Virus record (IMG/VR): IMGVR_UViG_3300050821_008607
Coordinates: 34,184-98,183 of that record
Length of the DNA stretch: 64,000 bases
Direction: 5' to 3' (one strand)
Origin: a virus
In this document: positions 1 through 64,000 of the stretch, piece after piece
Layout of the letters: every line of letters begins with the position of its first letter
How positions within the stretch are numbered: position 1 is the stretch's first letter
Position numbers and translations under genes: made by a program
Notes under the pieces: model-generated
Told to the model about the DNA's origin: nothing
The model's input: only the letters and a program-made list of their open reading frames with translations
Databases searched by the model: none

Positions 1-697
1 TGACCAGGGTCGAGCGCCTGGTCACCGTTCGGATGGCGTCGGCCCCTTTGTTGTCCAGCAACTGCTGGTAGGTGACGACGCATCCGACGTACCCGGCTTT
101 GTCGTAGTCGGCCTTGTCGGACACGGGCTTGAGCTGCAGCCCGGACTTGCCAGCGGCCACGGCCCACTGGCTGCGCAGGGCGTCGGTCGGGACAACGACG
201 ACTACCCGGTCGACGAGGCCCTGGCCCAGGAGGCCCTGAGCAATGCTGATCGCGTAGTGCGTCTTGCCGGCGCCCGGGGTGGCGCTGACGAGGAAGTCCG
301 TCTTGGTGTTGGCGTAGAACGCCTCGGTGGCGCGCTGCTGCCAGACGCGGAGACCGTCCGCCATGGTGGAGCCCTTCGTAAGGTTGCAAGAAGGGCAGAG
401 CGCCTGCCCGTTGGTCATGTCGGTGGGGCCGCCGGCCACGTAGGGGATCCTGTGGTCGGCGTGCCAGCCGCCGGCGAGGGGCGTACCGCAGTTGCGGCAG
501 TGGCCGTCCGCGTCGAGGTAGAGGGCTATTCGCTCGGTCGCGTTGAACCGGCGGCGCTGGGGGGATCCGGGCTGACCGGATGGCGAGACGCGCCTGTTCG
601 GTTCGAACGGGAACAGGCTAGGGTCGGGCTTGTCCAAGGATGTGCATCCTTCGGGCCATGCCTCCGGCGGACGGGAATCCGCGCGGGGGCGTCGCAT
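1..697 (-). CDS. HNH domain fused to superfamily 2 helicase (5' part, runs off left edge)
   Basis: An open frame enters from the left edge, so only the N-terminal 232 codons are visible. Residues 67-104 hold a zinc-stabilised HNH fold (CRNC at 67-70, WHADHRIP around 78-85, CPSC at 101-104). It is followed in the same frame by the start of a DEAD/DEAH-type helicase, with WQQRA near 119 and the Walker A motif ATPGAGKT at 139-146. The helicase body lies outside the window. The first ATG after an in-frame stop is at 697. A TTG at 637 has a better Shine-Dalgarno (GAAGGA, 9 nt away) and could be the true start. The product is likely a nucleic-acid translocase with a nuclease module, acting in replication, recombination or restriction of competitors; the role is inferred. 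Confidence 0.75.
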   Translation of the reverse strand, partial: MRRPRADSRPPEAWPEGCTSLDKPDPSLFPFEPNRRVSPSGQPGSPQRRRFNATERIALYLDADGHCRNCGTPLAGGWHADHRIPYVAGGPTDMTNGQALCPSCNLTKGSTMADGLRVWQQRATEAFYANTKTDFLVSATPGAGKTHYAISIAQGLLGQGLVDRVVVVVPTDALRSQWAVAAGKSGLQLKPVSDKADYDKAGYVGCVVTYQQLLDNKGADAIRTVTRRSTLV

Positions 698-753
698 TGC
701 CGACCGTCAGACAGGCGGTCGATGTGAAAATCCTACGCCTACAGTCGGTCACT

Positions 754-781
754 TTGTTACCAGCAGACGCAGCGTCAGCAA
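754..781 (-). promoter_or_regulatory. Possible promoter for the HNH-helicase gene
   Basis: On the minus strand TTGCTG (776-781) and TAACAA (754-759) are separated by 16 bp, upstream of the HNH-helicase start. It resembles a primary sigma factor promoter but is only a sequence match. The rest of the stretch between 697 and 1031 holds the terminator at 871-906 and no convincing gene. Confidence 0.25.
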
Positions 782-870
782 CAAGGTCGCGCAGGCGAAT
801 CCGCACCGTAGGGGCACCACTGGCCAGGGTGACACCCAAATCCCTTGCTGACACTGCGTGAACGCAAAAC

Positions 871-906
871 AGCGCCCCCGCCCGGCCGAAGCCAGACGGG
901 GGCGCT
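871..906 (-). terminator. Terminator after the lysis gene
   Basis: A perfect 9-bp stem, AGCGCCCCC with GGGGGCGCT, has an 18-nt GC-rich loop. Read on the minus strand it is followed by GTTTTG. It lies downstream of the lysozyme gene and would end the late transcript. Confidence 0.7.
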
Positions 907-1030
907 CAGTGGTCGGGGCAACAGGGTCCAGCTTCCGGGCTGCTGGCGCCCGCCGGTGCGCCGCCGTGGCGGTCGGACCGGTCCATCCCTCCCCTGGACG
1001 TCGCCCCTGATGGGAAGTCTCGGGAACAGG

Positions 1031-1879
1031 CTACTTCCCGGCGACCAGGGACTCGTACTGCGCCTTCGAGATCGTCACCGGACCCGTCACGCCAGCAGCC
1101 TTGAACGCCGCCAGGTCCGCCTCCGTCGCGATGTGCGACAGCCTGCCGTCCGCGAGCAGGAAGTCGCCCGGCCAGTTCGGGTCCGGCATCTCCTTGCGGT
1201 TCACACTGACGATGATCATGTCGATCTCCTTCGGGACAACCGGCACAGGAACCGGCGTAGGAACAGGCTTCGGGGTCGGGGCAGGCGGGGGCTTCGGCTG
1301 GAACGACAGCGCCCAGTCCCGCAGCGCCGCCGTGCTGGGCAGATGGCAGAAGTCGCGGTCCACCGACGCCGCCGAGTACTGGTGGAACAGCCACGGCGCG
1401 GTGATCCCCGGCTGCCCGGCCGGAAGACCGGCGGTGGCGATCCACAGGAAGTCGCCGAAGTAGCCAGTCTTGTCGACGTTCCGCCAGTAGTCGACGTTGC
1501 AGTACATCCCCACCGGGTTGTGCGGCAGCTTGCCCTTGACGTACTGCAGGAACGCGTCCTTGTAGGCGGCCTGCTGGGACTTCGACACGCCCGCGTTCGC
1601 CGAGTCGTAGCCCTCCCAGTCCAGGCACACCAGGTCGCCCGGCTTCCACGCCACCTGCGAGAGGAAGTGATCCGCCTCCGCCGAGACGGAGTTGCCCATG
1701 TGCGGGTAGTGGTAGCCGCCCCACACCAGGCCGTTGGCCTTCGCGTGGTCCCGCTGCGACTGCCACTCCGGGTTCGTGTAACCCGTCCCCTCAGTGACCT
1801 TCACGAACGCGAACGACAAGCCCGTAGTGTCCGGGGTCGCCGACTGGTACGACGCCCAGTCCTGGCCGAAGATGCCCAT
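1031..1879 (-). CDS. Endolysin, GH25-family lysozyme
   Basis: The 282-aa protein starts with the GH25 pattern (GQDWASYQ at residues 5-12) and contains VCLDWEG near 83-89, the typical catalytic Asp/Glu region of Chalaropsis-type muramidases. The glycosidase domain (about 1-195) is followed by a Pro/Lys/Val-rich linker (about 195-217) and a C-terminal domain of about 65 residues, probably for wall binding. It should cleave the glycan strands of host peptidoglycan at lysis. No signal peptide is visible, so it needs a holin. It lies at the end of the late block with membrane-protein genes just upstream. Confidence 0.9.
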   Translation of the reverse strand: MGIFGQDWASYQSATPDTTGLSFAFVKVTEGTGYTNPEWQSQRDHAKANGLVWGGYHYPHMGNSVSAEADHFLSQVAWKPGDLVCLDWEGYDSANAGVSKSQQAAYKDAFLQYVKGKLPHNPVGMYCNVDYWRNVDKTGYFGDFLWIATAGLPAGQPGITAPWLFHQYSAASVDRDFCHLPSTAALRDWALSFQPKPPPAPTPKPVPTPVPVPVVPKEIDMIIVSVNRKEMPDPNWPGDFLLADGRLSHIATEADLAAFKAAGVTGPVTISKAQYESLVAGK

Positions 1880-1888
1880 CCGAACCTC

Positions 1889-2335
1889 CTAGGTGATCAG
1901 GCCGGGGACGTACAACTGCGCCGTCCAGTCCGCGTGTGACGCCGTGTGCGCCCCGCCGTGCCCACGGTGATGAAACGGGCACAACCAGCGGAACTCCCCA
2001 GGAGACGACTCTAGCCAGGCCGCGATCTCCTCGGCGGTCGCGTGCTCGCTGATCTCCGGGAAGTCCTTGTGCAGGGCGTGCGGATCGGCGGCGTTGGCCG
2101 TCGCGAACTCCAGCACGGCATGGTGGAGTTCCAGCGGGCCGACAGCGCAGTGCTCGGCGCCGACGCGCTCACCGACGTAGCAGACCGCCCCGGCGAGGTG
2201 GTGCCGCCGGAAGGCGTTGAACGCCCCGTAGTGTGGATCATGGGCCCGGGGGGCGTGGTCCGGGAAATGCATGACGTACCGGTGCGTCTCCGACTGCGGA
2301 TGCGCAGCGACGACATCGGGCTCGGGTGTGCTCAT
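1889..2335 (-). CDS. His/Cys-rich HNH-like protein next to the lysin
   Basis: The 148-aa protein has metal-binding motifs spread along it: CYVG and C-AVG around 52-64, ELHHAV around 68-73, and a C-terminal WLCPFHHRGHGGAHTASHAD segment. The LEHH plus H-N/H arrangement resembles treble-clef HNH nucleases. It may be a DNA-end processing nuclease, as HNH genes often lie near packaging or lysis genes, but a full HNH signature is not certain. It starts just after a terminator and is separated from the lysozyme gene by 9 nt. Confidence 0.55.
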   Translation of the reverse strand: MSTPEPDVVAAHPQSETHRYVMHFPDHAPRAHDPHYGAFNAFRRHHLAGAVCYVGERVGAEHCAVGPLELHHAVLEFATANAADPHALHKDFPEISEHATAEEIAAWLESSPGEFRWLCPFHHRGHGGAHTASHADWTAQLYVPGLIT

Positions 2336-2357
2336 GAGGGTCTCCGGGGGTGGGCGG

Positions 2358-2386
2358 CAGAAAGCCCCGGCCAGCAGGCACGGGGC
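2358..2386 (-). terminator. Terminator hairpin within lysis region
   Basis: On the minus strand GCCCCG pairs with CGGGGC across an 11-nt loop and is followed by TTTC. It sits after the small membrane protein gene ending at 2402. Confidence 0.5.
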
Positions 2387-2401
2387 GAGAGGTGGGGTGG
2401 G

Positions 2402-2749
2402 TCAGCGGCTCTGGTGTCGGTCTTCCGGCCACGCTCCATGCAGATGGAGAGCGTGGATCTCGCCGACCTGGGCGACGACCGCGGCCATCTCCTCGCGGTG
2501 CGCCGCCAACTCCGAGGCGTGCGCCTCCTGGCGGCCGACCAGCTCGCGGTGCGCGGCCATCCGCTCGTCGTGCTGCCGGTCCTGCCGGTGACGCGTCAGC
2601 AGATGGGAGGCGATCAGGCCCGGGGTGATGATGATGAACTGGGCCTCCACATTGCCCTGCACCTCGGCCAGGCGCGCCACCAGCAGGTACACGTCGTACG
2701 CCAGCAGCAGGGCCAGCACCGGCAGCCAGCGGAGCAGAGTGCGCCTCAC
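2402..2749 (-). CDS. Small membrane protein with coiled-coil tail, holin candidate
   Basis: The GTG at 2749 overlaps the previous stop (GTGA), giving 115 aa. A hydrophobic segment (LLRWLPVLALLLAYDVYLLV) follows a short basic N-terminus, with a second weaker one (FIIITPGLIASHLL). The charged, helix-forming C-terminal half contains repeated AHRE heptads. The order, membrane segments then charged tail, beside a lysozyme fits a holin or holin partner. I see no diagnostic holin signature. Confidence 0.6.
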   Translation of the reverse strand: MRRTLLRWLPVLALLLAYDVYLLVARLAEVQGNVEAQFIIITPGLIASHLLTRHRQDRQHDERMAAHRELVGRQEAHASELAAHREEMAAVVAQVGEIHALHLHGAWPEDRHQSR

Positions 2750-3012
2750 GACGCCTCCCGGTGCGCGGCATGCGCCCGCTCGACCGTCAACGGCCCATCG
2801 GGATGGTGACGCCGGCACAGCACAGCACCCGCCGCGGTCTGATGCCGACCCAAGCGCGGGCAGCGCACGATCTCGCAGTTGTGGCGCCGGTAGATACTCA
2901 CCAGGCCGCCGACGATCGCCAGCTCACCCAGATCCGCACCAGCGCCCGACCACCACAGGTAGGCCCGGCCCGACGCGTCATCCAGGCCCAGGACGTGCAG
3001 CAGGACATGCAT
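2746..3012 (-). CDS. Small membrane protein with Cys/His motif
   Basis: An 88-aa protein starts at the TGATG overlap with the gene upstream. It begins MHVLLHVLGLDDASGRAYLW, then has a hydrophobic stretch (ADLGELAIVGGLVSIY) and a Cys/His cluster (HNCEIVRC, then CRRHHPDG), which looks like a small metal-binding domain behind a membrane segment. Proteins of this shape are common beside holins in Streptomyces phages. It is probably part of the lysis cassette; function unknown. Confidence 0.65.
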   Translation of the reverse strand: MHVLLHVLGLDDASGRAYLWWSGAGADLGELAIVGGLVSIYRRHNCEIVRCPRLGRHQTAAGAVLCRRHHPDGPLTVERAHAAHREAS

Positions 3013-3773
3013 CACGGCCTCCCCGGACCCGTCGACACTGCGGTACCCGAACGGTGCACCACGGAGGTCTTCGGCGTCGTCGCGGACTGCGACGGGCTGG
3101 GGCCGGGCGTCGGCGACGGGCCCGTACCTGACTGCGCCGTGCAGACGTAGTGCGTTGAACCCGCCGAGTCCGGGACGCAGTTGTAGACCGTGCCGTCGGA
3201 CGCCGTCCATGTCCAACCCGACGGCGCCGGGCCAGTGGCCCCCGCCGGCCCGGACGGACCGCCGCCGCCCTGGGGGCCTGCGGGCCCTGGACTTCCAGCA
3301 GGACCAGCCGCTCCCGTCGCACCGGCCGGCCCAGGGACCGTCGAGTCCGCCCCTGGCGCGCCTCGGGCACCCACCGGACCGGGCGGACCGGTCGGCCCTG
3401 GGCTGGGGTGCACCATCGTCGCGACCAACGCGGCAATCGCCTGAGGGTCGGGCGAGACGCCGTCCTTGCCCGCAGGCCCCTGCGGGCCGACGATGCTCTG
3501 ACCAGCCGCGCCCGTCGCACCCGGCACGCCTTGCACGATTGTCGTCGCAGGCGGGGCTTTCGGTGTCACGCCATGCTGCTGCAACTGGGTGCGTGTCGTA
3601 TCCAGGGCTGCGCCGAGCTTCGTCGTCGCCGTCTGCTGCGCGTTCAGGCTCGCCTGCAGGGCCAGCTGTCGATCCACGATGTACGCGCAGCCCAACAGGA
3701 ACAGCGCCACCACGACAGCCCACAGCAGAGACTCAGGCCGGCGCCGGCGTTGCGCGGGGACTGGAGCAGTCAC
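3012..3773 (-). CDS. Membrane-anchored collagen-like protein
   Basis: The GTG at 3773 overlaps the upstream stop (GTGA); the product is 253 aa. A basic N-terminus (QRRRRPE) precedes one transmembrane segment (LLWAVVVALFLLGCAYIV), then a short coiled coil and about 100 residues of interrupted Gly-X-Y repeats (GPQGPAGKDG, GPTGPPGPVGARG, GPAGATGAAG). The C-terminal domain has two Cys and a Thr/Ser-rich end. Collagen-like repeats in phages usually make trimeric stalks; here the membrane anchor and lysis-side position suggest an envelope protein made late in infection. The repeats are GC-rich and could vary in length between relatives. Confidence 0.75.
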   Translation of the reverse strand: MTAPVPAQRRRRPESLLWAVVVALFLLGCAYIVDRQLALQASLNAQQTATTKLGAALDTTRTQLQQHGVTPKAPPATTIVQGVPGATGAAGQSIVGPQGPAGKDGVSPDPQAIAALVATMVHPSPGPTGPPGPVGARGAPGADSTVPGPAGATGAAGPAGSPGPAGPQGGGGPSGPAGATGPAPSGWTWTASDGTVYNCVPDSAGSTHYVCTAQSGTGPSPTPGPSPSQSATTPKTSVVHRSGTAVSTGPGRP

Positions 3774-4162
3774 TTCGCCCCCTTGGAGGTTGCCCACACC
3801 GTCACTAGCACGCCCAGGAACGTCGCCGCCAGCGTCAGCAGCGCGACCCACTTCGTGAACGTCATCGTGGGCCGGGTCGCGTTCACCGTCTCCAGCGCCA
3901 TGATCCGCCCCAGTGCAGGGTTGATCACGTCTTCGCGCATCTTCCGCTCGCCCTCGACGCGGTCTCGCTCCAGGCGCCGCGCCAGCTCCGAGGTCGCCCG
4001 CTGGTCCGCCTGGTACACGTCCATCTGCACCGATTCGGCAGCGACGCGGGTGATTCGCTCGTCCAGGGCCCGATGCTGCTCCGCGCTCTCGCGCCGGTGT
4101 TCCTGCAGGCCGCGCTGCACTTCTCCGAGAGTGAAATCATCCGGCAAAGTCGCCCCCTTCAT
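3770..4162 (-). CDS. Coiled-coil protein with C-terminal membrane anchor
   Basis: The 130-aa product is mostly charged helix (residues about 10-90) and ends with one transmembrane segment (WVALLTLAATFLGVLVTVWA) plus a short Lys tail. The layout resembles XhlA-type and other lysis accessory proteins, which have a cytosolic coiled coil and a C-terminal anchor. It overlaps the collagen-like gene by 4 nt, so the two are probably translated together. Confidence 0.65.
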   Translation of the reverse strand: MKGATLPDDFTLGEVQRGLQEHRRESAEQHRALDERITRVAAESVQMDVYQADQRATSELARRLERDRVEGERKMREDVINPALGRIMALETVNATRPTMTFTKWVALLTLAATFLGVLVTVWATSKGAK

Positions 4163-4186
4163 GCGGACAGCAGTGGGGCAGAGCGG

Positions 4187-6508
4187 TCAGAGGAGCTGGG
4201 TGACGCCGAGCGGCGGCCACGGTGCACCCGTCGTCGGATAGTCCACGACCGCCGCCGAACTGAACGACCCGACGCACTCCGGCGACAGCACCAGCACCAC
4301 ATCCGAGCAGTACAGGAGGTTCGTAGCCCCCGGCGAACTGTTCTCCGTCGGCAGCACCTGCCCGAACGCCGCCGTGGCTGGCGCCTCGGCGTATGCCTGG
4401 ACGTGGGTCCACACGCCGGTCGACAGGTTCACGGTCGCGCCACCCGTCGTGGAGAGGTAGCCGCCGTTGCGGTCGAACCAGTTGACGTTCAGGGAGAAGT
4501 TCGCCCACCCGGTCGGCGAGTAGAACCAGCCGTCAGCCAGGTACCACTGCGAGGCGCCGTAGAACGGGCCGCCGCCCTGCCGGATCGGGATCTGCTCGCT
4601 AGCGGCGAAAGCCTGGGTGAAGCCGCCCGTCGGCGTCAGCAGGCCCGAGAACGCGAACCCGCCGTGGGTCTGCGCGCTGGACCGGGTGAGCGTGCCGTTC
4701 GTCGCCGTCCACGGCGAGGTCGTGGTCGCGAACGTCGGGTTGGCGTTCAGCGGATTGTTCGGCATCAGCGTCGTCTCGGTGTGCCCGAGCAGCAGGCCGG
4801 TGGTCGACGCGTACTCCATCGTCGTCCACCGCTGGTTGACGTTGTACGGGCCCACGTCGTCCACGAGGTGCCGCACGTTCGGGTTCACCGACACGTTGTT
4901 GTACACCGCCATCGGGACCGAGTAGCCGCCGATCGTCGACCACGTGCCGCTGTGCCGAACGCTGTTCTTCGCCGAGTTGGGGAGAGCAGAGTCCAACAGC
5001 CCCCACGCCAGGTAGTCCACGGCGCTCGCCTGCTGGTTCTGCTGCAGCACCACGTGGTACGTGTTGCCGTTCGTCAACCCGGTGGCGTTCAGCGGCACCG
5101 ACAGCAGCGGCACCGACAGTAACGTCGACGACTCCGTCTGCGGCGGCAGGGCGTTCAAGTCCACGGCAACGACGTCGTAGGAGCCCGCGCCGAGGCCGAA
5201 CGCGAACACGGGGAAGAACCTGGTGCCGTTCCAGTTCGACGACACCCAGTTGTCGCCCGGGCCGTCCGCGGTGACGCTCAGTACTGTGACGCTGCTCAGC
5301 GACGAGCCGCCGGTGGTCGCGCCGCCGATGATGACGAGCAGGTCATCCGCTACCGCCAGGTCGAAGCCCGGTCCGAACGCCTGATTGGGCGACGGCAGGG
5401 CAGGCCCGGTCTGCCACGGCCCCAGAGAGCCGTCCGTGTTGATGGCGGCGTAGTAGACGGTGCCGACCACCGCGAGGCTGTTGTTGAGGCCGCCGATCAC
5501 GAACAGGAAGCCGTTGATGGCGGTGACCATCGGATTGCTGAGCGCCACTGGCAGCGACGGTCCGCTGGTCCACGTGTTGATCTGGCCGTTGACGACAGGC
5601 GAGTAGTAGACCGTGGCGAGGTTGGTGGAGCCGTTGGTGCCGCCGAGGTAGTAGACGAAGCCGTTGTAGCCCGCGGCACCGCCGAACTGGCTCGTGCCGG
5701 GCAGGGCGGTCTGGGCGCTCCAGCTGCCGACGATGCCGTTGTTGGCATCCCAACTCGCCGTCCATACGGTCGCCACGGGCGTGCTGCCGGTGGCGCCGAT
5801 GCCGCCGCCCATGACCACGAGCGTGCCGCCCGCGACGGCGATGGCGGGCCCGTTGTTGCCGACCGGCAGTGACGGCTGCGGCACCGGTGGTGCCAGAGTG
5901 CCGCTGCCGACGTACTGGAAGGTATTGACGGACGGCGACGCGGTAGCGGACGGTGGCTGGCCGCCACCGACCGAGATGATGAAATTCCCCGACACTGTGA
6001 ACGACGACAGCACCGACACGCCGCCAGCGCCGGCCGTCGGCACCGGGTACGGGTTGGTGGTGACGCCGTGGGTGAGGTACCCCGAGTTGTACTTCGCGGT
6101 CGCCAGCGGGCCGCCGCCGGTCAGTCCGCTCGGGGCGGCAAGCTGGCCGCTCAGCGCGGCCGGCAGCATCGTGGCCGCGAGAGCCCCGGCGGCAAGGTTG
6201 GGTGAGCCGCCACTGTCGGAGTACAGGGACACCAGCAGATCGGCGCCGTTCCCGACGGGCTTGACGGGGATCGTCACACGGCTGACGGCGGTACCGGACA
6301 GGACGAACGACTGCGCCAAGTCGAAGCCGTCGCCGTAGGTCACCCACGTGAAGTTGCCGTTGCCACCAGGCGTGAGTACCTGCGTGCCGTCGTAGATCGG
6401 CGTGATGCCGTGCGTGCCCAGGTGCTGGTTGATCTGCGCCGACGCGTTCGTGGCGTCCAGGTTCCCGGGCAGCCCGTTCTGCGCCGCGGACCATGCGGGT
6501 GTCGTCAC
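4187..6508 (-). CDS. Tail fibre protein with kelch-like repeats, receptor-binding candidate
   Basis: A 773-aa, Gly/Ser/Thr/Asn-rich protein. The N-terminal 40 residues (AQINQHLGTHGITPIYDG) resemble the starts of the proteins at 6992-7759 and 10502-11254, suggesting a shared tail-attachment module. Residues about 200-420 contain repeated units of about 50 residues with NGFVYYLGG, NGFLFVIGG and DDLLVIIGG cores and GSWSAQTALP/WTSGPSLP signatures, typical of a kelch-like beta-propeller. The C-terminal 200 residues look like a beta-sandwich carbohydrate-binding domain. It probably contacts host surface glycans. Confidence 0.75.
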   Translation of the reverse strand: MTTPAWSAAQNGLPGNLDATNASAQINQHLGTHGITPIYDGTQVLTPGGNGNFTWVTYGDGFDLAQSFVLSGTAVSRVTIPVKPVGNGADLLVSLYSDSGGSPNLAAGALAATMLPAALSGQLAAPSGLTGGGPLATAKYNSGYLTHGVTTNPYPVPTAGAGGVSVLSSFTVSGNFIISVGGGQPPSATASPSVNTFQYVGSGTLAPPVPQPSLPVGNNGPAIAVAGGTLVVMGGGIGATGSTPVATVWTASWDANNGIVGSWSAQTALPGTSQFGGAAGYNGFVYYLGGTNGSTNLATVYYSPVVNGQINTWTSGPSLPVALSNPMVTAINGFLFVIGGLNNSLAVVGTVYYAAINTDGSLGPWQTGPALPSPNQAFGPGFDLAVADDLLVIIGGATTGGSSLSSVTVLSVTADGPGDNWVSSNWNGTRFFPVFAFGLGAGSYDVVAVDLNALPPQTESSTLLSVPLLSVPLNATGLTNGNTYHVVLQQNQQASAVDYLAWGLLDSALPNSAKNSVRHSGTWSTIGGYSVPMAVYNNVSVNPNVRHLVDDVGPYNVNQRWTTMEYASTTGLLLGHTETTLMPNNPLNANPTFATTTSPWTATNGTLTRSSAQTHGGFAFSGLLTPTGGFTQAFAASEQIPIRQGGGPFYGASQWYLADGWFYSPTGWANFSLNVNWFDRNGGYLSTTGGATVNLSTGVWTHVQAYAEAPATAAFGQVLPTENSSPGATNLLYCSDVVLVLSPECVGSFSSAAVVDYPTTGAPWPPLGVTQLL

Positions 6509-6517
6509 CGGGCCTCC

Positions 6518-6991
6518 TCAGGCATGGACCCACTGCACCGACAGCGAGGTGAGAAGACTGCTCGTCGTGGCCAGCGCCCCGCCGGAGGCCTGGTTGGCGA
6601 CCAGCTCGATGTAGTCCGTCGAACCGTTGAACTGCACCAGCCCGGTGACCTGCACGACCGTGTTGGCCACGGCGCCGGCGTTGGTCGTCGACGTCTGCGC
6701 CTGGTTCGTGGAACCGTTCTTGCTGATCTGCGCCACCCGGTAGCCGGTGGCGTTCGCCGCAAAGCTGACCGACCCGTTGATCTCGTACCAGCCGGCCACT
6801 TTGGGTGTGACCCTGGTCGGGTTTCCGGCGCCCCAGGCCGTGTAGTTGTCGAGGACCGGGGTGGACCAGATGATCGCCGTCGAGGTGGTGGAGGCGAGGC
6901 TCTGCGACGCGGGGGTGTTGAGGACCGTCACCGGCGCATTGCGCAGGAACTGGCCGCCGGCGGCATTCAGGATCTCAAGGCTCGATGCCAT
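6518..6991 (-). CDS. Small tail or fibre-tip protein, jelly-roll-like
   Basis: A 157-aa beta-rich protein. The pattern YTAWGAGNPTRVTPKVAGWYEINGSV, then NGSTDYIELVANQAS near the end, matches C1q/TNF-like jelly-roll trimer domains found at phage fibre tips, where KVAGWYEI corresponds to the core strand. It sits between two fibre genes. Confidence 0.6.
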   Translation of the reverse strand: MASSLEILNAAGGQFLRNAPVTVLNTPASQSLASTTSTAIIWSTPVLDNYTAWGAGNPTRVTPKVAGWYEINGSVSFAANATGYRVAQISKNGSTNQAQTSTTNAGAVANTVVQVTGLVQFNGSTDYIELVANQASGGALATTSSLLTSLSVQWVHA

Positions 6992-7759
6992 CTACGCCAC
7001 CTTCGTCAGCAGGCCGGAGGAGTAGGTGAAGGCCCGGTACGACTGGACGTAGGCGTTGGCGCCCTGAGCGGCCGTGTACTCGGCATAGGAGGCGTACTGG
7101 TTGATCGCCGCCGCGGTGGTGTACGTGGAGGCGGTCCACCGCGCCCCCGAGTCCTCCCACGTGGCCGTCAGCAGGCCGGAGGCGGCCTGGTCGAAGACCT
7201 GATACCGGAACCCGTAGGTCTGCGCCGTCCAGGTGGTGCCGTCTGGCGAGGTTGACGCGCCACTCGCCGACGCGGACCGGAACCAGGTGTAGGCCCCGGT
7301 GCTCGCGGTCGATGCCAGGACGAGCCAGTACGTCGTTGCCGCCGTCAGGCCCGTCACAGGCAGCGGGTACACGGTGAAGGTGTTGGTGTTGCCGTTCGCC
7401 GTGGACAGGTACGCGTATTCGGCGGTCAGCGTGACGCTGCTCAGTGATGCGCCGGATGGGGCGCTGCCGCTGTTGGCGTACAGGCTCAGCGTCGTCGGCG
7501 TCAGCGACGTACCCGATGTCATCGTGGTGCTGATCGGGGCCAGCACGTAGCCGACCGCCGTTTGGCCGGCCCCCGTGGTGAACGACTGGGCCAGGTACAG
7601 GCCGTTGCTGCTCGTCGTCGCAGCCCCTGAGGTGACGACAGAAGCCTGACTCGTCGCCGCATACAGGTAGGTGGTCGGGTGCGTGGTCAGGAACTGGTTG
7701 ACCTGCTGGGCCAGCGGGGACTGCCCCGGGGCGGCCCCGAGCCAGTTACTGGAGGCCAT
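6992..7759 (-). CDS. Tail fibre-associated protein, paralogue of 10502-11254
   Basis: The 255-aa product starts at the TGATG overlap with the spike gene. It shares an order of motifs with the 250-aa protein encoded at 10502-11254: QVNQFLTTH near the N-terminus, AQSFTTGAGQT, SLYANSGSAPSG, ATSPDGTTWT-type segments, YGFRYQVFDQ and a C-terminal TYSSGLLTKV. A duplication of one fibre module on either side of the spike gene is the simplest explanation. It is probably a structural tail-tip component. Confidence 0.65.
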   Translation of the reverse strand: MASSNWLGAAPGQSPLAQQVNQFLTTHPTTYLYAATSQASVVTSGAATTSSNGLYLAQSFTTGAGQTAVGYVLAPISTTMTSGTSLTPTTLSLYANSGSAPSGASLSSVTLTAEYAYLSTANGNTNTFTVYPLPVTGLTAATTYWLVLASTASTGAYTWFRSASASGASTSPDGTTWTAQTYGFRYQVFDQAASGLLTATWEDSGARWTASTYTTAAAINQYASYAEYTAAQGANAYVQSYRAFTYSSGLLTKVA

Positions 7760-10500
7760 CAGGTGAGCCCGACCCAGAACGGCACGTTCAGGGACACGTT
7801 GCTGGCCGGGGTGATCGACCCCGCCAGTGCCGTGGTCGCGGTGCCGTTGGTGGCGAACCGGTTGCGGGCCGCCGTGGTAGTGCCGTTGTAGAGGGTGGCG
7901 TCGAGCGAGTTGTTGTTCTTCGCGAAGGCCGGTGGCGTGGTGCCGACGGAGAAGAACGCCACCCAGTAGTAGCCGGGCGGCAGCGTGAACGGGCCGCCGG
8001 TCAGGGCCATGGACTTGCGGCCGGTGGAGTTCCAACTGCTGGACTGGCTCGCGGTGGTGGCTACCAGGGTGCCCGCCGAGTTGTAGATCCCGGCGAAACT
8101 CTGGCCTGCGGTGAGGGTGGATCCAGCCGTCACGACGTACAGGACCACGTTGGTCACCGAGATGGGCTGCGGCACCAGCACCTTCACCAGGTTGACGACC
8201 CCCGACCCCGGGGCAATGCCGGTACCCGAGACCAGCACCGAGTCGAACGACCACGCCAGGTACCCGCTGTCGTTGGGCAGCGCGGTGAAGTTGGCCGACT
8301 GGATGGGGCCGCCGGTGATGGTGCCGTCGGTGGCGAAGTTCCACACACCAGTGCCGGTGTTGTTGCTCAGCGTCTGGGCCCGGTTGTTGGTGAGGATGAC
8401 GCCGCTGGCACCGTTCAGGTTGATGAACGGGTGGCCGGTGAAGGTGCCCGGGATGTCGCGGACGTCGTACTGCGAGACCTCGGTCTGCAGGCAGGTGGCT
8501 TCCAGGTAGACGTCCCATGTCGCGGCGCCGTCGGGTCCCTGCAGGTCCCTGCCGCAGGACCGGATGACGGTGTTGGTGGAGGGCCACGTCGAGTTGGTGG
8601 CCTGCCCGATGTAGAACAGGCTGTTGCCGACGGTGGCCCCGGTGAAGATGTCGTAGGACCGGCAGTTCTCGAAGACCACCCCCTGTCCGGATAGGGACTT
8701 AACGGCGCCACCGAACGGGTGCTCGAAATAGCAGTCCCGGAACGCGTTCTGCTCGTGGTAGGTACGTGCCGAGCTGCCGGAGTCGGCCTGGATCAGCACC
8801 AGGTACTGGCTGGTGTCCAGGCCCACGTTCTGGAACAGGCAGTGGTCCCAGGTCAGGTTGGCCACGTCCGCGGTGGAGATGCCCGTGACCGACCAGCCCG
8901 GAACGGACCGCGTGGCCCCGTACACGCTGGAGATGATGTTCTCGAACTTGACCCACAGCAGGGTCCCGGACGAGTTCCACACGCTCTTGTTCGCGGAGCG
9001 GGCGTAGCACACCAGGTCGTGGAAGCTGCCCTGGTTGATGTTGGCGCCGGTGAAGCAGTGGCCGCCCGTGGCGTCCAGGACCAGGTGGTCGACCTCGACG
9101 AACCCTGGCTGGCTGCTGTAGCCGGGGTGCATGTAGTTGCTGCCGAAGTCGAAGATGTCCGTCGCGGTGGTCTTCAACGTGCTGCCGTAGTCGCCGGTGA
9201 AGCGCAGGCCCACCGTGGGCTTCAGCGAGGTGCCGAGCAGGTAGGTGCCGGCCGGGAAATAGATGACGCCACGGCCGCCGGTGACCACAGTGGTGGCCGC
9301 GTTGATCGCGGCTTGAATCGCGGCACTGTCGTTGGCGACCCCGTCACCCACGGCCCCGTAGGTCTTGACGTTGAGCCAAGCGGTGCCGGAGACAGCGCCG
9401 GGGACCTGCCACGCCCCGTTGCCCGAGGCGTCGGAGGTGAAGACACTTCCGGTAGCGGCACCCGTGGGGAGCTTGAGCGTGCCCGTCACGGTGGCGTTGC
9501 CGGTGACCGTGCTGAGGACGGTGCCGCCGCCGTTGTACAGGTATCCGCCACGGGCGGACCCGGTGACGGTGATGTTGCCGAGCTCGTGCAGGGTGCCCGA
9601 GTAGATCTCGATGTTGTGCGACGGCATGTTCGTCAGCGAGTCGTTGCCGAACGTTGTCGCGTGGACCGTCAGTTCGCCGCTGGCCGACATCTGGATGTTC
9701 GGGTACGTGTTGTCCGTGGCCTGGCTGTTGGAGTGGACCATGCAGCCGACGACGGTGACCCCGGTGACCGTGTCGCCCACGTAGATGCCGTGCTTCTGGT
9801 TGCGGTCGACGCCGCAGTTGACCACGGACACCATCTGCACGCCGCTGTTGATGTTGATGCCGGTACCGGTCGAGGACCAGATGTCACAGTTCGCCAGGTG
9901 GGCGACCCAGCCGACGCCGCCGATGTTGACGCCGTCGTTCCCGGACAGGCCGATCAGGCATGCGTCCAGGCCGGTGTCGGAGCCGTTCAGGCTGACGCCG
10001 TTGTGCGTCGACTGCACGATCCACGTGCGCTGCACCTTCACGGCCTGGCGGCCGGAGCCGATCTGGATCCCGTCAAAGGCTGCGCCGGTGAGGTAGCAGT
10101 CCACGATGTGCCAGGCAGTGTCCTGGCTGGTGGCAGTGTCGAGGTGGATCAGGTCGCCACTGGAGTTGTTGGCCTTGTTGCCGTCCAGGCCCAGGTTGCG
10201 GATCTGGACGTTGGCGATACCCGCGGCACCGTGGATCAGGTGGTCGTTGAGGCCATTCTTGGCCTTGAGAACGCTGGCCTGCCCCGGCGGAGTCGGGTAC
10301 GTGTAGTTGGACTGCTCGGAGCCCATCAGTACCGTGCCGATGCGCGGCTCCAGGCGTCCCGTCAGGTACGTGCCCGGCGGGAAGTACACCGGCGGCCCGG
10401 CCGCGTTGATGGCGGCCTGAATAGCCGCAGTGTCATCCGTGACCCCGTCCCCGGCAGCCCCGTAGTCCTGCGGCGTGATGAAACCGGCAAGAAACGACAC
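7759..10500 (-). CDS. Tail spike with two pectate-lyase-type beta-helix domains
   Basis: A 913-aa protein with a GTG start. Two copies of the Pectate_lyase_3 entry motif are present: DYGAAGDGVTDDTAAIQAAI with YFPPGTYLTG near residues 12-50, and TYGAVGDGVANDSAAIQAAI with YFPAGTYLLG near 380-430. Each is followed by right-handed beta-helix-like repeats rich in Asn and Gly. The C-terminal 150 residues form a separate beta domain. Such spikes bind and often degrade surface polysaccharides. No catalytic residue can be named from sequence alone. Confidence 0.8.
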   Translation of the reverse strand: MSFLAGFITPQDYGAAGDGVTDDTAAIQAAINAAGPPVYFPPGTYLTGRLEPRIGTVLMGSEQSNYTYPTPPGQASVLKAKNGLNDHLIHGAAGIANVQIRNLGLDGNKANNSSGDLIHLDTATSQDTAWHIVDCYLTGAAFDGIQIGSGRQAVKVQRTWIVQSTHNGVSLNGSDTGLDACLIGLSGNDGVNIGGVGWVAHLANCDIWSSTGTGININSGVQMVSVVNCGVDRNQKHGIYVGDTVTGVTVVGCMVHSNSQATDNTYPNIQMSASGELTVHATTFGNDSLTNMPSHNIEIYSGTLHELGNITVTGSARGGYLYNGGGTVLSTVTGNATVTGTLKLPTGAATGSVFTSDASGNGAWQVPGAVSGTAWLNVKTYGAVGDGVANDSAAIQAAINAATTVVTGGRGVIYFPAGTYLLGTSLKPTVGLRFTGDYGSTLKTTATDIFDFGSNYMHPGYSSQPGFVEVDHLVLDATGGHCFTGANINQGSFHDLVCYARSANKSVWNSSGTLLWVKFENIISSVYGATRSVPGWSVTGISTADVANLTWDHCLFQNVGLDTSQYLVLIQADSGSSARTYHEQNAFRDCYFEHPFGGAVKSLSGQGVVFENCRSYDIFTGATVGNSLFYIGQATNSTWPSTNTVIRSCGRDLQGPDGAATWDVYLEATCLQTEVSQYDVRDIPGTFTGHPFINLNGASGVILTNNRAQTLSNNTGTGVWNFATDGTITGGPIQSANFTALPNDSGYLAWSFDSVLVSGTGIAPGSGVVNLVKVLVPQPISVTNVVLYVVTAGSTLTAGQSFAGIYNSAGTLVATTASQSSSWNSTGRKSMALTGGPFTLPPGYYWVAFFSVGTTPPAFAKNNNSLDATLYNGTTTAARNRFATNGTATTALAGSITPASNVSLNVPFWVGLT

Positions 10501-10501
10501 G

Positions 10502-11254
10502 TCAGCTCACCCCCGTCAGCAGGCCGTTGGAATAGGACAATGTCCGCGACGAAGAGACGTAACTGCCGTCCTGCGCGACCGTGTATTCAGTGACCTGCGA
10601 AATACGGTTCGACGTGTCGTAGGCGAAAGTAGTGATGCGGGCCCCGCTGTCATCGGAGATCGATTGCAGGAGTGTGCCGCCCGACTGGTCGAACACCTGG
10701 TACATCAGCCCGTACGGCACACCCGTCCACGTCGCCCCGTCCGGTGACGTGGCCGCGCCCGTCCCGGCGTTGGAGTGCTGCCACACGTAGTAGTGGCTGG
10801 CGGAGCCGACGAGCGCCGTCACCACGTGGTACGGGGTGCTCGGCGTGAGCCCAGAGGCGGCCAGCGGCACCACCGCCCAGAACGGCGCCGCATAGACGTA
10901 GTTGCCGCCCAGGGCCGTGGACGCCAGTGCGGGCCCCGCGGGGAGTCCGGCCGCGTCCGCGTACAGGCTCACCTGCAGCGGCGGGATCAGGTTCAGGGTC
11001 GGCGAGCCGCCCACCGCTGCGACCTGGAGCTGCAGGCTGCCGATCGTGGTCTGCGACGCCCCGGTGGTGATCCTCTGCGTGAGCCACTGGGCGCGGGTGT
11101 CCGAGTACACCCCGGTGCCGGTGGTCTGCGACGACACCGCCGCGCCGCCCGAGTACACGAACGTCGAGGTGTGCGCGGCCAGGAACTGGTTCACCTGCCC
11201 GGCCCGCGAGGACTGCCCCGCGGTGGCCGCAACATAGCTGGGGACAGCGGACAC
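10502..11254 (-). CDS. Tail fibre-associated protein, paralogue of 6992-7759
   Basis: A 250-aa Ser/Thr/Ala-rich protein with a GTG start. It shares QVNQFLAAH, QRITTGASQT, VSLYADAAGLPAGP, ATSPDGATWTGVPYGL, MYQVFDQ and a terminal LSYSNGLLTGV with the product at 6992-7759. The shared N-terminal segment probably docks on the tail. It abuts the spike gene (1 nt gap). Confidence 0.65.
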   Translation of the reverse strand: MSAVPSYVAATAGQSSRAGQVNQFLAAHTSTFVYSGGAAVSSQTTGTGVYSDTRAQWLTQRITTGASQTTIGSLQLQVAAVGGSPTLNLIPPLQVSLYADAAGLPAGPALASTALGGNYVYAAPFWAVVPLAASGLTPSTPYHVVTALVGSASHYYVWQHSNAGTGAATSPDGATWTGVPYGLMYQVFDQSGGTLLQSISDDSGARITTFAYDTSNRISQVTEYTVAQDGSYVSSSRTLSYSNGLLTGVS

Positions 11255-11257
11255 GGA

Positions 11258-11806
11258 TCACATCCCCGCGAGCGAGAAGGACGCCTGCAGCAGGCAGGTG
11301 TCGGTCGTCGGCACGGTCACCGCGGGCGACACCGCCCAGTGGTCCAGCAGCACCCCGGCAACGGCCGGACTGCCCGCGGTTGCGGAGCCGTTCGCGAACA
11401 CCCCGGCCTCGCTGATGACCCAGGTGGTGGCGGGCTGCGGGAAGTAGAACAGCCAGGTGGCCTGCGCGGTCAGCGATGGGGTGGCCGGACTCGACGCGCC
11501 CGCCCCGACCGTTTGGCGCCCCAGCTCCGAGGTGAGCGCTGTATCGGCTGCGGTCGGCGTCGTCGTGCCGTTGCCAACCGCTCCCCATAGTGGCGTGAGG
11601 TACGTCGGCGAGGTCACCCCGAGGGCTGTGGCCTGGTCCTGGATGCCGGACCACACCAGCGCCGCCATGATCACCGACAGGCCCGCAGTGCACATCGTGT
11701 TGTCGCCCTCGCGCCGGTCCCGGACCGTCCCGTCCGGCCGGAACACCGTCAGCGACAGGCGTCCGTTGATGCCCAGCGACACCGGTGCGGGCCTGATCAG
11801 CTCCAT
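11258..11806 (-). CDS. Minor tail protein
   Basis: The ATG at 11806 gives 182 aa beginning MELIRPAPVSLGINGRLSL. The middle has NTMCTAGLSVIMAALVWSG and LTPLWGAVGNGTTTPTAADT, a pattern seen in actinophage minor tail proteins lying between the hub and fibres. An upstream GTG would add 69 Arg-rich residues that overlap another gene and look out of frame, so I prefer the ATG. Exact role unknown. Confidence 0.6.
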   Translation of the reverse strand: MELIRPAPVSLGINGRLSLTVFRPDGTVRDRREGDNTMCTAGLSVIMAALVWSGIQDQATALGVTSPTYLTPLWGAVGNGTTTPTAADTALTSELGRQTVGAGASSPATPSLTAQATWLFYFPQPATTWVISEAGVFANGSATAGSPAVAGVLLDHWAVSPAVTVPTTDTCLLQASFSLAGM

Positions 11807-12006
11807 ACCGAGCACCCCCACGTCGACTGGTCCCAGCCCGGCGGGGCGGAGTGCGTCACCACCGCCGAGTCGGCGAGGGTGCCCTGTTCGGCGGTCTCCA
11901 CGAAGTCCCCGAAGCCGTTGACCAGGTCCCCGGTCTGCTGCGACGACTGCTGGTTGAGGGTCCCCAGGACGTCGACGAGGGTCATCGCACGGTTCACGCC
12001 GGGCAC
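11797..12006 (-). CDS. Small protein between hub and minor tail genes
   Basis: A 69-aa acidic protein (GTG start) with a helix-like middle (DVLGTLNQQSSQQTGDLVNG). Its end overlaps the minor tail start by 10 nt and its start lies 17 nt from the hub gene stop, which supports translation. Function unknown; probably a tail or assembly component. Confidence 0.5.
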   Translation of the reverse strand: MPGVNRAMTLVDVLGTLNQQSSQQTGDLVNGFGDFVETAEQGTLADSAVVTHSAPPGWDQSTWGCSVWS

Positions 12007-12022
12007 GGGCCACCGCCTCCCG

Positions 12023-13423
12023 TCACAGTCGAATGGCGGTGATCTGCGCCTGGCGGTAGCCGCCCTGGCCGAACGTCACGGAGTTGGCGACGATGATGAA
12101 CGTGCCGTTGATCCCCGGGATGCGGGAGTTCCTGGAGTCCGGCACGAACCGGTTGACGACCGTGCACGTCTGGCCGGCCCGCGCCCACCCCAGCCACTCC
12201 GGGGTGGTGGTGAACGTGGCGCGCTCGGCCGCGAACGCGTACTCGGTTCGCTGGCGCATCGCCCGGGCCAGGGCCATCGGCGGCGTCGTCAGGCTGGTGT
12301 CGTTGATGTACTCGCTGAACGCGCCACCGTTCGGGCCCGCGTAGGCGACCTGGGAGGGATGGTCGTTGGCGACCGCGACGATCGGAACCTGGTAGTCGTA
12401 CCAGATCCGCAGGATGACCCCCGGGGACGGCTCGTCGGCCGCACCCAGGAACCAGCCGCCGAAGGCATTCTGGGTGATGTACCAGGCCGTTCCGGCCGGG
12501 ATGGCACTGCCCGCGTTGACGATCGTAACCGACGTCTGCACGCCGTTGACCTTCAGGATCGGGCTGCCCGTCACCGTGTACCGCAGTGCCCACGAGGTCT
12601 GCGACCCGTTGCCCACGAACACATCCGTTGCGGCCGTCGTCAGCACCGAGCCGTGCGTGATGGTCTGGTTCGCGCCCTGGATCAGGATCCGGTTGCGGAT
12701 CGACGCGCCGTCCCACTCGTACGTCGACTGCGCGGTGCCGTCGAAGTGCGCCTCGGTCAGCGACCCGGCCCCGGCCGCGGTCGGACTGGTGGTGAACGTG
12801 ACCCCGGAGGCCAGGGCGGTGGTCGAGTCGTAGAAGTGCAGCTTGCGGTTCTCGTCCACGTACCAGCCGTAGGGGGTGACCTGCGACGCGAGTTGTGCCA
12901 GCCTCCGCCACGCCTCGCTGAGGGTGACGTAGTTGAGGACGAACGACGCCAGCTGGGGTCCTGGGGCGACGAAGCCGCCGTTGCGGACCGTCGCCGCCGA
13001 GATGCCGCAGTTCGCCTGCGCGGTCAGCTCGACCACGATCTGGTCGACGGTCTGGCCGATGAACACTCCGTGGACCACGGCGTTGTCCGCGTAGAACGTG
13101 TAGTCGACGCAGGACAGGTCCCACTCGTTGAGGTTCGTGCCCTGCACGCTCAGCGCCGGATTGGTGACCACCCCGGCGAACAGAGTCTGTCCTGCGGTGT
13201 TGTCGACCAGCTTCACCTGCGACATTTCCAGCACGTAGAACGTGCTGGCCGTACCCAGATACTCGTCGACCAGGGGGATCACGGCCGTGTCGCCCTGGCG
13301 GCCGAAGTTCTGGTTGATCGTCATCGACTGTGCGGCGCCGGCCCGGGCCAGTTTGCTCGTGTAGTTGGTGGGGCTTCCGCCGGGCGGGGTGAGGGTGAGG
13401 GTGAGGTTGGGGGGAGCGACCAT
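12023..13423 (-). CDS. Tail hub / baseplate-like minor tail protein
   Basis: A 466-aa protein with the order expected for tail-tip hub proteins (gp27/Tal-like): an N-terminal strand-rich domain (PPNLTLTLTPPGG, QNFGRQGDTAVIPLVDEY), then DLSCVDYTFYADNAVVHGVF and the SLTEAHFDG-type central region, and a C-terminal hub repeat (PEWLGWARAGQTCTVVNRF). It lies between the tape measure and the fibre genes, as in other siphoviruses. Confidence 0.75.
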   Translation of the reverse strand: MVAPPNLTLTLTPPGGSPTNYTSKLARAGAAQSMTINQNFGRQGDTAVIPLVDEYLGTASTFYVLEMSQVKLVDNTAGQTLFAGVVTNPALSVQGTNLNEWDLSCVDYTFYADNAVVHGVFIGQTVDQIVVELTAQANCGISAATVRNGGFVAPGPQLASFVLNYVTLSEAWRRLAQLASQVTPYGWYVDENRKLHFYDSTTALASGVTFTTSPTAAGAGSLTEAHFDGTAQSTYEWDGASIRNRILIQGANQTITHGSVLTTAATDVFVGNGSQTSWALRYTVTGSPILKVNGVQTSVTIVNAGSAIPAGTAWYITQNAFGGWFLGAADEPSPGVILRIWYDYQVPIVAVANDHPSQVAYAGPNGGAFSEYINDTSLTTPPMALARAMRQRTEYAFAAERATFTTTPEWLGWARAGQTCTVVNRFVPDSRNSRIPGINGTFIIVANSVTFGQGGYRQAQITAIRL

Positions 13424-13496
13424 CCGTCACCCCCCGTCTGGTCACAGATGGAGCACGACGGGCCGCTATGCGAGACGCCGGGCGGGTGCCCGGCGC

Positions 13497-13502
13497 GATA
13501 CT
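13497..13502 (+). promoter_or_regulatory. Possible -10 element for a leaderless transcript
   Basis: GATACT ends 6 nt before the plus-strand ATG at 13509, the spacing seen for leaderless actinobacterial mRNAs. No clear -35 box is present. Immediately upstream is a GC-rich hairpin (GCCGGGCGGGTGCCCGGC). Confidence 0.35.
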
Positions 13503-13508
13503 GCGCGG

Positions 13509-13793
13509 ATGACGACACCACCTGCAGTCGCACCGCCCCGCATCCCCATTGGCACGGGCATCAAGTACAAGGATGGCAACCTGGTCATGGGCCAGCTCTG
13601 GCAGAAGTGGCGCACGCCCATGGCGCACGCCACGCTGCAGAGCGTCGGGACCCCCGGCAAGCGCCTCACTATCGTGATCTCCACGCCCTCGGGGGAGACG
13701 CGCCGCCACCCCGTCCGCAAGGAGCACGCAGATCGCGCCACTGCCTGGGTGGTGGCGTTCAACGCCTGGCGGGAGGCCATCGGGCAGGCGTGA
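13509..13793 (+). CDS. Opposite-strand small gene inside the tail block (moron candidate)
   Basis: This is the only plausible plus-strand gene within the 33-kb minus-strand structural block. It encodes 94 aa, with ordered protein-like content: GIKYKDGNLVMGQLWQKWR, QSVGTPGKRLTIVISTP, ATAWVVAFNAWREAIG. No Shine-Dalgarno precedes the ATG, and a -10-like GATACT is 6 nt upstream, so it may be leaderless and expressed independently of the late genes. It lies between the hub and tape measure genes. Function not recognised; prophage-expressed morons often alter the host or exclude other phages. Confidence 0.6.
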   Translation: MTTPPAVAPPRIPIGTGIKYKDGNLVMGQLWQKWRTPMAHATLQSVGTPGKRLTIVISTPSGETRRHPVRKEHADRATAWVVAFNAWREAIGQA

Positions 13794-13805
13794 CCGGCGG
13801 CCGGT

Positions 13806-16800
13806 TCAGCCCCGACTCCGGTAGCCGCCCTGGGGCAGCATCTTGGTGGCCAGGGAGCGGCCGATGTCGTTGATGAGCCTGTCCATGTCGGCCTTCGAGC
13901 TGAAGTGCGCGCCCTCGAAGTGGTTGTGGACCACCAGGGTCCCGCCCCCGCCGCCCGCGCCACCGCCGTAGGAGAGGCCGGCGCCTGCGCCCGCGAGGGA
14001 CAGGCTGCCCGTCAGGGCCGTCTGCGCGGAACCGGGCAGTGCCCCGGACAGGTTCCGCACCGCGGCGTGGGCAAGGTGGGCATGGTCGTTGACGCCCTTG
14101 GCGATGCCCTCGGGGATGGCCATGCCCACGCCGTCCGCGAAGACCTTGCTGGGGCTGTTGATGCCCAGGGCGCTCATGGCGGACTTGAGGGCGTTCTTGG
14201 CCAGGTCGCCGACGGAGTTGAAGAGCCAGCTCGCCGCACCCTCGATTCCGCTGACGATGCCGTTGACGATGTCGGAGCCGATGGACAGGAACTTGGAGCC
14301 GATGTTGCTGACGGCGTTCCAGGCGGACTGCAGTCCCGAGCCGATCGCGGAGCCGATGTTCCCGACGACGCTGACCACGGCGTGCCAGGCCCCGGTGATC
14401 GGGTTGATGATCGCGGCCTTGATGCCGTTCCAGACCGCTGAGGCGGTGGCCTGGATGCCGCGCCAGATGGCGGCCAGGAACGATTCGATGGCGTGGATGA
14501 TCGGCTGGATTGCCGACCAGGTTGCCTGGATCGGCTGAATGATCGTGACCTTGATGGCGTTCCAGGCGAGGCGCGCTCCGGCCTCGATGACATGCCAGGT
14601 GGCGACGAAGAATCCGGCGACGGCGCCCCAGACTGCCTTCGCCGTGCCGATGATCTGCGTGTGGAAGTGGTTCCAGATCCCGATGACCGCCGCGACAGCC
14701 GGAAGGAAGATCATCAGGAGGAGTGGCCACCACTTGGCGAAGAACCCGGAGATCGCGTTCCACACCGTCGTCGTCACCGAAGCGACCGCGTTCCAGGCCG
14801 CCTCCAGGGCGTGCCAGACTGCCTCCGCCGCACCCACGACCGCACCCCACGCAGCCGCCAGTGCGTGCCCGACCGCCACGGCGGCGGCAGCGATCGCCCG
14901 CCACGCCGCCTCCAGGGCATGCCACATGGCGAAGAACGCGATCCGGACGGCGTCCGCGACGGCGTTGACTACGTCCCGGAAGACCTTGAAGTGGAAGTAG
15001 GCGTAGACCACGCCGGCCACGACGGCGGCGATCGCGATCACGATGAGCTCCGCCGGAGAGAGGATCGCAGCCTCGGCCCCGGCAAAGATCAGCGCAAGGG
15101 CGTTCATGACCCCCTGGACGATCTCCCAGGCCTTCATGGCCAGGACCACGGCGCCGATCGCACCAGCCACGGCAAGCAGTAGGCCGACGATCTTCTGGTT
15201 GTGTGCGATCCACGTCGCCATCGGCACCACGACCTTGGCGATCGCACCGGCTATCGCGGACACCGGCGGCAGCAGGACCGTGCCGAGCGAGATCCCGGCC
15301 GCCTCGATGCTGGCCTTGGCGACGTCGAGTTTCTGGTTGAACGTGCCCTGGATCGCAGCCCAGTTGTCGACGCCCTTGCCGCCCTTGGTGGCGGACTCCT
15401 CGATGGCCTTGGCACCGTTCTTGAAGGTGTCCATCCGGCCACCGGTGATCATCAGCGCGGTGTTGAGGCCCGTCGACCCGCCCATGAGCTTGGACAGGGC
15501 CGCAGTCATGGCCTGCGCCTGCGGGGAGCCCGACTTCAGGAGGTCGTTGAACGAGCTCGACTTCTTGACCAGCGCCTCGAACTGCTGCGCCAGCGCCTTC
15601 TGCGGCAGGCTCAGCCCGGAGAGGTCCTTGTTGTACTGCTTGGCTGTGATCGTTCCGGCCTGCAGGGCCTTGGCCGTGCCCTGAATGCTCGGCGACAGCT
15701 GGCCCATCATGACGTTCAGGTCCGCGGCGGCGACCTTCGAGTCCTTCAGGCTGCTGATGAAGACCTGGCCGCCCTTGGTGTGCGCGGCCAGCGCATTGGT
15801 GACCGTCTCCAGAGTGGCGACCAGGCCCTTGCTGCCCAGCTCCTGGGTCACGCCGTTGACGCTCAGCCCGAGCGCCTGCATCTCGGACCTGGCCGGCCCC
15901 AGCGGATTGGTGAGGTCGCGGATCGTGAACGCGAGATCCTGGGTGGCCTGCTGCGCGGACATGTTCTGCGCGGTCATGGTCGCGAGTGCGCCGCCGACCT
16001 CGGAGAACTTGATGTGAACGGCAGCCGCGAGCGGGGCGACGTTGCCGAGTGACGCAGCGAGGTCCTGCATCTTCATGTCACCCTGGCCGACCGTGGTGAT
16101 CATTTCGTTCATCATCACGTTGGCCTTGTCACCGGACATGCCGTAGGCGTTCATCGTTCCCGTGAGCGCCTTCGACACCGTGTCCAGGTCAGCGCCGCCG
16201 ACCTTCGCACCCTCGGCCGCGACCCGCATCACATCCAGGCCGCCGTTCGCGGCATGGAACCCCGCCGACTCGACGTGGTACATCCCGGCGGCCATCTGGC
16301 TGGTGGTCGTGCCCGTGTCGGCGGCGATCTGCAGCATCCCGGCCCGAATCTTCGCCAGCCCCGACTGCGACTCACCCGCGTCGGTGACCAGGTGCTCGGT
16401 CATCGACTCGAAGTTCCCCGCCGCCTTGATCGCGAGGACGCCGACGGCGGCCACCGCGAGGCCGGCCATGCCCATGCCCTTGGACATGAGGCTGCCGCCC
16501 GCCGCGGCACGTTCTGCCGATGCGCCGGCGCGGGTGGTCGAGGCCGCAGCTGCATCCGTGGCGGCGGCGGACTCGCCCGACGCCGCAGCGGTCGCGCGCT
16601 GCACACTCGCCTGGTGCTCCTGGGCGGCACCGGCTTCCTTCGCCGCGAGCGCGGACTGCTTCTGCGCATCCGTCAGTGCCCTCGACGCGGCAACGAGACG
16701 CTCGGTCGCAGCCGTGTCGCCGTCCTCCGCAGCCGCCGCCTGCGACTGGGCCTCCAGAAGGGCCCGCTCGGCGGTGGCCTGCTGCTCGGCGGTCGACGCC

Positions 16801-17036
16801 ACCCGGGACTGGGCGGCGCTCAGCTTCGCGTCGGCCAGCTCCATCGCGTTGGCGCCCGACGCGGTCTGCAGTAGCGACGCGTCGATCTTCTCCCCGGCCA
16901 CCCCGGCGACCTCAGCCGCCCGGGCCGCAGTGCTCGCGAACTTGTCGAACGACGCGTCGATGCGCTCGGCGGTCCGCGTGGCCCTGTCGACGATCTCGAT
17001 GACGGCCAGGACGGAGAAACCCTCAACGCTGCCCAC
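13806..17036 (-). CDS. Tape measure protein
   Basis: A 1076-aa protein. The N-terminal 250 residues are Ala/Glu/Gln-rich coiled coil. Residues about 190-430 match the PhageMin_Tail region (GNFESMTEHLVTDAGESQSG, AADTGTTTSQMAAGMYHVES, NVMMNEMITTVGQGDMKMQD). Hydrophobic segments lie around 640-720. Repeated Trp-Asn/His-Ala-Ile units (VWHALEAAW, VWNAISGFF, AWNAIKVTI, VWNGIKAAI) fill 730-950. It sets tail length and is threaded through the tube. Its start overlaps the end of the frameshift product. Confidence 0.95.
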   Translation of the reverse strand: MGSVEGFSVLAVIEIVDRATRTAERIDASFDKFASTAARAAEVAGVAGEKIDASLLQTASGANAMELADAKLSAAQSRVASTAEQQATAERALLEAQSQAAAAEDGDTAATERLVAASRALTDAQKQSALAAKEAGAAQEHQASVQRATAAASGESAAATDAAAASTTRAGASAERAAAGGSLMSKGMGMAGLAVAAVGVLAIKAAGNFESMTEHLVTDAGESQSGLAKIRAGMLQIAADTGTTTSQMAAGMYHVESAGFHAANGGLDVMRVAAEGAKVGGADLDTVSKALTGTMNAYGMSGDKANVMMNEMITTVGQGDMKMQDLAASLGNVAPLAAAVHIKFSEVGGALATMTAQNMSAQQATQDLAFTIRDLTNPLGPARSEMQALGLSVNGVTQELGSKGLVATLETVTNALAAHTKGGQVFISSLKDSKVAAADLNVMMGQLSPSIQGTAKALQAGTITAKQYNKDLSGLSLPQKALAQQFEALVKKSSSFNDLLKSGSPQAQAMTAALSKLMGGSTGLNTALMITGGRMDTFKNGAKAIEESATKGGKGVDNWAAIQGTFNQKLDVAKASIEAAGISLGTVLLPPVSAIAGAIAKVVVPMATWIAHNQKIVGLLLAVAGAIGAVVLAMKAWEIVQGVMNALALIFAGAEAAILSPAELIVIAIAAVVAGVVYAYFHFKVFRDVVNAVADAVRIAFFAMWHALEAAWRAIAAAAVAVGHALAAAWGAVVGAAEAVWHALEAAWNAVASVTTTVWNAISGFFAKWWPLLLMIFLPAVAAVIGIWNHFHTQIIGTAKAVWGAVAGFFVATWHVIEAGARLAWNAIKVTIIQPIQATWSAIQPIIHAIESFLAAIWRGIQATASAVWNGIKAAIINPITGAWHAVVSVVGNIGSAIGSGLQSAWNAVSNIGSKFLSIGSDIVNGIVSGIEGAASWLFNSVGDLAKNALKSAMSALGINSPSKVFADGVGMAIPEGIAKGVNDHAHLAHAAVRNLSGALPGSAQTALTGSLSLAGAGAGLSYGGGAGGGGGTLVVHNHFEGAHFSSKADMDRLINDIGRSLATKMLPQGGYRSRG

Positions 17037-17608
17037 TGTTCGCCCGCCTCTGCTGTTCTTGTTCCTGGCTGGTGATCAGCTGCAGGTAGACGAGGTAGTC
17101 CTCAAGCTCACGGGCAGGCAGCGCTTCGATGTCAGCCTTCGTCATCCCCAGGCGCTGCCAGAACTGCTGCCTCGTCCAGAACGTCGACAGACTCGGCGGC
17201 CCCGGTGCCCCCATCCGGATCGCCGCCGACGCCTCCAGCAGGAAACTGACGCGACTCCGCCTTGGTCCTCGCACCGTTCGACTCGTCGATGAGCTCCCAC
17301 AGCTGGTCGAAGACCACGCCGGGCAGGCGCTTGACGGACTGCAGGTTCAGCGGCCAGATCGGGCCGTCGTCCTCGTCGGCGAGGTTCCAGTCGGCGATGC
17401 TGGCCAGGAGCAGCGTCTGCCGGTACTTGACTGTGTCGGGCTTGACCTCGCGGCCTTTCTCGTTGATGACGACGTTCGCCAGCGCGCGCTCGCCGGCTTC
17501 CTGCTGTCCGTGGGAGAGGTGCTGGCGGATGTCGATCCAGTACTTGCCTTCGGGGTCGCCGACCTCGACGCGGGTGATGCCGGAGTAGGCGGAGAGGAAT
17601 CCGGGCAT
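17023..17608 (-). CDS. Tail assembly chaperone, long frameshift product (gpGT-like)
   Basis: Two overlapping minus-strand frames precede the tape measure. The first (17132-17608) encodes the short form. The second reaches 17023 and carries LGMTKADIEALPARELEDYL and LQLITSQEQEQ, the usual T-part of actinophage chaperones. It has no good start of its own. Moving from the first to the second frame needs +1 or -2. GGGG at 17146-17149 (GGG in frame, repairing with GGG at +1, then ATG) allows a +1 slip, and GGGGGC at 17207-17212 allows a -2 slip. The product would be about 195 aa. Confidence 0.65.
17132..17608 (-). CDS. Tail assembly chaperone, short form (gpG-like)
   Basis: A 158-aa protein beginning MPGFLSAYSGITRVEVGDPE, with DIRQHLSHGQQEAGERALAN and WELIDESNGARTKAE. 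Size, acidic C-terminus and position between major tail protein and tape measure fit the short chaperone that coats the tape measure during tail assembly. The Gly/Asp-rich end is where the frameshift to the long form would occur. Confidence 0.8.
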   Translation of the reverse strand: MPGFLSAYSGITRVEVGDPEGKYWIDIRQHLSHGQQEAGERALANVVINEKGREVKPDTVKYRQTLLLASIADWNLADEDDGPIWPLNLQSVKRLPGVVFDQLWELIDESNGARTKAESRQFPAGGVGGDPDGGTGAAESVDVLDEAAVLAAPGDDEG

Positions 17609-17640
17609 GGGGTCCTGCTTTCGTGCTGAGGGTGGGCATG

Positions 17641-17670
17641 AAAAAGCCCCGGGCCGTCTGGCTCCAGGGC
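17641..17670 (-). terminator. Terminator after major tail protein gene
   Basis: On the minus strand GCCCTGG pairs with CCGGGGC (one G-T pair) across an 11-nt loop, followed by five T. It would reduce read-through from the highly expressed tail tube gene into the chaperone genes. Confidence 0.65.
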
Positions 17671-17687
17671 GTGCGGTCGGCGGTGTG

Positions 17688-18911
17688 TCAGTACGGGAGG
17701 TACGCCGAGTTGGAGACCGTGGCCTGCACGGTGTACTGGCTGGCGCCGGTCAGCGGGCGCGAGGCCTCGTAGGTCAGGGCAGACATGACCACGTCCTCGG
17801 CCTTCACCGTCGACCCGTACTTGGCGACGGCGATCTGCGGCATTGTGATCACGATCGTGCCCGCGCTGGCCGGGTGCGCCAGGGTGAACGTCATTGCGCC
17901 CAGGGTCTGGTTGTGGGCGCGGTTGAAGTCGCCGTACGTGGCGTCGTCGAGCGAGGACCAGACGACGTCGACGGCGCCGGAGACGTGCAGGTTCACCGGG
18001 GTCAGGAAGCTCGGCCCGTGGTTCCCGCTGTAGGTGTAGGTCTCCTTGACGCCGTTCTCGATCACGATCCCGACGTTGCTCACGTCGGCCCGGGCGCCGC
18101 TGTAGAAGTTGATCGTGGCCTCGGAGAACACGAACGGCATCTCGTTGGCGACCGACACCGCGCTGGGGTTGTCGAGGATCGCGACGGACTGGCCCATCAG
18201 GTCCGCGGTCATCTCCACTGCGGTGTTCCCGACCGGGGCCTTGAGGTCGAACTTGTTGACGCGGCATCCGGCGAACTGCAGCGACTGGTAACCGCCCATG
18301 TTCTTCTCTACCGTCAGCGACGGCAGGAGGTTCTGCTGCTGGATGGTGTGCAGGAACGGCGCGGTCACGATCTTCACGGCGGCGCCGGTGAGGTGGTTGT
18401 ACGTCAGCGCGACGTCCACGGTGAGGGTGTTCGTCGCCACGTTGGTGACCTTGCGGACCTCCGCGGTGGTCGTGGGCCCGGTGCCGTTGACGTCGATCTG
18501 CACGATCGAGCCGATGGCGTAGCCGGCCGCGGACGTCACTACGACGGTCGTGGTGCCCGCAGTCAGGCCGCCGTTGAGGGTGGTCGGCGACGTCGACCCG
18601 GTGCCGGTGATCCCGGCCCCGGCGATGTTGTCCGCGCCGATGCTCGCCACCAGCAGCGCCATGGCATTGGACGGGAAGATCGGACCCGTGAGCGATCCGG
18701 CGTACTTGGCCTCGCCCTGCAGGTTGTAGACCTGCTTGTCGCGCAGGTTCTGCATCAGAACCGGCGAGAACCAGCCCGGGTCTTCCTCGGCGGTGTTGTC
18801 CGTCATCGGGAGGTAGGTGGTGGGCGTCAGGGGCACACCGAAGGTGGCCTCCTTTGCCAGTCCGGTCGCGGACAGGGAACCGGGGCGCTCGATGATGTTC
18901 GGGTACGGCAT
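17688..18911 (-). CDS. Major tail (tube) protein
   Basis: A 407-aa protein between connector and chaperone genes. The N-terminus (ATGLAKEATFGVPLTPTTYL) and RDKQVYNLQGEAKYAGSLTG match the tube-protein family of actinophage siphoviruses. Residues about 105-160 (GLTAGTTTVVVTSAAGYAIG) look like an inserted beta domain typical of decorated tubes. It is followed by its own terminator, as expected for an abundant protein. Confidence 0.85.
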   Translation of the reverse strand: MPYPNIIERPGSLSATGLAKEATFGVPLTPTTYLPMTDNTAEEDPGWFSPVLMQNLRDKQVYNLQGEAKYAGSLTGPIFPSNAMALLVASIGADNIAGAGITGTGSTSPTTLNGGLTAGTTTVVVTSAAGYAIGSIVQIDVNGTGPTTTAEVRKVTNVATNTLTVDVALTYNHLTGAAVKIVTAPFLHTIQQQNLLPSLTVEKNMGGYQSLQFAGCRVNKFDLKAPVGNTAVEMTADLMGQSVAILDNPSAVSVANEMPFVFSEATINFYSGARADVSNVGIVIENGVKETYTYSGNHGPSFLTPVNLHVSGAVDVVWSSLDDATYGDFNRAHNQTLGAMTFTLAHPASAGTIVITMPQIAVAKYGSTVKAEDVVMSALTYEASRPLTGASQYTVQATVSNSAYLPY

Positions 18912-18923
18912 GGCCGGGACCTC

Positions 18924-19187
18924 CTACTGGGCTGCGGTCGGGTCCGGCACCGGGCCGGCAGGAGTGGCGCTGTCGCCAGCGGGGTCAGGCGCCGCGGCCT
19001 GTACGGCATCGGTCCTGGCGGCGCGCTTGGCTTTCGCCGGGCGCTCGGGTGCGGCGGCCTCGATGTCGGCGCGGCGCGTGAACGCCTCGGCGCCCTCGTC
19101 GGGGACCTCGAACTCGTCGCCGGGGGCGACCTCAAGGCCGATGGACGTGAAAAGGACCGGCCCGGGGCCGGTGTAGCGGAGCAGCAC
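18924..19187 (-). CDS. Small head-tail region protein
   Basis: An 87-aa protein (GTG start) with an ordered N-terminal half (VLFTSIGLEVAPGDEFEVPD, then AEAFTRRADIE) and a disordered Ala/Pro/Lys-rich tail. Small proteins of this shape often lie beside neck genes. It may be a neck or tube accessory component; function unknown. Confidence 0.55.
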   Translation of the reverse strand: MLLRYTGPGPVLFTSIGLEVAPGDEFEVPDEGAEAFTRRADIEAAAPERPAKAKRAARTDAVQAAAPDPAGDSATPAGPVPDPTAAQ

Positions 19188-19190
19188 GGA

Positions 19191-19640
19191 TTAGCCCCTC
19201 AGGCTGGCGGAGACGATCTGGGAGAACCGCTGCTGGATCAGCGGCAGCAGCGGCTTGATGGCCCTGGTCGGGAACGGGTTCGCGCGCGTACCGGGGTGTT
19301 GGACCAGGCGGGCGAAACGCGTCTGGCCGCCGTGCTGGAACCGCAGCGCGCGGGCCGTGCGCGGCCGGATGATGTGCGCCGCGGTGCCCTCAAGGACGTA
19401 CCGCGTGTACGGGGTGTCGGCGGTGAACACCAGCTGCGCACTGCCCGTGCCGATGTGGCGCTCGAAGCGGACCGAGTCCCGCAACCGTCCGCCCTTGACC
19501 GGTGCCACCGGGGCTTCGCGCCTCAGCGCGTCGTGGACGGCGGGACCCACTACGGCCGCCCAGCGGGACGCCTCGGCGGGGAAGTTGAAGCGCCGCAGCG
19601 GCGAGCGGTCCGCGCCGGAGACGGTCACACGGATGCTCAC
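19191..19640 (-). CDS. Tail completion protein, HK97 gp10-like
   Basis: The GTG at 19640 overlaps the upstream stop (GTGA), giving 149 aa. The layout matches the gp10 family: LRREAPVAPVKGGRLRDSVR, then TADTPYTRYVLEGTAAHIIRP, then a C-terminal helix. Members sit at the head-tail joint. Neighbours are another tail-completion protein and the major tail protein. Confidence 0.7.
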   Translation of the reverse strand: MSIRVTVSGADRSPLRRFNFPAEASRWAAVVGPAVHDALRREAPVAPVKGGRLRDSVRFERHIGTGSAQLVFTADTPYTRYVLEGTAAHIIRPRTARALRFQHGGQTRFARLVQHPGTRANPFPTRAIKPLLPLIQQRFSQIVSASLRG

Positions 19641-20140
19641 CCTTGGACCTTTTCCTGTACGTCCAGGCCCAGGCGGCAGGTGTAATACAGCAGCCGCAGA
19701 TCCGACGGGCTGCGCTCCGGCGGGTACTCCAATTCGAAGTTCTCGCCCAGCGACAGAATCTGTGTCGCACCCGGCGGCGCGTTGGCCGCGTCGACCGGCT
19801 GGCCCTGACCGTCGATCATCAGCGGGATCGTTGTCGCCCACGTCGCCGCCATCACCGCATCGACCAGCGCCGGGAACTGCTCGTCGATGCCGGCACTGTC
19901 GGGCGTCGTCAGATACGACAGGTACACGTCGATGGTCCAGTTGAGGTTCTTGAACCCCTGCCGGCGCGGCGCCGTCTGCCGGTCCCCTCGCAGCCGGCCA
20001 CCCCACACGTAGGCGCGGGGCCCGTTCAGGTCCTCGATCATCGGTGGGGTGATGAACGCCGTGAGCGGCGCGGTCGAACCCGGGATCGCGAGGCCCTGGA
20101 TGATGCCCAGGGTGAGCTTCTGGACACTGTTGAGCGGCAT
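19637..20140 (-). CDS. Tail terminator / completion protein
   Basis: A 167-aa protein following the connector genes. LGIIQGLAIPGSTAPLTAFI, NLNWTIDVYLSYLTTPDS and LLYYTCRLGLDVQEK fit a minor neck or tail-terminator fold, but the family is not certain. It overlaps the gp10-like gene by 4 nt. Confidence 0.6.
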   Translation of the reverse strand: MPLNSVQKLTLGIIQGLAIPGSTAPLTAFITPPMIEDLNGPRAYVWGGRLRGDRQTAPRRQGFKNLNWTIDVYLSYLTTPDSAGIDEQFPALVDAVMAATWATTIPLMIDGQGQPVDAANAPPGATQILSLGENFELEYPPERSPSDLRLLYYTCRLGLDVQEKVQG

Positions 20141-20187
20141 GGGCCCCTCCTCTCTGCAAGATCGAGGAAGGGCGCGGACGGTCGGGG

Positions 20188-20331
20188 CTACCAGGCCTTG
20201 GGGGCGTTGACGGTGCGGACCTTCGTGCCGCCGCGACGTCCGACGCGATGGTTCGCGACTGCTGCCCGCTTCTTTGCCGCGGCAACGCGCTTTGCTGTCC
20301 CGGCGGTGGTGGTTCTGCGTTTCGTGGTCAT
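20188..20331 (-). CDS. Very basic 47-aa protein in the head-tail cluster
   Basis: The ATG at 20331 sits at a TGATG overlap with the connector gene and is preceded by GAGGAGG, so translation is well supported despite the size. The peptide is about one third Lys and Arg (TKRRTTTAGTAKRVAAAKKR) with a conserved-looking end (VRTVNAPKAW). A short cationic protein here could bind DNA in the capsid or be a structural plug; no family recognised. Confidence 0.65.
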   Translation of the reverse strand: MTTKRRTTTAGTAKRVAAAKKRAAVANHRVGRRGGTKVRTVNAPKAW

Positions 20332-21278
20332 CACTGCCTCCTCATGAACGGCTCCAGCAGCCACTCGTAGGACGTCTGCACATCGGCGACACCGTGGCCG
20401 CCCTCAGTGAGCGACCCGGCGATGTTCTGCACCGAGATGCTCGTGAACCCCGCCTCCAGCGCCTGCGACGCTGCGGCCAGCGCGGAGGCCCAAATGACGT
20501 TCGCGGGCAGCGCCGATACGCACACCCCGACTGCATGGGGGTTCGCCAGCGCCGACGACAGGGTGATCGTTCCGGGTCCGGCCTGCGCCGTGCCGACGCC
20601 GTTCGGGAGATTCATCGGGGTTGTCGCCGACACTGACAGCACGCTGACGGTCTCCGTCTGAGCGCCGTCGTAGGCGAACCCGGAGGCGCCCGCCCAGCCC
20701 GTCACGTCGTCGACGTGCAGGACCGTGTCACCGGAGTTCGCCGCAGCCGTCAGGGACGTGTGGGGCCAGCCGTTGGTGTAGGAGACGAGGATTCGGGTGG
20801 AGTTCCGGCCGCAGGACAGCGGCGGAATGTAGCCCGGCGCCACAATGATCGACGCCCCGCCGTCCGGGCCCGTCGCCGACGCCGCGTCCGTGTACAGGTT
20901 GATCAGGGGATGCTCAGGCTCGTACATGCCGGACGGGACGGGCGTCCATGTCCGGGGGAACGAGCGGTTCGGGCTGGTTTGGATCGCCAGGACCTGAGTC
21001 ACCGGCCAGCGGGACATCACCAGGAGCCCGTTGAAGGTTCCCGGCTGAACGCCCACGCGCCGGGAGCCGGGCCCGGTCAGCTCCTGATTGTCGACGGTCG
21101 CCCGCAACACCTGGTTGCAGTACGTGTCGACGATGCTCGTGGCCCGCCAGCAGATGTTCGTCAGCTCCGCCAACTGGGCAGCGCCGTCCGCACCCGGTTT
21201 CGGAATGATCTGCCAGGACACGCCCGTAGGCGAATTGGAGACCATGCCGGGAGTGATGTACGGAGTGCCTACAGCCAC
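20331..21278 (-). CDS. Head-tail connector protein
   Basis: A 315-aa protein with TNICWRATSIVDTYCNQVLR near residue 45, a typical connector helix (HK97 gp6-like), a beta-rich middle, and a C-terminal helix (ASALAAASQALEAGFTSISV) ending SYEWLLEPFMRRQ. Position between capsid and tail-completion genes fits the adaptor ring below the portal. Confidence 0.7.
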   Translation of the reverse strand: MAVGTPYITPGMVSNSPTGVSWQIIPKPGADGAAQLAELTNICWRATSIVDTYCNQVLRATVDNQELTGPGSRRVGVQPGTFNGLLVMSRWPVTQVLAIQTSPNRSFPRTWTPVPSGMYEPEHPLINLYTDAASATGPDGGASIIVAPGYIPPLSCGRNSTRILVSYTNGWPHTSLTAAANSGDTVLHVDDVTGWAGASGFAYDGAQTETVSVLSVSATTPMNLPNGVGTAQAGPGTITLSSALANPHAVGVCVSALPANVIWASALAAASQALEAGFTSISVQNIAGSLTEGGHGVADVQTSYEWLLEPFMRRQ

Positions 21279-21335
21279 AGCCGCTCACCCCCAACCGTGT
21301 TCGAGACAACTGGTGACAGGCCGGAGCGGCATGGA

Positions 21336-22016
21336 TCAGGCGACGCGCTCGGTCCAGCCGCCGAGCAGCTGGATCGAGTTCCCGGATGCGCCTGGGGTGA
21401 TGTCCAGCACCCATGCCTTTGTCGAGGTCAGCGACACCGTCACCGCCGATGTTGCCGCCGCCATGTACAGCGACGCCGCACCAGCCGCGGCCGAGTTGAT
21501 CGAGATCTCCGTCAGGCACTCGACGGTCGTCGGCGTCAGAAAGTTGATCAAGGTCTCGTGCTTCCACTGGGCCGCCGTCAGCGAGGTGCCCAGCACGATG
21601 CTGGCCGTCGCCAGCAGTGACGTGCCCGCAACGCCGCCCAGCCGCGACGTGAACACGGTGTTGCCCGGCGAGCCGGTCGAGGAGAACACACCCCAGCCGA
21701 CCATCTTGTACACCGCGCCCGCGATCGCGTCGTTCGCCGGAAGCGACATCGACTGCAGCACTGTCTCAGCGGTGGTGCCGGTGATCGCCGCGCCCGCGGC
21801 GGTCTGCCCGCCCTGCGAGCCGACGATCGTGTTCACGAGGCCCTGCGGGTTGATGTAGGTCATTACGCCGCCGGTCGCGTACAGCTCGGCGCCACCGACG
21901 GGAGTCGCGGGCTGGGCGGCCTGGTTGGACAGGGTCAGCGGGCCCTGCATGGTGAAGCCGCCGGATTCGGCTGCGGCGGGGCCATTGGAACCGCCGGTGA
22001 CGATCGCACTGGGCAT
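21336..22016 (-). CDS. Probable head decoration or minor structural protein
   Basis: A 226-aa Ala/Ser/Thr/Gly-rich protein between capsid and connector genes. The first 60 residues resemble a flexible linker with repeated small residues. The rest looks beta-rich (VYKMVGWGVFSSTGSPGNTV, WKHETLINFLTPTTVECL), like viral jelly-roll decoration domains. No firm family match. Confidence 0.5.
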   Translation of the reverse strand: MPSAIVTGGSNGPAAAESGGFTMQGPLTLSNQAAQPATPVGGAELYATGGVMTYINPQGLVNTIVGSQGGQTAAGAAITGTTAETVLQSMSLPANDAIAGAVYKMVGWGVFSSTGSPGNTVFTSRLGGVAGTSLLATASIVLGTSLTAAQWKHETLINFLTPTTVECLTEISINSAAAGAASLYMAAATSAVTVSLTSTKAWVLDITPGASGNSIQLLGGWTERVA

Positions 22017-22079
22017 GGGATACCTCCAAGAGACTGGTGCGGCGTACCGCGCGGGTCAGAACGGTGAGACAGCCGACTG

Positions 22080-22502
22080 CTACTCGGCCTTGGCGGTGCG
22101 CCGGCTCGCCGCGGTCTTACGCGGAGTACGAGCCGTCTTCTCGGCGGGCGGCTCGTCTGCGGCAGCCTCCGCGCCGTCGTCGGCGGGGGTGGTCGCGTCC
22201 TCGGCGGGAGCTTCCTGCTTGGCGACGCTCGCAACCCCGGCCGACTGGGCGGCGCGCATGAGCTGCTCGACCACGCCCAGCAGCGTCGCCGGATCCTTGC
22301 GGCGCTCCATCTCCTCGCCGATGAGGCGGTGCTGGCGCTCGATGTCGGTCTCCCAGCCCGGTCGGCCGCCGGGGTGGAAGTGGTGCATCTGGTCGGACAG
22401 GTCGTCCGGGAAGTCGAAGCCGCCCTGTTCGTCGGCCTCGTAGACGATGCCGGTGGCTGGGTCGGTGAGCGCGATCGCGCCCGTGCGCGTGTACAGGCGC
22501 AT
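22080..22502 (-). CDS. Acidic head-region protein with disordered tail
   Basis: The ATG at 22502 gives 140 aa. The first 60 residues form an ordered domain (RLYTRTGAIALTDPATGIVY, GGFDFPDDLSDQMHHFH). A helix follows (WETDIERQHRLIGEEMERRK), then an Ala/Glu/Pro/Lys tail. Such proteins often follow the major capsid gene. Role unknown. Confidence 0.55.
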   Translation of the reverse strand: MRLYTRTGAIALTDPATGIVYEADEQGGFDFPDDLSDQMHHFHPGGRPGWETDIERQHRLIGEEMERRKDPATLLGVVEQLMRAAQSAGVASVAKQEAPAEDATTPADDGAEAAADEPPAEKTARTPRKTAASRRTAKAE

Positions 22503-22546
22503 GCGTGGCTCCTTGGAAAGGGTGAGGGTGGGTGGTGCCGAGTGCG

Positions 22547-22578
22547 GCCCCCGCAGGGGGCGGGCTCCTCGCGGGGGC
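22547..22578 (-). terminator. Terminator-like hairpin after capsid gene
   Basis: GCCCCCGC (22547-22554) and GCGGGGGC (22571-22578) form an 8-bp stem with a GC-rich loop. No T run follows, so it may attenuate transcription rather than end it. Confidence 0.45.
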
Positions 22579-22631
22579 TGCAACGGGGGCGCGATTGATC
22601 ACGGGCCCCAGGGGTGAATCCGCAGGTCAGA

Positions 22632-24131
22632 TCAGGCGCAGTTCGCCAAAACTGCCATGGCAACGGGGGCCCTGTTGACCAGTGCGGAGACGGTCCGGAT
22701 CTCGAATTCTTTCCTCGGGCCACCACCAGCGGTGTTCGCGACGCGGCTGATGCCGTAGTCGAACTGGGCGGTGTCGCGCAGGGTGCGGCACTCCAGCACG
22801 CTGGAGATGTTGGCCTGCGGGAACGGAACCCTGTCGGTCCTCGCGACGATCGTGCCCGGGGGCAGGGAGACATGGACCTCGATCGGAACGGTCACGCCCC
22901 CCGCCGGGGCGTTGACGATCTCGCCGACCCGGCCACCGGCCGTGGTCGAGATACGGCCCGAGGCGTCGGTGGTGAGGTACGTGGTCGCGGAGTTCGACCC
23001 GAGGACGAGGTTCGCGATCTCCTGCGCCTGCTGGGCGTTCATCATCAGCGCGGTGGGGCTGCACTTGACGGCGTTCCACAGGGGCAGGAACACGTCGTTC
23101 TCGATCTCGTTGACGGTGCCGCCGGTCAGGGTCAGCGCGGCTCCGTCGAGGGAGTTGAAGATCGACGGGTTGGCTGTGCCGGTGCCGGGGGTGCCCCACT
23201 GGCCGGAGCCGTTGTAGTCGCCCGCCAGGGAGGCGAGGAACCCGTCGTAGTCGTTGGCGTTGGCCGACCCGTTGTCCGCCGCGGTGTTGATGGTCGGGAC
23301 CGTGCTGGCGGTGCCCTTCCACGACGTGGACAGGTCCGGAACGCCGTTGCCCGTCGGCAGCGCCTGGTTCGAGGAAATGGTCTTGGTGACCGTCACCGTG
23401 TTGGTGGTGGTGGTCGTGTAGTAGTACCAGGTCGACCCGTTCGCCGAGTAGAACCAGTCGTACGCCACGGCCCCGCGCACGGCGGCGACGGTCGCGGTGA
23501 CGGAGTTCGTGGACCCGGAGCCGAACGTGGACACCAGGCTGCTGGTGCCCTGGGAGTTCCCCGAGCCGTAGTAGTAGCCGGAGCCGGTGCGGGCGGCGAC
23601 GCCGACGTACAGGCTGACCGCACCGATGGTTCCGCCGGTGGCGTGCTGGGTGACGACCGGGGCGGCCGGGGCGGCGAGCGCGAAGCTCTGGGCGCCCATC
23701 AGCTTGCGGTCCTCGCCGATCAGCAGCTGGTTGAGGGTCTGGAACGTGGAGATGGCGTACGGGTCGCCGTAGCCCTTGGCGAGGTCGTAGGCGTCCTGGG
23801 TGACCAGGCCGGCGTAGCCGATGGGCTTGTAGCGGGCCTGGAAGTCCTGCTCCAGGAACTGGACCTCGTTGGCGGCGTAGTCGAAGCCCATGGAGGGATC
23901 CGGCTGCGAGTTGGTGAGGTTCATGATCGCGCGCCACACGGCGTACGGGTTGCCGTCCGGGCTCATCTTGCGGGCGACGATGTCGCGGAACGGGGTGACG
24001 ACGGGGATCAGCGAGACGAGCTCGGAGAGGTCGTAGCTGTAGATCCCGGTGGATTCCAGGATCCCGCTGGTCTGGGCCTTCATGATGGCGCCGAGGGTCT
24101 CCTCGGTCATGTCTGCGAGCGGTGCGCTCAA
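22632..24131 (-). CDS. Major capsid protein, HK97 fold, with inserted domain
   Basis: I place the start at the TTG at 24131 (AGGAGG 6 nt upstream), giving 499 aa; an ATG at 24149 would run into the terminator hairpin. The N-arm (LIPVVTPFRDIVARKMSPDG) and E-loop region precede a long insertion about residues 165-280 rich in Ser/Thr/Tyr/Gly (TGSGYYYGSGNSQGTSS, YDWFYSANGSTWYYY), which looks Ig-like. The P-domain returns with KCSPTALMMNAQQAQEIANL. It ends VAMAVLANCA. Scaffold and protease genes lie upstream. Confidence 0.85.
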   Translation of the reverse strand: MSAPLADMTEETLGAIMKAQTSGILESTGIYSYDLSELVSLIPVVTPFRDIVARKMSPDGNPYAVWRAIMNLTNSQPDPSMGFDYAANEVQFLEQDFQARYKPIGYAGLVTQDAYDLAKGYGDPYAISTFQTLNQLLIGEDRKLMGAQSFALAAPAAPVVTQHATGGTIGAVSLYVGVAARTGSGYYYGSGNSQGTSSLVSTFGSGSTNSVTATVAAVRGAVAYDWFYSANGSTWYYYTTTTTNTVTVTKTISSNQALPTGNGVPDLSTSWKGTASTVPTINTAADNGSANANDYDGFLASLAGDYNGSGQWGTPGTGTANPSIFNSLDGAALTLTGGTVNEIENDVFLPLWNAVKCSPTALMMNAQQAQEIANLVLGSNSATTYLTTDASGRISTTAGGRVGEIVNAPAGGVTVPIEVHVSLPPGTIVARTDRVPFPQANISSVLECRTLRDTAQFDYGISRVANTAGGGPRKEFEIRTVSALVNRAPVAMAVLANCA

Positions 24132-24151
24132 GGGATGCCTCCTGGGCATGC

Positions 24152-24185
24152 GAAAGCCCCCGGGCGCGGTGCGCTCTCGGGGGCT
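24152..24185 (-). terminator. Terminator between scaffold and capsid genes
   Basis: Minus-strand GCCCCCG pairs with CGGGGGC and is followed by TTTC. It lies directly upstream of the capsid Shine-Dalgarno and overlaps the alternative ATG at 24149. Confidence 0.55.
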
Positions 24186-24209
24186 GGGGTGGGGATGCTG
24201 GTGGGGCGC

Positions 24210-26063
24210 CTACTGGCGGGCGCCGCCCTGGTGGATCGCCTGGAGCGCGGCGATGGCGTCGGCCTGCATGTCCTGGGCGATGCGGTTCTGCTCGGTCGCA
24301 TTGGCGGCCTTGTACAGGCGGCCCTTCTGCTCCCGGGCCTTGACCACGTCGACCTGGGCGCCTGCGCCTCGGTCCATGCCGCGCAGGTCGCGCGGCGGGA
24401 CGGCTCCGTTGGTGAAGACACGCGGTTCGGCGGGCTGCTCCTCCAGCGCCCCGATGCGGCCCTTCAGCTCCTTCACGAGGTCCGCCAGCTCCAGGACCGC
24501 GTCCGCCTGCTTGGCGAGGACGGTGTTCTGGCTGGCGCTGTGCTCGGTGAAGGCGCTCTCGACCGCAGCCAGGAGGCTGCTCTTGAACACGTCCGTGAGA
24601 GTGGTGTCGGGGATGGACTTGGTGACTGCCTCGTCGTCCGTGGGGACGGCGTCGGCGGGGGTGCCGGCCTCGGCCGCAGGGGCGGGGGTGAGGTCGGTGG
24701 TCTCGGGGGTAGCCGGGGCGTCGGTGTCGGCGCCGTCCGTGTCGCTGCCGGTGTCGGAGCTGTCGTCGTCGGCGGATGCCCCGGAGACCATGGTGATCTT
24801 CTCGGGGTCGACGATGCCGACGAGCTTGCCGCTGGCGTTGAACACGGCGACCATCTCCGGCTTGTCGCCGTCGGCCTTCGCCACATCGGTGACGACCTGC
24901 CCGGCGACGGGCTTCGGGTCGGCCTGCTGGGCGCCCATGGCGGGCTCCTGGCCGGAGGCCGCAGTGGCGTCGGCGCTGGGGGTGGGCTCGGCCATGTCGG
25001 CCTCCTCGTTCGCGGTCTTGGCGACCGGGGCCCCGGCCTCCTCGGTGGTGGGGGCCTGCGGGAGGGACGCGAGAACCTTCTGCAGGGAGTCGACGGCGCC
25101 GCGGATCGCGGCCTCGTTGCCCGCGGACAGGACGCGCCCGGCCTTGCGGACGTGGCCGAGGGCCTCGATGGTGTCCAGCGAACTCGGATCCCAGTCGGCG
25201 AGGGCCTTGCCGACCATCTGCATGTCGTCGCAGCAGTCGGCCTCGGCCTGCTCGGAGACCGCGAACGGCGCGAGGACGCTGATGGCGTAGTCGAGGGCGC
25301 AGCACGCGTCCTGGAGGTCCCAGGCGTTCTCGGCGTCGCCCTCGTCCCCGGCCGCGGCCTCCATCAGTTCACGGTCGGCGAGCATGTCGACGGCGGCCTT
25401 GGCCCGCGCCAGGATCGACGTCCACTTGCGGGCGGTCGCGGCGTCGACGGCCTCCCAGGCCGGGGAGCCAGGGTCGGTGTCCATGCCGGGGGCGTCGCCG
25501 TCGGGCTCGGCAAGGGCGGTCATCGGGTCCAGGGCGTCGTCGTCCATGCTCGTCTCCTTCGTGACGTCGCCCTTCAGCGAGCCGTCGGCGTTCCAGGTGT
25601 CCGGGATCTCGGACTGGGCGCCGAGGGCCTTGGCTCGTGCGATGACGTGGCGTCGGATCGCGTCATGCTCGGCGCCGCCGCGGCCGACCGCGCGCACTGC
25701 GCGGTTGAGGTCTTCACGGTCGGCGATCGGGTAGCTCTCGTTGGCCATCGCGGCGCCCGACGCGGCCATGCGCTTGAGGTCGTCGGCGTCGTACTTCGCC
25801 TTGAGGACAGCAACCTCGTGGATCATCTTCGCGATCGCGCCCGGGCTGCCGGTCATCGTCACCGTCTCCTCCGGGATTGGCTCAGGATCAGCCTTGGCGA
25901 GCAGCTCGCGGACGAAGCCGGGGTCGAGGAGTCCGGCGCTGTCGTCGTGCTTCATGAGGAGGAAGCCGGGGACGCCGTTCGCGGCTTTTCCGACGAGGTC
26001 GACGCGGGGGATGTTGGCCTCTGTTGCCTCGGTCCAGTCGTCCTCGTCGAGGAGGTCGGTCAT
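24210..26063 (-). CDS. Scaffold-like protein with XkdF-associated region
   Basis: A 617-aa very acidic protein. Residues about 65-145 contain MIHEVAVLKAKYDADDLKRM and SYPIADREDLNRAVRAVGRG followed by HDAIRRHVIARAKALG, a module seen in actinophage protease/scaffold proteins. A middle helical region has a CC-type Cys motif (DACCALDYAI, ADCCDDM). Long disordered Ala/Asp/Thr stretches and a C-terminal coiled coil (about 540-617) suit a scaffold that is removed on maturation. ATGA overlap with the protease-like gene suggests coupled translation. Confidence 0.65.
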   Translation of the reverse strand: MTDLLDEDDWTEATEANIPRVDLVGKAANGVPGFLLMKHDDSAGLLDPGFVRELLAKADPEPIPEETVTMTGSPGAIAKMIHEVAVLKAKYDADDLKRMAASGAAMANESYPIADREDLNRAVRAVGRGGAEHDAIRRHVIARAKALGAQSEIPDTWNADGSLKGDVTKETSMDDDALDPMTALAEPDGDAPGMDTDPGSPAWEAVDAATARKWTSILARAKAAVDMLADRELMEAAAGDEGDAENAWDLQDACCALDYAISVLAPFAVSEQAEADCCDDMQMVGKALADWDPSSLDTIEALGHVRKAGRVLSAGNEAAIRGAVDSLQKVLASLPQAPTTEEAGAPVAKTANEEADMAEPTPSADATAASGQEPAMGAQQADPKPVAGQVVTDVAKADGDKPEMVAVFNASGKLVGIVDPEKITMVSGASADDDSSDTGSDTDGADTDAPATPETTDLTPAPAAEAGTPADAVPTDDEAVTKSIPDTTLTDVFKSSLLAAVESAFTEHSASQNTVLAKQADAVLELADLVKELKGRIGALEEQPAEPRVFTNGAVPPRDLRGMDRGAGAQVDVVKAREQKGRLYKAANATEQNRIAQDMQADAIAALQAIHQGGARQ

Positions 26064-26449
26064 GGGTCACTCCTTCGGTGAGGTCGGCGCCGGGCGACGC
26101 CCTGGGGTGAGAAGCCGGTGACCTTGCCGGACTTGACGAGCCGCCAGGCCGTGTCGTCGCAGATCCCGCCGATGAGCCAGTCCCCGGCTTTGATGACCAC
26201 ACCGTTGCCCTGGTCCCAGTCCGGGCCGCGATAGATGTACGACTCGGTGACCTGCATGTGGCCGAGGGTGCCCTCGGCGTGAAACAGCCCGACCTGGGCG
26301 CCCCCGGGCAGATAGCTCCAGCAGGCCTTCTCCAGCTCCTCCGCGGTGAAGAAGTCCCGCGCCCCGTCAGCGCCCTTCGCGATGCGCGGATCCTGGCCGG
26401 CCTGGTATGCCAAACCGAGGACGAACCTGGCCTCTTCGGCCATGGGCAC
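26060..26449 (-). CDS. Capsid maturation protease candidate, XkdF-like
   Basis: A 129-aa protein with the XkdF pattern: RFVLGLAYQAGQDPRIAKG, FFTAEELEKACWSYLPGG, VGLFHAEGTLGHMQVTESYI and the closing WRLVKSGKVTGFSPQG. The His in LFHAEG and downstream Ser residues are candidate active-site residues by family comparison only. It lies directly before the scaffold-like gene, the usual protease-scaffold order. Confidence 0.65.
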   Translation of the reverse strand: MPMAEEARFVLGLAYQAGQDPRIAKGADGARDFFTAEELEKACWSYLPGGAQVGLFHAEGTLGHMQVTESYIYRGPDWDQGNGVVIKAGDWLIGGICDDTAWRLVKSGKVTGFSPQGVARRRPHRRSDP

Positions 26450-26452
26450 CCC

Positions 26453-29400
26453 CTATGCGCTCAGGACGGCACACCGACACCGTGGGTGCGCCGGTACGGA
26501 TCGGTCCCCCGAGGGGAATGAGGCGCCGAGCTGGATCGGCCCGGCCCCGGCGTTGGCGATACACCGCGGGCACGTTCGGCTGGACGGGTCCAGGGCCCAG
26601 CGGACTTGGGTGACGCCGAGCTGCTGGTAGCCGAACAGTGCGGCGAGGCCCGACGAGCGGGTGATCTCCGTGATGGCGACGGCCAGTGCCCGGTCGACGC
26701 TGCCCAGGGCACTGCGCAGGGTCCGGCCCAGGGCCAGGGCGGTTGCCCCGGCGATGAGACCCTTGGCCAACTCGCGGGCCAGGTCCCGGCGGCGCGTGTC
26801 GGCAATGCCCTGCGCAGTCTCGGGAACCTGGTCGAGGATCGGCGTCAGGCCCTCGTCGGCGCCCTGGTCGGTGATGGTCCGCTGGGCTCGGGCGGTGTCG
26901 CCGGGTGTCCAGCCGTTGCGCTCTGCCCGGTCGCCGGTGGCTGCGGCGTGGGCGGAGGTGAGGCCGACGAGATAGCCGTCGGTGTACAGCCCCGGCAAGG
27001 TGTCGACGAGCGGGGTGGTGAGGTCCAGGGTCTGGCTTCCGAGCCACGCCTCAGCGGCTGCGGTCAGTTCGCCCTGTTCGGGGCTGCTGGTCTCGTCGAG
27101 CTGGTGCTCGGCGAGGAACCGGCCGGCGACGTCCTGGGCTGCCGCGGCGGTGAGGACGCCACCGAGTGCCGCGGCGATCACTGCGGCCCAGTGGTTGGCG
27201 GCGTCCTCGTCGGTATCCCAGCCAGGCCACTGGTCGGCAGCCCCCTGGCCAGGGGCTTCACCTTTTCCCGCGCCGACCTTCTCCAGCACCTCGACGCCGA
27301 GGGCGGTGAGGACCTGGTCGAGGTCGGCAAGCAGCTCGGGGCGCACGGCCGGGTTCCCGGCCAGTTGCCCGGGGTGCATCCAGGCGATCGCTTCGATGCA
27401 GTCGCCGTCCGGGTCGTCCGGGTTGGTGACATCCCGGTCGCCGCGAACCGGCACCATGGCCTCGGAGTCGACCGTCCAGACGATGCCCTGGTAGACGCCG
27501 TCCGGACTGACCCATGTGCCGCTCTGGACGCCCGGGGGCGGGATGGACCCGGTCTCCTCCGACCATTCACGCCACGCGCCCATGAGCGGCGACTCGGCCC
27601 CTTCGAGGTGACCGCCGGGGAACTCGAAGGTTCCACCTGCGGGGTCCTCGGGGTCGAGGCAGCGCTGCAGCATCAGGACGCGGCCAGTGTCAGCAGCGCG
27701 CACTGCGAGGCCAGCGACACTGACCTCACCTGCTGCCTTGCGGACGGCGAGCCGGGCGCTCTGGTTGAGGCGCCGTCCGCGGATCGGGTCGATGGCGCGG
27801 AACTCGAAGGGCTCCCACTGGCCGGTGCGGCGCCGCTTCTTGGTGAACGACCGGAACGCGGCCAGCTCGCTCTTGGCCAGCTGCTCCCGGTCCTCCTGGT
27901 CGTCGTTCTCGTCGTCGTGCTGCCCCACGAGGTCGTAGGAGGTGATGCCCGTGGCGGTCGTGATCCCCGCCGTGGGGGCGCCGTCCTTCGCAACCTCGGT
28001 CGCGGGGGCTTCGGCGACGGGCTGCGGGGGTGGGGCGGTGGGCATCGCGTCGAGGCCGTAGATCTGCTCCGCGAGCGGGACGCCCTTCGCCGGCGGTTCC
28101 GGGGTGATGCCTTCCGCGCCGGTGAACACCGAATGTGGCAGCGGCGCGCCGGGTTCGGGGGCGCCGGTCTGGGTGTCGATCTCTCCCGCCACCGAGTACA
28201 GCGACGACAGTGGCACTGGGCCGGCGTGGGAGGTGAAGATGAATCGGGGCACCGGCTGGCCGTTCGGCTCCTGGAGGCCGTAGCGGCTCTCCCGGATCTC
28301 GGACGCGCCGACGACACCGAGTTCGATGTAGATCTTGTCTGCCTGGGCCTGCTGCAGCCGGTCGGCCTGCTCCTCGCCGAGGTCGAAGGCGAAGTCGAGC
28401 GGCAGGCCGAGATCGTCCTGGAGGAACGCGGACAGGATCGTCTGGACGTGGCGCAGCAGCGGCAGGTCGCCGACGCGGTGCTGGACGTCGGCCTGCGACT
28501 CACCGCTGCTCTTGTTGACGGACTCGGTGAATCCGAGGTCGGCCGGTACGACGTGGAATGCCGCCGCGGTCTTCCGCATCAGGAACAGGCTGAAATGATC
28601 CTGGAAGTCTTTCTCGTTGGACCATTCGATCTTGCCGCCGCCGGGCATCCACTTGATCTGGGCCTTGGCGGCCTGGTCGCCCAGCATCCAGGCGTCCCAG
28701 TAGGTCTGGAATGCCTCGATCTGGTCGGGGGTCCAGGTCTCGGGTGCGGACGCGAACGCGGAGGGGATGTTGCCCTCGGTGAAGCGCTGCAGGAAGTACG
28801 CCTGGAACCTGAGGTCGGTGTTGGCGTTGAGGAGGATCGTCTCCAGCGGCGCCAGCCCGTAGGGGCTGTTGGCGCGCTTGCGGAACGGCTGGTAGATCAG
28901 GTCGTCGCGGGTCAGCTGGTCCCACGGCAGGCCGTTGACGTACTGCACGAACGCCGGGGCCGGCGTCTCGGGGCTGTTGCCCCAGTAGTCGAGCAGTGGC
29001 GCGATCATGGTGCCGTCTACGACGCGCAGGCCGATGGCGTCACCGCGGCGGTTCCGGAGCCGGTACAGGGTTCCGGCGTCGTAGGCGAGGGTGTCGTACA
29101 GGAACGAGCCGAGCCAGGCGCTGAAGGACTGCTGGCCGTCGGGCTTGGCGAGGGCTTTCATGCCGATCTGGATGGCGTCGGCGAGGTCGCCGCCGTTCCC
29201 GTCCTTGGCGACCAGGGACCAGTCGAGGGAGCGGATCGAGTCGATGCGGTGCCAGATGCACATCTGGGCGACGTCGTAGGACTCGATCAGGCCGCGCAGG
29301 GTGTCGAAGCTGACGCGCTCGTAGGTCCGCGGCCTGGTGGCCACGTTGTAGTTGGTGACGTAGTTCTCGGTGCGCGGGGTGCGCGAGTACCCGTCGTAGG

Positions 29401-29524
29401 GCCCGAGTGGTGTGCCGGGGCTGAACGGCGACGCCGGGGTCATCTGGGATGCTGCCTGGCCTGCCGCGATGGCTGCGGGCACGTTCGTTCCGTAGGTCTT
29501 GACCAGGCGGCGGGGGTCGGGCAC
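26453..29524 (-). CDS. Portal protein fused to a Nudix domain and a MuF-like domain
   Basis: One 1023-aa frame with three parts. Residues 1-470 are a portal: YDVAQMCIWHRIDSIRSLDW near 83-102, SPYGLAPLETILLNANTDLR near 220-239 and SSGESQADVQHRVGDLPLLR near 339-358. Residues 595-740 are a Nudix hydrolase with the box G638-x5-E644-x7-R652-E653-x2-E656-E657-x-G659. The C-terminal part (about 755-1023) ends with TCPRC then HPRCRCAVLS, the MuF/head-morphogenesis signature. The portal forms the DNA gate. A cleavable or tolerated Nudix insert is unusual; its substrate is unknown. Confidence 0.85.
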   Translation of the reverse strand: MPDPRRLVKTYGTNVPAAIAAGQAASQMTPASPFSPGTPLGPYDGYSRTPRTENYVTNYNVATRPRTYERVSFDTLRGLIESYDVAQMCIWHRIDSIRSLDWSLVAKDGNGGDLADAIQIGMKALAKPDGQQSFSAWLGSFLYDTLAYDAGTLYRLRNRRGDAIGLRVVDGTMIAPLLDYWGNSPETPAPAFVQYVNGLPWDQLTRDDLIYQPFRKRANSPYGLAPLETILLNANTDLRFQAYFLQRFTEGNIPSAFASAPETWTPDQIEAFQTYWDAWMLGDQAAKAQIKWMPGGGKIEWSNEKDFQDHFSLFLMRKTAAAFHVVPADLGFTESVNKSSGESQADVQHRVGDLPLLRHVQTILSAFLQDDLGLPLDFAFDLGEEQADRLQQAQADKIYIELGVVGASEIRESRYGLQEPNGQPVPRFIFTSHAGPVPLSSLYSVAGEIDTQTGAPEPGAPLPHSVFTGAEGITPEPPAKGVPLAEQIYGLDAMPTAPPPQPVAEAPATEVAKDGAPTAGITTATGITSYDLVGQHDDENDDQEDREQLAKSELAAFRSFTKKRRRTGQWEPFEFRAIDPIRGRRLNQSARLAVRKAAGEVSVAGLAVRAADTGRVLMLQRCLDPEDPAGGTFEFPGGHLEGAESPLMGAWREWSEETGSIPPPGVQSGTWVSPDGVYQGIVWTVDSEAMVPVRGDRDVTNPDDPDGDCIEAIAWMHPGQLAGNPAVRPELLADLDQVLTALGVEVLEKVGAGKGEAPGQGAADQWPGWDTDEDAANHWAAVIAAALGGVLTAAAAQDVAGRFLAEHQLDETSSPEQGELTAAAEAWLGSQTLDLTTPLVDTLPGLYTDGYLVGLTSAHAAATGDRAERNGWTPGDTARAQRTITDQGADEGLTPILDQVPETAQGIADTRRRDLARELAKGLIAGATALALGRTLRSALGSVDRALAVAITEITRSSGLAALFGYQQLGVTQVRWALDPSSRTCPRCIANAGAGPIQLGASFPSGDRSVPAHPRCRCAVLSA

Positions 29525-29538
29525 CGGGACCCCCTTGT

Positions 29539-30966
29539 TCAGCGTTGGGCGCGGTAGGCGGCGTTGCGGGCCCGCTGGCGGGCGGCGGCCGGATCCTCTT
29601 GCTGCTCGGGGGCAGGCGGCGGCGCGGCAGTCGGTGCCAGGTCGGGAAGTTCCGCGTCAGCTCCGCCTTGCGTCGCGGCCTCGGCCTGACGGCGCATGTA
29701 GCTGATCCAGCTCTGGGCGCTGAAGTCGTCGGTCAGCTCGGTCACCGCCCACACGAGAGCGTCGAGCCGGTCGGGGCTGGTGCCGTCCTGTGGCGTCCAC
29801 GTCGTCATCTGGTCTTCGAGCTTCGGCATCGCACCGACGTGATGGACCCGGTGCTGCTCGTAGAGAGCGGCGACGGGCTCGGCGCGCTGGACCTTGCCCC
29901 GGGATGCGCTGATGACCTTGACGGGAACGTTCTTGTCGACCTGGCGGATCGTGGACTCGACCATGGCGCCGCCGTAGTTCACCTCGGCAACGATCCGGTC
30001 CGCGGAGAACTCCCGGTAGGCGCCGACGGCCCGGGATGCCCAGCCGTGTGGCGACAGGGAGCAGGAGCGGTCCGCGAGGATGTACAGCTCGCCGTCCACG
30101 CCGAGGCCGGCGACGACGATGCCCTGCTCGTCATTGTTGGGCCCGGACCCGCCGGAGGGGTCGACGGCGACGACGATGCGCTGCATCTCCGGCGGGTTGG
30201 TGATGCGGTCTTGGTCGAGGCCGGCGATGTTCCACAGGGCGCCTTCGACGTCGTCGAGGAGTTCGCCAAGGAGTTCCTGGCGGCCGATGCGGGTGCCCTC
30301 GTAGGTGGCGAGGACCTGCGCCCGGAAGCTGGGGGCGAGGTTGCCGAGGTTGTCGTAGGTCGAGCCGCGGGTGACTGCTGTCGACGGCCGGGCGAGGATG
30401 ACCCGGGTCAGGGCGTTGGGCTTCGGCGTGGTGGTGACCACGCACCGGGGCGTCTCGCCAAGCCGTAGGCCCAGCATGAGGTTGTTCCAGGCCGTGTCGA
30501 GGATGTCGCCCTTGGGGGCGTCGGTCCACGCTGCGGCCTCGTCGGCCCAGGCCCAGTGGTGCTGGGGCCCGCGGAGCTGGGAGGGGACCTCGGCGGAGAA
30601 CGCTGTGGCGATGGACCCGTTCGGCCAGGTCAGGCGTCGCTTCGTGGGCTCGTAGATGGGCGTGAAGTCTTTGGCCGAGCAGGCGATGATGCCGGACTCG
30701 CCTTCGATCATGACGTCGCGGACATCGGCCGGGGTGCGGCCGATCAGCGCCCCGCGGGATCCGGGCATGTCGCGGGCCTGCTCGATGGAGAATTCGGCTG
30801 CTGACCGTGTCTTGCCTGCGCCGCGTCCGGCGATGAAGGCCCAGACGAGCCAGTCGTCGCCCGCGGGCGGCAGTTGCTCGGGGCGGGCGATCTTCCGCCA
30901 TGTCGGGGGCCGGGCGATCTCGAAGTCCCGGGCCGCATATTCGAGCCAGTCGGCGGTGGCGGTCAC
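29539..30966 (-). CDS. Terminase large subunit
   Basis: A 475-aa packaging motor. Walker A GRGAGKT is at residues 47-53, Walker B is near HWAWADEAAAW at about 136-146, and the coupling motif TTTPKP is near 187. The RNase H-like nuclease domain has the first acid in VVAVDPSGGSGP near 266-277, EVNYGGAM in the middle, and the last acid at SPDRLDALVWAV near 409-420. It lies directly upstream of the portal and downstream of the small subunit. Confidence 0.95.
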   Translation of the reverse strand: MTATADWLEYAARDFEIARPPTWRKIARPEQLPPAGDDWLVWAFIAGRGAGKTRSAAEFSIEQARDMPGSRGALIGRTPADVRDVMIEGESGIIACSAKDFTPIYEPTKRRLTWPNGSIATAFSAEVPSQLRGPQHHWAWADEAAAWTDAPKGDILDTAWNNLMLGLRLGETPRCVVTTTPKPNALTRVILARPSTAVTRGSTYDNLGNLAPSFRAQVLATYEGTRIGRQELLGELLDDVEGALWNIAGLDQDRITNPPEMQRIVVAVDPSGGSGPNNDEQGIVVAGLGVDGELYILADRSCSLSPHGWASRAVGAYREFSADRIVAEVNYGGAMVESTIRQVDKNVPVKVISASRGKVQRAEPVAALYEQHRVHHVGAMPKLEDQMTTWTPQDGTSPDRLDALVWAVTELTDDFSAQSWISYMRRQAEAATQGGADAELPDLAPTAAPPPAPEQQEDPAAARQRARNAAYRAQR

Positions 30967-30981
30967 GAGCCACCTCCCCGG

Positions 30982-31755
30982 CTAGGCCGAGAGCGCTCGC
31001 AGATGCCGCGGGACGACGTCGGAGATCTTGGCTGCCTGCTCGGCGCTCAGGTCGAGATCGTTGAGGATTGCGTTGATCGCCTTGACCACTAGGGCACCCT
31101 GGGCTTCCGCCAGCTTCACGCGGCGCTCCTCGATGCCGGCGCGGATGGCTTCGCCGCAGACCTTGATGAGGTGCTTGCGCTCCTCCTGGTAGAGCTTGAT
31201 CCAGACGTTCGGGCCGGCTTCCTCGGTAGTGCCGCGGTCGTCGCCGCCCTCCTTGCGCCTGGTGATGCCCCAGACGAGGGGGTTCTCGCTGTCGGAGTTG
31301 CTGCTGTACTTCTCGATCTCCTGGACGCGTTCACGCAGCCACGCGACATGCCCGGCGGTCCACTGGACTTCTTCGAGGAGGGCATCAGTGGCGGTGGTCT
31401 CGATCTTGCGGCCGTAGGTGTTCACGAGGGTCCGCGCCTTCTCCTCCGTGGCTCGGCGCAGCGCGCCGGCCTTGGCCTGCCTGGTGGTCCCGCCGTGGAT
31501 GCCGCAGACCCGCTGGTTCTTCCTGGCCCAGCACACGCAGCGTTTGCCGACCTTCTCGGGGTCCGGGTTTGTCGGCGAGTAGTGGGCGGTGCAGCGGCGC
31601 TCGTCGGGCACGTAGTGCTGGTTGCAGAACTCCCGGTCGGGTGGGATCTGCACTTGGCACTGCTGGCCGATGAGTGAGGGGTCCTTCTTGTACTTGGACC
31701 CGTACTTCCCTGCGCACTGGTGGTAGTTCGACCGGTCCACGCGCTTGTGTGCCAC
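30982..31755 (-). CDS. Terminase small subunit candidate with N-terminal Cys cluster
   Basis: GTG at 31755 after GGAGG gives 257 aa. The first 110 residues hold a Cys/His-rich region (YHQCAGKYGS, CQVQIPPDREFCNQHYV, RRCTAHY, RCVCWARKNQRVCGIHGG), likely zinc-binding. The C-terminal 100 residues are helical (LYQEERKHLIKVCGEAIRAG, EAQGALVVKAINAILNDLDL). This helical end directly upstream of the large terminase is typical of actinophage small subunits. DNA recognition by the zinc region is inference. Confidence 0.65.
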   Translation of the reverse strand: MAHKRVDRSNYHQCAGKYGSKYKKDPSLIGQQCQVQIPPDREFCNQHYVPDERRCTAHYSPTNPDPEKVGKRCVCWARKNQRVCGIHGGTTRQAKAGALRRATEEKARTLVNTYGRKIETTATDALLEEVQWTAGHVAWLRERVQEIEKYSSNSDSENPLVWGITRRKEGGDDRGTTEEAGPNVWIKLYQEERKHLIKVCGEAIRAGIEERRVKLAEAQGALVVKAINAILNDLDLSAEQAAKISDVVPRHLRALSA

Positions 31756-31778
31756 GGCTGCGTTGACCTCCGACCGTG

Positions 31779-32144
31779 TCAGGGTGCGGCTGCGGGCCGG
31801 ATGGTGAACAGTCCGACGACGAGGGCGGTGGCGTCGGTGAGGCCGGGATCCATCCACAGGGTTGCGGCGTAGGTGGTGTCTGCCTGCAGTGCGCTGGTGG
31901 CGGTGGGGCTGAGGACGGCGGTGACGGTGACGGCGCTGGTGTTGATGGTGATGGAGCCCTGGCCGGTGGGGGCGGTGCTGTTGATGACGGCGGAGGGCGT
32001 GCCGGTTGAGCGGGCGTCTGGGCGGAGGACGAGTTCGAAGGTCTTGCCGGTGATGTTGGCGGGGAGGCCGTTGGTGGTGGTGAACGTGTAGGCCCACTGG
32101 GAGCCGACTGTGCCGTTGGTGGTCCAGGGGAGTGGCAGGGTCAC
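31779..32144 (-). CDS. Small beta-rich structural protein upstream of terminase
   Basis: A 121-aa protein (GTG start), beta-strand rich and Thr/Ala-dominated (SQWAYTFTTTNGLPANITGK, TTYAATLWMDPGLTDATALV). It resembles small BppU-like or Ig-like domains found in virion proteins. No enzymatic motif. Confidence 0.5.
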   Translation of the reverse strand: MTLPLPWTTNGTVGSQWAYTFTTTNGLPANITGKTFELVLRPDARSTGTPSAVINSTAPTGQGSITINTSAVTVTAVLSPTATSALQADTTYAATLWMDPGLTDATALVVGLFTIRPAAAP

Positions 32145-32162
32145 CGGTCGCCTCCCTTTGGG

Positions 32163-32339
32163 TCAGCCTGTCTGCGTAGCCAGCTGGCGCTTCTCTGTGG
32201 CCCGCTGGGCACGACGGCGCAGCACCTTGGCCCGGGAGCCGTGCTGGCCCCGATACAGGTAGCAGGTGCAGCCTTGGCGGCGGTCGACACAGGTCTGGCC
32301 GTGGCCGGGGTTGGCCCGACCCATGAGCGGAGCGATCAC
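32163..32339 (-). CDS. Small basic Cys-containing protein
   Basis: GTG at 32339 is preceded by AGAGG at 5 nt, giving 58 aa. A Cys motif (CVDRRQGCTC) is followed by a strongly basic tail (RAKVLRRRAQRATEKR). It fits snugly between neighbours. Function unknown. Confidence 0.5.
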   Translation of the reverse strand: MIAPLMGRANPGHGQTCVDRRQGCTCYLYRGQHGSRAKVLRRRAQRATEKRQLATQTG

Positions 32340-32348
32340 GGGAACCTC

Positions 32349-32663
32349 TCAGACGGCGGGCGCTGCGGGCCCGGCGGGCGCAATGTCGGGCGCGGTCTGG
32401 GGGACGGGTGCGGGGGTGACGAGCTGGCGGACCGCGGCGATCTCGGCCTTGAGGTCGGCGAGGGCCTCACCGTACAGGGCTTCGGCGTCGGTCCGGGCTT
32501 CTCCGGCGAGCTTGGCGGCGTCGGCGGCGATGTCGGCGCGGAGCTGGCTGAGGACGGGTGCGGCGTCGGCGAGGACGGCCTCGACGAGGGAGTGGGCCTT
32601 GCCCTCCTCGACGCCGAACAGGTGGACGAGCGCGGCCTTGATGGAGGCGAACGAAAACGACAT
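32349..32663 (-). CDS. Helical protein with Ala/Pro tail
   Basis: A 104-aa protein starting MSFSFASIKAALVHLFGVEE. The central 60 residues form an acidic amphipathic helix (LSQLRADIAADAAKLAGEAR), and the end is Pro/Ala-rich. No family recognised; possibly a structural or scaffolding accessory. Confidence 0.5.
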   Translation of the reverse strand: MSFSFASIKAALVHLFGVEEGKAHSLVEAVLADAAPVLSQLRADIAADAAKLAGEARTDAEALYGEALADLKAEIAAVRQLVTPAPVPQTAPDIAPAGPAAPAV

Positions 32664-32689
32664 GCGGGGCTCCAGGGGGTGAGGGTGGG

Positions 32690-32893
32690 TCAGTGGTTGC
32701 GCTTGCGGGCTTTGCGCCAGCCGAGGAGTGCCCCGGTGCTGGTCGCGGCGAGGAAGAGGGCGACGGGTAGCCACCAGGGCCAGTTGTCGTCGTGGACCTG
32801 GTAGTACGAGAGCATCCCGATGGCGAGGAGCAGGAACGGCCTGCCGTCGAGGAAGCGGCCGATCTCGGCGGCGATGCGACGGATCCGGTTCAC
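32690..32893 (-). CDS. Two-segment small membrane protein
   Basis: The GTG at 32893 overlaps the preceding stop (GTGA), giving 67 aa. Hydrophobic segments RPFLLLAIGMLSYYQV and WWLPVALFLAATSTGALLGW are joined by a short polar loop, and the C-terminus is basic (RKARKRNH). The topology is holin-like, but the gene is far from the lysozyme. Confidence 0.6.
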   Translation of the reverse strand: MNRIRRIAAEIGRFLDGRPFLLLAIGMLSYYQVHDDNWPWWLPVALFLAATSTGALLGWRKARKRNH

Positions 32894-33054
32894 GTCGTGC
32901 TCGCTGCCGCGTTGTGTTGGCAGTCTTCGCAGCACAGGCCGTCGTGGTTGCCGTTGGCGTCAGTGGTCCATTCGGCGTCGGGCTCGCTGATGGGGCAGTC
33001 CCGGTACGGGAGGCCGCACGAGGTGCACCTGCCGAGGGTGGCGGGCTCGCTCAC
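32890..33054 (-). CDS. Zinc-ribbon micro-protein
   Basis: A 54-aa product with GTGA overlaps at both ends. CTSCGLPYRDC and GLCCEDCQH provide four or more Cys ligands for one zinc. Small zinc ribbons of this kind recur across the window. Function unknown. Confidence 0.6.
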   Translation of the reverse strand: MSEPATLGRCTSCGLPYRDCPISEPDAEWTTDANGNHDGLCCEDCQHNAAASTT

Positions 33055-33305
33055 TCGAAGATCACCTTGTCGGGGATGAACCGAAGCGTGACCTCGGTGA
33101 ACTCATCGGTCTTGGCGTGCAGTTCGATGCCTGTTCCGCTGAGTAGCAGGCGGCCGTCCTGGTCGAGAACCTTCACCCGATTCAGCACGTTCGGCTGGCC
33201 GATGGCCCCGTTCGGCGTGGCGGGGGCGGGCAGTACGACGCACAGTCGCAGCGGCTCCCTGGAGTGGGCGCGGACGAGCTGCTCCCAGTCGACTTCGGCG
33301 TTCAC
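33051..33305 (-). CDS. Small conserved-looking protein
   Basis: GTG at 33305 gives 84 aa, strand-rich (LRLCVVLPAPATPNGAIG, RVKVLDQDGRLLLSGTGIEL, FTEVTLRFIPDKVIFE). Overlaps both neighbours as GTGA. The amino-acid pattern looks like a folded domain but I do not recognise it. Confidence 0.55.
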   Translation of the reverse strand: MNAEVDWEQLVRAHSREPLRLCVVLPAPATPNGAIGQPNVLNRVKVLDQDGRLLLSGTGIELHAKTDEFTEVTLRFIPDKVIFE

Positions 33306-33499
33306 GACGTCACGCCAGCGCACCGCTTGCACGGCAGTTGCCGGTGGTGGACGTGGCAGGACTGGTCGCGGGCGGGTTCGTAGCGTGGGGTGAGGCCGAC
33401 GAAGTTGAAGTAGGCGGCGGCCTGCTTGCGGGCGAAGTGCCGGGACGTCGCGCGGCGAACGGACCTGGGCGCGGACCGGTCGTAGGTGGTGGCGGGCAT
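33302..33499 (-). CDS. Small basic protein at start of late gene string
   Basis: ATG at 33499 with GGAG 7 nt upstream, 65 aa. RRATSRHFARKQAAAYFNFV is basic and helical; the end carries CHVHHRQLPCKRC, a possible zinc site. It is the first gene after the inverted-repeat region at 33514-33609. Confidence 0.5.
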   Translation of the reverse strand: MPATTYDRSAPRSVRRATSRHFARKQAAAYFNFVGLTPRYEPARDQSCHVHHRQLPCKRCAGVTS

Positions 33500-33513
33500 G
33501 GGTTGTCTCCTTC

Positions 33514-33609
33514 GGGGAACTGCGGGGAACTGGTGCGCGCGGTCGCCGCAGTTCCCCAACCGGGGACCGCGCGCACGCGAAACACCCGGCAGCGCAGGGC
33601 GCACCGGGT
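33514..33609 (-). promoter_or_regulatory. Dense inverted and direct repeats, with terminator hairpin
   Basis: GGGGAACTG is repeated at 33514 and 33524, with its inverse CAGTTCCCC at 33549. A perfect 12-bp inverted repeat, GTGCGCGCGGTC (33533-33544) with GACCGCGCGCAC (33565-33576), surrounds the latter. On the minus strand a further stem ACCCGG/CCGGGT (33584-33609) is followed by GTTTCG and would terminate the operon from the right. It could combine termination, a late promoter control site or a packaging signal. Confidence 0.5.
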
Positions 33610-33622
33610 AGCTGGGGGTTGG

Positions 33623-33814
33623 CTACTCGTCGTCGGGCACGAACTCGGCGGCGACCCCGTACCGGGGCGTGCAGCTGATGGCGTCGTGTGACCAACGCCC
33701 GTTGATCTCGATGGCGTCAGCACCGCAGCGCGAACACGAACCGAAGCGCGGGTGCACGTCCTCGGGGAGCGTGAACGGGGCGTGCAGGGCGCGGGCGGGA
33801 TGATCGTCGGTCAC
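33623..33814 (-). CDS. Small Cys-containing protein
   Basis: GTG at 33814 gives 63 aa. FGSCSRCGADAIEINGRWSH and ISCTPRYG give a CxxC and one distal Cys, consistent with a small zinc domain. Overlaps the upstream gene (GTGA) and is followed by a terminator-like hairpin. Confidence 0.5.
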   Translation of the reverse strand: MTDDHPARALHAPFTLPEDVHPRFGSCSRCGADAIEINGRWSHDAISCTPRYGVAAEFVPDDE

Positions 33815-34212
33815 TCGCCGCCCTCGGAGAGGATGCTGCGGAGCAGGGAGTCCGGCACAGAATCGGTCTCCTCGCGCGTCCAGCCGAACCGCGTCCAGGC
33901 TGCGTTGTAGAGCGCGGCCTTCGGGGTGTCGGCCGTCGTGCAAGTGATGTACGGCGCCGTCGGATAGACCGGCATGGTCGGGTACATCGGCGTGTACGGC
34001 ATTGTCGGAGGCGTGATCGGGGCGGGCGGGGTCCCACCGGGGCCGAGGTCGGCACAGGGCACGATGTCCCACAGGCCGCTGCTCAGCGCAGGCCACGTCT
34101 CCAGCACCTTGAGCGTGGCCTTGGCCTGCTCTTCGGTGTCGTAGGGGCCGAAAGCCTGCCGGACGCCGGACCGGTCGGACTCGGACAGGACTACAACGAA
34201 GCGGGTGATCAT
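33811..34212 (-). CDS. Hypothetical protein with Pro/Tyr-rich middle
   Basis: A 133-aa protein. The N-terminal 50 residues look folded (RFVVVLSESDRSGVRQAFGP, EEQAKATLKVLETWPAL). Residues about 60-90 are Pro/Tyr/Thr repeats (PYTPMYPTMPVYPTAPY). The C-terminus is helical. No family recognised. Confidence 0.5.
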   Translation of the reverse strand: MITRFVVVLSESDRSGVRQAFGPYDTEEQAKATLKVLETWPALSSGLWDIVPCADLGPGGTPPAPITPPTMPYTPMYPTMPVYPTAPYITCTTADTPKAALYNAAWTRFGWTREETDSVPDSLLRSILSEGGE

Positions 34213-34358
34213 CACGCCTCGCCCTCGTCGTCGACGTCCACGCTGGTGCAGTCGCACGGCCACTCCGCCGCCGACTGCCCCCGGCACTTGCCCGTCGGGC
34301 CGTGCTCGGCGGGGAGGTGGCCGCAGGTGCACGGGATGTAGGCGCGGGAGTCGGGCAT
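34212..34358 (-). CDS. Cys-rich micro-protein
   Basis: A 48-aa product with TGATG overlaps at both ends. CTCGHLPAEHGPTGKC and WPCDCTSVDVDDEGEA supply the metal ligands. Belongs to the string of small zinc proteins. Confidence 0.5.
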   Translation of the reverse strand: MPDSRAYIPCTCGHLPAEHGPTGKCRGQSAAEWPCDCTSVDVDDEGEA

Positions 34359-34579
34359 CAGCGCACCTCCCGGAACCTCGGCGTGAACGCGTCCGCGATG
34401 GAGGTGAACGGGCCGGAAGGGCAGCAGGCCGGGCACGGGTCGCCTGCGCCGCAGCCACACGCGCCGTGCTCGCAAGTGTCGTTGAACGCGGCCTCGTGGC
34501 AGCACTCGGGGCCCCAGAGCTTGTCCGGGTGGTTCTCGCAGACGAAGCCGGTATCGCGGCAGGCGGGGCAGGCGGGCAT
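34358..34579 (-). CDS. Cys-rich zinc protein
   Basis: ATG at 34579 follows GGAGG at 8 nt; 73 aa. Ten Cys are spread over CPACRDTGFVC, CCHEAAFNDTCEHGACGCG and CPACC, so it may bind two or three zinc ions. It is the first gene downstream of the hairpins at 34602-34767. Confidence 0.55.
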   Translation of the reverse strand: MPACPACRDTGFVCENHPDKLWGPECCHEAAFNDTCEHGACGCGAGDPCPACCPSGPFTSIADAFTPRFREVR

Positions 34580-34601
34580 GGTCACCGCCTCCGTGGTAGG
34601 C

Positions 34602-34767
34602 GTCGCGCGTCCCGGCAGGGCGGCCGGGACGCGCGACCAACCCGCGACCAGCCACCCTCGAAGCACGGGCGCGGGCGCGGGACCCCGCCGTGGGGGGAAG
34701 TCGGCGGGGAGATCAGGCAGGCGGACATGGCGAGACCCCGGAGCGATATCCATCTTCCGGGGCCTCT
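34602..34767. terminator. Two strong hairpins between tRNA region and small genes
   Basis: A perfect 15-bp stem (34602-34616 with 34623-34637, loop 6 nt) and a second stem with 10 of 11 pairs (34732-34742 with 34757-34767) flank an otherwise empty stretch. Neither has a T run; GC-rich hairpins without T runs can terminate in Streptomyces. A short possible ORF between them has no convincing ribosome site. Confidence 0.45.
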
Positions 34768-34806
34768 ATGTAATGCCACCTACTGCGCACGCCAGCACGT
34801 TTAAGG

Positions 34807-34909
34807 GTGCAGGTCAGTCTCAGACCGCCCCGTTCTGCCATTGAACGTACCCAGGCACGGAGAGCCCGGGGCCGGATTCGAACCGGCAACTAACGATTGG
34901 AGCCTGCAC
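34807..34909 (-). tRNA. Candidate circularly permuted tRNA 2
   Basis: Transcribed right to left: a T-arm with canonical loop TTCGAAT and 5-bp stem GCCGG/CCGGC (34871-34887), then the 3' acceptor strand CCCGGGC and U73, then a 6-nt spacer, then a 5' acceptor strand GCCTGGG (34850-34856) pairing 7 of 7 with it (one G-U), TA, and a D-arm with stem CGTT/AACG and GG in the loop. Flanks GTGCAGG (34903-34909) and CCTGCAC (34807-34813) pair perfectly. An anticodon stem GGCGG with TCGTT is possible but wobble-rich, and U33 is not obvious, so the anticodon is unassigned. Confidence 0.5.
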
Positions 34910-34936
34910 TCGGTCGATCTGGCGATCGGTAGCGAT

Positions 34937-35067
34937 GCTGAACCTGGAGCGAGAACCTGAACTTGGGAACGGCTGCCTCTACCGTTTGGGCTACCGGGGC
35001 ACGAGAGCCCCGGGGAGGATTCGAACCTCCACTGTGCCGCGTCGTCAGTCTCGGATTCAGTTTCAGC
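34937..35067 (-). tRNA. Candidate circularly permuted tRNA 1
   Basis: Transcribed right to left: anticodon 3' strand GCGGC (35036-35040), variable ACAGT, T-arm GGAGG-TTCGAAT-CCTCC (35014-35030), 3' acceptor CCGGGGC with U73, a 5-nt spacer, then the 5' acceptor GCCCCGG (34994-35000; 7 of 7 pairs), TA, a D-arm with GG, and anticodon 5' strand GCCGT (34969-34973; 5 of 5 with one wobble). The flanks 35045-35067 and 34937-34960 form a long interrupted helix (4, 5 and 9 of 10 pairs). Anticodon unassigned: TCCCAAG follows the stem and position 33 would be C. Confidence 0.6.
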
Positions 35068-35069
35068 TT

Positions 35070-35104
35070 TGGCCCTCACGGGCCACCCCGCCGCTCAGAC
35101 GGGG
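35070..35104 (-). terminator. Two hairpins after the 244-aa gene
   Basis: TGGCCC/GGGCCA (35070-35085, 4-nt loop) and CCCCG/CGGGG (35086-35104) lie between the gene ending at 35114 and permuted tRNA 1. They could terminate its transcript or act as processing structures ahead of the tRNAs. Confidence 0.45.
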
Positions 35105-35113
35105 AGTCTTGGG

Positions 35114-35848
35114 TTACGCAGCGAACAGGTAGCCGAACACCGTCTCGCCGACGCGCTGGTCGACGACCTCGCTGCCGTTAGCTTCCTCGCGGGCGAACTT
35201 CACGGCATGCTGCAGCTTCTCCACCCGCTCCAGCAGGTCGTTGACCCGCTTGGCCGGCAGGGCCCCGGAGAACTTGACCTGCGTCCAGAAGCCGACGGTC
35301 ACGTCCTCGGTGTACACCTGCACCTGCGCCGGGTGCTGCTGCGTCGCCGGGGTCAGCTCGTGGTTGCGGTACACCTTCTTCGTGCGGTGCGTCTTGACCG
35401 CGTCGGTGCGCCACGCGTCGGACGAGTCGTCCAGGGTCCACGACTCCGACGGGTCGAGCACCGGCAGCTTCTTGATGAAGGTGTGGATGTCGACCAGCTG
35501 CTTCTCCAGGAACAGGAGGTAGCTGACCGGTGCGCCCTTCACCAGCAGGTGGCCGTCGACCTTGACGTCGGCCTTCGCGGTGCAGTTTGCCCAGTCCTTC
35601 GTCGCGGTGACGTCGAACAGTCGGGTGAGCGTGGCCGCGGTGGACGCGATGACGTCCTCGGCGCGGACCTGAACCTTGGTGGACTCGGGCGGCAGCTGCT
35701 CGCCCTCTTCGTCCTTGGGCTGATAGGTGCGGGCAATCCCGGACAGTAGCGGGGACTTCTGCACGTTGTGGTGGGCTGCGGTGAGGTCGGCGAAGGCTTT
35801 CGCCTTCACGCCCTTCTCGACAGCAATGATCTGGTTGAGCTTGGCCAC
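35114..35848 (-). CDS. Conserved actinophage protein, DUF7873-like
   Basis: A 244-aa soluble protein beginning MAKLNQIIAVEKGVKAKAFA. The start, KVYRNHELTPATQQHPAQVQ and the ending VGETVFGYLFAA are familiar from many actinobacterial phages; I assign it to a DUF7873-like family with moderate certainty. It has no enzyme motif I can name. A promoter-like region with a 9-bp palindrome lies just upstream, and tRNA sequences follow, so it may be strongly and separately expressed. Confidence 0.7.
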   Translation of the reverse strand: MAKLNQIIAVEKGVKAKAFADLTAAHHNVQKSPLLSGIARTYQPKDEEGEQLPPESTKVQVRAEDVIASTAATLTRLFDVTATKDWANCTAKADVKVDGHLLVKGAPVSYLLFLEKQLVDIHTFIKKLPVLDPSESWTLDDSSDAWRTDAVKTHRTKKVYRNHELTPATQQHPAQVQVYTEDVTVGFWTQVKFSGALPAKRVNDLLERVEKLQHAVKFAREEANGSEVVDQRVGETVFGYLFAA

Positions 35849-35865
35849 GCTCTGCTCCTCACATC

Positions 35866-35902
35866 AAGCTGTAAGGCACATTAGCACCTTGGGTTACAGC
35901 TT
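35866..35902 (-). promoter_or_regulatory. Palindromic operator/promoter region of the 244-aa gene
   Basis: AAGCTGTAA (35866-35874) and TTACAGCTT (35894-35902) form a perfect 9-bp inverted repeat with a 19-bp gap. On the minus strand a -10-like TAATGT lies inside the gap. The gap size fits a dimeric regulator covering a promoter; a transcript hairpin is the alternative. Confidence 0.5.
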
Positions 35903-35955
35903 GCTGGGCCTCGCGGGCCGGGAGCGTGGCCAGACGAAACCGGCCCGCGAGGAGC

Positions 35956-36183
35956 TCAGGCGGCCACCGGGTAGACGCGGCGCGCCTTCTCGCGGGTCGC
36001 ACGCTCGGCCTTGACGACGTCGATCGCACGGAAGAGCGGCCGACCCTGGTGATCCCGGGCGGCGATCTGCAGCCGGCCCCGGTAGCGCCAGTTGTGGACT
36101 ACGTTCGGTTTCACCTCGGCGGCCTCGGCGGCCTCGGCCACGCTCCACAGGGTGGTCTCCAGATCCACAGCAAGGTCGACCAC
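35956..36183 (-). CDS. Small helix-turn-helix protein, excisionase/MerR-like
   Basis: A 75-aa protein (GTG start). SVAEAAEAAEVKPNVVHNWR forms a winged-helix recognition segment and GRLQIAARDHQGRPLFRAID the wing, as in AlpA/Xis-type or MerR-like DNA-binding domains. It lies next to the palindromic control region of the 244-aa gene and might bind it. A recombination directionality role is possible but no integrase is in the window. Confidence 0.65.
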   Translation of the reverse strand: MVDLAVDLETTLWSVAEAAEAAEVKPNVVHNWRYRGRLQIAARDHQGRPLFRAIDVVKAERATREKARRVYPVAA

Positions 36184-36215
36184 TGTGCACCTCCGTACCG
36201 TGCTTGGATATGCGA

Positions 36216-36248
36216 AAAGGCCCCGCCATCGCCTGATGGGGGGCCTTT
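36216..36248. terminator. Bidirectional terminator
   Basis: AAAGGCCCC pairs with GGGGCCTTT, extended inside by CCATC/GATGG, giving A and T tracts on both strands. It lies between the HTH gene and the 233-aa gene. Confidence 0.7.
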
Positions 36249-36305
36249 CGAAGTCTCACGGGCATGCCTCGCGTGGCCTCATCATCATGCATGAGAGCCG
36301 GAAGA

Positions 36306-37007
36306 TCAAGCAGCGATGCCCGCGAACTTCGCCGCGTCGTGGAGGCGCTGGACGTGGACGGCGTACTCGTCGTTGGACATGACGTTCTGGCAGTCCTGGT
36401 TGGTGCACTCGACAACGCCGTTCCGTGACCGCATCCACGGATCCCGGCAGCGCGGGCAAGGGGCAACGCGCTGCACGGGCCGCTGCTCGTCCTGCTTGCA
36501 GAACACTTCGGCGGAGTGGTGCCAGGAGTAGATCTGCCAGGCCGGGTTGCCGGAGCGTCCGCCGTGGGAGTCGGTGGCGCAGGGGTGTTCGGCGAGGAGC
36601 CAGCGCAGATGCCGGATGAGGGTGCCCAGCGCGCGGTTGATGGCGGCGCTGCCGGTGTCGGGGTTCTCGACGGGTTCGTCGAGGTGTTCGCGGACGTCGT
36701 TGGCAAGGATGAGGATCCCTTCGCCGAGGCCGTCGGCGAACAGGCGGGCGTGCTGCCCGGGCCAGGGCGGGGCCTGGAGTCCGACGCGGCCGATGGTGCC
36801 GACCAGCTTGGCGAGGGTGCCTTCTTCGCCTTCGAGGTAGACCGCGTCGAACAGGGCCGGGAGCTGGTGGAGTTGGGTGTGGGCGCTGGCGTAGCAGGAC
36901 CAGCAGTGGACGGGCTCGCCGGGGACGGGTTCGAGGTTGTGTTGCCGGCCGAGTTCTTCGGCGCGGCGCCAAGCGGAGTTGCATCGACCTGGGCAGGGGC
37001 TGGGCAT
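36306..37007 (-). CDS. Zinc-finger protein of phage/plasmid type
   Basis: A 233-aa protein. N-terminal CPGRCNSAWR and VHCWSCYASAH form one zinc site; a long helical middle (INRALGTLIRHLRWLLAEHP) precedes the C-terminal site CPRCRDPWMRSRNGVVECTN with a following Cys. Such proteins are frequent in Streptomyces phages and mobile elements and are probably DNA-binding. First gene left of a divergent promoter region at 37008-37145. Confidence 0.6.
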   Translation of the reverse strand: MPSPCPGRCNSAWRRAEELGRQHNLEPVPGEPVHCWSCYASAHTQLHQLPALFDAVYLEGEEGTLAKLVGTIGRVGLQAPPWPGQHARLFADGLGEGILILANDVREHLDEPVENPDTGSAAINRALGTLIRHLRWLLAEHPCATDSHGGRSGNPAWQIYSWHHSAEVFCKQDEQRPVQRVAPCPRCRDPWMRSRNGVVECTNQDCQNVMSNDEYAVHVQRLHDAAKFAGIAA

Positions 37008-37145
37008 GGCGAGGGCTCCCGAGAGTCAGGAGTGGCAGGTGATGTCGCCAGTATGCGCCTGCGGCACTGTTGACGTGGCGCGTTGCGTGTGGCGAATCCG
37101 CCCGTTTCGGGTGCGCCCGCCGTGACGCGGCGTCACCATGGACGC

Positions 37146-37349
37146 ATGGGGACTCGGTTGACCATTTGGTCTGAGACGCGCGCCGAGGCGGATGCGTGGG
37201 CTGCCGTGTTCCGCGCGCTGGGCTTGGATGTCGGGACCCCGGCTCATCTGACCCACCGTGGCGAGTGGATGGTGCGGGCACTCCCGGCCGGTCAGCGCCT
37301 GCAGCGGCAGGACGGCCGCGAGTGCACCCAGCCGAAGGAAGCCTCATAG
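37146..37349 (+). CDS. Small plus-strand gene
   Basis: ATG at 37146, 67 aa: TRLTIWSETRAEADAWAAVF, LGLDVGTPAHLTHRGEWMVR. The composition looks coding. A TTGACG hexamer lies about 80 nt upstream. Its 3' end overlaps the end of the convergent DUF6221 gene by 58 nt, which weakens the call. Function unknown. Confidence 0.45.
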   Translation: MGTRLTIWSETRAEADAWAAVFRALGLDVGTPAHLTHRGEWMVRALPAGQRLQRQDGRECTQPKEAS

Positions 37350-37819
37350 CAGCCGGGCGACGACTGGCGTGCGGGTGCGCGGTCGCGGAACGGGCTCGAC
37401 GCACCGATCATGGCCAACTCGATGTCCAGCATCCGTCGACCGGCCCAGTACAGGGCATCGATGACCTCAGCGGGCACCTTGGGCTCGTCGGCAGGGGTCG
37501 GCTCGGGCGCCCAGGTCTGGTCGTAGCCCTCCCGGTCGGCGTAGGGCAGTGCCAGCGCGGCCCAGATCGCGTCGGTGTCCAGGTTGGTGCCGATCGCCAG
37601 GTAGATGTCGCCGTCCTTGTCGAGTGCGTTCACTGCCGCGATGAGCTGCCGTTTGGCGGTGACCTCGGCCAGTATCCGGGCGGAGCCGAAGCGGTCGTGG
37701 AACATCCGGCCCCGGTCATCGCAGTAGTCGGTGTGCAGGCACGCGGTCTTGAAGTCGACGGCTGCGGCCTGGTCGGCGTCGAGTTGGGCCAGGAGGAAGG
37801 TCACGAGGGGGCTGCTCAT
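37292..37819 (-). CDS. DUF6221-family protein, copy 1
   Basis: ATG at 37819 overlaps the preceding stop (ATGA); 175 aa. PLVTFLLAQLDADQAAAVDF, ILAEVTAKRQLIAAVNALD and LALPYADREGYDQTWAPEP are the family hallmarks. Members are small helical proteins common in Streptomyces phages, function unknown. The last 25 residues are Arg/Cys-rich and may be non-native, as they overlap the convergent small gene. Two further copies are at 38112-38534 and 60631-61080. Confidence 0.65.
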   Translation of the reverse strand: MSSPLVTFLLAQLDADQAAAVDFKTACLHTDYCDDRGRMFHDRFGSARILAEVTAKRQLIAAVNALDKDGDIYLAIGTNLDTDAIWAALALPYADREGYDQTWAPEPTPADEPKVPAEVIDALYWAGRRMLDIELAMIGASSPFRDRAPARQSSPGCYEASFGWVHSRPSCRCRR

Positions 37820-38115
37820 GGGGTCCATGGTGCATCCTTGGCGTGGTCCTGGCTCCTTGCCATCGCGCATCCGTCGCCGTAGCAGTGGATGCCGTCGTAC
37901 TCATCGCACGCCTCCGAGGTACAGCGGCGTCGGGGGACCGCGACGACGGTGACGGGCCCGTAGTTGCCCGCGATCTCCTTCCAGGATTTCTGGCCGTCTC
38001 GGTCCATCGCTACCCAGTAGTCGCCGACGTTGCCCCACTTTTCGCCGAGGCACAGCACGATCGTGCCCACCGGCGGCTCGGGGTCGGCGGTCGTGAGGAC
38101 GTCGCCTACCTTCAC
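37816..38115 (-). CDS. Hypothetical protein with C-terminal Cys cluster
   Basis: GTG at 38115 overlaps the previous stop (GTGA); 99 aa. The ordered first part (KVGDVLTTADPEPPVGTIVL, SWKEIAGNYGPVTVVAVPRR) looks like a small beta barrel. CTSEACDEYDGIHCYGDGC may bind metal. Confidence 0.5.
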   Translation of the reverse strand: MKVGDVLTTADPEPPVGTIVLCLGEKWGNVGDYWVAMDRDGQKSWKEIAGNYGPVTVVAVPRRRCTSEACDEYDGIHCYGDGCAMARSQDHAKDAPWTP

Positions 38116-38534
38116 TCCGTCCACCCCCAGCCCCTGGCGATCAGCTGCACGGTGGCACAGGGCCACGGCTGAGGGTCGCCGTCGTAGTAGTGGCCCGGGG
38201 CGCAGGTCCCGCACGTTGCGACCTCCTCGTAGCAGTCGCAGTTGAGGTCGGCGCACGATTCGTGGATGGGCAAGCTGGCGTAGCGCTGGGGCTGGTGCTC
38301 GACGAGAAGGTCCCGCTCGGCAGCCACCCGCAGCAGGGCCGCGTCGGGCATGTTGGCCTCAATGAACCGCTCCCCGGCACGGATTGCCCTCGTGGACAGG
38401 TCCACGCTCGACAGGATGAACTCGACGGGATTCTCGGGGTGCATCTGGGCGTCGGGCCGGTTCGCCGCCTGCGCGAGGGCCTCAGCCTTCGTGTGGGCGG
38501 CGAGGAGGAACGTCACCGCAGGATGCTCCGTCAT
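38112..38534 (-). CDS. DUF6221-like protein, copy 2
   Basis: A 140-aa protein: HPAVTFLLAAHTKAEALAQA, RAGERFIEANMPDAALLRVA, then CADLNCDCYEEVATCGTCAP. The helical N-terminus and the C-terminal Cys region resemble copies 1 and 3, though diverged. ATGA and GTGA overlaps with both neighbours. Confidence 0.55.
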   Translation of the reverse strand: MTEHPAVTFLLAAHTKAEALAQAANRPDAQMHPENPVEFILSSVDLSTRAIRAGERFIEANMPDAALLRVAAERDLLVEHQPQRYASLPIHESCADLNCDCYEEVATCGTCAPGHYYDGDPQPWPCATVQLIARGWGWTE

Positions 38535-38824
38535 GATCCCTCCGGTGCGAGCAGGAGCGTCGGCGTCATCTGCATGTAGACCGCCATGCCTTGGTCGAGT
38601 TGGTACATCTCCGCCGGGCAGTCCGGGCAGGTCATCACGAACACGGCGTGGGACGGCCGCCGTTCCAGCCGCCAGCGTCGGCCCGTCCGCTTCCGGACCC
38701 AGCGGGCCGGATAGGCGCGGCGCTCCGTTGCAGCGTTCGGGTGGAAGCAGAGATCCGGGCCGCGCGTGGGGGCGAGCAGGGCGTGCAGCAGGGCGCCGGT
38801 GCTGGGCGGGTCGATGTCGGTCAT
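38531..38824 (-). CDS. Hypothetical protein with CPDC motif
   Basis: A 97-aa product. RRPSHAVFVMTCPDCPAEMY and MAVYMQMTPTLLLAPEGS close the protein; one CxxC and scattered His could bind zinc. Translationally coupled to both neighbours. No family recognised. Confidence 0.45.
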   Translation of the reverse strand: MTDIDPPSTGALLHALLAPTRGPDLCFHPNAATERRAYPARWVRKRTGRRWRLERRPSHAVFVMTCPDCPAEMYQLDQGMAVYMQMTPTLLLAPEGS

Positions 38825-39135
38825 GTCGGGCCTTCCAGGTAGCTGAACACGCCGCTGAACTCCGGCCCGCGCGCGATCGTGTGCGTCCCCGGAAATCGGA
38901 ACGGGACCGTGAGCCACTCCACCCCGCTGGGCTGCTCGGGCTCTGGCTCGGGCTGCCCAGCGGGGTGCCGCTGCGCCACGTGCTCGTCGGCCATGCGCAC
39001 CATCTCGCCCAGGTCCAGCGTCGGATCCTCGGTGAGCCACGGCAGCCGGTCGTCCTCGTCGCAGTCCAGGCAGCACAGTTGGTGGCCGGTCAGGGTGCTG
39101 CCGCAGAGGTAGAAGCGGGAGTAGTCGGTGCTCAT
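38821..39135 (-). CDS. Hypothetical protein with Cys cluster
   Basis: A 104-aa acidic protein: FYLCGSTLTGHQLCCLDCDE suggests a zinc knuckle, then EMVRMADEHVAQRHPAGQPE. Overlaps neighbours as ATGA. Function unknown. Confidence 0.45.
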   Translation of the reverse strand: MSTDYSRFYLCGSTLTGHQLCCLDCDEDDRLPWLTEDPTLDLGEMVRMADEHVAQRHPAGQPEPEPEQPSGVEWLTVPFRFPGTHTIARGPEFSGVFSYLEGPT

Positions 39136-39236
39136 GGTCGGCCTGCCGGTCCGGTCAAGGCCGCGCAGATCGCAACAACCCCCACGCATGTCGCCCCGGC
39201 GCAGAAGCCGTCGAGCAGCCAAGCCCACCACGCCAT
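39132..39236 (-). CDS. 34-aa membrane micro-protein
   Basis: Start and stop overlap both neighbouring genes (TGATG and ATGA). MAWWAWLLDGFCAGATCVGV then VAICAALTG form one membrane span. The overlap pattern is the main support. Confidence 0.5.
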   Translation of the reverse strand: MAWWAWLLDGFCAGATCVGVVAICAALTGPAGRP

Positions 39237-39541
39237 CACAGATCCTCTCCGTCCTCGACCGCAAGCAGCCAGTGCCGGTCGCACAGGCTGTCCGCCGTGG
39301 CCTTGCGCCAACACCAGCCATGATCCGGCAGGCAGCGCGTCTCCAGCCACCACTCGCGCGGCCGACGGACCTGATGGCGCAGCCACGCTTGGCAGCGGTC
39401 CCAGCGGGTCACCGGGCGGACGGTGAGCAGGTACGGGCCGACGCCGGTGCAGCCGGTCACCAGGAGCACGTCCTCGCCGTCGAGGCGCAGCCAACTGCCT
39501 CGCTGCACCGGATCCGCCGTCGTGATCGTGGAGGCGGTCAC
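39236..39541 (-). CDS. Small Trp/Cys-containing protein
   Basis: GTG at 39541 (GTGA overlap), 101 aa: RGSWLRLDGEDVLLVTGCTG, WWLETRCLPDHGWCWRKATA. Looks like a small folded domain with paired Cys; unrecognised. Confidence 0.45.
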   Translation of the reverse strand: MTASTITTADPVQRGSWLRLDGEDVLLVTGCTGVGPYLLTVRPVTRWDRCQAWLRHQVRRPREWWLETRCLPDHGWCWRKATADSLCDRHWLLAVEDGEDL

Positions 39542-40146
39542 GGCTGCCTCGCGGTGTGCTGGTGGTCCGCGCCGTACAGATAGGACACGCAGGGCGCGCC
39601 AGGGCACGGCACCAGCACCACGGGGTCGATCAGCTTCGGCACGAGCACGGGCACCGGCTCAACCCGCGCCGTCGGGACCGCTTCGCCGAACGTCTTCCCG
39701 CAGCACTGGCACTGATCCTGCGCCACCGCCCCGTCCTTGATGCTGCTCGTCACGCACTCGTGCCCGCACACCGGCAGGGTCTCGCCAGCCTCGAACCGGC
39801 GTCGTGCCTCCCGCAGTCCGACCAGCAGCGCGATGTGTTCGTCCAGCTCGCACAGATGCAGGTAGTCCGGCTCGCCCTCGCCTGGAATGCCAGCCAGCCT
39901 AGGGCCGGAGTAGTTGAAGAGGTGCGTGCAGCTCGATCCCGACGCGGACCATTCGCCTGTCATGGTCGCCACGTCGAGGTACGTCCTGGTCGGGTCGGTG
40001 ACATACCAGGCGTTGGACCGCCCTGCGATGGCGTCGATGATCCGGCGCGCTGTCGCGGCATGGTCATCACACGGGGCGGCGTCCAGTGCTTCGGCGATCA
40101 CGGTTTCGAGGAACACGTCCTCGGTGGGGATGCTCACGGTGACCAT
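39538..40146 (-). CDS. Hypothetical protein with central zinc motif
   Basis: A 202-aa protein. Helical start (VFLETVIAEALDAAPCDDHA), a middle LREARRRFEAGETLPVCGHE, and CQCCGKTFGEAV, together a likely zinc-binding unit. The alternative GTG six nucleotides inside would also fit. First gene downstream of the double hairpin at 40266-40351. Confidence 0.5.
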   Translation of the reverse strand: MVTVSIPTEDVFLETVIAEALDAAPCDDHAATARRIIDAIAGRSNAWYVTDPTRTYLDVATMTGEWSASGSSCTHLFNYSGPRLAGIPGEGEPDYLHLCELDEHIALLVGLREARRRFEAGETLPVCGHECVTSSIKDGAVAQDQCQCCGKTFGEAVPTARVEPVPVLVPKLIDPVVLVPCPGAPCVSYLYGADHQHTARQP

Positions 40147-40265
40147 GATGCGCCTGCCGCGATCCGCCGCGCCCCGGATATGCAGCGGCGCGCTATCCTC
40201 ACCGCCAGGGCAAGACGCGCACGCCCATCCGCTCGACGGTCAAGGTCCTCCGGGCCCGCGTAGAC

Positions 40266-40351
40266 GGCCCCGCCCGGTAGGACCGGAGCGGGGCCCTCGC
40301 CTTACCCGGACATGCAGCGACCCCGCCACTCGGGGGACGATGGCGGGGTCG
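40266..40351. terminator. Tandem hairpins in a 250-bp gap
   Basis: Stem 1 is GGCCCCGC/GCGGGGCC (40266-40295) with an inner CCGG pair; stem 2 is an 11-bp perfect repeat (40318-40328 with 40341-40351). They divide the small-gene string into two transcription blocks. Nothing else convincing lies between 40147 and 40396. Confidence 0.6.
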
Positions 40352-40396
40352 AGTGCGCGGCGTCTTCCACGCCGGTATTCCGAGTGTGCCCCGGAC

Positions 40397-40708
40397 TCAG
40401 CCGCTCTGCACCGGGTTCATCGGATCCTCACGCTGCGGCGTGGTCGTGGCGGCGAGCGCGAGCGTCCGCAGTGTCAGGCGGGCCTCGGCGTAGGTCGGGC
40501 TCGTGGTAAGTACCTGCTGCGCCGTCTCGCGGCTGATCCCGAGCTCGTCCGCGAACGCGATGTAGTCCCGCACCGGGCGCTCGGTGCGTTCACGCTCGGG
40601 GCGCAGGAAGGCGGCGAGACCGGAGCCAGACGGCGTCGCGGCCATGGCGAGGATCGCGGCCTTGAGTCGGTCGAGCTCCTCGCGGGACGTGCCATCGGAG
40701 ATGCTCAC
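40397..40708 (-). CDS. Helical DNA-binding-like protein
   Basis: GTG at 40708, 103 aa. DGTSREELDRLKAAILAMAA, then RDYIAFADELGISRETAQQV, which could form a helix-turn-helix. It ends the operon before the tandem hairpins. A transcription factor is possible; no close family recognised. Confidence 0.5.
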   Translation of the reverse strand: MSISDGTSREELDRLKAAILAMAATPSGSGLAAFLRPERERTERPVRDYIAFADELGISRETAQQVLTTSPTYAEARLTLRTLALAATTTPQREDPMNPVQSG

Positions 40709-40935
40709 TCGCGGCCCCAGTCCAGGGTGAGTGTCGGACCCGTCGGTACGGCCGTCGACAGGCCGCCGCCGGAGTTCATGAGCGTGTCGCCCTCCCAGAG
40801 GTGCAGGAGACTGTACCGGGCGGCGACGTCGGCGAACGGCTCGGCTGCTTCCTCTTCGGTGAGCAGGCGCGGGGGCTGGCCCGGGAGGAACAGGTAGTAG
40901 CCGGCGGCGGGCGCGGTGAAGCGGGTCTCGGTCAT
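40705..40935 (-). CDS. Small hypothetical protein
   Basis: A 76-aa product: RFTAPAAGYYLFLPGQPPRL, EEEAAEPFADVAARYSLLHL. Overlaps both neighbours (GTGA, ATGA). Unrecognised. Confidence 0.45.
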   Translation of the reverse strand: MTETRFTAPAAGYYLFLPGQPPRLLTEEEAAEPFADVAARYSLLHLWEGDTLMNSGGGLSTAVPTGPTLTLDWGRE

Positions 40936-41117
40936 CGTCGTCCCTGCCGGTTGCGGTAGCGGCGGTGATAGCGGGCATCCAGCGCGGACTGGCGGGTCGG
41001 CAGGATCAGCCTGACGGGCAGGCCGTAGATGCGGGCAATCTGCCTCTGGAACTTGTCGGGCCCGGACCACGCCAGCCGGTTCACCGTCACCCACCGGTCT
41101 TCCCAGTAGCCGCTCAC
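40932..41117 (-). CDS. Small basic protein
   Basis: GTG at 41117, 61 aa, very basic: WEDRWVTVNRLAWSGPDKFQ, RQSALDARYHRRYRNRQGRR. Coupled to neighbours. Possibly nucleic-acid binding; inferred from charge only. Confidence 0.45.
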   Translation of the reverse strand: MSGYWEDRWVTVNRLAWSGPDKFQRQIARIYGLPVRLILPTRQSALDARYHRRYRNRQGRR

Positions 41118-41320
41118 GACGCCTCCCGCTCTCCGGCGATCCGCCAGCCGCCCGCGACCTCGGCGAGCAGCTTCATTCCGGCCTCGACGCCCCGCAGGGC
41201 TTGCGCAACGGTGACACCCAGGCCGGCGGGATCCCACACGGGCGGCACGTCGTTGGGTGTGCCGCTGCCATGCCGCTCCAGCTGATGGCACGCGCGGGCC
41301 AGGTCCGGGCGGCGGGTCAT
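41114..41320 (-). CDS. Small hypothetical protein
   Basis: ATG at 41320, 68 aa: RPDLARACHQLERHGSGTPN, GVTVAQALRGVEAGMKLLAE. Overlaps neighbours. Unrecognised. Confidence 0.45.
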   Translation of the reverse strand: MTRRPDLARACHQLERHGSGTPNDVPPVWDPAGLGVTVAQALRGVEAGMKLLAEVAGGWRIAGEREAS

Positions 41321-41583
41321 CGCGCATCCGGGTCGATGAGGGCGGCGTAGGCGAGCGCGTATTGGTCTCCGGGCTCGCCCATGACAGTGGTGTCCGTGCG
41401 GATCTTCTCCGCTGCCGCGCGAAGCACGTCGTCCTGCTCGGCCAGCAGGTGCGGGTAGGCGGCGTTGAGGGCGAGCCGGGTGCGGTGCTCGGCTTCCTGC
41501 TGGCTCATGCCGCCTGGTAGGCCGGGCCATGCCGCCTCCATCGCGGCGGTGAGCGGCGCGGCAGGAATCTCGGGGATGCTCAT
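41317..41583 (-). CDS. Small helical protein
   Basis: ATG at 41583, 88 aa: LTAAMEAAWPGLPGGMSQQE, DVLRAAAEKIRTDTTVMGEP. Helix-rich; resembles small proteins of phages that accompany DUF6221, but no certain family. Confidence 0.45.
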   Translation of the reverse strand: MSIPEIPAAPLTAAMEAAWPGLPGGMSQQEAEHRTRLALNAAYPHLLAEQDDVLRAAAEKIRTDTTVMGEPGDQYALAYAALIDPDAR

Positions 41584-41630
41584 GGCCTCAGTCTCTCGCG
41601 TGCGGGCCGGCATGTCCGGCGGACGGGCGG

Positions 41631-41738
41631 TCAGTGGCCGATGATGCCGTGGACGATGGCCCCCGCGATGCACATCCACCACACCGCCCTGCACAGCCAG
41701 TTGCCCAGCCGGTGTCCGATCCCGCGGCGGCGCCTCAC
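41631..41738 (-). CDS. 35-aa membrane peptide, Spd-like
   Basis: GTG at 41738 overlaps the previous stop (GTGA). Basic start RRRRGIGHRLGNW then the membrane span AVWWMCIAGAIVHGIIG. Tiny basic membrane peptides directly after transfer genes are usual in Streptomyces conjugative elements (spread genes). Confidence 0.5.
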   Translation of the reverse strand: MRRRRGIGHRLGNWLCRAVWWMCIAGAIVHGIIGH

Positions 41739-42163
41739 CCGATCCTGCCGACCTTGTTGCGCCCGCCGTTGAACGTGACCGTCGTCCCGCCCGACTGCTG
41801 CGCCGCGCCGTGGCCCTTCGCGAACGCGATCACCGCAGCCAGGGCGCCCATGAAAGCCGCAGCCGCCCACAGGTACGGGCCCGCCGTCCGGATGCCCTGC
41901 CCGACGAGGTCCACACCGAGGCCGCACAGCGCAGCGCAGGCACCCCCGGCGATCGGGCGCACCACCCACGGGTCCTGCCACGGATTCGGTCGACCCGCCT
42001 CGAACGGCACCGGCTGGTACACCTGCGGCTCCGGCTGAACCATGGCGGCCGGCCGCGGGACGGCGAGCGCGGCGTGCCGCTCCGGGACCGCGGGCGGGAA
42101 GCGCAACGGCTCGACCTCGGCGACCGGGTTCCAGTCGCGTACCGCATCGGCGTAGTCGGACAT
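41735..42163 (-). CDS. Membrane protein of the transfer module
   Basis: A 142-aa protein with a long polar, Pro-rich N-terminus and two membrane segments (IAGGACAALCGLGVDLVGQG; YLWAAAAFMGALAAVIAFA), ending TTVTFNGGRNKVGRIG. Position just downstream of the TraB-like translocase and overall shape suggest a Spd-type mycelial spread protein; sequence proof is lacking. Confidence 0.55.
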   Translation of the reverse strand: MSDYADAVRDWNPVAEVEPLRFPPAVPERHAALAVPRPAAMVQPEPQVYQPVPFEAGRPNPWQDPWVVRPIAGGACAALCGLGVDLVGQGIRTAGPYLWAAAAFMGALAAVIAFAKGHGAAQQSGGTTVTFNGGRNKVGRIG

Positions 42164-42172
42164 GACGGCTCC

Positions 42173-44140
42173 TCAGGCTGCTTCTGCGTGGACGGCGAGG
42201 AGGAACACCTTCGAGGCGTCGCGGCGCCCGTTGTCGACGACCCAGCCGCGCGCCTTCCACGCCTGGATCGGGTCGGAGATGGAGGTGCGCTGATTCAGGC
42301 CGGAGCCAGCGACCATGCCAAGGAGTTCGAGGATCGTCGCGCCCTGCGCACCCCGCTGATCCAGGGCCCGCCACAGCTGCTGGTGGTTCGCGGGGACCTC
42401 GGAGCCGTCGGGAAAGCACGGCACGGACTTGAGCAGCCGCGGCTTACCGCCACCGGGCGGGGTGGCCTGTGGACCGCCACTGCCCTCGCGGGCATTGAGA
42501 CGGGCGGTCGTCACGATCTGCCCGTCGTCGATCCAGAACGCGCGCGACTCGGCCGGCTGCGTGTAGCGGCGCGAGGAGATCATGAGCTTGCCGGGGGCGT
42601 CGAGCTGGTCCAGCCGCCATCCGGCCCCGAGCGCGCCGGCACCGAGGATCAGGTTGATTGTCACGGTCTCGTTGACGCCCAGGCCGATGCGGTTCTCGTA
42701 CTGCTGGCGCGCATCGGTGCCCTTGCCACCGAACGCCCGCTCCGACGGCGACTGCGTGGCGGCGATGATGCGGATGCCCATGGCGCGCGCGACCTGGTTG
42801 AGGGTGATCAGCCGGTCGGCGACCTTCGGGGCCTGCCGGACCAGTTCGGCCAGCTCGTCTATGACCAGGAGCATCGCTGGGCCGTGGCCCCACTCGGGCG
42901 AGTCGGGGTCGGCATCGGGGTTGCCGGGGATCCACTTGCGGACCGGCTCGCCGTCCGGGCCGCGGAGGGTGGCCAGGTGCTCGCCGCGGATCTCCATCTC
43001 CCGCACGACGAACTCGACGATCGCCTCGGCGCCCTTGGCGGAGTCGGCGATGCCCTCCATGACGTCCTGCCACGGCCCGAGTTCCAGGGCGCCGGGCTTC
43101 ATGTCGATGCCGAGGATCCTGGCGTCGGGGCAGCCGGCGAGGTTGGCGATGATGACGTTCTCGACGCCGGACTTGCCGCGGTCGGTGGAGCCGGCGATCA
43201 GGACGTGGCCGTCCATGAGGTCGAGGAGGAGCGGGGAGCCGTCGGCGAGGCGGCCGATGGTCATGGGCTGCTTGACGGAGGTGATGGACGGGCCGGGCCA
43301 CGGGATGGTGTCGGCGAGGGGGTCGTTGGTCTGCATCCGCATGATCAGCTGGTTGCCCTGCGGGCCCTGCGCGAGGGTGAGCCGGCCGGGGAGCCCGAGG
43401 TTCGCGCGCAGCTGCTGCAGCTTGGCTGTGACCGCGGCCGGGCTCGTGGTCTTGCCGGGCGGCAGCGTCACCAGCGCCACCCAGCCGTTCGCGTTCGACT
43501 GGAACGCGTCGATCGCCAGCGGTGTCGCGCCGAGCGCTGCCAGCCCGCGGTAGATCGCGGTCTCCTCGACGCTGCCACCGGTGATGCCAGGGGCCTGCGC
43601 TGCCAGCCCCATGCCAGCCGGGAGGGTGCCAGCCTTGGCAGCCTGGACGTGGAGTGCCAGCCGCTCGTGCCGGTGCCGGGTCAGCCAGGGGATGTAGATG
43701 CCATAGCTGGCGGCGGTGGCAATGGCACTGACGACCAGGCTGGCAGCCGACGGCCCGGCCATGGCGTTGATGCCGACGTCGGCGAGGACCGCGGTGAGGC
43801 CGGCTCCGGCGGAGGCGAGGTGGGTGTGCTTGTGCTTGAGAGCGAGACCGGCGACGGCGCCGCTGACGGCGGTCGCGGCGCCGTAGGCGAGGCCGGTTCC
43901 GATGCCGACGCCGGACATGTTCTCGGCCCAGGCGAGGCTGGTCAGGGCGGCGTTCCCGGCGAGGGGTGCGACCTCGTAGCGGCGCCGGGAGCACCAGGTG
44001 CCGAGGGTGTTGATGCGGCTCACGACTGCTCCGGGCGGGTTGGAGATGACGTGACGTGACGTGACGTGAGGGTTCATTTGGGCTGGTCGGAGCAGTTCGG
44101 GGAGCAGGGGTGCTGACGTCACGTCACTCGATCCCTTCAT
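42173..44140 (-). CDS. FtsK/SpoIIIE-type DNA translocase, TraB-like
   Basis: A 655-aa protein. Hydrophobic segments at about 65-150 would anchor it in the membrane. The motor domain has Walker A GSTDRGKS at 317-324, Walker B LLVIDE at 424-429 and IIAATQSPS near 475. A C-terminal winged helix-like end (SISDPIQAWKARGWVVDNGR) could read DNA. This is the layout of the single-protein conjugation pumps of Streptomyces plasmids and integrative elements. ATG at 44140 overlaps the upstream stop (ATGA); a GTG at 44023 with GGAG 5 nt away is an alternative that would leave the TGACG repeats untranslated. Confidence 0.8.
   Translation of the reverse strand: MKGSSDVTSAPLLPELLRPAQMNPHVTSRHVISNPPGAVVSRINTLGTWCSRRRYEVAPLAGNAALTSLAWAENMSGVGIGTGLAYGAATAVSGAVAGLALKHKHTHLASAGAGLTAVLADVGINAMAGPSAASLVVSAIATAASYGIYIPWLTRHRHERLALHVQAAKAGTLPAGMGLAAQAPGITGGSVEETAIYRGLAALGATPLAIDAFQSNANGWVALVTLPPGKTTSPAAVTAKLQQLRANLGLPGRLTLAQGPQGNQLIMRMQTNDPLADTIPWPGPSITSVKQPMTIGRLADGSPLLLDLMDGHVLIAGSTDRGKSGVENVIIANLAGCPDARILGIDMKPGALELGPWQDVMEGIADSAKGAEAIVEFVVREMEIRGEHLATLRGPDGEPVRKWIPGNPDADPDSPEWGHGPAMLLVIDELAELVRQAPKVADRLITLNQVARAMGIRIIAATQSPSERAFGGKGTDARQQYENRIGLGVNETVTINLILGAGALGAGWRLDQLDAPGKLMISSRRYTQPAESRAFWIDDGQIVTTARLNAREGSGGPQATPPGGGKPRLLKSVPCFPDGSEVPANHQQLWRALDQRGAQGATILELLGMVAGSGLNQRTSISDPIQAWKARGWVVDNGRRDASKVFLLAVHAEAA
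44047..44126. repeat. TGACG repeat array at the start of the translocase gene
   Basis: Four perfect tandem TGACG units (44047-44066) followed by TGAGG, and 43 bp away the palindrome TGACGTCA (44114-44121) plus CGTCA. The array falls at the 5' end of the translocase gene. It may be a regulator operator or a recognition site used in transfer. Confidence 0.6.
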
Positions 44141-45144
44141 GACGCCGCTCTGAGCGGCTTGGCAAGATCGGCGTGCCCGGCCTTGATCGCGGCGGTACGG
44201 AGCTGCTGGGCGCGGGAGCGGGAGACGCCGAGGTGGTCGGCGAGGGCCTGGTCCGACGGGGACTTGCCGAGGGTCTTCTCCAGGGCGCGGAAGGCCGCGG
44301 CGACCTCGTCGAGATCACGGGCTTCGCCACCCGGCGCGGGAGTCTCGGCGTGGTCTGCCACGGTGGCGCCCGGACTGCCAGGCTCCGGACTGGCGGCGCC
44401 CTGCGAGGGCCTGGCAGCCGGGGGACTGGCAGGGGCTGGCACTGGCACGCCAGGGCTGGCAGGAGGGGCTGCCAGGGGCGGGGTGGCAGTCGGGCTGCCA
44501 GGGGCGGCAGGACTGGCGCTGGCAGCCGCGCCCCGCGCGCTGCCAGTCGGCCGACTGGCAGCGCGGCGCTGGCTGGCAGCGAGGCGCTCTGGCAGTGGCA
44601 TCTCCATGACGTGGCGTCGGACGATGTCCCAGCTGCCAGTCCAGTCGAAGACGAACCGCAGCGGGTGCAGGCGCGGGCGCACGGCGATCCCGGCGCGCCG
44701 CTCCGCAGCCTTGCGGGCCTCGGAGATCAACGCCTCGAAGACCACGACGGCCGCCAGCGGCATGAGGGCGGCGACGATCCGGCCCCAGTGGTCGCTCAGA
44801 TGGACGTAGTTGATCAGGCAGGACAGCATCGTGAAGACGACGATCAGGAGCCGCCACACCAGAGCCGACCGGCCGTGGCTGGCGGCGCGCATGACGACGA
44901 GGGTGAGGCCGGCGGGGGCGCCGTCGTAGGTGACCGGGACGAGCCAGGCCGTGGCCCAGCTGAGCTGCATGTGCTGCATCGCGAAGGTGTGGAGGCCGAT
45001 GAAGCTGACGGTCCAGCCGGCAAAGGCGACGGTGGCGACGATGACGAAGCCCAGGGTGCCGAGGCTGCTGTCGCGGATCCACAGCGCGACCTCGCGCAGC
45101 CGCTCGATCTTGCCTCGGCTGGTCGGCGCGTCATTCTCGGTCAC
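44137..45144 (-). CDS. DUF2637 membrane protein with C-terminal HTH, SpdB-like
   Basis: A 335-aa protein. Four membrane segments in the first 140 residues contain family motifs (GWTVSFIGLHTFAMQHMQLS, AWLVPVTYDGAPAGLTLVVM, LIVVFTMLSCLINYVHLSDH, FEALISEARKAAERRAGI). A long Pro/Ala/Ser linker follows, then DQALADHLGVSRSRAQQLRT, a helix-turn-helix. DUF2637 proteins accompany traB-type genes on actinobacterial plasmids. The gene is coupled to the translocase by ATGA. Confidence 0.8.
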   Translation of the reverse strand: MTENDAPTSRGKIERLREVALWIRDSSLGTLGFVIVATVAFAGWTVSFIGLHTFAMQHMQLSWATAWLVPVTYDGAPAGLTLVVMRAASHGRSALVWRLLIVVFTMLSCLINYVHLSDHWGRIVAALMPLAAVVVFEALISEARKAAERRAGIAVRPRLHPLRFVFDWTGSWDIVRRHVMEMPLPERLAASQRRAASRPTGSARGAAASASPAAPGSPTATPPLAAPPASPGVPVPAPASPPAARPSQGAASPEPGSPGATVADHAETPAPGGEARDLDEVAAAFRALEKTLGKSPSDQALADHLGVSRSRAQQLRTAAIKAGHADLAKPLRAAS

Positions 45145-45455
45145 GGCGCGGTGGCTCCCGTTCGGGCGAGGGGGATGGTGTCCCAGCGGCTGAGGGCGTT
45201 GAGTCCGTTGATGCAGGCCCGGAGGACGGCCTGCAGGGTGAGGGCGGCGGCGAGGAGTACGCAGCGGCTGGTGCCGAGGAGTGCCTTGTCCCGGTCGAGC
45301 CGCAGCACCTTGGCGAGCAGCAGGACGGTCCCTACGTAGGCGAGCACCCCGAACACCAGCGCGGGCAGCACCGGGGCCGGGCTGTACCAGCCGACGAGGA
45401 GCCCGCCTGCGCTGGCGATCACGGCGATGAGTGCAGTGGTCGGTGTGGTGCGCAT
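45141..45455 (-). CDS. Small membrane protein of the transfer module
   Basis: A 104-aa protein with three hydrophobic segments (LIAVIASAGGLLVGWYSPAP, LVFGVLAYVGTVLLLA, CVLLAAALTLQAVLRACING). Overlaps the DUF2637 gene by 4 nt. Probably acts with it at the membrane. Confidence 0.6.
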   Translation of the reverse strand: MRTTPTTALIAVIASAGGLLVGWYSPAPVLPALVFGVLAYVGTVLLLAKVLRLDRDKALLGTSRCVLLAAALTLQAVLRACINGLNALSRWDTIPLARTGATAP

Positions 45456-45480
45456 GGTCGGGCTCCTTCCGGTGGGTGGG

Positions 45481-45666
45481 TCAGCGGTTGCGGTTGCGGT
45501 ACGACGGGGAGTCGGAGAGTTCGGCCGCCTGCTGGAGCCAGTTGCTGCGGACTTCGGGGTCGGTGGTGTTGTTGGCGCGGTCGAGGGCGTCGTCGATGAT
45601 GACTTCGCGGGCGGTTCGGCCGTCGTTCTTGGCTTCGCTGCGTGTGGTGTGCGGGCCCATGCCCAT
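45481..45666 (-). CDS. Small hypothetical protein
   Basis: A 61-aa acidic/polar helical protein: REVIIDDALDRANNTTDPEV, WLQQAAELSDSPSYRNRN. Good Shine-Dalgarno (AGGAG) upstream. Unrecognised. Confidence 0.5.
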   Translation of the reverse strand: MGMGPHTTRSEAKNDGRTAREVIIDDALDRANNTTDPEVRSNWLQQAAELSDSPSYRNRNR

Positions 45667-45756
45667 GTCCTGCTCCTTCGGTCGGTGTCTGGCCTTTGCG
45701 TGCGCGTCTCCGCCGTGATGCGGGTGCCGGGCTGGTCCCGGGGGCGCGCTGGGTGG

Positions 45757-45888
45757 TCAGTTGCTCTTGGCCTTCTCGTCGCACTTGGCGGCTTTGGCTT
45801 CGCACGCCTCGGCTTTGGTTTCGTTGCCTGCCGCCCGCCACTTGTCGGCGTCGGCCTGCCACTTCTCGGCGTCTTCGGTCCAGCCCAT
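45757..45888 (-). CDS. 43-aa coiled-coil micro-protein
   Basis: ATG at 45888 preceded by AAGGAGC. The peptide is a charged helix (MGWTEDAEKWQADADKWRAA, then AKCDEKAKSN) with three-residue Lys/Ala/Glu periodicity. It is one of a set of tiny helical proteins in this block. Confidence 0.55.
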   Translation of the reverse strand: MGWTEDAEKWQADADKWRAAGNETKAEACEAKAAKCDEKAKSN

Positions 45889-45932
45889 CGGGTGCTCCTT
45901 CGGTCGGTGGTGCAGGGGTTGGCGCGGGCCTG

Positions 45933-46094
45933 CTACTTCCGGTCGTCGATTTCCGTCAGCACCTGGTCGATCTCGCTGTGCATCTGGTCTTGGCCGGTCT
46001 GCCAGTGGTCGTTGCTGTACTGCCGCGCGATTTCGCTCATCGCGGTGACGCCGGTTTTGAGGTCTTCGGTGCTGATTCCGTCGTAGCGGGACAT
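45933..46094 (-). CDS. 53-aa acidic micro-protein
   Basis: ATG at 46094 with GGCAAGCC upstream: MSRYDGISTEDLKTGVTAMS, then HSEIDQVLTEIDDRK. Helical and acidic. Unrecognised. Confidence 0.5.
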   Translation of the reverse strand: MSRYDGISTEDLKTGVTAMSEIARQYSNDHWQTGQDQMHSEIDQVLTEIDDRK

Positions 46095-46148
46095 GGCTTG
46101 CCTTTCGGTCGGTGGTGCTCGGGGTGGTGCTCGTCGCTGGGCGGCTGG

Positions 46149-46340
46149 TCAGTCGTAGTCGTAGCCGAGGGTCTTCGCCGCGAGGGCTGCGCGCTCGTGC
46201 CCCATTTCGTTGAGCCGTTCGGTGAGGCCGGTGTCGCCTCGGAGCGCGTAGGCGTCCTGGAGGAGCTGGCCGTCCCTTTCGGCGCGACCGCGCTCGATGT
46301 CGGCGCGAATTGCATCGTGATCGGGCTTGGGCGTGAGCAT
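46149..46340 (-). CDS. 63-aa helical micro-protein
   Basis: MLTPKPDHDAIRADIERGRA, LRGDTGLTERLNEMGHERAA and a Tyr/Asp end. Unrecognised small helical protein of the same block. Confidence 0.5.
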   Translation of the reverse strand: MLTPKPDHDAIRADIERGRAERDGQLLQDAYALRGDTGLTERLNEMGHERAALAAKTLGYDYD

Positions 46341-46421
46341 GGTCGTTCTCCGATCGGGTTGATGGCGGCCCTGGCGGGTGGCGCCCGTCCCGCCGGGGGT
46401 GCGGGCCGGGCGCCGACTGAA

Positions 46422-46455
46422 GGTCGGCGGCAGCGTGGGGGTGCTACCGCCGACC
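46422..46455. terminator. Hairpin between micro-protein genes
   Basis: GGTCGGCGG (46422-46430) pairs perfectly with CCGCCGACC (46447-46455), extended by an imperfect inner stem. It likely terminates or attenuates the operon started at about 47.4 kb. Confidence 0.55.
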
Positions 46456-46470
46456 CGATCGGGGGCCGTC

Positions 46471-46695
46471 TCAGTGGCTGAGGCAGCGGTCGTGGTTGGA
46501 CATGGTGCATTTGGCGCGGAGGGCTGCTCGGCGGGGCATGATCTCGGCGTAGTAGGCGTCGGAGTCCTGCTGCTGGGCGACAGCGTCGGCGGCGACGCGC
46601 CGCTGGCGCGCGCCTTCCCGCTGGCGGGCCTTGTCGGCGTCGTGGTAGCTGGTATCGGCGGCGGGTGCCTTGGGGGCGAGGAAGTTCCATCCCAT
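46471..46695 (-). CDS. Small hypothetical protein
   Basis: A 74-aa charged protein: WNFLAPKAPAADTSYHDADK, QRRVAADAVAQQQDSDAYYA, and a Cys/His end (CTMSNHDRCLSH). Unrecognised. Confidence 0.5.
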   Translation of the reverse strand: MGWNFLAPKAPAADTSYHDADKARQREGARQRRVAADAVAQQQDSDAYYAEIMPRRAALRAKCTMSNHDRCLSH

Positions 46696-46698
46696 GGG

Positions 46699-46929
46699 TC
46701 ATGCCCCCGCGTTGTTGTTGGGGTGGGGTCGGTGGCTGGAGCGGGCGGTGAGTTGGGGTCCGTGGCGGAGGCTGGCGGGGAGCGCGGGGTTCTGTTGGGC
46801 GGTGGTGAGGCGCTGGTTGGCGTCAGCCCAGATGGCGGATTCTTCGGGGTGGCCGCTGGTTTCGACGGCGGCGAGGTGGGTTTCGGCGGCGGCGAGGTCG
46901 CTCTTGGCGGCGCGGGTGGATCGGCTCAT
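46699..46929 (-). CDS. Small helical protein
   Basis: A 76-aa protein: SRSTRAAKSDLAAAETHLAA, SAIWADANQRLTTAQQNPAL. Overlaps the gene upstream (ATGA). Unrecognised. Confidence 0.5.
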   Translation of the reverse strand: MSRSTRAAKSDLAAAETHLAAVETSGHPEESAIWADANQRLTTAQQNPALPASLRHGPQLTARSSHRPHPNNNAGA

Positions 46930-47057
46930 GTCGGCTGGTCCTCCGGGGTGTCGGTGGTGGGCGGGTCGAGGCGCTCGCGGGGCTCGTCGGTGGGCTGGGC
47001 GAGTGCGCGCCGGATGTCGTCGGCGGTCCAGCCGTGGGCGTCGGGGTCGGTGGTCAC
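46926..47057 (-). CDS. 43-aa acidic micro-protein
   Basis: GTG at 47057 overlaps the preceding stop (GTGA): TTDPDAHGWTADDIRRALAQ then Pro/Asp/Thr-rich. A longer upstream reading would be Arg/His-rich and out of frame with the neighbour, so I prefer this start. Confidence 0.45.
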   Translation of the reverse strand: MTTDPDAHGWTADDIRRALAQPTDEPRERLDPPTTDTPEDQPT

Positions 47058-47224
47058 CACGGGTCCCGCCCGAAGTTCGACTTGTGCCAGGCCTGGATGA
47101 TGCTGGCGTCGTCGCGGGGCGTGTCGGGGCCGAGGATCCGGTCGGCTTCCTCGGGGGTGGCTTCGCGCTGCTCTTTGGGGAGCCAGATGCCGGTGCCGGG
47201 AGTGGTGCCGTCGTCGCGGCTCAT
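47054..47224 (-). CDS. 56-aa micro-protein
   Basis: ATG at 47224: GIWLPKEQREATPEEADRIL, DDASIIQAWHKSNFGRDPW. Overlaps at both ends. Unrecognised. Confidence 0.5.
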   Translation of the reverse strand: MSRDDGTTPGTGIWLPKEQREATPEEADRILGPDTPRDDASIIQAWHKSNFGRDPW

Positions 47225-47433
47225 GCGGCACCTCGCGGCAGGTCGTCGCCGAACGCGCGGTCGGCCGCGAAGAGGAAGCGGTCGTAGCTGGCGTCGTAGG
47301 CGCCGCGGTCGAAGCGGGCCACGAGGGGGCGGCGGGCGGTCGGGCCCGGGAATGCCGGGCGGGGACGCAGCTCCGTCACCTGCGGGGCGCCGTGATCTGT
47401 GGGGCGTGTGGGGGTGCCGGAAACGGCACTCAT
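47221..47433 (-). CDS. First gene of the minus-strand small-gene operon
   Basis: A 70-aa protein: GAPQVTELRPRPAFPGPTAR, FDRGAYDASYDRFLFAADRA. Its start lies 8 nt from the first TGGGTCAAC direct repeat and downstream of the GGTGTCTCACC array, so it heads the leftward transcript. Function unknown. Confidence 0.5.
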   Translation of the reverse strand: MSAVSGTPTRPTDHGAPQVTELRPRPAFPGPTARRPLVARFDRGAYDASYDRFLFAADRAFGDDLPRGAA

Positions 47434-47440
47434 CCCGTTA

Positions 47441-47644
47441 ACCTGGGTCAACGTCTTGCCTTCCTGTTCTGAGCAGGTGGGCGGGCGCCCGGTTGGTGTC
47501 TCACCACCTCCGGGGTTAGGTCCGGGCGGGTGTCTCACCACCTGCCCGGACCGTTACGCGGCCCCGGTATGGCGTCTCACCGCCTCCGGGGCTTTGTGCT
47601 GTACCGACGATAGCCATCCTATAGACTTGGGTCAACATCTTGCC
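47441..47644. promoter_or_regulatory. Control region between divergent transcripts with three box repeats
   Basis: GGTGTCTCACC occurs at 47495-47505 and 47529-47539, with a one-base variant at 47571-47581; each has GGTG/CACC dyad arms. A separate 20-bp direct repeat (2 mismatches) lies at 47441-47460 and 47625-47644. A leftward promoter TTGACC-N17-TATCGT is at 47607-47635. The arrangement suggests a regulator controlling the leftward operon and its own gene. Confidence 0.6.
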
Positions 47645-47696
47645 CGATACTCCAGACGTGCCGACCGAGCCCACTCCTGAGGGGAGACCGCCAGAG

Positions 47697-47930
47697 ATGG
47701 TCACCCTTGCCGAGATCGCCAGACGGGCCGGGCTCAGCAAGCAGCGCATCTCGAAGCTGGCACGCACCGACCCGGACTGGCCCGTCCCGGTAAGCGAGTG
47801 GCAGCCTGTCGGCCGGTACTTCCTGCTGCCCTGGGAGCCGGTCAGGCTCTACCTGGAAGCCAGAGATCCGCAGATCGGCGTCCACCACGCCACACGCATC
47901 GCCCGTCGTACCGACCCGCCCCCGGAGTGA
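47697..47930 (+). CDS. Small helix-turn-helix regulator
   Basis: ATG at 47697 preceded by GAGGGGAG, 77 aa. TLAEIARRAGLSKQRISKLA is a clear HTH; WQPVGRYFLLPWEPVRLYLE follows like a winged end. An upstream TTG at 47640 would extend it by 19 residues. It faces the box array and could be its repressor, by analogy with Kor-type control of transfer genes; that is inference. Confidence 0.65.
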   Translation: MVTLAEIARRAGLSKQRISKLARTDPDWPVPVSEWQPVGRYFLLPWEPVRLYLEARDPQIGVHHATRIARRTDPPPE

Positions 47931-47934
47931 GCCC

Positions 47935-48780
47935 ATGTCCCGCGTCTACTTCCATTCCCCGTCCGGCGACGCCGAGCTGCTGGGTTCGGAGCGCTACCAC
48001 CTGAGCGGCCTCGCGAAGGCCACTGCCATGGGCCAGGTGATCCAAGACCCTGACCGGTTCCGCGCCCTCCTGCCCCCTGGGCACTACCTGAGCCAGCTCC
48101 GTTCGAACCATCCGGGCGCCTGGGCTGGCTGGTACGAGACAGCTCTGAAGACGGGTGACGCGGTGATCGAGTACGAGGGTCAGCCGATCGAGTCGTTCGC
48201 GCTGCTCCTGAACACGGCGCTGGAGACCGGCGACGAGGCCCTACGGTTGGCGGCGCGGATCGACGGGCAGTGCGAGATCCACGGATGGGTCGACGGCCCC
48301 AACCGGAAGTGGCTGGCCGGGATGATGCGGGCGGCCGTCGATGCCGGGATGTTCCGGCGGGGCTTCTTGGCCGGCCCAGGGCCGGGCGGCGAGCGGGTGT
48401 GGTCGGAGCAGGGCTGGGGCGAGGTCATCGCACTGCTGCTGGCCCGGGACGACGAGCCGGTCGTGATGTCGTACTCGGTGTGCAAGGGCTTCCCGAATCC
48501 CACGGCCGCTGGTGTGGTGTCCATCGAGGATGATCCCGACGAGGAGTTCGAGGGCGCGCGTGAGGCGTTCGACCTGCTGCCGAGGTCGGAACAGTGGGCG
48601 ACGTGCATGGCCGAGCTGCGCACGGGCGTGAACGGGCTGGAGTTCAAGCCGGACAACTGGGAGGAGTTCCGGTTCGTTCACCGGCTGTCGATGCTGGACC
48701 TGATGGCCGACGACTGGGAGGAGCGGCTGCGGGAGACAGCGGCCTGGCTGCGGGAGGCTGCTGCTGCCGACGCCCCGTAA
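47935..48780 (+). CDS. Conserved actinobacterial mobile-element protein
   Basis: A 281-aa protein starting MSRVYFHSPSGDAELLGSER. Other parts: RIDGQCEIHGWVDGPNRKWL, MRAAVDAGMFRRGFLAGPGP and a helical acidic end. Proteins with this opening occur in actinobacterial phages and integrative elements; function unknown. Starts 4 nt after the HTH gene stop and is followed by a strong terminator, so these two form one operon. Confidence 0.6.
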   Translation: MSRVYFHSPSGDAELLGSERYHLSGLAKATAMGQVIQDPDRFRALLPPGHYLSQLRSNHPGAWAGWYETALKTGDAVIEYEGQPIESFALLLNTALETGDEALRLAARIDGQCEIHGWVDGPNRKWLAGMMRAAVDAGMFRRGFLAGPGPGGERVWSEQGWGEVIALLLARDDEPVVMSYSVCKGFPNPTAAGVVSIEDDPDEEFEGAREAFDLLPRSEQWATCMAELRTGVNGLEFKPDNWEEFRFVHRLSMLDLMADDWEERLRETAAWLREAAAADAP

Positions 48781-48848
48781 AGAATCTTGCTCCGCCGCGA
48801 GGGTAACCGCCCCTCCCGCCCCTACAACCAGGTAGCCGCCTCAGCGCG

Positions 48849-48886
48849 GAAGGCCCCGCGCCGGCAACCACCGGCGCGGGGCCTTC
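48849..48886 (+). terminator. Strong bidirectional terminator
   Basis: A perfect 16-bp stem (48849-48864 with 48871-48886) and 6-nt loop starts GAAGG and ends CCTTC. It ends the plus-strand operon. The stretch from here to 49157 shows no convincing gene; a plus-strand frame at 48944 has poor composition and overlaps the minus gene. Confidence 0.7.
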
Positions 48887-49157
48887 GTCTGCTCCTGGCA
48901 CCCGTCGTCAGCTCTCCATCGAGAGCGCAGCGGCGGCCAGGCGATGGCTCTGCGCATTGTCTCGATGCGCGCCATCGCGCCCTTCTTCCTTGCCAAGCCG
49001 TGGGCCCACGGCTACGAGGAATGGGGCAAGCGGGGAGGATGGTCGAGGGATCTCCACGGCCGGTGCGGCGTGAAGCTGCTGCATCCAGCATGCCGGTCCC
49101 AGCGCCTCGGATCGGCGGTCGGGCAGCCAAACCACCCGCTCGGGTGCCGTCGGAGCA

Positions 49158-49589
49158 TTAGCCCCGCTGCAGGACCTGCGCCCGGAGTGCGCGGAGTACG
49201 ACTGCGATGTCGTCGACGTCGATGAACGTGCCGATGGCGCGCAGCACGGCCGTCCCGATGATCTTCGCAGTTTCGAGGTCGGCACCGCGATGGTCGGCGG
49301 TCTGCCGGAGCACGGAGGTGAGGGTGTACACGAGTTGGGCCTGCTGGGTGGAGTTCATCTCCGCGAGCAGGCGCGGCATCTCGTGGGGGCCGGTCGACGC
49401 GTCGATTCCGACCATGGTCAGCAGGATGCGGTGCAGGTTGTCTTCGCCGTACCGGGCGAGGAGGTCCGGGAGGGGCCGTTCGCCGGGGCCGGTGAGGGCG
49501 GCGAGGTTGGCGTCGTTGCCGGTGGTGATCGCTTCGAGTGCTGCTACGGCGCGGAGATGTTCGTCGTCGGTGAGGTGGTCGTCTTCCAT
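49158..49589 (-). CDS. Hypothetical helical protein
   Basis: A 143-aa acidic, helix-rich protein: DEHLRAVAALEAITTGNDAN, PDLLARYGEDNLHRILLTMV, KIIGTAVLRAIGTFIDVDD. Stands alone on the minus strand between terminator and next operon. A small dyad GACTA-N7-TAGTC lies upstream (49676-49692). Unrecognised. Confidence 0.55.
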   Translation of the reverse strand: MEDDHLTDDEHLRAVAALEAITTGNDANLAALTGPGERPLPDLLARYGEDNLHRILLTMVGIDASTGPHEMPRLLAEMNSTQQAQLVYTLTSVLRQTADHRGADLETAKIIGTAVLRAIGTFIDVDDIAVVLRALRAQVLQRG

Positions 49590-49697
49590 GTCTGGACGCT
49601 ACGGGGCTGATACCTGCCAGGGTGCGGGGATGGGTGAAACCACCCGGGCGGTGCATGCGGAGCTGTGATGCATTGACTACTTCAACTAGTCACGGCG

Positions 49698-50057
49698 TCA
49701 GTCCACCCACCGTTCCCGCACGTGCGCCGCGAAGTCCATCACCTGATCGGGGTGGTGCTCGACGTACAGCAGGTCTCCGGCGTGCCCGACGACGTGCGGG
49801 TCCCACTGGCCCTCGTACTGGTGGCCGTGGACGGCGTCGGCGACCCGCGTCATGATCGCGTCGAGGTCGGCCTCGGACGCTTCGGGCGGGAGGTACACGC
49901 CGATGGTGTAGCCGCTCGGGTAGGCCGGGGCGGGCTGCTCGGTGCCGAGCCGCACGGCCTGTTCCATCTCGGCGCGCGCTTCCGATACCCGCTGCTCGCT
50001 GGTGACGACCCGGGGCCGCAGCTCGGACCATGTGGTGTAGCCGGGCTGCTCGCTCAC
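49698..50057 (-). CDS. Protein cotranscribed with XRE regulator
   Basis: GTG at 50057 overlaps the preceding stop (GTGA); 119 aa. YTTWSELRPRVVTSEQRVSE, SGYTIGVYLPPEASEADLDA, HHPDQVMDFAAHVRERWVD. The two-gene layout with an HTH protein resembles toxin-antitoxin pairs, but no toxin fold is recognisable. Confidence 0.55.
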   Translation of the reverse strand: MSEQPGYTTWSELRPRVVTSEQRVSEARAEMEQAVRLGTEQPAPAYPSGYTIGVYLPPEASEADLDAIMTRVADAVHGHQYEGQWDPHVVGHAGDLLYVEHHPDQVMDFAAHVRERWVD

Positions 50058-50359
50058 GCGGCATCTCCTTCGACGATCTTCCGCCGTGGTTCCCCGGCCA
50101 CCACCAGCCGGATCTCGGCCTCGTATCCCATGGCGTGTAGGTACCGGGCGAGGGTGGCGACCGGGATGTTCCCGTCGCCGCTGAAGACCCGGCGCACAGC
50201 CCGGCGGCGCACACCGAGCTCGATGGCCAGCTGCTCGACGCTCAGCCCGGAGGCGACCTTGGCGTCCCAGAGGAGGTGCAGGGCCTCATGCCGGAGCCGG
50301 GCCGCCGCGAGACGGCGCGCTCCATCAGGGGTGGCGGCGACACGGTCGTACAGGGTCAC
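50054..50359 (-). CDS. XRE-family HTH protein
   Basis: A 101-aa protein. Long first helix (GARRLAAARLRHEALHLLWD) then SGLSVEQLAIELGVRRRAVR and VFSGDGNIPVATLARYLHAM, the full HTH_3 pattern of small actinobacterial regulators. Probably represses its own operon with the downstream partner. Confidence 0.75.
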   Translation of the reverse strand: MTLYDRVAATPDGARRLAAARLRHEALHLLWDAKVASGLSVEQLAIELGVRRRAVRRVFSGDGNIPVATLARYLHAMGYEAEIRLVVAGEPRRKIVEGDAA

Positions 50360-50667
50360 GGCTGCCTCCCGAGCCCGCCCAGGCTGAACGTCCCGTCAGC
50401 CGCGAACAGGGCCTTCTGTTCGGCGAGCGGCATACCTTCGAGGCTGGTCCAGCACCGCGGGCAGGATGTTCCGTCGGTCGGGTACGGGTCGCCGCACCAC
50501 CGGCACGGTTCGCCGGGCTGCTCGCTGGGGCCGTGGCACGGGTGTTCGTCGTGGGGATGGGCGGGGGCGATGCATGGCCCGCAGGACAGGCACCGGTCCG
50601 TGCCTGGCTGGCGCCAATGCGGCTGGTAGATCTCGGTGCAGGCCGGGCAGCGGAACGTGTCGCTCAT
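50356..50667 (-). CDS. Multi-zinc protein
   Basis: A 103-aa protein with four Cys pairs: FRCPACTE, RCLSCGPCI, CRWCGDPY, SCPRCWTSL. The last two form a double zinc ribbon. Coupled to the XRE gene (ATGA). Possibly nucleic-acid binding. Confidence 0.55.
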   Translation of the reverse strand: MSDTFRCPACTEIYQPHWRQPGTDRCLSCGPCIAPAHPHDEHPCHGPSEQPGEPCRWCGDPYPTDGTSCPRCWTSLEGMPLAEQKALFAADGTFSLGGLGRQP

Positions 50668-50704
50668 CGCCCCAGGATGGCAGCAGTGTGGCGCGCGGCG
50701 CTGC

Positions 50705-50836
50705 TCACCGGAGCAGGTTGGGCCAGAAGCGGGGCTTGTGCGGGCAGCGCTGCCACCACCACAGGATCAGGTCCTCGCGGTGGCAGTAGTGCCTGATGCC
50801 CTGCTCGTACATCCAGTGCGTGACGCGCGTCTTCAT
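50705..50836 (-). CDS. 43-aa Trp/His-rich micro-protein
   Basis: ATG at 50836: KTRVTHWMYEQGIRHYCHRE, then DLILWWWQRCPHKPRFWP. Unusually rich in aromatic residues. Not coupled to neighbours, so moderate support. Confidence 0.4.
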   Translation of the reverse strand: MKTRVTHWMYEQGIRHYCHREDLILWWWQRCPHKPRFWPNLLR

Positions 50837-50899
50837 GGCACAAGTGTGGCGCGCTCCGGTCCCTTCGCTGGCAGAAGCGCGCCACGTGCAGGTTAGCGG

Positions 50900-51436
50900 T
50901 CAGCCGAGTTGCCGGGTCGCAGCCTCGTACTCCTTGGCCTGGGACGGCTTGAGAAGGTGGGAGACACGGACGAGGACATCGCCCTGGACGTAGTCGTACT
51001 CCGCTGCTGCGGGCAGGGATGCGGTGACGGCCTGGATGTACTTGGCGCGGGCGGTGGCGTCTTCGGGGGTGGCGAAGACTTCGATGCTGCCGCCGAACTG
51101 GATGTCGCCCTTGTCGAGGCCGGTGGTGTCGGCCGGGTTGACGCGGGTGTCTTTGAACTGGACTTTGCTGGTGTATTCGTGGGGCCGGCCGATGAGGTTG
51201 TTGCCGTCGTTGTTTTCGGTGACGACGTTGGTGAGTTTCGCGGTGGTGATTTTTGCGGCGAGTTGGGTCATGGCGGTGGTGGCTGTGAGCGGTGTGGTGG
51301 CTTTGGCCGGGGCGGTGGTTGCGGTGGCCGCGGCGGGCGCGGCCGGGGTGGCGACGGCGGCGGGTTTCGCGGTGCTGGCGCATCCGGTGAGCGCGAGCAG
51401 GGTGGCACAGGACGCGAGGGTGAGGGTTCGGCGCAT
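50900..51436 (-). CDS. Lipoprotein
   Basis: A 178-aa protein with a lipoprotein signal (RRTLTLASCATLLALTGC, lipobox LTGC, Cys 19). An Ala/Thr/Pro linker is followed by a folded domain: ITTAKLTNVVTENNDGNNLI, YTSKVQFKDTR, GSIEVFATPEDATARAKYIQ, YDYVQGDVLVRVSHLLKPSQ. It would be anchored outside the membrane. Phage lipoproteins beside immunity genes often block superinfection; that role is inferred here from position. Confidence 0.75.
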   Translation of the reverse strand: MRRTLTLASCATLLALTGCASTAKPAAVATPAAPAAATATTAPAKATTPLTATTAMTQLAAKITTAKLTNVVTENNDGNNLIGRPHEYTSKVQFKDTRVNPADTTGLDKGDIQFGGSIEVFATPEDATARAKYIQAVTASLPAAAEYDYVQGDVLVRVSHLLKPSQAKEYEAATRQLG

Positions 51437-51540
51437 CCCGGCAGCCTCGCAGGGTTGTGCGCGTCGTGTGCGCAGTGTTGCCGAACGGTTACGTGAGGTG
51501 CGGGCGTGCGCTGCTGTGCGGGGACGCGCGCTGGCGTGCG

Positions 51541-51927
51541 CTACTCGGCGTCGGAAGTACGGCGCCGCTGGAGCGCCTCGACCAGAGCCAACAGGATCGG
51601 GGCGTCAGCCGGGTCGATACCCCATGCTTCGGCGGCCTCGTACACGTCCGGGGCCCGGGTCGGCGTGGGGGCGTCGGGGAAGTCGTTGGGCTCGGCATCG
51701 CCGGAGCGGATCAGCATTTCGGACACCTCGATCCCGAGCACTCGCGCGAGGCGCAGCTGCGATCCGACGTCGGGCATGGTCTGGCCGTTGAAGGTGCGGC
51801 CGATCTGCGTCGAGGAGATCCCGGTGGCCTTGGCGAGGGCGGCTTGTGCGCCGCGCGCGCCGTCGAGGTCGTAGCCGGCGGCCAGGGCTCGGTGGCGTAG
51901 CCACTCAGCGAAGGTCAGCTCGGGCAC
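51541..51927 (-). CDS. XRE-family repressor, immunity repressor candidate
   Basis: GTG at 51927 behind GAGGAG gives 128 aa. HTH at about 29-60 (AALAKATGISSTQIGRTFNG, PDVGSQLRLARVLGIEVSEM). The C-terminal part (YEAAEAWGIDPADAPILLAL) is a helical oligomerisation-like region. It is divergent from the early plus-strand operon with two GATATC palindromes between them, the usual layout of a lysogeny switch. Confidence 0.75.
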   Translation of the reverse strand: MPELTFAEWLRHRALAAGYDLDGARGAQAALAKATGISSTQIGRTFNGQTMPDVGSQLRLARVLGIEVSEMLIRSGDAEPNDFPDAPTPTRAPDVYEAAEAWGIDPADAPILLALVEALQRRRTSDAE

Positions 51928-51947
51928 GGTTCTCCTCGGACGTTGGA

Positions 51948-51969
51948 GCGATATCGCGGCGATATCGCC
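51948..51969. promoter_or_regulatory. Back-to-back palindromic operators
   Basis: GCGATATCGC (51948-51957) and GGCGATATCGCC (51958-51969) are perfect palindromes placed end to end, 21 bp upstream of the repressor start. Their centres are about 11 bp apart, one helical turn, which suits cooperative repressor dimers. Confidence 0.75.
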
Positions 51970-52038
51970 TGGTGAGCGTAGCGTGCGCGCTCCCCCCTTC
52001 GTCAGGCACACGCCGCTTATGAGCCACTCCTGACATTG

Positions 52039-52067
52039 TTGCGCGCGCGCCCCGTTGGGCATAGGAT
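52039..52067 (+). promoter_or_regulatory. Early rightward promoter candidate
   Basis: TTGCGC (52039-52044) and TAGGAT (52062-52067) with a 17-bp spacer, pointing into the small HTH gene. Transcription would begin about 52074. It lies roughly 70-90 bp from the GATATC operators. Confidence 0.5.
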
Positions 52068-52096
52068 TACTGCATGCGCGCCACTACTGGGCACGC

Positions 52097-52369
52097 ATGC
52101 AACTTCCATGTGTTTCCCCTGCCCAGGAGGCGATCATCGCGACCTTCCGACTCCGCGCCGACGTGCTGCGCGAAGCCGCCGCCGAACGCGGAGACCCCAG
52201 CATCCGCCGCATCGTCCGCACCACCGGCATCGACCGGTCCGTCATCTACCGCAACCTCAAGGGCCGTTCCGAACCCTCGCTCGGAACCCTCATGCGCTTT
52301 CACGCCTGCTACGGCATCCACGTCGAAGACCTCGTCGCCGAAGCCGAGTCCACTGTCGACGCCAACTGA
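52097..52369 (+). CDS. Small HTH protein, Cro-like position
   Basis: ATG at 52097 (no strong Shine-Dalgarno) gives 90 aa. TFRLRADVLREAAAERGDPS, IRRIVRTTGIDRSVIYRNLK and EPSLGTLMRFHACYGIHVED form an XRE-type HTH. First gene of the plus-strand early operon and divergent from the repressor. The start is uncertain, since AGGAGG lies inside the frame at 52127-52132. Confidence 0.65.
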   Translation: MQLPCVSPAQEAIIATFRLRADVLREAAAERGDPSIRRIVRTTGIDRSVIYRNLKGRSEPSLGTLMRFHACYGIHVEDLVAEAESTVDAN

Positions 52370-52408
52370 CCGACCCCACCGCTGCGCTGATCGACGGAGA
52401 ACGAGCAC

Positions 52409-53317
52409 GTGAGCATCGACGCCATGAAGTGGGTGATGGAGATCGCCCCGGCGTTTCCACCGCACCTCTTCAGCACCCTCACGGGGCTGGCGTGGCACGC
52501 CGACACGAAGGGACGGGGAAGCTACCCGTCCGTTGCCCGACTGGCCGCATACGGCTGCAAGGCACCCCGATCCGTCCAGCGCGACCTGAGGGAACTGGAG
52601 GAGCTGAAGATGATCCGCCTCGGTAACCAGAGCCTGGCCGAGCACATCCCGGCAGACCGCCGCCCTCCGGTGTACGACCTCGCGGTTGAGCGGGTGGTGG
52701 ACGGCGGCACTCGTGTTCCGCCGTGGTCCGCATCCGGTCGGCCGAAGCGAACAGCAGAACGGGGTGCCGTGGATGACACCCCGAACGGGGCGACACCAGC
52801 GTCACCCCGAAAGAAGAACGGGGTGACATCCACGACGGAACGGGGTGACGCCCATGGTTCGAACGGGGCGACGTACACGTCACCCAATCCTTCCTTTGAA
52901 CCGTCAGGTGAACCTCTCTCTCCCGACGCGCCCGAACCGACCGCCCCGGAGCCTCCCGCCGCCAGCGAGAGAGAGACGGAGGCTGCGCCCGAAAAGCCAA
53001 CCGCAGCACAGCGGGCCGTCCGCTCCAGTGGCGTCGTTTCCGCCGCCGAGGAGCAGGCGTTCATCGACTGGTGCACGGCCAAGTTCGACATCAAGGGGCC
53101 GGGCTGGTGGCGGACCTGCGCCGCCGACATCCCCGAGCACGCCGAGACGTGGCGGGCCAGCCACGCCAGCAGGAGCAGCCCCGCCTCCGGCCTGCCGGAC
53201 TGGTGCACCCGCTGCAACGACGGCGCGGAGGCTGCGCGCTACAACCCGAAGTTCCGCAAGACCTCGGACGGGGCGCTCTGCCGCGACTGTCATCCCGACG
53301 CCGCATCAGCGGCCTGA
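52409..53317 (+). CDS. HTH replication-initiator-like protein
   Basis: A 302-aa protein (GTG start). Residues 1-100 are a winged-helix domain: LTGLAWHADTKGRGSYPSVA, RLAAYGCKAPRSVQRDLREL, VYDLAVERVV, as in phage replication initiators. Residues about 110-170 are low-complexity and encoded by the GAACGGGG repeats. The C-terminus holds CTAKFDIKGPGWWRTCAAD and a zinc motif (WCTRCNDG, LCRDCHPD). It probably opens the origin for the host or phage replication machinery. Confidence 0.7.
   Translation: MSIDAMKWVMEIAPAFPPHLFSTLTGLAWHADTKGRGSYPSVARLAAYGCKAPRSVQRDLRELEELKMIRLGNQSLAEHIPADRRPPVYDLAVERVVDGGTRVPPWSASGRPKRTAERGAVDDTPNGATPASPRKKNGVTSTTERGDAHGSNGATYTSPNPSFEPSGEPLSPDAPEPTAPEPPAASERETEAAPEKPTAAQRAVRSSGVVSAAEEQAFIDWCTAKFDIKGPGWWRTCAADIPEHAETWRASHASRSSPASGLPDWCTRCNDGAEAARYNPKFRKTSDGALCRDCHPDAASAA
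52757..52872 (+). repeat. Five iteron-like repeats inside the initiator gene
   Basis: GAACGGGGYGMC occurs at 52757, 52783, 52816, 52838 and 52861 (last four GAACGGGGYGAC), spaced 22-33 bp. Reverse-oriented ACCCCG motifs lie between them. A direct-repeat array inside an initiator gene is how lambda-type origins are built. Confidence 0.65.
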
Positions 53318-53329
53318 GCAAGGATCACC

Positions 53330-54478
53330 ATGACCACCACGACCGGCTTGACCCTGGACGACCTGTTCCCACCGGAGGCGCTGGCCGCCGCGCTGGAGGC
53401 GCAGCACGTCACCCGTAAGCAGCACCCCGACCTGCCGCTGCACATCCTCACCTACACCCGGGAGTGCCAGTACGGGCACATCTGGACGCCCGTCACCATG
53501 CAGTGCCGCGGCCTGATAGCGGACGCCGGGGGCCGGATCGTCGCGTTCCCGTTCCCGAAGATCTTCGTGACGGCGATGCACGGCGTCCACGACTTCGCCC
53601 CGCCGCTGCCGGTCGACGAGCCGTTCGAGATCTTCGAGAAGGCCGACGGCAGCCTGATCATCGTGTTCCACTACGACGGCCACTGGCACGCCGCCTCCAA
53701 GGGCAGCTTCATCAGCGAGCAGGCCGACTGGGCGCAGCAGTGGATCGACGCCGCCGACCTCAGCCGGCTGGACCCTCGGCTCACCTACCTCGCCGAGGCG
53801 ATCTACCCGGCGAACCGGATCGTGTGCGACTACGGGCCCCGCGAGGACCTCGTGCTCCTGGCCGCGTACCGGCCCGCTGACGGGTCGGAGGAGCTGCTGT
53901 CGACGGTTGCCCCGCACTGGGCTCCGATCGGGTCGGTGATTCGCTCCTGGGGCCTGGACGACGACGTCAGCAAGCTGGAGGCCCTGGCCGCGGCGAGCGT
54001 CACGCTCGGCGGTGACGAGGTCGGCGGGACGGAGGAGGAGGGCTACGTCATCCGCTTCGCGTCCGGCCAGCGCGCCAAGGTCAAGCTGTCCGCCTACCTG
54101 ACGCTGCACAAGCTGTTCACCGGCACGAACGAGCGCACGATCTGGGAGGTGCTCGCCTCCGGCCAGGACCCGGCCGTGCTCTTCGACACCGTCCCGGACG
54201 AGTTCGCCGACTGGGCCCGCGGCATTGCCGACCGACTGCGCGCCGAGCACGGCCGACTGGTCCGCGAGGCTGCCAGCGCCTACGCCGACATCGTCGACAT
54301 CCAGCTGGGCACTCTCGACTTCACGCGCAAGGACTTCGCGATCGCCGCCGCCAAGTCCGACTGCCGCTCCGCACTGTTCCTGCTCCTCGACAAGCGCGAC
54401 GACGCCGTCAGGGCCTGGGCGTGGAAGCAGATCAAGCCCCGCGGCGACAAGCCCTTCAAGAACGACGAGGACAACTGA
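53330..54478 (+). CDS. RNA ligase, T4 Rnl1-like
   Basis: A 382-aa protein. The nucleotidyl-transfer motif I is EKADGSL with Lys 104 as the adenylated residue, preceded by QCRGLI near 58-63. Motif IIIa-like LTYLAEAIYPANRIV, motif IV EEGYVIRF and motif V VKLSAYLTLHK follow in order. The C-terminal domain is helical, as in Rnl1. It should seal 3'-OH and 5'-phosphate RNA ends using ATP. The kinase-phosphatase that prepares such ends is the next gene, 2 nt away. Confidence 0.85.
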   Translation: MTTTTGLTLDDLFPPEALAAALEAQHVTRKQHPDLPLHILTYTRECQYGHIWTPVTMQCRGLIADAGGRIVAFPFPKIFVTAMHGVHDFAPPLPVDEPFEIFEKADGSLIIVFHYDGHWHAASKGSFISEQADWAQQWIDAADLSRLDPRLTYLAEAIYPANRIVCDYGPREDLVLLAAYRPADGSEELLSTVAPHWAPIGSVIRSWGLDDDVSKLEALAAASVTLGGDEVGGTEEEGYVIRFASGQRAKVKLSAYLTLHKLFTGTNERTIWEVLASGQDPAVLFDTVPDEFADWARGIADRLRAEHGRLVREAASAYADIVDIQLGTLDFTRKDFAIAAAKSDCRSALFLLLDKRDDAVRAWAWKQIKPRGDKPFKNDEDN

Positions 54479-54480
54479 CC

Positions 54481-55398
54481 ATGCCCACGATCCACTTCAC
54501 GACCGGCCTGCCCGCCAGCGGCAAGACCAGCTGCGCCACCCGGCTCGTCCGCGACGCCAAGGGCAGCCTGCGCCGCATCAACCTCGACGACATCCGCGCC
54601 ATGCTCGACTCCGCCTACGGGCAGTCCGTCTGGACCCACCGCCACGAGGCGACCGCCCAGAAGATCCAGAAGGAGGCACTCCGGGCCGCGCTGTCCGACG
54701 GCTTCGATGTGATCGTCGACAACACGCACCTGACGCCACGAATGCCGGGCCGGCTGAAGTCGGTGCTCTCCGAGTTCGACGACCTCGCCTTCGAGGTCCA
54801 CGACTTCACCGGCGAGGACGTCGAGGACTGCATCTTCCGCGACGGCGGTCGTGCGAAGCCCGTCGGCGAGGACGTCATCCGCAAGCTCTGGCAGCGGCAC
54901 CAGTCCGCGACCAAGGGCGGTTGGCGGCTGACCGCGGAGTGGCTGGCGGACCGGTTCGTGCCGACGCTCTACGTGGCGGACGCCTCGCTCCCGGCCGCTG
55001 TCCTGGTGGACATTGATGGGACGCTCGCGCTCAAGGGCGACCGTGGCGTGTACGACTTCGAGCACTGCGGCCGGGACCACCTCAACAAGCCCGTCGCCCA
55101 TGCGGTCGGGCTGCTCCGCAAGGCCGGGGATCAGATCATCCTGCTGTCCGGCCGCGGCAGCGAGTACCGGATGCAGACCCTCGCGTGGCTTGTCGAACAC
55201 GAGGTGTGGTTCGACGAACTGCACATGCGCCCCGAGAAGGACACCCGCCGCGACGACGTCGTGAAGGCCGAGCTGTTCGACGCCCATGTCCGCAACCGGT
55301 TCAACGTCCGTATGAGCCTCGACGACCGGGACCGCGTGGTCTCGCTCTGGCGCCGGATGGGCCTGCCGTGCTGGCAGGTCGCACCCGGCAACTTCTGA
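54481..55398 (+). CDS. Polynucleotide 5'-kinase / 3'-phosphatase, T4 Pnkp-like
   Basis: A 305-aa two-domain enzyme. Kinase: P-loop GLPASGKT at 9-16, the same position as in T4 Pnkp, with NLDDIRAML and VIVDNTHLTPRMPGRLKSV. Phosphatase: VLVDIDGTLAL (DxDGT), ILLSGRGSEYRMQT and RMSLDDRDRVVSLWRRMG. It phosphorylates 5'-OH ends and removes 3'-phosphates, creating substrates for the ligase. Together they form an end-healing and sealing pair used by T4 against anticodon nucleases. Confidence 0.9.
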   Translation: MPTIHFTTGLPASGKTSCATRLVRDAKGSLRRINLDDIRAMLDSAYGQSVWTHRHEATAQKIQKEALRAALSDGFDVIVDNTHLTPRMPGRLKSVLSEFDDLAFEVHDFTGEDVEDCIFRDGGRAKPVGEDVIRKLWQRHQSATKGGWRLTAEWLADRFVPTLYVADASLPAAVLVDIDGTLALKGDRGVYDFEHCGRDHLNKPVAHAVGLLRKAGDQIILLSGRGSEYRMQTLAWLVEHEVWFDELHMRPEKDTRRDDVVKAELFDAHVRNRFNVRMSLDDRDRVVSLWRRMGLPCWQVAPGNF

Positions 55399-55437
55399 CC
55401 AGCTCCACCCAACTCACCCACAGATCAAGGAACCCTC

Positions 55438-55602
55438 GTGCATTCGTATGGATCTCTCGCCGGTACTGGCGCAGCCCTCAGCCTCTGGGGCATCGCCTAC
55501 GGGCAAATCTGGCTGGTCGCCAGCACCGTCACGCTCGTCGGCATAGGCGCCCTGGTCATCCGGGCCCGCTTCCGCCGCGGTCGCACTCCGCAGGACCACT
55601 GA
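55438..55602 (+). CDS. 54-aa membrane protein next to glycosyltransferase
   Basis: GTG at 55438 behind AAGGA; its TGA overlaps the next ATG. HSYGSLAGTGAALSLWGIAY and QIWLVASTVTLVGIGALVI form a membrane hairpin or single span; the end is basic (RARFRRGRTPQDH). It is probably a partner of the glycosyltransferase. Confidence 0.6.
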   Translation: MHSYGSLAGTGAALSLWGIAYGQIWLVASTVTLVGIGALVIRARFRRGRTPQDH

Positions 55603-57008
55603 TGCGTCCCCCGGTGGCGACCTACGCCTCCCGCCGGCGCACCGTCCTGCTCGCCACGCTCCCGATTGCCGGGTTCACCGGCTGGGCGGTGTGGCACGCC
55701 GTCACCGTCACCGCGGCGTTCGCCGGCCACGGCAACCGCCTGGCGCTCGCCTGGGCGTTCAGCTTCCTGCTGCTGTGGTGGGTGCCGCTCAGCTGGTTCG
55801 AGAAGCCCCGCAAGGTCACCTCGCGCCAGCAGCGCCAGCTGGACGACCTCACCGTGGTCGTGCAGATCCCGATCTACAACGAGGACGAGGCCGCGCTCCG
55901 GGCCTGCCTGGAGTCCGTCCTCGGCCAGACCCGCAAGGTCGACCGGGTGCGGGCGGTCGACGACGGCTCTACGGATCCGCTGGTCCACATCCGGGACTGG
56001 TTCCTGGCCGCAGCCGCCGCGGCGGGCATCGACGCGACGTGGCAGCGCACCGAGAACCAGGGCAAGCGGCACGCCCAGATGGAAGCCCTCGCCGACGACG
56101 ACTCGGACATCATCGTCACCCTGGACTCCGACAGCATCCTGGACGCCGCCGCGGTCGCCGAAGGCCTGAAGCCGTTCGCCGACCCGAAGGTCACTTCCGT
56201 GGCCGGGCTGGTCGCGGTGCTGAACACCAAGTCGAACTGGCTGACGTTCCTCACCGCGATGCTGTACACGCCGTTCACCCGCGGCTTCCGCTCCGCGCAG
56301 TCGGTGCTGAAGCGCGTCACCGTCAACTCGGGGACCCTGGCGCTGTACCGGGGGGAGGTCATCCGGCAGTACGCCGGGGTGTACGCCCATGAGACGTTCT
56401 GGGGCCGGCCGATGCAGATGAACGACGACTCAATGCTGACCCTGTACGGGCTTCTGCACGGGGACGCGGTTCACCAGCCGACGTGCGTGGCGTACACCCT
56501 CGTCCCGGAGTCCTGGTCGAACTACCGCCGCCAGCAGCTCAGATGGATGCGTGGGACGTTCGTGCGCACGTTCTGGTGGTGGCGCTACGCGCAGGTGACG
56601 TCGCCGGTGTTCTGGATGCCGCTGCTGGAGATGATCCAGCTGCTGCTGTCGGTGGCGATCCCGGTGGCGCTGCTGATGCAGCCGTCGGCGCGTGCTCATG
56701 CCGGTTCGCTGGCGGTGTCGACGCTGCTGGTGGGTGTGGGCGTGAACTGGATGATCTCCCTGCGCTTCTTCATGATCAAGCGGTCGGACGAGTCGATCTG
56801 GTTCCACATCGTCCTCGTGGCCTGCGCCCCGATCGCCGGAGTGTGGCGCATGTTCGTGGTCAAGCCCATGTACTTCTTCGCCCTGTTCACGTTCGCCAAG
56901 GTCGGCAACTGGGGCACCCGCGGCGGCGGTGTCGAGGTGGGCCTATCCGGGCCGGCCGCCCCGGGCGCACCGGTGACAGTCCGTCTGGATGATCTGCTCG
57001 ACGCCTGA
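55602..57008 (+). CDS. Processive family-2 glycosyltransferase, membrane
   Basis: ATG at 55602 (TGATG overlap), 468 aa. Two N-terminal membrane spans, then the GT2 core: LTVVVQIPIYNEDEAALRAC, RAVDDGSTD, VTLDSDS (DxD), VNSGTLALYRGEVIRQ, NDDSMLTLYGLL and QQLRWMRGTF (QxxRW). Several membrane spans follow. The motif set matches hyaluronan/chitin/cellulose synthase-like enzymes that polymerise and export a polysaccharide. In a phage it could alter the lysogen's surface; the sugar is unknown. Confidence 0.85.
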   Translation: MRPPVATYASRRRTVLLATLPIAGFTGWAVWHAVTVTAAFAGHGNRLALAWAFSFLLLWWVPLSWFEKPRKVTSRQQRQLDDLTVVVQIPIYNEDEAALRACLESVLGQTRKVDRVRAVDDGSTDPLVHIRDWFLAAAAAAGIDATWQRTENQGKRHAQMEALADDDSDIIVTLDSDSILDAAAVAEGLKPFADPKVTSVAGLVAVLNTKSNWLTFLTAMLYTPFTRGFRSAQSVLKRVTVNSGTLALYRGEVIRQYAGVYAHETFWGRPMQMNDDSMLTLYGLLHGDAVHQPTCVAYTLVPESWSNYRRQQLRWMRGTFVRTFWWWRYAQVTSPVFWMPLLEMIQLLLSVAIPVALLMQPSARAHAGSLAVSTLLVGVGVNWMISLRFFMIKRSDESIWFHIVLVACAPIAGVWRMFVVKPMYFFALFTFAKVGNWGTRGGGVEVGLSGPAAPGAPVTVRLDDLLDA

Positions 57009-57167
57009 CCGCCCCCGCCCCTGGCTGGCTGTCGGGGGCGGGGCGTGGTCCTGGTTTCCCGCTCCCACCTGCGGGTTGGGTCACCCGAAAGCCGCACGAT
57101 CAAGCCGGTTCGCGCGAGACACTGGAACCACCACAAACCTGTATCAACTACCGCGAAAGGTAAGCCC

Positions 57168-57533
57168 ATGCCCGATCTGTCCAAGGCTGCCGTCAAAGCC
57201 GTCTACGGCGAGTTGATGTGGCCCGAGTTCAGCCAGACCGCCGAGCGCCACGGCACGACCCAGGAAGAGGCGTTCCGCCTGCTGGACGAACTGATCGCGG
57301 AGGTCCGGGCCGACGCCTTCCGTGAGGCAGCCGACCTGATCGAAACCAAAGCCGCAGCGGTCCTCGACGCGATCCCCGAGGACGAGCAGAACCCCAGCGA
57401 CCAGGACCGGTACCAGGAATGGCTGAGCGCCGGGGACGTGCTGCGCGGCGCGGGCAAGGTCGTCGGCCTGTGCAAGCCGCCGCAGCACTCGACGTCGACG
57501 GAGAGCCCGTGCGAATGCGAGGACCAGCGATGA
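57168..57533 (+). CDS. Hypothetical acidic helical protein
   Basis: ATG at 57168 after AAAGG, 121 aa: AAVKAVYGELMWPEFSQTAE, FRLLDELIAEVRADAFREAA, YQEWLSAGDVLRGAGKVVGL. It ends in a Cys/Glu tail (CECEDQR). Starts a new sub-block after a 160-nt gap that holds no other gene. Unrecognised. Confidence 0.6.
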   Translation: MPDLSKAAVKAVYGELMWPEFSQTAERHGTTQEEAFRLLDELIAEVRADAFREAADLIETKAAAVLDAIPEDEQNPSDQDRYQEWLSAGDVLRGAGKVVGLCKPPQHSTSTESPCECEDQR

Positions 57534-57847
57534 ACGGGCCGGACCACTACCGCAAGGCCGAACGTCTGCTCGCGATGGCAGAGCAGGGCAGCACGGGCAC
57601 CGTCGATCTCACCGATGGCGAGATCGGCCGGATGACTGCGGGGGCGCAGGTCCATGCGACGCTCGCGCTCGCTGCCGCCGCAGCCACACAGTTCGTCATC
57701 GACGCCCCCGACACCCGCATCGGCGAGGACTGGGAGGACGCCATGTCCGAACCCCGCGACGAGGACGACGACACCAGCTACGCCGGGACCGGGGCGCCGA
57801 TGGCCCAACCCGGACCCGAGCCCGCGTTCGCCGAACCCCCCGCCTGA
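57530..57847 (+). CDS. Hypothetical acidic protein
   Basis: ATGA overlap start, 105 aa: DHYRKAERLLAMAEQGSTGT, QVHATLALAAAAATQFVIDA. The end is disordered and acidic. A frequent small phage protein of actinobacteria by appearance; function unknown. Confidence 0.55.
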   Translation: MNGPDHYRKAERLLAMAEQGSTGTVDLTDGEIGRMTAGAQVHATLALAAAAATQFVIDAPDTRIGEDWEDAMSEPRDEDDDTSYAGTGAPMAQPGPEPAFAEPPA

Positions 57848-57916
57848 CCCCGCCGGCCTGTCCGGTCCGCTCACCGCGCCACCCGAACTGTGCCACTGAC
57901 CCGAACGGAGACCCGC

Positions 57917-58369
57917 GTGACCCTGGCCATCGACTTTGACGGTGTGATCCACCAGTACTCGAAGGGCTGGTACGACGGCACGATCTACGACCCGCCCATG
58001 CCCGGCGCCATCGAGGGCCTGCGCCAGCTCATGGAGCAGCACGCCGTGTTCGTGTTCACGACCCGTGAGCCCGAGGCGGTCATGCCGTGGCTGGAGTCCT
58101 ACGGCTTCGACGTCACCATCGACGAGCGCTGCGGGCAATGCCTCGGCGACGGCGGCGTCCAAAACCTTGACGCCGACTCGCGGCCGGCGCGCACCGAGAA
58201 CCCGTGCCGGGACTGCAAGGGCAGCGGCCTGCTGACGTTCTGGAACGGGCGTGGCCAGCTGCTCGTCACCAACCGGAAGCTTGCTGCGACCGCGTATCTC
58301 GACGACCGGGCGGTGCGGTTCACGGACTGGCCGCAGGCGTTGGACGCCTTGGCCACGCCCACCCACTGA
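57917..58369 (+). CDS. HAD-like phosphatase with inserted zinc finger
   Basis: GTG at 57917 behind CGGAG, 150 aa. HAD motifs: LAIDFDGVIHQY (DxD), AVFVFTTREPEAV (motif II Thr) and TAYLDDRAV (motif IV). Between residues about 73 and 108, CGQCLGDGG and CRDCKGSG form a DnaJ-type CxxCxGxG zinc site inserted in the fold. Small HAD enzymes hydrolyse phosphate esters, often of nucleotides; the substrate is not evident. The zinc insert is uncommon. Confidence 0.75.
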   Translation: MTLAIDFDGVIHQYSKGWYDGTIYDPPMPGAIEGLRQLMEQHAVFVFTTREPEAVMPWLESYGFDVTIDERCGQCLGDGGVQNLDADSRPARTENPCRDCKGSGLLTFWNGRGQLLVTNRKLAATAYLDDRAVRFTDWPQALDALATPTH

Positions 58370-58427
58370 CCCCCGCCCCCCGTGCCGTCTGGCGTGTGCC
58401 GGGCGGCCAAACCGAAGGAGACCCGCT

Positions 58428-58904
58428 GTGCATGATCCGCTTGTCGTCGCCTTCGAGATCCGGCGCCCATGGCCCAAGCGCGACAGCTGGAAGACCGAGC
58501 TGGCCAAGCGCAACGGCACCCGCTGGCAGCTTCGCGGCCCGTACTTCGTCGTCGCCGGGCATGGCCTCTACTGGCCCTGCATGGTCACGGTGTGGCATCG
58601 CGAGCCCGGCGGCCACGACAGCCTCACCGTCTGCGGACGCCGAACCCAGCGCCCGGACGGCACCTGGCATCAGCCCCGCACGTGGCGGTTTCACGTCCAC
58701 CACTGGCGGGTCCAGGTCATCCCGTTCCAGAAGGCCCGGCGCAGGCTGCTCACTCGCTGCGCTGAGTGCGGCGGCAGGTCGACGAAGGCGCGCCCGATCA
58801 GCATTGGCACCTGGGGCCGGGAGCGCGGGCCCTGGTGGCGCGGCGAGACCGGCATGAGGCACATGAACTGCACCACCACCAGCAAGGAGCAGAACCGTGG
58901 GTAG
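58428..58904 (+). CDS. Hypothetical Trp/Arg-rich protein with zinc motif
   Basis: GTG at 58428 behind AAGGAG, 158 aa: VAFEIRRPWPKRDSWKTELA, RWQLRGPYFVVAGHGLYWPC, RRRLLTRCAECGG and a distal MNC. The basic, Trp-rich composition suggests nucleic-acid contact. Unrecognised. Confidence 0.55.
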   Translation: MHDPLVVAFEIRRPWPKRDSWKTELAKRNGTRWQLRGPYFVVAGHGLYWPCMVTVWHREPGGHDSLTVCGRRTQRPDGTWHQPRTWRFHVHHWRVQVIPFQKARRRLLTRCAECGGRSTKARPISIGTWGRERGPWWRGETGMRHMNCTTTSKEQNRG

Positions 58905-59478
58905 GCCCCGCAAGCATCACCCGAAGTCCCCGAAGCCCAAGCCATCCGGCGTCGTCACGGTCCTGTCCGACCTGGCTCCTGACGGCCGGACCTACATCGC
59001 TACCGTGCAGCTCGACGGCGACACGGCCCGCACCCTGAACCGCGACGGCGGCTTCGCGTGGGCCAGCACCGTCCTGGACGTGGCCGCGCGGGCCGAGCAT
59101 GACGCCCTGGTCCTACGCCAACTCCATCACGCCGTCGGCATCCCGCTGCACCTCGCCGCGAGCTGCAGCGGCGACCTGCGCGCCGACCGGCCGCCAGTGG
59201 ACGACGCGGCGACGGTGCCGCTGCGCCTGGAGCCGGGCGTGAACGCCAAGGGCGAGCCGTTTATCGGCGTGCACATCAACGGCGCCCAGGTCGGCCAGTG
59301 GACCTGTCAGGACGCCCGCGATCACGCGCAGGGGATCCTGGAGGTGCTGTCGGCCGTGGACTTGGACGCCGCCTACTTCCGGTACCTGATCGGCACGCTC
59401 GACATCGACCCGGCGCAGGCGCGCGGCATCGTCGGCTCGCTCATGGACCTGCGCCCCGGGGCGGCCCCTGATGCCTGA
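58897..59478 (+). CDS. Hypothetical protein
   Basis: GTG at 58897 overlaps the previous gene; 193 aa with a basic start (GRPRKHHPKSPKPKPSG), then GRTYIATVQLDGDTARTLNR, FIGVHINGAQVGQWTCQDAR and helical FRYLIGTLDIDPAQARGIV. Unrecognised. Confidence 0.55.
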   Translation: MGRPRKHHPKSPKPKPSGVVTVLSDLAPDGRTYIATVQLDGDTARTLNRDGGFAWASTVLDVAARAEHDALVLRQLHHAVGIPLHLAASCSGDLRADRPPVDDAATVPLRLEPGVNAKGEPFIGVHINGAQVGQWTCQDARDHAQGILEVLSAVDLDAAYFRYLIGTLDIDPAQARGIVGSLMDLRPGAAPDA

Positions 59479-59617
59479 ACTCCTCGCCGCCCTGCTCCTG
59501 GCCGCTGGCCTCCTCGCGCCGGCCTGTCACCGTCCCGCCGACCCGGACCGGCTGCTCGCCATCTCCGAGCAGATGGGGCAGGGGCAGCGGGCGCTCAACT
59601 ACCCCAGCCAGTCCTGA
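59471..59617 (+). CDS. 48-aa membrane or lipoprotein-like peptide
   Basis: ATG at 59471 overlaps the previous gene by 8 nt. MPELLAALLLAAGLLAPAC is a short hydrophobic segment ending in Cys, then a polar tail. The lipobox is weak (no Leu at -3), so simple membrane insertion is as likely. Confidence 0.45.
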   Translation: MPELLAALLLAAGLLAPACHRPADPDRLLAISEQMGQGQRALNYPSQS

Positions 59618-59628
59618 AGGAGAACCCG

Positions 59629-59892
59629 ATGGACCTGACCACCCTGCGCGCTGAGATCGCCAAGCTCGACCACCTGCCTGGAGAGACGCTGATCGTCATG
59701 TCGAAGGACGGCGAGGGCAACGGGTACTCGCCCCTCGCCGACCTCGACGAGGCCATGTATGCGGCGGAGACGACGTGGTACGGCGAGCGGTACCTGTCCG
59801 ATGAGCAGCGGGCTGCCGAGCGAGACCCGGACGACTACTCGCAGGCCCCGGACGACGCGGTTCCGGCCGTGTTCCTGTGGCCGACGAACTGA
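59629..59892 (+). CDS. Small acidic protein
   Basis: ATG at 59629 with AAGGAGAA upstream, 87 aa: LTTLRAEIAKLDHLPGETLI, GNGYSPLADLDEAMYAAETT, DDAVPAVFLWPTN. The closing VFLWPTN is shared by many small phage proteins of this type. Function unknown. Confidence 0.65.
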   Translation: MDLTTLRAEIAKLDHLPGETLIVMSKDGEGNGYSPLADLDEAMYAAETTWYGERYLSDEQRAAERDPDDYSQAPDDAVPAVFLWPTN

Positions 59893-59990
59893 CGCTGACC
59901 TGCGCGAACGGGTCTGGCGAAAGCCCGGTGACACGACGTCAGACCTGAGACAATGAACTGCCACATAACGGGAGATAAGGGATCACCCTC

Positions 59991-60401
59991 ATGACCGAGA
60001 CTCCAACCCGCCGCAGCCAGCCGTCCCGGGGCGTTGGCCCGATCGGCGTCGGCATGCCCGCCAGCCTGCACCTGGACGCATTCGGCCGCGAGATCCACGA
60101 CGCCTACGACTCGTTCCCGATGCTCGTCGGCTCCTCCGCCACCAGCAAGACGTGGCGGGACGTGGACCTGCGGCTGATCCTGCCCGACCCGCAGTTCGAC
60201 GAACTGTTCCCCAGGATGGTCGCGCCGGCCAGGACGAACCCGATGTGGTCCCTCCTGTGCGCTGCCCTGTCGGAGCTCGGCCGGGTCCGCACGGGCCTGC
60301 CGATCGACTTCCAGATCCAGCGCATGACCGACGCCAACAAGCGCTACGACCAGACACACGTCCGGTACGCCGTTGGCCTGTACGTGGACGGTGGACGATG
60401 A
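59991..60401 (+). CDS. Nucleotidyltransferase-like protein
   Basis: A 136-aa protein. LVGSSATSKTWRDVDLRLIL fits the Pol beta-superfamily signature (GS then DxD), and GLPIDFQIQRM supplies a third acid. Together these suggest a minimal nucleotidyltransferase, as in MNT or tRNA-modifying enzymes. The partner or substrate is not evident; given the RNA-repair genes nearby, an RNA substrate is possible but only inferred. Upstream is GGGAGATAAGG as ribosome site. Confidence 0.6.
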   Translation: MTETPTRRSQPSRGVGPIGVGMPASLHLDAFGREIHDAYDSFPMLVGSSATSKTWRDVDLRLILPDPQFDELFPRMVAPARTNPMWSLLCAALSELGRVRTGLPIDFQIQRMTDANKRYDQTHVRYAVGLYVDGGR

Positions 60402-60634
60402 CCTTCGCCGAGTTCGTTCAGCCCGGGAACTACAACCGCTCCGACGGCAACACGGTCTGCGGCCACAACATCGTGGTCGGGCCGGGGGCGTGCGTGGAGT
60501 GCCATGCGCTGACCGGTGAGCACCAGCAGAGCGGCTGCACGTGCGACCTCGATGCCTACGACGCCCAGCAGGCGGAGAACTGGGCTGAGGCGTCCATGGA
60601 GCGCGCCAGGGCAGCACGAGAGGCTGCCCGGTGA
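60398..60634 (+). CDS. Small zinc protein
   Basis: ATGA overlap start, 78 aa. NTVCGHNIVVGPGACVECHA and GCTCDLDAYD give a Cys/His zinc cluster, followed by an acidic-basic helix. Confidence 0.5.
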   Translation: MTFAEFVQPGNYNRSDGNTVCGHNIVVGPGACVECHALTGEHQQSGCTCDLDAYDAQQAENWAEASMERARAAREAAR

Positions 60635-61080
60635 GCGCCATCGACGACCTGGCGGCCACCGTCCGGGCCGGACTGGACGCTGACCTCCGGATCGCGGTCA
60701 CCGCCCGCCAGTTGGTCGGACGAGAGTGGGACCTGCACCTCAACGAACGCGGCGACGGCGCAATCATGCACGAAGGCAACATCATCGCCTGGGTCGACAC
60801 CCACCCATCCGTTGACGACCTCATGCGGGGCATCCTGCACCGCGAGGTGGCAGAGCACGTCGTCCGGCACGACCCGGAAAGGGTGTTCGCCGAGATCAGG
60901 GCCAAGCGGGCCCTGGTCGAGCAGCTCCTCCTCGAGAAGCACCGACTGTGGGAGTCGTGCGCCGCCAAGGACCACTCGGACAACCCGCTCTACAGCGAGA
61001 TGCCCTGCACCTGCGGCCGGGACGCCCGGGTCACCGCCTACCTCACGCTCCTCGCCCAGCCCTACCAGGAGACGACGTGA
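60631..61080 (+). CDS. DUF6221-family protein, copy 3
   Basis: GTG at 60631, 149 aa. AIDDLAATVRAGLDADLRIA, RVFAEIRAKRALVEQLLLEK, MPCTCGRDARVTAYLTLLAQ and PYQETT follow the family order. Two relatives lie in the minus-strand block at 37.3 and 38.1 kb. Function unknown. Confidence 0.65.
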   Translation: MSAIDDLAATVRAGLDADLRIAVTARQLVGREWDLHLNERGDGAIMHEGNIIAWVDTHPSVDDLMRGILHREVAEHVVRHDPERVFAEIRAKRALVEQLLLEKHRLWESCAAKDHSDNPLYSEMPCTCGRDARVTAYLTLLAQPYQETT

Positions 61081-61520
61081 AGCCGCCGCTGGACACCGAC
61101 CTGCACCTGCCCGCCGTGCTCTCCCGCGAGCAGGCCGCCGAACGCCTGCTGGAGCTGCTGGCCGACCCCGACGATGCTGACCGGATCTGGGACGAGATCA
61201 TCGGCTCGCTGTACGACTCCCGGCAGTGGAGCTCCCAGTGGCGGAACGGCCACTGCCGACACTGCCGCGTAGAGCACCCGGCGTGGTGGGCGCAGCGTCA
61301 CCCGGCCGACCGGCAGTGGCCCGGCCACCGCACGTACTGTCCTCGCTACGTCGGCCCACTGGAGCACCACGAGACCGGCGGCCACCACGCCTTCATGGGC
61401 TGGCGGCAGGGCTGCTCGTGCGGGCAGTCCTGGCTGCAGTACGACGACGAGGGCAACAAGCAGACCTGCCCCGATGCCGCGCTGGACTGGCGCGGGCCGC
61501 GACCCGAGGCGGGGCAGTGA
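61077..61520 (+). CDS. Hypothetical zinc-binding protein
   Basis: GTG at 61077, 147 aa. Helical start, then NGHCRHCRVEHPAWWAQRHP, RTYCPRYVGPLEHHETGGHH and GWRQGCSCGQSWLQYDDEG. Multiple Cys/His ligands suggest one or two zinc sites. Unrecognised. Confidence 0.5.
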   Translation: MKPPLDTDLHLPAVLSREQAAERLLELLADPDDADRIWDEIIGSLYDSRQWSSQWRNGHCRHCRVEHPAWWAQRHPADRQWPGHRTYCPRYVGPLEHHETGGHHAFMGWRQGCSCGQSWLQYDDEGNKQTCPDAALDWRGPRPEAGQ

Positions 61521-61639
61521 CCGAAGCGACTGAAGACCCGACCTGCCTGTGCTGCACCCTGGGCAACCACACCGAGCCCTGCACCTGCGACGGCGGCGAC
61601 TGCTGCCACCCCGAACAGCACCGCGAGGAGACGACGTGA
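61517..61639 (+). CDS. 40-aa Cys-rich micro-protein
   Basis: GTG at 61517, with GTGA overlaps at both ends. CLCCTLGNHTEPCTCDGGDC contains six Cys in 20 residues plus one more. Probably a metal-binding knot. Confidence 0.5.
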   Translation: MTEATEDPTCLCCTLGNHTEPCTCDGGDCCHPEQHREETT

Positions 61640-62133
61640 CCGACGTGCCGCCCCAGTTGCTCACCACCCCCGGCCCGCACCCGATCTCAGCGGTCCGCCC
61701 CCAGACCCCGACCATCGTCATCCCGCGCGGCGCCCCTCAAGCCCTCGTCACCATTCACCCCGACGGCACCATCGAGTTCGGGCCCGGCTACACGCCGGAG
61801 GGCGCGGCGGCCCTGTTCTGGGATGCGCTGCGGCAGGTCGCGGCCGGGAATCCGATCGCCGAGTTCGGCGCCCCGCTGTCCCGGCGTATCGACGCCGAGA
61901 TGGCTGGGCTCCTGGCCCGCGCCGAGGAGGCCGAGGCCATGCTCGCCGCCGTCCGGGCGAAGGCCACCGCTGCCGGACTGCACGGCATCCTCGCGCTGCT
62001 CGACCCGCCGCCGCCCGCATGCCCGCGCTGCCACGGGCGCGGGAAGGTCCCCGACTGGTCGCAGGGCCTGGATCCGATCTACGGCGAGCCCAAGGGCAAG
62101 CCGTGCCCCGACTGCCAGGAGACGCCAGCGTGA
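61636..62133 (+). CDS. Hypothetical protein with C-terminal zinc finger
   Basis: GTG at 61636, 165 aa. Strand-rich start (PTIVIPRGAPQALVTIHPDG), a helical middle (RRIDAEMAGLLARAEEAEAM) and a DnaJ-like CPRCHGRGK/CPDC end. Confidence 0.55.
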   Translation: MTDVPPQLLTTPGPHPISAVRPQTPTIVIPRGAPQALVTIHPDGTIEFGPGYTPEGAAALFWDALRQVAAGNPIAEFGAPLSRRIDAEMAGLLARAEEAEAMLAAVRAKATAAGLHGILALLDPPPPACPRCHGRGKVPDWSQGLDPIYGEPKGKPCPDCQETPA

Positions 62134-62450
62134 CCGATCCCCAGCTCCCCGCCGAGCATGCCGGGTACGCGATCCGCTGGGAGCCGTGGCAGACACGGGC
62201 CGCGTGCGGGCGCGACCTGGTGCCGCAGGACTGTAGCCTCTGCGGCCAGACGACGCCCCACGAGCGCACCCTCGGCCGCGTAGACGGCTCCACGGCCGTC
62301 CGGGCCAGCGCGCTGCGGTGCATGCTCTGTGGCGGCGTCCGGGCGCTCTGGCGCGAAGACCCGGTGCCGGGTGCGGCGAGGGGAAAGCTGGTGCCGCTGC
62401 GCACCGGCGCGCACGTAGAAGCATTCACCGCCGAGGAGACCCCAGTATGA
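62130..62450 (+). CDS. Small zinc protein
   Basis: GTG at 62130, 106 aa. RAACGRDLVPQDCSLCGQTT and LRCMLCGGVRALW give two Cys pairs of a zinc ribbon. Coupled to neighbours. Confidence 0.5.
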   Translation: MTDPQLPAEHAGYAIRWEPWQTRAACGRDLVPQDCSLCGQTTPHERTLGRVDGSTAVRASALRCMLCGGVRALWREDPVPGAARGKLVPLRTGAHVEAFTAEETPV

Positions 62451-63169
62451 CCGAGCCGTTCAGCCTCACCACCCGCACCCCGGCCGGGAAGATCCGCTAC
62501 GCCGTCGAGCAGCTGTCCGGCGTGCACGCGCAGTCCTCTGCCGGGCAGACGAAGCTGATCGCCGTACGGATGATCCTCGACCGGCTCGCCGACGACCTGG
62601 ACGCCGGGACGATCCCCGCCACGCCGATCTGCGGGGACGTGTTCCAGTCCGGCATCACCGACCGGGCGCAGGGCCCGTGCCTCAAGCCGCCCGGCCATGA
62701 TCCGGCTGACCCGTGGCATCAGGACGACACCGGGTGCCGCTGGAGGCCGACCGGAGACGCCCCGTTGCGCACCCCCGCAACGCCCGAGGCCACGCCGTTG
62801 CCTACCCAGGCAACGCCCCCCGACTGCCGCTGGCCCGGATGCCTGCCGGAGGCGGAGCAGCAGCAGCTCGCCGACGACATCGGCGCGGACATGCGCGGCG
62901 AGGCGACGGAGCCGGGGGACGATCCGCAACCGGGGTGCGGGTGCGTCGACCGGGGCGTCGACGTTGAGCCGTTGCCTACCTCCGCAACGCAGGCCAGCGC
63001 CTGCGCCTGGGTGTTGCGCGCCGTCGTGGCCGCCCCGACGCCGGAGGACGCCGAGCGCTGGACAGGCGGCATCCGGGACCTGGTGCTCGCCGAGTTCGGG
63101 GACTCCATGGGGCTCGACATCAGCATCGGGCCGGTGGCGGCGGACCGTGGCACTGTCGGTGAGTCGTGA
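62447..63169 (+). CDS. Hypothetical protein carrying repeat-encoded segments
   Basis: ATG at 62447, 240 aa. TTRTPAGKIRYAVEQLSGVH and TKLIAVRMILDRLADDLDAG open the protein. The middle contains PTQAT/PTSAT/TPAT segments encoded by three 20-bp palindromic repeats (62763, 62796, 62970). Cys-rich parts (CRWPGCLPE, CGCVDRG) and a helical end follow. Unrecognised. Confidence 0.55.
   Translation: MTEPFSLTTRTPAGKIRYAVEQLSGVHAQSSAGQTKLIAVRMILDRLADDLDAGTIPATPICGDVFQSGITDRAQGPCLKPPGHDPADPWHQDDTGCRWRPTGDAPLRTPATPEATPLPTQATPPDCRWPGCLPEAEQQQLADDIGADMRGEATEPGDDPQPGCGCVDRGVDVEPLPTSATQASACAWVLRAVVAAPTPEDAERWTGGIRDLVLAEFGDSMGLDISIGPVAADRGTVGES
62763..62989 (+). repeat. Three copies of a 20-bp imperfect palindrome
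   Basis: CGTTGC-N8-GCAACG occurs at 62763-62782, 62796-62815 and 62970-62989, with related spacers (CCTACCCA, CCTACCTC). They lie inside a coding region. Each could form a 6-bp stem or bind a dimeric protein. Confidence 0.55.
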
Positions 63170-63372
63170 TCTGCGGCGTCGCGAACGAGGACGGATACCG
63201 GGTCGTCTGCCAGGACGAGGACCCGCACCACCGCAGTCCACACCTCGCGGCAGGCGGCGGCCCCGGGATTGTCGGCGTCGCCTGGTGTACGCCACCGGAG
63301 CCGTGCCGGGGAGGCATGTGCGCCGGGCCGTGCCACGCGCTCGACGGGCGCAGTGCTGGCGGTGGGACGTGA
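63166..63372 (+). CDS. Small zinc-type protein
   Basis: GTG at 63166, 68 aa: GYRVVCQDEDPHHRSPHLAA, WCTPPEPCRGGMCAGPCHA. Cys/His-rich, coupled at both ends. Confidence 0.45.
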   Translation: MICGVANEDGYRVVCQDEDPHHRSPHLAAGGGPGIVGVAWCTPPEPCRGGMCAGPCHALDGRSAGGGT

Positions 63373-63671
63373 CCGCCGCCGTACGCGCACTCCTGGCGGC
63401 CGTGTACACGCCGCTGCTCGTCGCGGCCACCGTCCCGCCCGTGACCGTCGTGACGCTGCTCCTGGTGCCCGCCTACAGCTGGCAGGGCCCGCTGCTCGCC
63501 TTCGCCCTCGGCGGCGTGTGCGGGGCGGTCGGCGGACTGGCCGAGGAGCACGTGCTGGACTGGGCGGTGCCGCAGCTCACGCTGGCGTTCACCCCGCTGC
63601 TTCCGCCGTCCGGCGGAACCCCCGAGACCGGCGGGCAATCCCGCCCGCAAGATGGAAGGATCGCACCATGA
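63369..63671 (+). CDS. Small membrane protein
   Basis: GTG at 63369, 100 aa. Hydrophobic segments PLLVAATVPPVTVVTLLLVP and LLAFALGGVCGAVGGLAEE, then a Pro-rich polar tail. Function unknown. Confidence 0.5.
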   Translation: MTAAVRALLAAVYTPLLVAATVPPVTVVTLLLVPAYSWQGPLLAFALGGVCGAVGGLAEEHVLDWAVPQLTLAFTPLLPPSGGTPETGGQSRPQDGRIAP

Positions 63672-63832
63672 ACGCTACGAAGAACCGCACCGAGGCCGCT
63701 CCCGGCCGCCGCCCGCTGGCCCGGCTCGCCGACGACAAGATGCGCGCCGGCACCACCCCGCTGCTCGGGCGGCTGCTGCGCGAGACCGGGCGCAAGTCGA
63801 TCGAGGTCGCGGCGTTCGCCAGCTCCGTGTGA
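63668..63832 (+). CDS. 54-aa basic protein
   Basis: ATG at 63668 behind GGAAGGA: RNRTEAAPGRRPLARLADDK, TTPLLGRLLRETGRKSIEVA. Basic and helical; unrecognised. Confidence 0.5.
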   Translation: MNATKNRTEAAPGRRPLARLADDKMRAGTTPLLGRLLRETGRKSIEVAAFASSV

Positions 63833-64000
63833 CCGTGCCCGACCCACAGGCGCTCCCTGGTGCACCACTGCCCGGGGAGCGTCTGCCTGTGCCGTGCGAG
63901 GGGCCCGGCTGCGGCAGGCTGCTGACGGACCCGGAGTCGGTGCTGCACCGTCGTGGTCCGCGGTGCCGGGCCGAGTTCGCCGCGCGGGGCTTCGACGTGG
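63829..64000 (+). CDS. Start of zinc-type protein (runs off right edge)
   Basis: GTG at 63829 overlaps the previous stop. At least 57 codons are open: LPVPCEGPGCGRLLTDPESV then GPRCRAEFAARGFD. The Cys pattern suggests another zinc protein of this operon. Confidence 0.45.
   Translation, partial: MTVPDPQALPGAPLPGERLPVPCEGPGCGRLLTDPESVLHRRGPRCRAEFAARGFDV

Follow-up and report, generated by a model that had tools for sequence, protein, structure and literature searches.

An exchangeable enzyme slot between portal and MuF domains in an actinobacterial phage group, flanked by candidate prohead protease sites

What is a Nudix hydrolase doing inside a phage portal protein, and does it stay there? 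The question is raised by a 64,000-nucleotide stretch of virus DNA (hereafter the window), in which the gene next after the large terminase subunit (TerL) is a single intact frame of 1023 aa on the minus strand, with a GTG start and its sole stop at the end. The phage group is actinobacterial, and the virus infects soil bacteria. The chain is organized as follows:

29539..30966, minus strand: large terminase subunit, adjoining the portal gene (PF03237 and PF17289)
26453..29524, minus strand: whole portal-Nudix-MuF frame, 1023 aa, one open frame with Pfam and PHROG domains
28289..29269, minus strand: portal core, residues 86-412 (Phage_portal, PF04860, E 5e-16; phrog_2662, E 2e-66)
27926..27985, minus strand: capsid-arm-like segment, residues 514-533 (DGAPTAGITTATGITSYDLV), from a profile of the N-terminal arm of the major capsid protein (MCP)
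27737..27871, minus strand: conserved helical arm, residues 552-596 (ELAAFRxF..WEPFEFR..LN), from alignment and model
27341..27706, minus strand: Nudix domain, residues 607-728 (PF00293, E 1e-12; predicted fold that of Nudix hydrolases)
27548..27613, minus strand: complete Nudix box, residues 638-659, from sequence, with catalytic positions invariant in 81/81
26453..27235, minus strand: MuF-like helical region and Cys/His end, residues 764-1023 (PF04233, phrog_115 and model)

The original prediction, that a portal core, an intact Nudix enzyme and a MuF-like end share one polypeptide, is borne out by Pfam, PHROG and the Nudix box. The window chain scores 59.1 bits against the Phage_portal profile (cut-off 39.1) and 48.6 bits against the NUDIX profile (cut-off 21.1), and the Nudix part also matches the MutT/NUDIX family phrog_1198 (E 5e-10). 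The predicted box at 638-659 is present and complete (GHLEGAESPLMGAWREWSEETG, following the GX5EX7REUXEEXGU pattern). For the MuF-like C terminus, a match to the minor head protein family phrog_115 (E 1e-11), a terminal Cys/His box (CPRC...HPRCRC) and a predicted model resembling phage head morphogenesis proteins (BFVD) uphold the assignment, as do relatives that exceed the Phage_Mu_F cut-off (33.0-41.8 bits), although the window's own PF04233 match at 915-1020 (E 4e-6, 27.9 bits) falls just under that cut-off of 29.6. A sequencing error or chimera joining two frames is excluded, as the same one-frame fusion recurs in many separate contigs; the architecture is also found in six actinobacterial genome contigs and two Arthrobacter phages.

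The Nudix domain is probably active, judging from its conservation. Box positions G1, E7, R15, E16, E19 and E20 are identical in all 81 complete Nudix domains, none of which has lost a catalytic Glu. Only the final Gly varies, being retained in 66/81. Nine full-length relatives (L006, L007, L015-L018 and L021-L023) missed the strict box pattern because of that last Gly, and loss of catalysis in them was rejected on inspection. Ka/Ks values of 0.07-0.32 in five chosen close pairs indicate purifying selection on the Nudix codons. An Rfam intron search of interrupted Nudix genes gave no match.

Far from being unusual, as had been supposed, a Nudix insertion is the commonest state in this group, and such fusions are already in print (PMC9503650). 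Among 105 readable distinct portals, the interval between portal and MuF holds a Nudix domain in 86, a 2H phosphoesterase in 13, both in 2 (in the order Nudix-2H) and neither in 4; one 2H assignment (L163, where the contig ends within the domain) was made by hand, read by eye and not by profile, and L033, L147, L149 and L180 were likewise reassigned by hand to 'none'. Seven of the 112 distinct portals were left out of this count: L035, L036, L141, L179 and L191 end before the slot, L043 has just 67 portal residues, and L047, from the distant Brevundimonas phage Strzyga, has a 305-aa tail like neither enzyme. Since the A3 query favours Nudix carriers, portals found by portal-only queries were counted separately, and the 78 readable of 82 comprised 60 Nudix, 13 2H, 1 with both and 4 with neither.

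Different enzymes occupy the slot in portals sharing as much as 91.5, 90.7 and 90.2% identity. For the pair L186 and L080, which lie on contigs of 105 kb and 132 kb and away from the contig ends, identity is high on either side of the slot and lost within it; in the other swap pairs identity beyond the slot is weaker than in this one. On a portal tree of a quick type, with long branches for L104 and L107, the 2H state requires 14 changes for 15 carriers, compared with a mean of 14.19 over 200 label shuffles, and no phylogenetic clustering of 2H was found on it. At the level of sequence, then, the portal-MuF interval is an exchangeable enzyme slot, which is new here.

The alternative cassette also appears intact, with both HxT motifs of the 2H domain (H32/T34 and H117/T119) invariant in 14/14. 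Its model (pLDDT 90.9) is closest to drCPDase (Z 15.8 over 146 residues, rmsd 2.9), followed by LigT (14.5), rotavirus VP3 (11.7), Acb1 (10.4) and the poxvirus cGAMP phosphodiesterase (10.4); this match is by fold only, as the 2H profile found no relative by sequence among solved structures at E 0.1. For the Nudix model, RenU (Z 16.1), BdRppH (14.1) and Dcp2 (13.5) are among the high-scoring folds, and RppH, Dcp2, Ap4A hydrolases, MutT and NadM are near-tied. By sequence, 153 PDB entries match at E < 0.01 with mixed activities, and among six proteins scanned with the NCBIfam Nudix models none reached a cut-off, L142 alone giving a weak match to the NudE model. Comparison with PDB sequences, NCBIfam and solved folds thus picked out no single substrate class.

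Whether the enzyme could leave the chain is bound up with a short lysine motif, [VLI]-x-K-[ADES], and with the neighbouring head genes (a slash marks the predicted cut):

27986..27988, minus strand: predicted site 1, VAK513/D; motif at this position in 37/45 relatives, function inferred
27872..27874, minus strand: predicted site 2, LAK551/S; motif at 551-552 with [ADE] after K in 19/45 relatives, a count that does not include S, the window's own residue
27737..27739, minus strand: predicted site 3, VRK596/A, just before the Nudix domain; 44/45 relatives
27278..27280, minus strand: predicted site 4, LEK749/V, just after the Nudix domain; [VLI]xK[ADE] in 39/45 relatives
26060..26449, minus strand: XkdF-type prohead serine protease, 129 aa, candidate processing enzyme (PF14550, Peptidase_S78_2, E 9e-12; phrog_3017)
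24210..26063, minus strand: scaffold-like protein, 617 aa, 12 motif copies; scaffold role inferred from position
22632..24149, minus strand: probable major capsid protein, 505 aa, with motif IMK24/A near its N terminus; from position and homology

The probable MCP is homologous to those of the Sonali/Mufasa8-type clusters, its own family, phrog_13692, having no named function. Some 24 kb from these genes, in what looks like a separate module, the phage also has a T4-type RNA ligase and a PNKP-type kinase/phosphatase.

The motif lies upstream of 69 of 70 Nudix domains (2.1 expected), downstream of 54 (5.8 expected) and on both sides of 53 (0.2 expected), with none inside the domain. The window's site 4 fails the strict motif and is a relaxed match only, with V after K. 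Around the 2H cassettes it occurs upstream in 8/13 (0.4 expected) and downstream in 13/13 (1.1 expected), with three matches in the interior over the 13 copies, and in the double-enzyme chains L142 and L084 it stands on either side of the enzyme pair and also between its members. The strict motif is accordingly missing downstream in 16/70 Nudix cassettes and upstream in 5/13 2H cassettes. In the predicted model, low-confidence and probably flexible linkers (498-539 and 747-763) flank the Nudix domain. Of the 112 distinct portals, 60 carry a linker that the MCP-arm profile recognizes at E < 1e-3; distinct portals are counted because the E-values come from 8195 ORFs of overlapping, related loci and raw matches are redundant.

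The same motif is enriched in the head proteins. The window's scaffold-like protein has 12 copies against 2.05 expected, a fivefold enrichment reached by 0 of 1000 shuffles; 88 scaffold homologues have 786 against 152 expected; and V.KA ranks second of 4097 gapped triplets in 90 scaffold homologues, at about 3.6 repeats per protein. IxKA stands at the MCP N terminus in nearly all homologues. TerL has 8 motifs against 23.5 expected, and the window's portal core has two, at K107 and K338, where cutting should not occur. The motif score of the XkdF-type protease, high in part because two of its matches (VIKAGDW and LVKSGKV) sit in the conserved fold, was not counted as support, and autoprocessing was dropped as an argument for the site. 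What emerges is the pattern of a prohead protease substrate, a short motif common to scaffold, capsid N terminus and cargo linkers, and it suggests that the XkdF-type protease encoded beside the portal gene cuts at [VLI]-x-K-[ADES], a reading that is new here. Of the fates first proposed for the enzyme, removal by the maturation protease is the best supported, from the motif bracketing. Literature searches for a Nudix domain with a capsid maturation protease and for phage Sonali returned no match, and no report of XkdF cleavage or of Nudix in virion proteomics was found in open-licence literature.

These observations lead us to favour, by a modest degree of confidence, a polyprotein that is cut in the prohead to free a packaged and injected Nudix enzyme, most likely directed against nucleotide-derived alarm molecules; we infer cleavage, packaging, injection and substrate alike. 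Portal, arm, enzyme cassette and MuF would be translated as a single head polyprotein, and the enzyme would enter the prohead as part of the portal chain. Portals usually have 12 subunits, which would give 12 enzyme copies. The neighbouring XkdF-type protease would then cleave the linkers after Lys at [VLI]-x-K/[ADES] (compare T4 gp21, after L/I-x-E), yielding, from the 110-kDa full chain, portal 1-513 (56 kDa), Nudix 597-749 (16 kDa) and MuF 750-1023 (28 kDa). The freed Nudix would be retained in the head, reach the cell with the DNA and hydrolyse an NDP-X compound. The likeliest target may be a nucleotide alarm molecule of host immunity, whether derived from NAD/ADP-ribose or of another kind, given that at the same position relatives substitute or add a 2H domain with the fold of known signal-degrading viral enzymes. 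More tentatively, and at somewhat short of even confidence, the slot may be a cargo bay whose cassettes are swapped between fixed flanks together with their Lys-protease cut sites, the enzymes forming a pre-loaded and rapidly evolving anti-signalling arsenal. Through a capsid-arm mimic in its linker the chain would dock to the maturation machinery, and exchange would follow the kind of nucleotide alarm found in local hosts.

Could the cassettes act on RNA ends instead? The Nudix domain would strip 5' caps or pyrophosphate in the manner of RppH, Dcp2 or NAD-decapping enzymes, and the 2H domain would treat 2',3'-cyclic ends, serving host message shut-off or tRNA repair. BdRppH and Dcp2 are indeed among the nearest folds, the 2H domain is closest to the LigT/CPDase RNA phosphodiesterases, and the phage has its own RNA ligase and kinase/phosphatase; but RenU scores higher, the near-tied Ap4A, MutT and NadM folds make the comparison unselective, anti-signal 2H domains have the same fold, and the distance to the RNA repair genes points to a separate module. 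We regard this reading as unlikely, though worth keeping in mind. It is decidedly unlikely that the Nudix domain stays uncut, working or merely sitting tethered to the portal ring: such an arrangement would suit the imperfect downstream site in the window (LEK/V) and in 16/70 relatives, and cleavage is itself a prediction, but the bracketing far exceeds shuffled expectation, most strongly upstream, the motif recurs in the scaffold and at the MCP N terminus, and low-confidence linkers lie on both sides.

Nucleotide-pool housecleaning, in which a MutT-like enzyme would clear oxidised dNTPs around DNA that is packaged or on its way into the cell, would fit the MutT-like character of the top PDB hits by sequence and of the weak hits in NCBIfam. 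No family cut-off was reached, however, and the 2H substitutes do not act on NTPs, making a constant housekeeping need unlikely; we give this explanation little credence. Least credible is an insert without catalytic activity, serving just as a spacer or folding module in the portal-MuF interval. The four distinct portals without an enzyme imply that slot content is dispensable for assembly, but invariant catalytic positions in Nudix and 2H domains alike, and purifying selection on Nudix codons, speak for working enzymes.

The favoured reading, release of an injected enzyme, has precedents. Iyer et al. 2022 (PMC9503650) already state that Nudix domains occur in fusions with MuF, portal or prohead protease, place most phage Nudix domains in the NudE and NadM clades, and propose Nudix and 2H domains joined to MuF or portal as injected counter-defence, the packaged Nudix acting against NAD/ADPr-based immunity. 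The window group likewise has Nudix within a head protein, but the Nudix/2H slot exchange, the bracketing protease sites and the three-part chain are not described in the available portions of that paper. The polyvalent proteins of Iyer et al. 2017 (PMC5512222), with 2H fused to MuF or portal, similarly combine a number of effector domains in a single polypeptide carried in the head; in the present group the chain includes the portal as well, and cassettes appear to be exchanged with cut sites included. In T4, gp21 cuts after L/I-x-E, and Alt and the internal proteins (IPs) are packaged, cut and ejected, according to PMC9026906. The proposed likeness lies in prohead-packed enzymes, trimming by a short-motif protease and ejection into the host. 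T4 cargo, in contrast, comes from separate genes with N-terminal targeting peptides, not from inside a portal chain, and the cut residue is Glu, compared with the Lys proposed here.

Similar in organization are Arthrobacter phages Sonali and Mufasa8, whose gene 3 also encodes a portal, an intact-box Nudix domain and MuF in about 1000 aa, with the same gene order, IxKA in the MCP and a motif-rich scaffold; these proteins are 39-46% identical and have different linkers, and their annotations say no more than portal, portal-MuF fusion or MutT/NUDIX. Nudix domains of the same clade, 47-53% identical, occur in gp52 of Streptomyces phage Gilgamesh and gp13 of Pseudanabaena phage Pam4, fused to other head partners (S78 protease and MuF, respectively), and in these the K motif does not bracket the domain.

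If correct, this would be the first cleavage rule for an XkdF-type protease, as far as open-licence literature shows. Standard tryptic proteomics would not reveal a cut after Lys, a possible reason for its having escaped notice. The phage pairs differing solely in their cassette would form a ready list on which enzyme targets are directly testable, and would offer a genetic handle on virion-borne counter-defence, in that the cassette could be swapped or killed with replication genes untouched. Immunity-blocking enzymes would be loaded as part of the portal and released by the protease, at a defined copy number per virion.

The 1023-residue chain joins portal, Nudix and MuF-like parts, all three assignments being backed by PHROGs, and its gene lies between those of the large terminase and an XkdF-type protease.

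Features of the portal-Nudix-MuF chain and its neighbors (window coordinates, or residues of the chain)
29524 down to 26453, minus strand: portal-Nudix-MuF frame, 1023 aa, GTG start
Residues 86-412: portal core (Pfam)
Residues 607-728: Nudix domain (Pfam)
Residues 915-1020: MuF-like end (Pfam, slightly under cut-off)
29539-30966: large terminase, flanking the gene on one side
26060-26449: XkdF-type protease, on the other flank (PF14550, E 9e-12)
Beyond the XkdF-type protease, ahead of the probable capsid protein gene: scaffold-like protein, 617 aa
After the 617-aa scaffold-like protein: probable capsid protein

Tape measure and tail genes come after these head genes, so the cluster is the head operon of a tailed phage. 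Gene order is the same in the closest named phages, Arthrobacter Mufasa8, where portal directly adjoins protease, and Sonali, but in Sonali one additional gene separates the two. The source record comprises 98,183 bases (window, 34184-98183; G+C ~69%). Elsewhere in the window, an FtsK/SpoIIIE ATPase gene adjoins a DUF2637 gene (42173-45144, minus strand), a pair that resembles actinomycete plasmid-transfer modules. Outside it, a second Nudix domain (record G000:C1 31307-31654, plus strand; L049 15552-17543) ends a 664-aa open frame and falls outside the portal clade (portal-clade profile E 1e-4, Pfam 7e-18).

Searching viral contigs with the chain (query P0001) gave 44 pattern matches and 43 relatives, to which portal and Nudix profiles added relatives from the best 80 of 236, of 158 and of 312 matches. 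Genome contigs gave 37 pattern matches and six relatives, in Streptomyces (four), Kitasatospora and a Catenulispora MAG; we take these for prophages, and all six have the Nudix domain. Across 81 complete Nudix domains, the catalytic residues G1, E7, R15, E16, E19 and E20 do not vary, and Nudix codons in the five pairs tried are under purifying selection (Ka/Ks 0.07-0.32). In a model of residues 441-1023 the Nudix and MuF parts are confident, with pLDDT <50 between parts at 498-539 and 747-763. The predicted fold is that of a Nudix hydrolase; its matches (RenU, Z 16.1; BdRppH, 14.1; Dcp2, 13.5; an Ap4A hydrolase, 13.4) do not settle the substrate. Nudix domains of the same clade also occur in Streptomyces phage Gilgamesh, joined to an S78 protease, and in Pseudanabaena phage Pam4, joined to MuF.

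The stretch between portal and MuF is an exchangeable slot. The first case noticed, locus L031, has a 2H phosphoesterase in place of Nudix (PF13563 E 8e-6, just under cut-off). Among the matches listed, 112 distinct portals, told apart by differing last 150 aa, carry Nudix (86), 2H (13), both (2), neither (4) or an unreadable slot (7), counts that include reassignments of individual loci. Portal-only queries gave 60, 13, 1 and 4, in that order, among 78 readable of 82. Where both occur (L084, L142) the order is portal-Nudix-2H-MuF. The 2H-bearing portal of L186 is 91.5% identical to the Nudix-bearing one of L080; the two chains stay closely similar as far as the arm, drop to ~18-46% identity across the slot and return to 85-90% at the MuF start, with lower values beyond. 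Further swap pairs share 90.7% (L159/L103), 90.2% (L181/L096), 81% (L156/L100) and 80% (L164/L089) portal identity. On a portal tree of 96 rows, 2H requires 14 changes for 15 carriers, like shuffled labels (mean 14.19, range 10-15, 200 shuffles), and nine independent pairs on starred branches differ in 2H; the pattern reflects repeated exchange rather than descent. The 2H model (pLDDT 90.9) has its best fold matches among LigT/CPDase enzymes (Z 14-16), followed by rotavirus VP3, Acb1 and a poxvirus cGAMP phosphodiesterase (Z 10-12). Separate 2H genes lie close to portal in Arthrobacter phage Salgado (gp18, L250; Salgado-type annotations vary among RNA ligase, aldolase and capsid protease) and Gordonia phage GMA6 (orf12-13, L251), where an ADP-ribosyltransferase gene directly follows.

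Reading the linkers revealed VAK/VRK sequences at each domain border. In 45 relatives, [VLI]-x-K-[ADE] falls nearly always at window residues 513 (37), 551-552 (19), 596 (44) and 749 (39). With S also allowed, the motif lies upstream of 69 of 70 Nudix domains (2.1 expected from shuffled tails), downstream of 54 (5.8), on both sides of 53 (0.2) and inside none. For 2H the counts are 8 of 13 upstream (0.4 expected), 13 of 13 downstream (1.1) and three inside. The two-enzyme chains also have sites between Nudix and 2H, and each of the four chains with neither enzyme retains at least one. ADP-ribosyltransferase domains C-terminal to MuF, in one Nudix and one 2H version of the chain (L192 455-4588, E 1e-20; L240 348-4517, E 4e-18), have no site separating them from MuF; L069 has a weak kinase-like match there. 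The motif is abundant in the window scaffold-like protein (12 vs 2.05 expected) and in 88 distinct scaffold homologues (786 vs 152), and depleted in TerL (8 vs 23.5). An unbiased gapped-triplet ranking placed V.KA second of 4097 in scaffold homologues; in linkers V.KE was 6th and V.KA only 13th, both outranked by single conserved positions, WRDF for example. Nearly all major capsid proteins (MCPs) listed have IxKA in their N-terminus, with TTGI..TGI.SYDL after it; Sonali and Mufasa8 share a capsid site, IKK/A, at residue 18, and have motif-rich scaffolds. An MCP-arm profile matches the portal linker after residue 513 in 60 of 112 distinct portals (E <1e-3, best 1e-8), which suggests that this linker carries a capsid-arm mimic; the remaining few matches are weak or come from truncated portal fusions. 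Lysine makes up 0.23% of residues inside the Nudix domains of 81 relatives but 2.6% of portal core and TerL; such scarcity would be consistent with a lysine-directed protease, among other possible causes.

According to PMC9026906, T4 gp21 cuts after L/I-x-E, a specificity first observed at a Glu-Ala bond; its targets include Alt and the internal proteins, which it trims and which are packed and ejected. As with gp21, scaffold, capsid N-terminus and cargo linkers here share a short motif beside a head protease, and we therefore propose that the chain is a polyprotein cleaved in the prohead. Predicted window pieces would be 1-513 (56 kDa), 514-551, 552-596, 597-749 (Nudix, 16 kDa) and 750-1023 (MuF, 28 kDa); since the last site reads LEK/V, the downstream cut is the weakest point of this proposal.

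Several loci carry insertions. Inserts break the Nudix coding sequence at either of two positions (L154 5395-5934, L155, L158, L194; L209 2198-3028, L029 4701-4939), the profile match picking up seamlessly beyond the insert. The L209 insert has a 374-aa frame resembling, on visual inspection, a LAGLIDADG homing endonuclease, that of L154 has a frame on the opposite strand, and the inserts had no match in Rfam. In-frame inserts split portals in L067, L082, L084, L101 and L127, and intein splicing domains (PF14890) lie close to the MuF end in L029 (4939-7617) and L085 (1892-6340); the chain is thus a repeated target of inteins. In L009 (2467-4902) MuF is without its helical part, and the Cys/His box almost directly follows Nudix.

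Fusions of Nudix to portal, MuF or protease, and of 2H to portal or MuF, are already in print. In a literature search limited to open-licence papers, we found none describing a slot that exchanges Nudix and 2H, bracketing protease motifs or the cleavage rule of an XkdF protease.

As to what the enzyme would do once freed, the main rival reading is RNA-end processing, in favor of which the same phage has an RNA repair pair at 53330-55398 (plus strand): a gene for a T4-type RNA ligase (PF09511) and, after it, one that combines an AAA kinase with a PNKP phosphatase. We favor an anti-signal role because of the exchange with 2H, the co-occurrence with it, and a proposal, in PMC9503650, that Nudix and 2H in phage heads counter nucleotide-based immunity.

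Follow-up and report, generated by a model that had tools for sequence, protein, structure and literature searches.

The window, by which we mean the whole 64,000-nucleotide stretch of viral DNA that was analysed, carries on its minus strand a gene for a 244-aa protein of the DUF7873 family (35114..35848; PF25283, E 6e-113), which lies immediately upstream of the RNA region described here. Elsewhere in the window, a 1023-aa frame on the same strand (26453-29524) joins a phage portal domain, a NUDIX domain and a Mu F-like domain, and the plus strand encodes what amounts to an RNA repair pair, namely a T4 Rnl1-like RNA ligase (53330-54478; PF09511, 42.5 bits; an RNA ligase in PHROG as well) and a Pnkp-like polynucleotide kinase-phosphatase (54421-55398) whose gene overlaps that of the ligase. 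No ordinary tRNA genes were found in the entire 98 kb virus record.

Between 34807 and 35067, again on the minus strand, sit two units in which the T-arm and 3′ acceptor strand come ahead of the 5′ acceptor strand and D-arm, with a short intervening sequence between the halves. Unit 1, a permuted tRNA-like domain at 34969..35040, begins with the stem strand GCGGC (35040-35036) and continues with the T-arm GGAGG-TTCGAAT-CCTCC (35030-35014), the 3′ acceptor strand CCGGGGC (35013-35007), a 6-nt spacer (TCTCGT) and the 5′ acceptor strand GCCCCGG (35000-34994), after which come TA, the D-arm, A26 and the second stem strand, GCCGT (34973-34969). Unit 2, a further permuted tRNA-like domain (34826..34895), has the T-arm GCCGG-TTCGAAT-CCGGC (34887-34871), then CCCGGGC (34870-34864), a 7-nt spacer, GCCTGGG (34856-34850) and the D-arm, and is flanked by GTGCAGG (34909-34903) and CCTGCAC (34813-34807). 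The T-stems pair at 5/5 positions and the acceptors at 7/7 in both units alike, so the permuted order and stems claimed in the preliminary description are indeed there. Neither ARAGORN nor Rfam at default cut-offs reports a tRNA at the units, and permissive settings are needed for the middle combination to attain a tRNA score of 29.0 bits, which involves a 77-nt insert and an acceptor that pairs at 6/7 positions. A module search under looser criteria returned 36 matches in 7.3 Mb of block-shuffled sequence, or about 0.3 expected per window, and its sole third match in the window, near 21035, pairs at only 4/5 and 6/7 positions; we do not regard the units as products of chance, because two perfect ones lie 143 nt apart and are kept in relatives.

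Two short hairpins (CCCCG/CGGGG and GGCCC-GTGA-GGGCC; 35071..35104, minus strand, read from the sequence) separate DUF7873 from unit 1, and their counterparts are visible in Streptomyces loci. The 5′ flank of unit 1 (35041..35070) consists of hexamer repeats (AAGCTG, AAACTG and so on) and pairs in part, as helix P1, with the 3′ flank, the AAGTTCAGGTTCTCGCTCCAGGTTCAGC region (34937..34964), which is kept in homologues and shares the 6-nt periodicity. The long helix that had been proposed for these flanks, the P1 duplex, comes to -35.5 kcal/mol within the window and finds modest support across loci, pairing only modestly better than swapped partners and being absent, by eye, from some. The unit-1 flanks have an identity of 0.45 at lag 6 as against 0.25, and in homologues the periodicity is strong on both sides of unit 1 (window positions 35041-35070 and 34937-34964) and absent around unit 2. 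We also considered whether the hexamer repeats might code for a short peptide, and rejected the idea: the frame in step with the repeat is mostly open, yet this is no evidence for coding, because the repeat itself excludes stops there.

Unit 2 is carried on an arm (all minus strand) whose basal helices, P2a and P2b, have their 5′ strands at 34919..34933 (GCTACC, 34933-34928, and CGCCAG, 34924-34919) and their 3′ strands at 34775..34795 (GGTGGC, 34780-34775, and CTGGCG, 34795-34790, respectively). Above these come the internal-loop strand ATCGA (34914..34918), present in 71 of 80 nonredundant loci, and the 5′ strand of helix P3 (GTGCAGG, 34903..34909), while the other side, at 34798..34813, is made up of the P3 3′ strand and a conserved loop strand, CCTTAAACG (34806-34798). 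The region probably ends near a 3′ hairpin, GGCCCCGG / CCGGGGTC, with GGATA in its loop (34734..34764, minus strand); a downstream hairpin with a GGNYA loop occurs in 75 of 80 loci, a count made without a shuffled control. Since the hexamer-rich flanks of unit 1, ATCGA, a helix of the GTGCAGG/CCTGCAC type, TTAAACG and the GGATA-loop hairpin are conserved along with the units, we assign both units to a single conserved RNA region, some 330 nt long, and they presumably lie on one transcript.

How well does this picture survive in homologues? Relatives of DUF7873 were collected from IMG/VR (25 loci at first, later 80 kept of 307) and from bacterial genomes (80 loci retained from over 550 places that matched, most of them in Streptomyces), and nearly all of their loci have a permuted module, or a pair of them, about 90-250 nt beyond the gene on its own strand. 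When the unit-2 arms of 39 loci are aligned, compensatory changes are seen in 33 of the 35 pairs; the covariation score is 0.664, as against 0.225 in shuffles and no more than 0.151 once the partners are slid. P3, the flanking helix already noticed in the preliminary description, has compensatory change in 7/7 pairs and P2b in 6/6, with 98.7% of cells paired, P2a being weaker and only modestly supported. A partner-swap test supports the stem at the anticodon position, which pairs with its own partner in 76/80 cases for unit 2 (34 when swapped) and in 50/66 for unit 1 (27 when swapped), although its pairing is only 62% in the A3 alignment columns, where it is shifted by indels. Covariation follows the helices as predicted for the acceptor, the T- and D-arms, the anticodon position and the unit-2 flanks.

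These findings are extended by R1, a covariance model built on the unit-2 arm. It gives a full-length match of at least 85 bits beside DUF7873 in 80/80 genome loci and at least 63 bits in 69/79 viral loci, some of the roughly ten viral loci without a clear match lacking one because the contig ends there, although these tallies are not fully independent because some of the loci also went into building R1. A more independent test, which includes one genome (G026) behind a model sequence, covered 396 actinobacterial genomes: PF25283 occurs in seven of them, and full-length R1 matches of at least 57.8 bits occur in exactly those seven, adjoining it. In the window, R1 scores 126.7 bits on unit 2, whose sequence is itself part of the model, and matches unit 1 over its full length (34935-35070; 45.9 bits, E 4e-10), so that the two units are homologous modules. 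Lower-scoring R1 matches, when read out, proved to be the tRNA-like cores of Y-RNA-like loci or tandem tRNA-Asn genes; in two places (L220 783-933 and L225 342-492) almost identical tRNA-Asn genes, separated by only a few nt, look like a permuted tRNA and so can mislead searches of this sort.

The closest resemblance among described RNAs is to the bacterial Y RNAs. At permissive Rfam thresholds, YrlA (RF02553) aligns with unit 2 end to end (1-114; 32.7 bits, E 2.5e-5) and with the core of unit 1 (23.5 bits), and homologues also have YrlA matches at the unit positions. Neither unit reaches the YrlA gathering score of 69 bits; Y-RNA-like loci outside the DUF7873 system, one of them beside TROVE, also reach only 43.9 bits. 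As in YrlA, a permuted tRNA-like domain is set on a basal stem. The effector domain of YrlA mimics the D, T and acceptor arms of tRNA and is a substrate for modification by DusA and TruB, while the RNA binds Rsr, an orthologue of Ro60, through its basal stem and PNPase through its head (PMC8394870); several phages carry YrlA according to a statement in a phage paper that cites Sim and Wolin 2018 (PMC7765460). These mimics were overlooked when the units were put forward as permuted tRNAs with no well-described parallel in an actinobacterial phage, for YrlA has the same permuted order and cases in phages had already been reported. Chen et al. (2014) are reported to have described Y RNAs in the vicinity of Ro60 from more than 250 bacteria and phages. 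Streptomyces phage Faust has two unannotated permuted cores (L004 3996-4054 and 5070-5127) upstream of an annotated Ro-like RNA-binding protein, which are probably canonical phage Y RNAs, and in Streptomyces-type genomes (L221-L224) YrlA-like RNAs occur in pairs about 235 nt apart, with the exception of L222, which has a single one about 0.9 kb from TROVE.

Might the units nevertheless be what they were originally proposed to be, genuine circularly permuted genes giving two decoding tRNAs? The transcript would then be cut and joined at the anticodon loop, and RNase P and 3′ processing would remove the acceptor spacer. The leader-3′ half-spacer-5′ half-trailer order is that of algal permuted tRNAs (PMC3978253), a stem occupies the anticodon position, NCCA follows the discriminator in 57/111 unit-1 and 32/111 unit-2 spacers, and the phage encodes its own RNA ligase and kinase-phosphatase; moreover, almost every sequence has a purine at position 26, as tRNAs do. 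It is the loop that speaks most clearly against this possibility. U33 is present in just 8/61 unit-1 and 25/75 unit-2 sequences, positions 32-38 pair in 46/61 and 45/75, respectively, with the helix often running on through 33-37, and no conserved decoding loop of 7 nt with U33 was found in the de-permuted homologues, all of which makes decoding unlikely. Once the units are de-permuted, ARAGORN reports an intron-bearing tRNA in 158/160 cases, with anticodons that scatter over nearly every kind, stop, SeC and Pyl included; the scatter alone is a weak argument because the anticodons of established permuted tRNAs vary from one organism to another as well (PMC3978253). In addition, just 3 of 17 other records yielded a relative of the phage ligase, no RtcB was found, and the conserved P2 and P3 helices and the linkage to DUF7873 are foreign to tRNA genes. 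Bacteria are not known to have the tRNA-splicing endonuclease. The proposal of permuted tRNAs was therefore right about order and stems, and right to make homologues the deciding test, but the decoding loop does not bear it out, and we consider two decoding tRNAs very improbable. We give virtually no credence to the idea that the units are remnants of a decayed tandem tRNA array, or an artefact of tandem tRNAs; a false permuted match can indeed come from identical tandem tRNA-Asn genes, as it does in Streptomyces, but the idea is refuted by homologues, in which the helices covary and the order is kept across diverse phages and genomes.

A second question is whether the units are simply a canonical pair of YrlA Y RNAs bound by a Ro60 protein that the host supplies. 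This would account for the YrlA matches on the units and their homologues and for the YrlA-like layout of the unit-2 arm, and TROVE is encoded in 10 of 20 DUF7873-bearing bacterial genomes; however, the other 10 have none, and where coordinates are comparable it never adjoins DUF7873, lying about 65-110 kb or far more away. Moreover, R1 matches in four Y-RNA-like loci, one beside TROVE, cover the tRNA-like core only, so the stems of those loci differ. Among phages, TROVE is found in 2 of 27 records and is absent from 25, including complete Racecar and contigs of 619, 363, 245 and 202 kb, and no TROVE gene was found in the present 98 kb record, which may itself be incomplete. On one phage contig (L014; G010:10076-10219) TROVE lies about 1.7 kb upstream of DUF7873 (near 11947), the only such link seen. 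Dependence on a host Ro60 thus strikes us as distinctly improbable. Rather unlikely too, though less so, is an acceptor-processed, multi-piece tRNA mimic, in which RNase P and 3′ processing would open the acceptor loops to leave free, perhaps aminoacylated, CCA ends as in a two-piece permuted tmRNA; this would be a sub-form of the explanation we prefer and not an exclusive alternative to it. Acceptor-end processing, by RNase P and CCA-handling enzymes, is conceivable because CCA is so often encoded at the correct place, right after the discriminator, and the spacers are unconserved and range from 4 to more than 40 nt; judging from these sequences, many unit-1 heads could have processed tRNA-like ends in place of a closed hairpin. 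Many other heads, those of the window included, have short spacers without CCA, and ACCA also stands in the short closed loops of Y-RNA-like heads at L221 and L223. Furthermore, no tag reading frame was recognised, and there is no tmRNA covariance match in the window, homologues giving only fragments below the cut-off.

The explanation we prefer, and think very likely to be correct, is that the units form a pair of tRNA-like heads on a single structured non-coding RNA, about 330 nt long and YrlA-like in architecture, that is encoded with DUF7873 and not with Ro60. The permuted heads, the covarying helices, the strict linkage to DUF7873 and the loss of anticodon-loop features argue for an RNA of this kind, and the pattern of TROVE absence from the record, from most phage records and from half of the genomes argues for its independence from Ro60. 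It is best read as a new family, a variant of the Y RNA architecture, and gene linkage suggests that DUF7873 is probably its partner. The protein has no mention in the open-access literature, and relatives also occur in Klebsiella/Serratia jumbo phages and in Vibrio, Rhizobium, Gordonia and cyanobacterial phages. Its AlphaFold2 model (pLDDT 92) has no significant match in a fold search of the PDB and a viral library; Cas7/RAMP proteins rank first in both, at a probability of at most 0.38 and a TM of about 0.14. In the model, the order of strands and helices could be RRM-like, and a Cas7-type protein would fit the 6-nt periodicity of the unit-1 flanks, which we offer as a lead only.

We can envisage that DUF7873, or a host protein, binds the parts of the RNA that are not tRNA-like, the candidates being the flanks of unit 1 with their hexamer repeats, the internal loop (ATCGA/TTAAACG) in the unit-2 arm, or both. 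By analogy with YrlA, the heads might recruit or occupy tRNA-recognising enzymes, their acceptor ends possibly being processed as outlined above, and the particle might serve to tether such enzymes or to decoy them, RNA decay and RNA repair being examples of where this could matter. A bolder version, which we think unlikely and put forward as speculation, has a possibly RRM/RAMP-like DUF7873 assembling along the 6-nt repeats of a two-headed RNA with CCA-processed, perhaps aminoacylated, ends; if true, phages and Streptomyces would possess an independent counterpart of the Ro60-Y RNA or tmRNA systems. With our preferred two-headed RNA, the principle of a permuted tRNA mimic, known from Y RNAs, would reach a system independent of Ro60; the RNA also draws attention to an unstudied linked gene family, which diverse phages carry and which matches more than 550 places in bacterial genomes, and furnishes a testable RNA-protein pair in Streptomyces. 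There is a caution here as well, which is that permuted tRNA-like halves in bacteria need to be tested against Y RNAs and tandem tRNAs before they are labelled permuted genes.

Among known systems, the permuted tRNA genes of Cyanidioschyzon, green algae and Thermofilum share with the DUF7873 RNA the order of the halves, the stem at the anticodon position and sometimes an encoded CCA, whereas the DUF7873 RNA lacks a conserved anticodon loop or U33, has conserved extra helices, and is found in bacteria and phages with a linked protein gene. Permuted two-piece tmRNA likewise has a permuted tRNA-like domain with an intervening acceptor loop, but the DUF7873 RNA is two-headed, without a recognised tag frame or a significant Rfam tmRNA match. 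The Y-RNA-like clusters at L221-L224 share the core of the permuted head, and 3/4 of these loci have two such heads at a distance of about 235 nt, but their flanking stems are unmatched by R1 and, in the stretches read, they do not lie beside DUF7873. YrlA itself is the nearest relative in design, with a permuted head of T-arm, acceptor hairpin and D-arm, lacking a decoding anticodon loop, on a basal stem with an internal loop, in bacteria and phages alike; in contrast, the DUF7873 RNA falls below the Rfam cut-off, has a pair of neighbouring heads within a single conserved unit, builds on other basal helices and another loop (ATCGA/TTAAACG), and is coupled to DUF7873 with Ro60 mostly absent.
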